From Auxenochlorella pyrenoidosa (taxonomy: Eukaryota; Chlorophyta; Trebouxiophyceae; Chlorellales; Chlorellaceae), in the NCBI GenBank assembly GCA_001430745.1, contig KQ481983.1, positions 958,634 to 969,404 on the forward strand: a stretch of 10,771 nt of DNA, written 5' to 3'. The translations under genes were made by a program, and so were the position numbers. A model generated the notes under the pieces. The model ran no database searches and was not told where the DNA came from. It saw only the letters and a list, made by a program, of their open reading frames with translations. Of this stretch, positions 1-10,771 are shown piece by piece; position 1 is the first letter of the stretch, and each line of letters begins with the position of its first letter.

Positions 1-1275
1 CTGCATCGGAGTGCGACTGCAGGACAGCAGCAGGCGCCCTGTCCAGAGGCCTGCCCTCGGCCACCACTGCAGCCGCGCTCCTCAGCAGGCGCAGCACGGC
101 GGCATCGTCGGCGGCTGCCAGGTGCTGCAGCAGCGCCGGGCGCAGTTGTGCTGAGGACAGAATGCCCGCCAGGATGGAGGGTGTGTTCCACGCAAAGTCC
201 TCCGGCTGCCTCTCTGGCGGCAGGCGCTGCACCACCGCCGCCTTTCCAAAAGCGGGCAGCAGCAGGGCCATCAGGCTGGAGCAGAGGGCTGTGTCTGACT
301 GCAGCAGCCGAGCATGCTTGGCGAAAGCTGGTTTGTTGAGCAAGAGCTGCAGCAGGTAGCCCAAACCACCAGGCAGACCCAGCATGTCGTCCTGTGCACC
401 TGCAGGCAGGGAGCCGGGGGCGGGCGGGCGGCCTGAGGCCGGGTGGACTGTGTTCGGTGGCTGCACTCCCCCTCACGCAAGCATGCCACGCGTCTCCTGC
501 TGCAGCCCATGCAGATGAGCCACCAATGGTGCGGGGTCGCTCACCCAGCGCAGCGCCCTGCAGCGCTCTGAGCATGTGTCGCAGCCACAACACCAACGCA
601 CGGGGCGGCAGCAGCTGCTGCGCGAACGCTCCCAGCATGCCAGCTCTGGTGGCATTGATGATGCTGAGGCGCACAGTGCAGATCTGCTGGGCCAGAAAGG
701 GCCACATTCTCATGCCGCGCAAGGTGGTGTGCGTGGCATTGGCCGTGGCATCTAGCAGCCGCCTGTTGGTGCTGCTCAGGACGAGGAAGGTGGGGCGGCA
801 GATCTGCAGCAGCAACTCTGCGCCGGCTTGCAGGTGGTCTGCAATCTGCATGCCAATGGTGCCGGCGCCGCAGGCTGCACTGAAGAGAAGCGTCGAGTTG
901 GGGTCCATGGGGATGCGCTGCTGCAGAGGCTCATTCACTGCAGCTGCTGCACCTCCCAGCAGGCTGATCAGGCTGCAAAGGGCAGGGACAGGACACTTTC
1001 TGTTGCAACCAGTCCAGATGCAGCCAGGGACACTAAAGGGAGTGTGTGTGGCACGCCCGTCGGAGGCGGCCGCCATGGCGGGCGCACCGGAGCAGCTCCT
1101 CCCGCTCGGCCGTGCTTGGAGGCTGCCCTCCCTCGCAGACCGCCTGTGCCAGGCCTTTCCACCCCTCCATCTCGAAGTGCACACTCTCCGCTCTCGCCAG
1201 TGATGAGGGCACGGCTGAGAAGCGCTTGAGCAGGGCGGCAGTCGCCCTGATCAGCTCAGCCCAGCTTTGAGACAT
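1..1275 (-). CDS. Unrecognised Ala/Leu-rich protein, 5' part of gene (runs off left edge)
   Basis: Three exons fit on the minus strand: 1275-1055, 972-545 and 399-1, with the last continuing beyond the window. The introns are 82 nt (1054-973) and 145 nt (544-400). Both acceptors end in TGCAG or TTGCAG, and the phases agree (phase 2, then phase 1). The second donor is a good GTGAGC; the first (GC|GTGCCA) is weaker. I chose the ATG at 1275 (protein begins MSQSWAEL) because A is at -3 and the amino-acid composition changes there; an in-frame ATG at 1371 is the alternative. About 349 codons are visible. The product is rich in Leu, Ala, Gln and Arg and looks mostly helical. I see no signal peptide, membrane span or catalytic motif, and no family I can name. 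Helical-repeat or scaffold proteins have this kind of composition, but that is not evidence of function. The gene is in the same orientation as its right-hand neighbour, about 500 nt downstream of it. Confidence 0.65.
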
Positions 1276-1776
1276 CGTGAGGGGTGTTGAGAATGAACCA
1301 AGGGGCTGGAGTGTGAGGCAACGGCCTTGCCTGCACAGTGTGGATGGCGGCGTGTCCTGGCTGGCAAGCAAGATCTAGACCGCTCACGATTTGAGCTGCT
1401 CTTGCAATTGCAAGCCTGTGGGCACAGGTGTCGAGAGGCGGAGCTAGGGCAGTGGCGGTGCCCGCCTGCCTCCCACAGCAAGCAGCGCTGGCGTCTGCCT
1501 GCTCCTGCTGCTTGCTTCACCCAGCAAGGCACACCTGCACTTCGTTGGACTGCTGCATATTCACAGGCAATGAAGAATCGTGTTGAATAATATAGGGAAC
1601 GACTCTTCCAGCAATCTCACCACCCAGTTCTGCCGAGTTTCCCACAGAGGGCTGACGGAGCGGCAGCGGTCAGCTGATGGGTTTGCCAGCAGCACGATGA
1701 CCGATAACAGCTAGCACTTCCCTGGGCCCTAGAGCTTCTCATTTGCATGCAGCACTCGTTTCAAAATGGAGCTGCA
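1276..1776. other. Intergenic region between two minus-strand genes
   Basis: About 500 nt lie between the stop of the MACPF-Hint gene (1779-1777) and the chosen start of the left gene (1275). The stretch should contain the 3' UTR of the former and the promoter and 5' UTR of the latter. I found no TGTAA (the usual chlorophyte polyadenylation signal) or AATAAA on the minus strand here. Short ORFs in it show no coding character. It is less GC-rich than the flanks, especially around 1555-1615. Confidence 0.6.
1586..1594 (-). promoter_or_regulatory. Possible TATA-like element of the left gene
   Basis: On the minus strand the sequence TATATTATT lies in the only AT-rich patch of the intergenic region, about 310 nt before the chosen ATG at 1275. 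It could be a core promoter element if the 5' UTR is long. It could equally be an AT-rich 3' UTR element of the upstream MACPF-Hint gene. The call rests on composition only. Confidence 0.2.
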
Positions 1777-2091
1777 TCAATGCGAGGCACAGGACAAGCG
1801 ACGCCGCAGCAGCATGCAAGCCAGACTGCATGCAGATGCCAGCAGCACCAGCAGTAACCAGGCAGGTGTGCCCGACAACAGCTGCCCTGCGGGGACAGTG
1901 GGTGCCCATCGCAAGAAGACACCCAAATGGTGCCCCGCGCTGCTGAGGCCCAGGGCTGCATCGATTTGCCGCACCGCCGCCGGCCCCACCAGCCAGTAGA
2001 TGGCCCTCGCCGGCAAGAGGAGGGCATCGTAGATGGCGGGCAGGGCGGGCTGCCAGGAGGGCGGGGCCACGGCATCCAGCAGCCACTCCGA
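1777..2091 (-). other. Exon 28: post-Hint tail with C-terminal transmembrane segment
   Basis: This exon encodes 104 residues and the stop. It starts SEWLLDAV and continues with an amphipathic Ala/Leu/Pro stretch placed where Hedgehog proteins carry their adduct-recognition region. A hydrophobic span of about 19 residues (1863-1807, AWLLLVLLASACSLACMLL) is followed by RRR and six more residues, as in a single-pass protein with a cytosolic tail. The basic end argues against a GPI signal. The acceptor CCTGCAG (2093-2092) and phase 0 match exon 27, whose donor is CAG|GTGGGC. The last part could be altered by an unseen intron. Confidence 0.68.
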
Positions 2092-5000
2092 CTGCAGGCA
2101 GGAGCAGACAATCGAAGGCTGTGACCAATAGGCGCACGGCCAGCTGCAGAGGAGATGGAGTGGCTAGGGGTCTGCGGTGCAGTAGATGTGCAGCAACTGC
2201 ACAAACGCATGGCCGCCTGCCACATGGAGCAACCGGTGTGCAGGCGCCGCCTTTTTGCGGCTGCTGCTAGCGCATGAAGCATGTCAACATCCCCAAACAG
2301 AAGCAAGCTGCCCACCTGATCTGAGGCGACCACGCCATCCACAGCTATGGTGCCGCCCTGAAGCAGGGGGTGGGGAGAAAGGTATGCCCATAGTCGGGAA
2401 ACACGGCACTCGCTGTCCGGCACGACAGCCCCTGCCTGCTGTGCTCCGTCACACTCCCCAAACCCATGCTTAACGCGAGGCTCACATGCACAAACGGATT
2501 GAACAGGCCGCGCTCGCGGGTGATCCAGACACGCGTCACCACCGCCAGCGATGCAGTGCTCGATGGGCTGCCCTCCAAGCAGCTGCCGGCTGTGGTGCTG
2601 CTGCCACTGCTGCTGCTGTTTGATGCCACCAGCACAAGCATGCCAGGCTGCACATCGCGCGCATACCGCAGCTGCCAAGTGGCTTCTATGCTGCTGCTGC
2701 TGCCGCCCATCAGGGCTGCCCACAAAATGGCGGGCAACCCTGGCAGCCGAGGCGTGGCGCAGCCGCCGCCGCCTCTGCGGCTGCACACCGGCAAGAAATG
2801 CTGCTGGCTGAGCTGCAGCCGGACTGTCGTCCCGGCTCTACACCTTCCATTGCTGCTGCTGCTGCTGCTGCTACCTGTGCTGCCTGCAGTGCTGTTGCCA
2901 CACCTGCTGCTGTCTGCCCCTAGAGGAGCTGCCTCTATGTTCACAAACAGCGCTGCAGTTGTGCTGTCCTGGTGACCAAACAGGTAGACCGGCTTATAGG
3001 CCAGGCTGCCTGTTTTGCCGTCCATGGCGAGCACCTCGTCTCCCACTGCCAGCTGCGCCATCGGCACTGCACCGCGGCCGCGCACGTTGGCCGTGGCAGC
3101 TGCCGGGAAGCAGCCCCCTCCAGGCTCCTCAAACTGGAGCGGTGGCGGGGGCGGCCTCGGCGGCGGGCGGGGCCTGTGTGGGGGCGCATTGCAGGGAAGT
3201 AAGCCATGTACAAATCCACAACTGGAGCCCACGCACAGCCATGCCTTGGCATACGCTACGCATGTCAACCGGGCGCGCATGCACCGCAGTTGCGCATGCA
3301 GGGCGCTGCCAGCGCCCCCCTCTTCCGCACTCACGGCGGCCGCACAAACTCGTTGCAGCGGGCGCCCGAGTAGTCGCCCAGGCAGTTGCACTTGTCCTTG
3401 GTGCACGAGGCGGTGCCCCCCACGTAGCACTTGGGCCCCACCGCCGTGTTCAGGTCAAAGCAGCTCAGGCAGCCCTGGCCCTCGGGGGTTTGCACAGGGT
3501 ACGCGCCCGTCACGCAGGTTGTCGAGGGCGGGACGCAGTTGGCTGCAGGGCGGGGAGGGGTTGCGGGCAGGCAGGCAGGAGTGACGGGCATGCCGAGGGG
3601 CCGCGTGTTGATGCAGGAGGGGTGAGTTGCAAATGGCCCTGCCTCCCGCCCGGCCCTCAACATCCCATCTGCCCCTGGCGACCCCCAGAGGGCGCCTACG
3701 GGTGCAGCCCTCACCCCCACTGTACGTGCAGCCTCGGATGTAGTCTGCCATGCCGGCCTGCAGGTGGACAGGGGGGACAGGTTCTTTGCCCTTCCATCTC
3801 ATGCTGTGAGCAGTCTTCAAGTGAGTTCCCTGCACTGCGCGCCCACTGCGCTGAGCGATGTCGACTGCAGTTTTCAACATAAACAAAGGAACCCAGCAGA
3901 ACTGCGCTGCTTGCCTGGATGGCCTGCAGCGTGGCGGGTGTGGCCCAGCTGACGTTGCGCCAGAGGTTTGGGAAGGAGAAGAGCCCCAGGATGGATGACA
4001 TGGTGTAGTAGACTGGCGGCAGGTCGCTGGTCTGGCCTGCAACGCAGGGAAAGGGAAGTTGAATAACAATGGATGCGGCGTCAGATGTGCTAATCCTGCG
4101 TTGGCTGAGGCGGCACATTCCATGCTGCCACAGGTCGGGCAGCCGGCTGGTGGCCCAGGTTACAGCGCTTGCACCGGTCAATGTCCCTCGACCCTTTCCC
4201 CCGCTCACTGTATGCCTCCAGCTGGCGCGTCCAGCCGGTGCAGTCCACAAAGTTGCCAAACAGGAAGGGGGGCTGGACGTCGGGCGGCATGACTGCAGGC
4301 AGCAGAGCAAAAATGCGGGCACACCGCGTCTGTTAGCGCGCACGCGTGCGATGCTGCACATGCCTCCGGAGCAAGTGCCAGCCCCTTGCACTCCCATCAG
4401 AATCCCAGGGCGAGGCGGTGAGCGCCTGCGAGGCCGCTGGCCCGCTCACTCTGCCGGCCCAGGTAGTTGGAGGAGCGGTTGAAGCCCTGGTAGTCGCTGC
4501 TCGAGTCCTCTGTCGTGTCGGAGCCGCCGAAGCCAAAGGCCGACACCGAAATGGTCAGGCTGGACTTGGAGGCCTGCAGTCGGCCGTAGCTGCACGGCAG
4601 GGAGCGATGCATGCCAGCATTAGTGCTGGAAGGGGGTGCGAGACTGGGGCTCTGGTGGTGGTGGCGGCTGTGAGCCAGGCGGTGGCATCCAAACCCCGAC
4701 ATCAGGCGTGAGCGAGCAGAGTGACAGCAGCAACCTCATGAGCTCCACTGTTGCTCATCGCCCCCCCCCCCCCCCCCTTCCCTCACTTCTCCATGGACAT
4801 GATGGAGACGAGGCTGAGCAGGCCGCCCAGGTAGACCTTGTTACTGCAGCCATGCGGGGCACAGAGCAACGTGGGTCAGGCAGCACCGGCCTCAACCACA
4901 AGCGCAAGGCTCGCGAGATCGGCTGCTGGCCACAGCAGCTGGGCTCGCAGCTACCCGCAGAGAGCAAGCGTTCCAGGTGTTGCGGCAGCTGGTGCTGCAT

Positions 5001-8000
5001 GGCTGCCGGACATAGGGTTCAGCGCAGTGCGCAGACGGGAACCCACATGTAGTGGGTGCCAAAGTTGCGGATCAGACGATAGATCAGCACCTGCAGGGGC
5101 CGGGGGGGCAGGGGCAGGGCGCATTGAGAGCCATGCTGCATGCCGGCAAACGCATGTGCTGGACACCAAGCTGGCATGCACAAAAGGTCAAGAATCAAGC
5201 TGTCGCATCTGACGACTGGGACCCTCCATCTGCCAACTGGGAGAGCTCCTGTCCCTTCTGTCTGATCTCAACACATAGCGCAGCCCCCTGCAACCCATTA
5301 AAGAACCCAGAACAGGCCCTGCCCTCTGTGTATAGGCGCGCCGGCAACGGGTGGTCGCTGCTGGTTGGTACCTGCACCGTCTGCTAGAGCTGGCAACATG
5401 GGCGCCACCCACCGGGTCTGTGGGGTTGGTTGCCAGCGGCTCCACATTAGCGATGAAGGTCTTGTTCAGGGCGACGCCCATGGGGGCGCCCCGCAGCGCC
5501 CAGCCCTTCATGTACAGCTGCGCCTTGGAGGTGATGGTGACCTGGAGGTCGGGAGGGGGGAGAGGGGGGCAATGAATCAGTATTGATTGCAGCCTTGTGC
5601 TGTTGGCCTGGTGACAGCTGTGCTGGTGATACCTCTGCAGGCGCCAGGCAACCATCTGTCGGAGCTCCTGCAGGGAACTGGCCAGACACTGTCGTCCGGC
5701 AGACAGAGGGTGCCCTTTAATCGTGCAGTCAGAGCTGGGTGCAGCCTTAGGCAGCACATGAGGCCTGCACACACGCACCGTGTTCTTCTCCCTGCTCTCC
5801 GACTCGCACGTCTCGTAGTGCCTGCACAGGGCAGCACAGGCAACAGGTTCCAGCAGACTGGTCGAAGGCCAGGTGGCCAATGTAGCAGCCGCTTGCACAG
5901 CGTGAAAGGAACAGACAAGCTGAGAACGCACGTGCCAATGCACGGCCGCAGCATGAAAGAAGTGAAGAGGCGCAGGGGCGGGCAGGGCTGCAGGCTGCAG
6001 GGCTGCGGCCGTATACCAGCCTGGCGATTCCCTGCCGGGGGCCACACTCACGCATTGGCGCTGAAGGAGACAATCCCAAAGTCCGCCTCGACCCCGATGC
6101 TGCAGCACAGTAGGGGATTGGAGGGGGGCCGAGTTCGGCGAATCTGAACGCAGGCGTAAAGCAAGCATCCGAACGGCTGCCGCTCCAGGCCTCTTGTTTG
6201 TTTCTGCCCGCTGCAGCCTGGCCTGGTGCAGCCATGCGCCTCTCCGTGCACTGCAACAGAATCCCACTTCTGCCACCAACACCCACACCAACCAGTCCAC
6301 TCCCGCTCGTCCACTCACTCCACAGTGGTGCTCTCCTTGAAGGAGAAGGTGGAGTAGGAGACCTTGTTGGAGAACTCGGCCTTGCAGGAGCCGCCCAACC
6401 CCGGGTCCAGGCCCGACACGGTGGAGTCGTTGAGCGAGAAGATGTTCTGCAAGGGGTGGGCCACCGGGGCGGCATGGCGGGTTGATGGGGAGGCTGGGCG
6501 GTGGGCCGAGAGGCAGCCCTGATGCAGCACACAGCAGGGGAGGTGCCATCACAGAGTCCAAACAGACGCTCGTTATGGCGCCACTCATGGCAGCTGCCAG
6601 GGAACACCACTTCTGCCAGCCACTGGTTGCAGCATCGCAGCTCCTGGCACAAGAGCAGGGAGCCGCAGGTGGGTGCTGACCTGGTATGTGAACCCTGGGT
6701 CGACGCTGCTGAGCCCCCAGGACAGGGGGAAGCCTGCAGGGCATAATGGCGGCGTCCCATATAGTTCAGGCCTGAGGCTGCGCCTGTGCGGCCGGGACGG
6801 TGTGACATGTCATCATGCAAACGCCCTTAGCTCCTGTTCCATCCCGTCCCGTGCCACACTGCACGGCCGCGAACCAAATGGCATAAGCGCGCACCTGCAA
6901 ACACGTTATAGCCCTGGCCGAGCACGCCGTAGCGGCGGTAGTCGTGCGGGGGGTCTGGACGTGTGCCGTTGTCCACAGGGCGCGGGCGAACCTGCAGGCG
7001 GTTGGGGTGGCAGTGAATGTTTTGATGAAAGGCCACATTGTATACGTGAAATGGAGCAGGCGTGAGTTGCGCTGCACCACGGCTGAGCTTGAGCGAGCAT
7101 CGCATGCATGCGGGCAGTGCTGGCAAGGCACATCAGCTGCTCAGGCCGACACCGCAGCTAGCTAGGACCAGGTAGCGGCAAGTCGCATAAACATTGTTGC
7201 GTCACATCCTCGCCTCGTTGTTCAGCTCGTTGCTCAGGGAGTTGACCGGGATGACCAGCGGGGGGCAGGCCCCCGACTCCAGCTCCCAGGGCTGCGGCTG
7301 CACATACTCCTGCAGCAGAGTGGGGGCAACCCGCTGCCATATGGTTTGCCCACTGTTTGCGTGACTCGGGTGGCACCAGCCGGCACGGCGCCCAGCTCGT
7401 GCGTCCAGCCAAGCCAGCTCCCCAGGCCTGCACACTGCCCACCAGCTTGAGCGTGATGGCCTTGAGCAGCGCGGCGCGGTACGCCTCGCGCAGCCACGTC
7501 TGGTTGGTGGTGTAGCGGAAGGCGTAGGAGCTGATGCCCTCGTCGATGTAAAACTGCGTGGTGAGGTGCAGCGGTTTTGCCTTTTGGTCTTGTGTTTAGG
7601 TTTGGCATTGGTATGGTGCGGCTACCAGCTGGATGGGGTGACCAAATCTGCACGAACGATGCACAAGGGCGGGAGGACGTGGACTCATGCCGCTGCCGTG
7701 AATGCTGCTCTCCCCTCCTGGCTGGCTCCCAGGCAGGGCCCACCTGCTTCATGGCCTGGTTGGTGGGGGCCGCAATGACTTTGCCAAGCGACACGATCCT
7801 GAGCTCATCTGCAAGGGGGCAGGGCGGGCGGACGGGGGCAGCTGTCGCAGGCAGGCGCAACTTGCCTCTTGCTGGCTGCCTTCATACAGGAGCACCAGCA
7901 CGCATATGCAAGGCCCCTCCCGCCCGGCGCAGCAGGCCCTCGCCCCAGCCCGCAGGGTGCGGCAGCCTGCTTGCCTGTCAGGTTGAGGTCCTTGATGGCG

Positions 8001-10771
8001 AACAGCAGGTCGGCAAAGATGCCGCTGGCGCTGGAGGCCATGAGCTGGTCAAAGGCCTGCGGGTCGGGTGCAAGGGAAGGAGGTATCGCCATGCAACGAC
8101 CGCACTGCCAGCAAGCTGCTGCCTTCCTGCTTGGGCAGTCCTAAACACGGCCCGAAACTTGGGAATGGTTTAATGTGAGCGGACAACTGCGGTCGTCCAG
8201 GCATGTGTGTGTTCAACGCTGCACAGCTTGCCGGCATGCAGCCGTCCCGGGCGTTTCCACTTCCGCTTCCCTCCGTTGATTCCCTGCCCCCTCACCTCCG
8301 ACTTGCTGGGGTCCAGCTTGCAGCGCTCCGGCCAGCTGTAGGACGGCTGCATAGTGAAAGCGCAGAACAGCACATGTAAAATGAAGCACACACAGTGCGG
8401 ATGTGTTTGCCCGGTCCTAGCATCTGCTTGACTGATGCAAGGCAGTCGACGGTGTAAAACCGCATTCCCTTGATGCAAGGCGCACTTACCGGTGGCGGCG
8501 CGGGAGGGGGCCTCGGGGGGATGGGAGGGTACTGCAGCACAGCAGCTGGCAGAGAGAGACGAGAAGTCAGCCCTGTCTTGCTGCTGACACCAATGTTGTC
8601 AGCGCGGCACAGGCTGAAGGGCCGCAGCGCTGGCACGAACATGAATGAACACCTCGTGTATGTTAGTCATCTCACCGGCACCGGCGGGCTGGGGGGCGGG
8701 GTGGGCGGTGGGGGAGGGGTAGGCGGCGGAGGACCCGGGGGGTCGCGCAGCTGCATTAGGCAGGGATGCAAACCACCGGGGGAGAGCTGGCAGATCGCAC
8801 CAGCTCACAACAGAGGCCAGCAGAAGGCTGCTTGAGTGGCAGCGTTCCGCCACAGGCAGCACTGTTCAGTTGTCGGGAAGTAGATCTGTCGTAACCCGTC
8901 CCTGCCAACCTTTGCATATGGTGGGCGAGGCGGTGGGTTCGGCGGCTGAGGGGGCCTCGGCGGCGGGCTGGGGGGCACTGGCGGCAGCGGCGGAGGGGGC
9001 GGCGGCGGCGGCTTGGGCTTCGGGGGCGGGGGTGGCGGTCCCGGGCAGCCAGAGGCAGGGCAAGGTGGGTATGGGGGCTGAGGGGAGGGCGGCGGCGGTG
9101 GAGAGGGCGGCGGGGGAGGGCGTGGCGGGCGTGGGGACGGGGGTGCCGGCGGAGGGGAGGGCGGGGAGGGCGGGGCGGGTGGCTTTGGCGGGGGGTTTGG
9201 TGGAGAGGGTGGCGAAGGTGGGGGCAACGGCCTGCAAGGCAGGAGGCAGCCAGGCTCGCGTTTCTTGACGTCTCCAGTTAAATTGTAGCAATGCTCACCA
9301 GGCAATGCACCAGTGAAAAATGCTGCTGCTTGCTTGTGAGACAGCGATGCAGCCTGCATCAGACCATCGGCAGGAGCCGCGGCATGGTGAGTTGCACTCA
9401 CGGTGGTGGAGGTGGGCTGGGTGGCGGGAATGGCGGGGGCGGCGGGGGCGGCGACGGCGGGGGGCTGCATGCATGGAATAAAACGTTGTTGGTCGCCGTA
9501 CTTTCAATTTCGCACCAGCATCCAAGACTTGCAAAGTGTCTGTCGCCGCATGCGGATTATTACAACCGGGGGTCGCCATGAACACCGACCACACCTGGGC
9601 GGCGGCGGCGGCGGGCTGGGCGTGGAGCACAGGATGGTGAAGGTGCTGAACCGGGTGCCTCCCACGGGCACCCAGTTCTGCCCGTCGTAGTTGAAGCCCG
9701 GGAGGGCGAGGGAGAAGGTGCCTTGGAGGGGGGGCGCGCTCTCGCTGGCTCGGTAGGTGCAGGGCAGGTTTGTGTAGTCGGCGGGGGTGGCGGGGATGAT
9801 GGGGTAAAAGGGCGCCCACGTTTGCTCCACCTGTGGTGTCGGGACACGTCAGGACAAGGCAGCATGAGGGATGGGACACGGCACTGTGGACTTGGCCTTG
9901 CACCACAGCTTGGGACACCAGTTGTGCTGCCACACCGGTGCCCTGGAGATGCACGCCAGAGCACGCCGGGCATGTTCTGCTGCAGATTTGAGTTGGCCTG
10001 CAGCGCAGCACCCTGTGCTAACTGCAAAGCCAATGCAGCTGGCAGCCATGGGCCTTGCAAACGGCCACGGCCGCGCGCAGCCAGAGTTGCGATGCAAGCA
10101 CATCAGGGCGGCGCACCTTGAACCCAGAGCAGCTGACAGTGGAGGGACCCTGCATCTGGCAGTTGGCGCCGGAGCTGGCAACCAGCTCCACACCAGCGCC
10201 CGGGCAGCCCAGCCAGACAACGTTTGGAAAGTAGCCAATCTCTGCAGCAACAAGCCAGCGTTGGCCAGCAAAGCCAGGGGCAGTGCAGGTCAGCATGCAT
10301 TGACGCATTACAGGGCCAGAGAGCCGCCTTTCCTGAGTAGGGCATGCATGCCAGTTGCAGTATGCGTCTCCAAATGCGGGCGCTGCACAGCTGTGTTGGA
10401 CTACCCCTCCCTTTCCCACCTGCTCGGGAGCTGCCCCTGTCTTCCAGCGTGCTCAGGGGACTGGTGTCGCTGCTGGCATTGCAGAAGGCCTTGAAGAGGG
10501 GCGGCAGCGGCGGTGGGGGAGAGAGGGGAGGTGGCGGCCTGGCGGGAGGGCTCGGAGGGGGGCTCGGGCGCGGGCGAGGGGGCCGGGGCGGCGGCGGCCG
10601 CGGCGGTGGCCTTGGTTTGGGCGACGGCGGGGGTCGGGGGCTTGGTGGTGGCTTGGGACGAGGCCTTGGCGAGGGAGGGGGTGGCGGGCGTGGCTTGGGC
10701 CGCGGAGGCGGCTTGGGCGAAGGTGGCGGTCGGGGGCGTGGTGGCGGGAGAGGGGGCGAGGGCCGCGGGGG
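1777..10771 (-). CDS. Pro-rich / MACPF / EGF-like / Hint multidomain secreted protein (5' end outside window)
   Basis: I chained 28 exons (minus strand): 10771-10420, 10241-10117, 9830-9595, 9464-9402, 9231-8910, 8750-8676, 8531-8490, 8346-8296, 8056-7975, 7808-7744, 7553-7443, 7309-7214, 6991-6895, 6733-6681, 6446-6319, 6099-6052, 5821-5779, 5541-5413, 5090-5047, 4843-4787, 4589-4450, 4292-4209, 4036-3915, 3757-3715, 3542-3335, 3173-2486, 2357-2316 and 2091-1777. Phases agree at every junction, giving 1286 codons plus a TGA stop at 1779-1777. Acceptors are nearly all TGCAG or CCAG-like. Two donors are GC (CAG|GCAAGC at 7974 and 3914); a third, at 7213, is less certain. Ten or so N-x-S/T sites, Cys pairs and Pro rods indicate a secretory-pathway product; its signal peptide would lie beyond 10771. 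The domains suggest a pore-forming or perforin-like protein tethered to wall and membrane and released by Hint autocleavage. That role is inferred; no family member with this exact order is known to me. Least certain are exon 2 and the donor of exon 12. Confidence 0.78.
2316..3173 (-). other. Hedgehog-type Hint (Hog) autoprocessing domain, exons 26-27
   Basis: After a Pro linker the domain opens with GGGCFP. The putative nucleophile Cys is codon 3112-3110, and the following MAQLAVGDEVLAMD matches the Hint N-terminal block (Hedgehog: GGCFP...L..GD.VLA.D). The block B motif is SQQHFLPV, with His at 2800-2798; Hedgehog has TxxH, so Ser stands for Thr. Then come YARDVQPGMLVLV, GLFNPF and, across a phase-0 intron, GTIAVDGVVAS, which matches the Hedgehog G-[TI]-L-V-[DN]-x-V-x-A-S block. 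There is no C-terminal Asn-nucleophile pair, so this is the Hog type, not a splicing intein. In Hedgehog the domain cleaves before Cys and moves a sterol onto the released fragment. Ser-rich low-complexity insertions stretch the Cys-to-His distance to 104 residues. Confidence 0.9.
2851..2872. repeat. (TGC)7 microsatellite inside the Hint coding exon
   Basis: An uninterrupted TGC/GCA repeat of seven units lies in exon 26. On the coding strand it reads AGC and encodes a poly-Ser run in the insertion between the catalytic Cys block and the SQQH motif. Shorter CTG runs at about 2608-2618 and 2689-2702 encode two further Ser clusters in the same exon. Confidence 0.9.
3335..3757 (-). other. EGF-like Cys-rich module, exons 24-25
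   Basis: Exon 25 (3542-3335) encodes nine Cys in 68 codons, and exon 24 (3757-3715) supplies one more (RGCTYSG). At 3390-3355 the stretch CNCLGDYSGARC fits the EGF-1 pattern C-x-C-x5-G-x2-C exactly. An EGF-like module directly after MACPF is the arrangement of perforin and the complement proteins. The upstream Cys spacing is looser than in a textbook EGF repeat, so a laminin-EGF or degenerate pair is possible. The donor CCGCC|GTGAGTGC (3334) is strong. Confidence 0.8.
3915..6991 (-). other. MACPF (membrane attack complex/perforin) domain, exons 13-23
   Basis: The domain begins with YGVLGQGYNVFAG (exon 13), followed by a DPGFTYQ segment, as in MACPF N-termini. Exon 15-16 strands end in ADFGIVSFSAN, the short Phe/Ser-alternating strand found before the first transmembrane-hairpin region. 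The signature is in exon 19 at 5066-5049: LIRNFGTHY, matching the family core [FY]-G-T-H-[FY] after a Tyr and a helix. It is followed in exon 20 by a YLGG turn, as in perforin and complement C6-C9. Exon 21 is rich in Ser, Gly and acidic residues, as expected of a second hairpin region. MACPF proteins insert into membranes as rings of beta-hairpins; some members are developmental and not lytic. There are N-glycosylation sites NGT, NDS, NKT, NRS and NVS. The intron after exon 23 has a GC donor (3914). Confidence 0.85.
4761..4777. repeat. C17 homopolymer (G17 on the coding strand) in an intron
   Basis: A run of 17 C residues lies in the intron between exons 20 and 21, starting nine nt after the donor GTGAGGGAAGG on the minus strand. 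It is the only long homopolymer in the window. Its length is likely variable between cells or reads. Confidence 0.9.
7214..8346 (-). other. Exons 8-12: unrecognised segment between rod and MACPF domain
   Basis: Exons 8346-8296, 8056-7975, 7808-7744, 7553-7443 and 7309-7214 encode about 135 residues without Pro bias. They include likely helices (FADLLFAIKDLN; a stretch rich in Ala, Leu and Lys near 7460) and N-glycosylation sites NLT and NQT. I recognise no family. By position it could be an N-terminal extension of the MACPF fold or a separate domain. The intron after exon 9 uses a GC donor (CAG|GCAAGC, 7974), required because only this junction keeps phase 1 into DELRIVSLG. The exon 12 donor is uncertain: GAG|GCGAGG at 7213 is the only site I found that keeps phase with exon 13. 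Confidence 0.6.
8490..9464 (-). other. Exons 4-7: second Pro-rich rod
   Basis: Exons 9464-9402, 9231-8910, 8750-8676 and 8531-8490 encode almost only Pro with Ser, Lys, Arg, Ala and Asn. Runs of SPP, KPPP and SPPPPP are typical substrates for prolyl hydroxylation and arabinosylation in plant and algal walls. A CPASGCPG break with two Cys sits near 9060. Exon 4 is phase 2-2 and exons 6 and 7 are phase 0-0, so each can be skipped without a frame change. The rod likely extends or anchors the protein in extracellular matrix. Confidence 0.75.
9595..10241 (-). other. Exons 2-3: small Cys-containing module between the two Pro rods
   Basis: Exon 2 (10241-10117) carries three Cys (in GCPGAG, NCQM, SCSG), and exon 3 (9830-9595) two more (LPCTY, TILCS) with aromatic-rich strands such as FSLALPGFNYDG. 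Exon 3 ends in SPPPPPP and so enters the second rod. The layout, a globular Cys module between Pro rods, is reminiscent of pherophorins, but I do not see the pherophorin domain signature, so the family is left open. Exon 2 may instead start at 10382, since the frame stays open with matching phase and four further Cys. That would leave an intron of only 37 nt, far shorter than all others in this gene, so I prefer 10241. Confidence 0.6.
10420..10771 (-). other. Exon 1 (partial): N-terminal Pro-rich rod and short Cys-containing tail
   Basis: From the right edge to about 10500 the frame is an unbroken run of Pro with Arg, Lys and Ser (repeats such as SPRP, RPKP, PPPSP). This is the composition of hydroxyproline-rich wall glycoproteins and of the pherophorin rod. 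It ends in a globular-looking stretch with a Cys-Asn-Ala-Ser N-glycosylation site and closes at donor GCAG|GTGGGA (10419). No ATG lies in this frame within the window, so the gene starts further right. Confidence 0.72.

Follow-up and report, generated by a model that had tools for sequence, protein, structure and literature searches.

A green-algal gene that joins a perforin-like MACPF module to a Hedgehog-type Hint domain

Results and discussion

The window, the stretch of 10,771 nucleotides of Auxenochlorella pyrenoidosa DNA that was analyzed (C23:958634-969404 of a 51.6-Mb genome in 65 contigs), carries on its minus strand a gene whose product has, in this order and in one chain, a Pro-rich region, a MACPF domain, an EGF-like stretch, a Pro-rich linker, a Hedgehog-type Hint domain, a conserved post-Hint region, and a hydrophobic tail (Table 1). 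This protein is a variant of the non-Hedgehog Hog proteins and not a Hedgehog, and its architecture would suit a protein of the cell surface that releases itself or attaches a lipid to itself. The reading that we favor, and consider reasonably probable, is that the Hint domain cleaves the chain into a stalk-MACPF-EGF part and a Hint-membrane part, and that the former then has its function on the cell surface or outside it. Of this, the domain order, the conservation, and the active-site residues are seen in the sequences, and the Hint fold is seen in a relative.

Gene model and domain order

The gene model has 23 exons and 22 introns, of which 19 start with GT and three with GC. The first-pass annotation had proposed that phase-consistent exons join a FGTHY motif, an EGF-1 pattern, and a GGGC motif; in the hand-spliced model, the phases agree, and the three motifs are found on the minus strand in exons 14, 20, and 21, respectively, precisely where that annotation had placed them. 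The spliced alignment guided by P0001, an annotated relative, reproduces the hand splice sites from 8531 down with one exception: the exon that starts at 8056 has its donor at 7975 in the hand model and at 7924 in the guided one.

The extent originally assigned to the gene, 1777..6991, is too short, as conserved lead-in exons are found from 8346 and homology to the relative P0002 is found up to 10248. The homologous regions are residues 87-197 of P0002 (window 10248-9597) and residues 36-116 of P0001 (window 9839-9597). The Cys-containing N-terminal region encoded here (window 10248-9595, minus strand) obtained no Pfam name, the best match being DCR (12.9 bits, cut-off 27). Pro-rich exons were read by hand alone between 9463 and 8910; these are tentative, as the P0001-guided alignment passes over them. 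The window ends at an assembly N run of 3973 bases (L001 401-4373), which hides the 5' end of the gene together with its start codon and a possible signal peptide. At the other end, the protein continues beyond the Hint domain, the last module named initially, with a conserved stretch that is followed by a hydrophobic segment of 19 residues, which has a mean hydropathy of 2.43. For P0002 and P0004, the values of this tail are lower (1.39 and 1.61, respectively), perhaps because of their annotation. Past the gene, on the same strand, there is a further open stretch (window 1374-3, starting MSQSWAEL), which probably belongs to the gene that comes next; a single frame of it, taken without splicing, gave no Pfam match.

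Table 1 Coordinates of the gene and its features in the window
Feature	Position	Strand	Description
Modeled coding region	1777..8750	-	23 exons, 920 residues, 3' complete; from hand splicing with phases, P0001-guided spliced alignment, and Pfam
Upstream part of the same protein	8910..10771	-	Cys-containing N-terminal region and tentative Pro-rich exons
Conserved lead-in exons 3-10	8346-6319	-
Pfam MACPF match	4450..6099	-	Exons 11-16, residues 277-390; contains FGTHY (5063-5049, exon 14), then GG
Follow-on exons 17-19	4292-3715	-
Exon 20, EGF-like, Cys-rich	3335..3542	-	CNCLGDYSGARC at 3390-3355; ends in the Pro-rich linker
Phase-2 intron	3174..3334	-	Within the EGF-to-Hint linker (between EFVRP and P); column and phase identical in the paralogue
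Exon 21	2486..3173	-	Pro-rich linker and most of Hint; Cys codon of GGGC at 3112-3110, FGHQ with His at the Hedgehog-303 position, LSQQH
Exon 22	2316..2357	-	Hint C-terminal motif GGTIAVDGVVASDQ, region of Hedgehog SCYA, Asp for Cys; from hand splicing and Shh alignment
Exon 23	1777..2091	-	Conserved post-Hint region (SEWLLD...LPAIYDALL...GP), 19-residue hydrophobic segment, basic tail, stop

The fusion is found in related algae

A protein search (about 5.8 billion proteins; 7981 best-word candidates scored) returned five matches, and PF01079 (Hint) and PF01823 (MACPF) occur together in four of these, the fifth (P0005) having Hint only. The fused relatives are P0001 and P0002 of Micractinium sp. 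CCAP 211/92, P0003 of M. tetrahymenae, and P0004 of M. conductrix, Micractinium being a genus of the Chlorellaceae (Trebouxiophyceae). By protein similarity, the genome of the window is close to this genus. The apparent occurrence of the fusion in Micractinium only is weak evidence, because only 7981 and, in a further search, 7998 best-word candidates were scored. When the Hint region of P0001 was used as the query, only P0001-P0003 were found among the best 7993 candidates scored, and the known relative P0004 was missed. Among the IMG/VR and GTDB contigs, there were 37 and 36 pattern matches, none of which was confirmed as a relative.

A second fusion locus is present in the same genome, where MACPF and Hint matches coincide at C26:555-559 kb; its spliced model (L028) has the same domain order. 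This paralogue is 55.6% identical to the window protein. The stretch of the window gene that was compared has 20 introns and the paralogue 19; of these, 14 agree in column and phase, among them the phase-2 intron of the linker and the two that follow the main Hint exon. Such shared intron positions at this level of identity indicate, as judged from the gene sequences, that both genes descend from a gene in which the fusion was present. The earlier expectation that the fusion recurs in related algae is thus borne out by the four Micractinium proteins and by the second locus, with its shared linker intron.

It could be argued that a faulty gene model has merged an adjacent MACPF-EGF gene and Hint gene, which we regard as extremely improbable when considering that the linker intron is shared with such a divergent paralogue, that the Pro-rich linker is itself conserved (11 of its 19 columns are invariant), and that fused annotations exist in three other strains or species. 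Two separate genes were rejected on the basis of this intron and of the relatives that carry the fusion, and chance motif matches were rejected in view of the Pfam scores of the spliced protein. TGTAA, a poly(A) marker, has six matches when counting both strands (3.5 expected); it is absent from the minus strand between 3900 and 3200 and also after the stop codon.

The MACPF domain and the EGF-like stretch

The spliced protein matches PF01823 with 36.3 bits (cut-off 21.5; E 8.5e-9) over profile positions 1-119 of 214. The GTHY sequence and the subsequent GG are unchanged in 6/6 aligned proteins; GTH[FY] is taken here as the MACPF signature. Profile comparisons link the MACPF part to complement C9 at E 1e-4, with weaker matches to perforin-1 (E 0.0036), PLP1 (E 0.015), and pleurotolysin B (E 0.23). 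The likeness to this family, including the apicomplexan PLP1, consists of the PF01823 score over the cut-off, the GTHY and GG motifs, and the profile matches, whereas the algal protein differs by having a Hint domain and a hydrophobic tail in the same chain, together with Pro-rich stalks. C9, perforin-1, PLP1, and pleurotolysin B are not known to have a Hint domain.

The MACPF region is mostly below pLDDT 50 in both structure models that were made, and no MACPF structure appears in the fold lists, which carries no weight at this model quality. A MACPF family search of the genome that contains the window gave no match, probably due to the short exons; a protein query used instead gave 26 matches.

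The sequence CNCLGDYSGARC matches the EGF-1 pattern. The window protein has no Pfam match for EGF at E up to 1, and the assignment is based on this motif and on Cys conservation. Weak EGF_Teneurin matches, below the cut-off, are seen in P0004 and in the L028 protein.

The Hint domain

The match of the spliced protein to PF01079 (64 bits, cut-off 29.7; E 1.9e-17) is in two stretches, the best of which covers 11-72 of the 213 profile positions, and the scores of P0001-P0005 and the L028 protein range from 56.4 to 96 bits. With Pfam at E up to 1, nothing beyond MACPF and Hint was found in the 920-residue model, and hence no Hedge signaling domain is found there. The proposal of a Hedgehog-type Hint agrees with the sequence alignment to the Hedgehog entries 6tyy and 7e2i and with the predicted fold of the relative P0001, whose modeled Hint is closer to Hedgehog than to inteins. 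Of the two structure models, the first (mean pLDDT 31.9) was not used, and of the second (40.6), the Hint region alone was used. An intein type was rejected in view of the lower fold scores of inteins. The bacterial PT-HINT type was also rejected: PF07591 is absent from the Pfam matches of the window protein (E up to 1), and its scores of 13.3 to 14.4 bits, obtained only for P0001 and the L028 protein, compare with a cut-off of 27.7. NCBIfam gave nothing above its cut-offs for P0001, P0005, and P0006.

The six aligned proteins have overall identities of 55-88% to the window protein, and in 6/6 of them the first Cys, a Ser-x-x-H motif, and a His at Hedgehog position 303 are invariant. The Ser of this motif replaces the Thr of T-x-x-H, the His replaces the general base Asp303 of Hedgehog, and an Asp occupies the column aligned to the SCYA Cys of Shh, each in 6/6. 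The HWY motif of the sterol recognition region is absent from the aligned post-Hint region of all six. The residue preceding the first Cys is Gly in the window protein and in the paralogue and is Ser, Lys, Lys, and Asp in P0001-P0004, so that, unlike in Hedgehog, the cleavage site is not conserved, and the Gly-Cys site that had been put forward is not a property of the family.

These substitutions can also be read as those of a Hint that no longer cleaves and has taken on a structural role, standing between the membrane anchor and a MACPF ectodomain on a stalk, with the uncut protein acting on the surface. The unconserved residue at -1, the Ser for Thr in TxxH, and the Asp for the SCYA Cys would fit such a fate; however, we consider it unlikely, as the first Cys, the His at 303, and the Ser and His of SxxH are invariant despite the divergence of the six proteins, and, by eye, the same residues are also present in the Hint domains of P0005 and of another locus of this genome (L032).

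Proposed mechanism and the fate of the thioester

For self-cleavage, which is plausible given the invariant Cys, Ser-x-x-His, and His at 303, we infer secretion, topology, cleavage, release, and pore formation as follows. The precursor would be a secreted protein with Pro-rich stalks, the secretory route being suggested by the hydrophobic N-termini of P0003 and P0004, and its C-terminal hydrophobic segment would anchor it in a membrane. The Hint Cys would then attack the preceding peptide bond (N-to-S acyl shift), generating a thioester that could be resolved by water, by a thiol, or by a sterol, the latter aided by the natural His at 303. In this way, the N-terminal stalk-MACPF-EGF part would come apart from the Hint-membrane part, and the freed perforin-like part may be a pore former or a wall or matrix protein at or outside the cell surface. 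Points against this reading are the variable residue before the Cys, the Ser that stands for the Thr of the motif, the weaker hydrophobic tail of P0002 and P0004, and the MACPF match of the window protein, which spans 119 of 214 profile positions.

Sterol as the attacking group would correspond to a Hedgehog-like lipidation, with His in the place of Asp303, and the MACPF-EGF part would end as a sterol ester that is retained on the membrane. A fly Hedgehog in which this exchange was made in the laboratory (D303H) is active, and its sterol range is widened. Sterol transfer is thus a live option, although weaker than the cleavage-release reading; as Asp303, the SCYA Cys, and the HWY motif of Hedgehog are absent here, we regard lipidation as possible but rather unlikely. 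Also rather unlikely is the more specific idea of sterol-tipped perforin-like proteins, in which a Hint with a His base would cut off the MACPF part and join it to an algal sterol as an ester; the product would be a pore module that is bound to the membrane and releases itself, perhaps together with a MACPF-only partner. Since the His that was engineered in fly Hedgehog occurs here naturally, sterol attachment by a non-animal Hog protein can be tested with existing assays.

Comparison with known systems

The features shared with the Hog/Hint of Hedgehog (PDB entries: 1at0 and 6tyy) are the Hint fold, the first Cys, the S/T-x-x-H motif (with Ser in the algal proteins), the C-terminal placement, and a conserved region after Hint. 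Apart from the differences described above (no Hedge domain found, Asp303 to His, SCYA Cys to Asp, and no HWY), the algal Hint has a Ser/Ala-rich insert of variable length and is followed by the terminal hydrophobic segment.

The non-Hedgehog Hog proteins of red algae, mosses, alveolates, and nematodes have unrelated, often secreted, N-terminal parts, as described in excerpts of PMC2362128 and PMC13353863. The algal protein resembles these by having a Hog on an unrelated N-terminal part and, according to the same excerpts, by the replacement of the motif-J Cys, which is seen in moss and red algae also; it differs in that MACPF is not among the N-terminal parts named there. In the main text of PMC2362128, a word search found no "perforin," "green alga," or "Chlamydomonas." In bacterial polymorphic toxins, HINT is found just before the C-terminal toxin, and release by self-cleavage has been proposed, as given in a part of PMC3482391; here also Hint is beside a toxin-type domain, but in the algal protein it follows the MACPF domain. 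Chromerids have HINT and MACPF domains, described separately in the excerpt of PMC4501334, and in amphioxus and fungi HINT is joined to other defense-type domains (PMC12373286, in part). In the portions of the openly licensed PMC literature that were covered, including PMC5784728 and PMC4695875, no description of a MACPF-Hint fusion was found.

Eukaryotic Hog proteins are widespread outside animals, and their function there is unknown according to a part of PMC13353863. The N-terminal part described here comes from a family whose type of activity is known, and therefore both the cleavage and its effect are directly measurable.

Neighboring MACPF-only genes and other Hint loci

Relatives that have MACPF only, and no Hint, were also found (P0006-P0008; 7998 best-word candidates scored). 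The locus tags of P0006 and P0008 adjoin those of P0002 and P0003 (tag pairs ABPG77_000189/000190 and ABPG75_001464/001465), and on the far side of the N run, a MACPF-only gene (L001:4420-8990, plus strand; C23 at about 973.4-978.0 kb) is oriented divergently to the window gene. Such neighbors may have arisen by tandem duplication or may work as a pair. It is possible, although we would not expect it, that the Hint-bearing MACPF protein forms a two-component complex with the adjacent MACPF-only protein, in which the Hint form provides membrane attachment or timed release; such a complex would fit the cleavage-release reading, too. The adjacency in two Micractinium genomes and across the N run agrees with this, but tandem duplication alone could explain it, and the models of the second MACPF-Hint gene (L028) and of a MACPF-only gene (L029) are about 8.6 kb apart.

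Three other Hint loci were observed in this genome. The Hint of L032 (2150-785, minus strand; C43) belongs to the same subfamily (LSPRH, FVHRE) and has a similar post-Hint region and hydrophobic tail, and the N-terminal part of this protein is another one, without a name; the upstream stretch of L032, after joining, matched no Pfam family. Given this locus, the Hint module may, on sequence grounds, have been shuffled within the genome. L030 (C23:3606500-3616400) and L031 (C24:93000-102900) are divergent Hint genes, the former having VLASSYA at the place of Hedgehog SCYA and the latter, which runs into N, keeping TxxH and having Ser at the 303 position.
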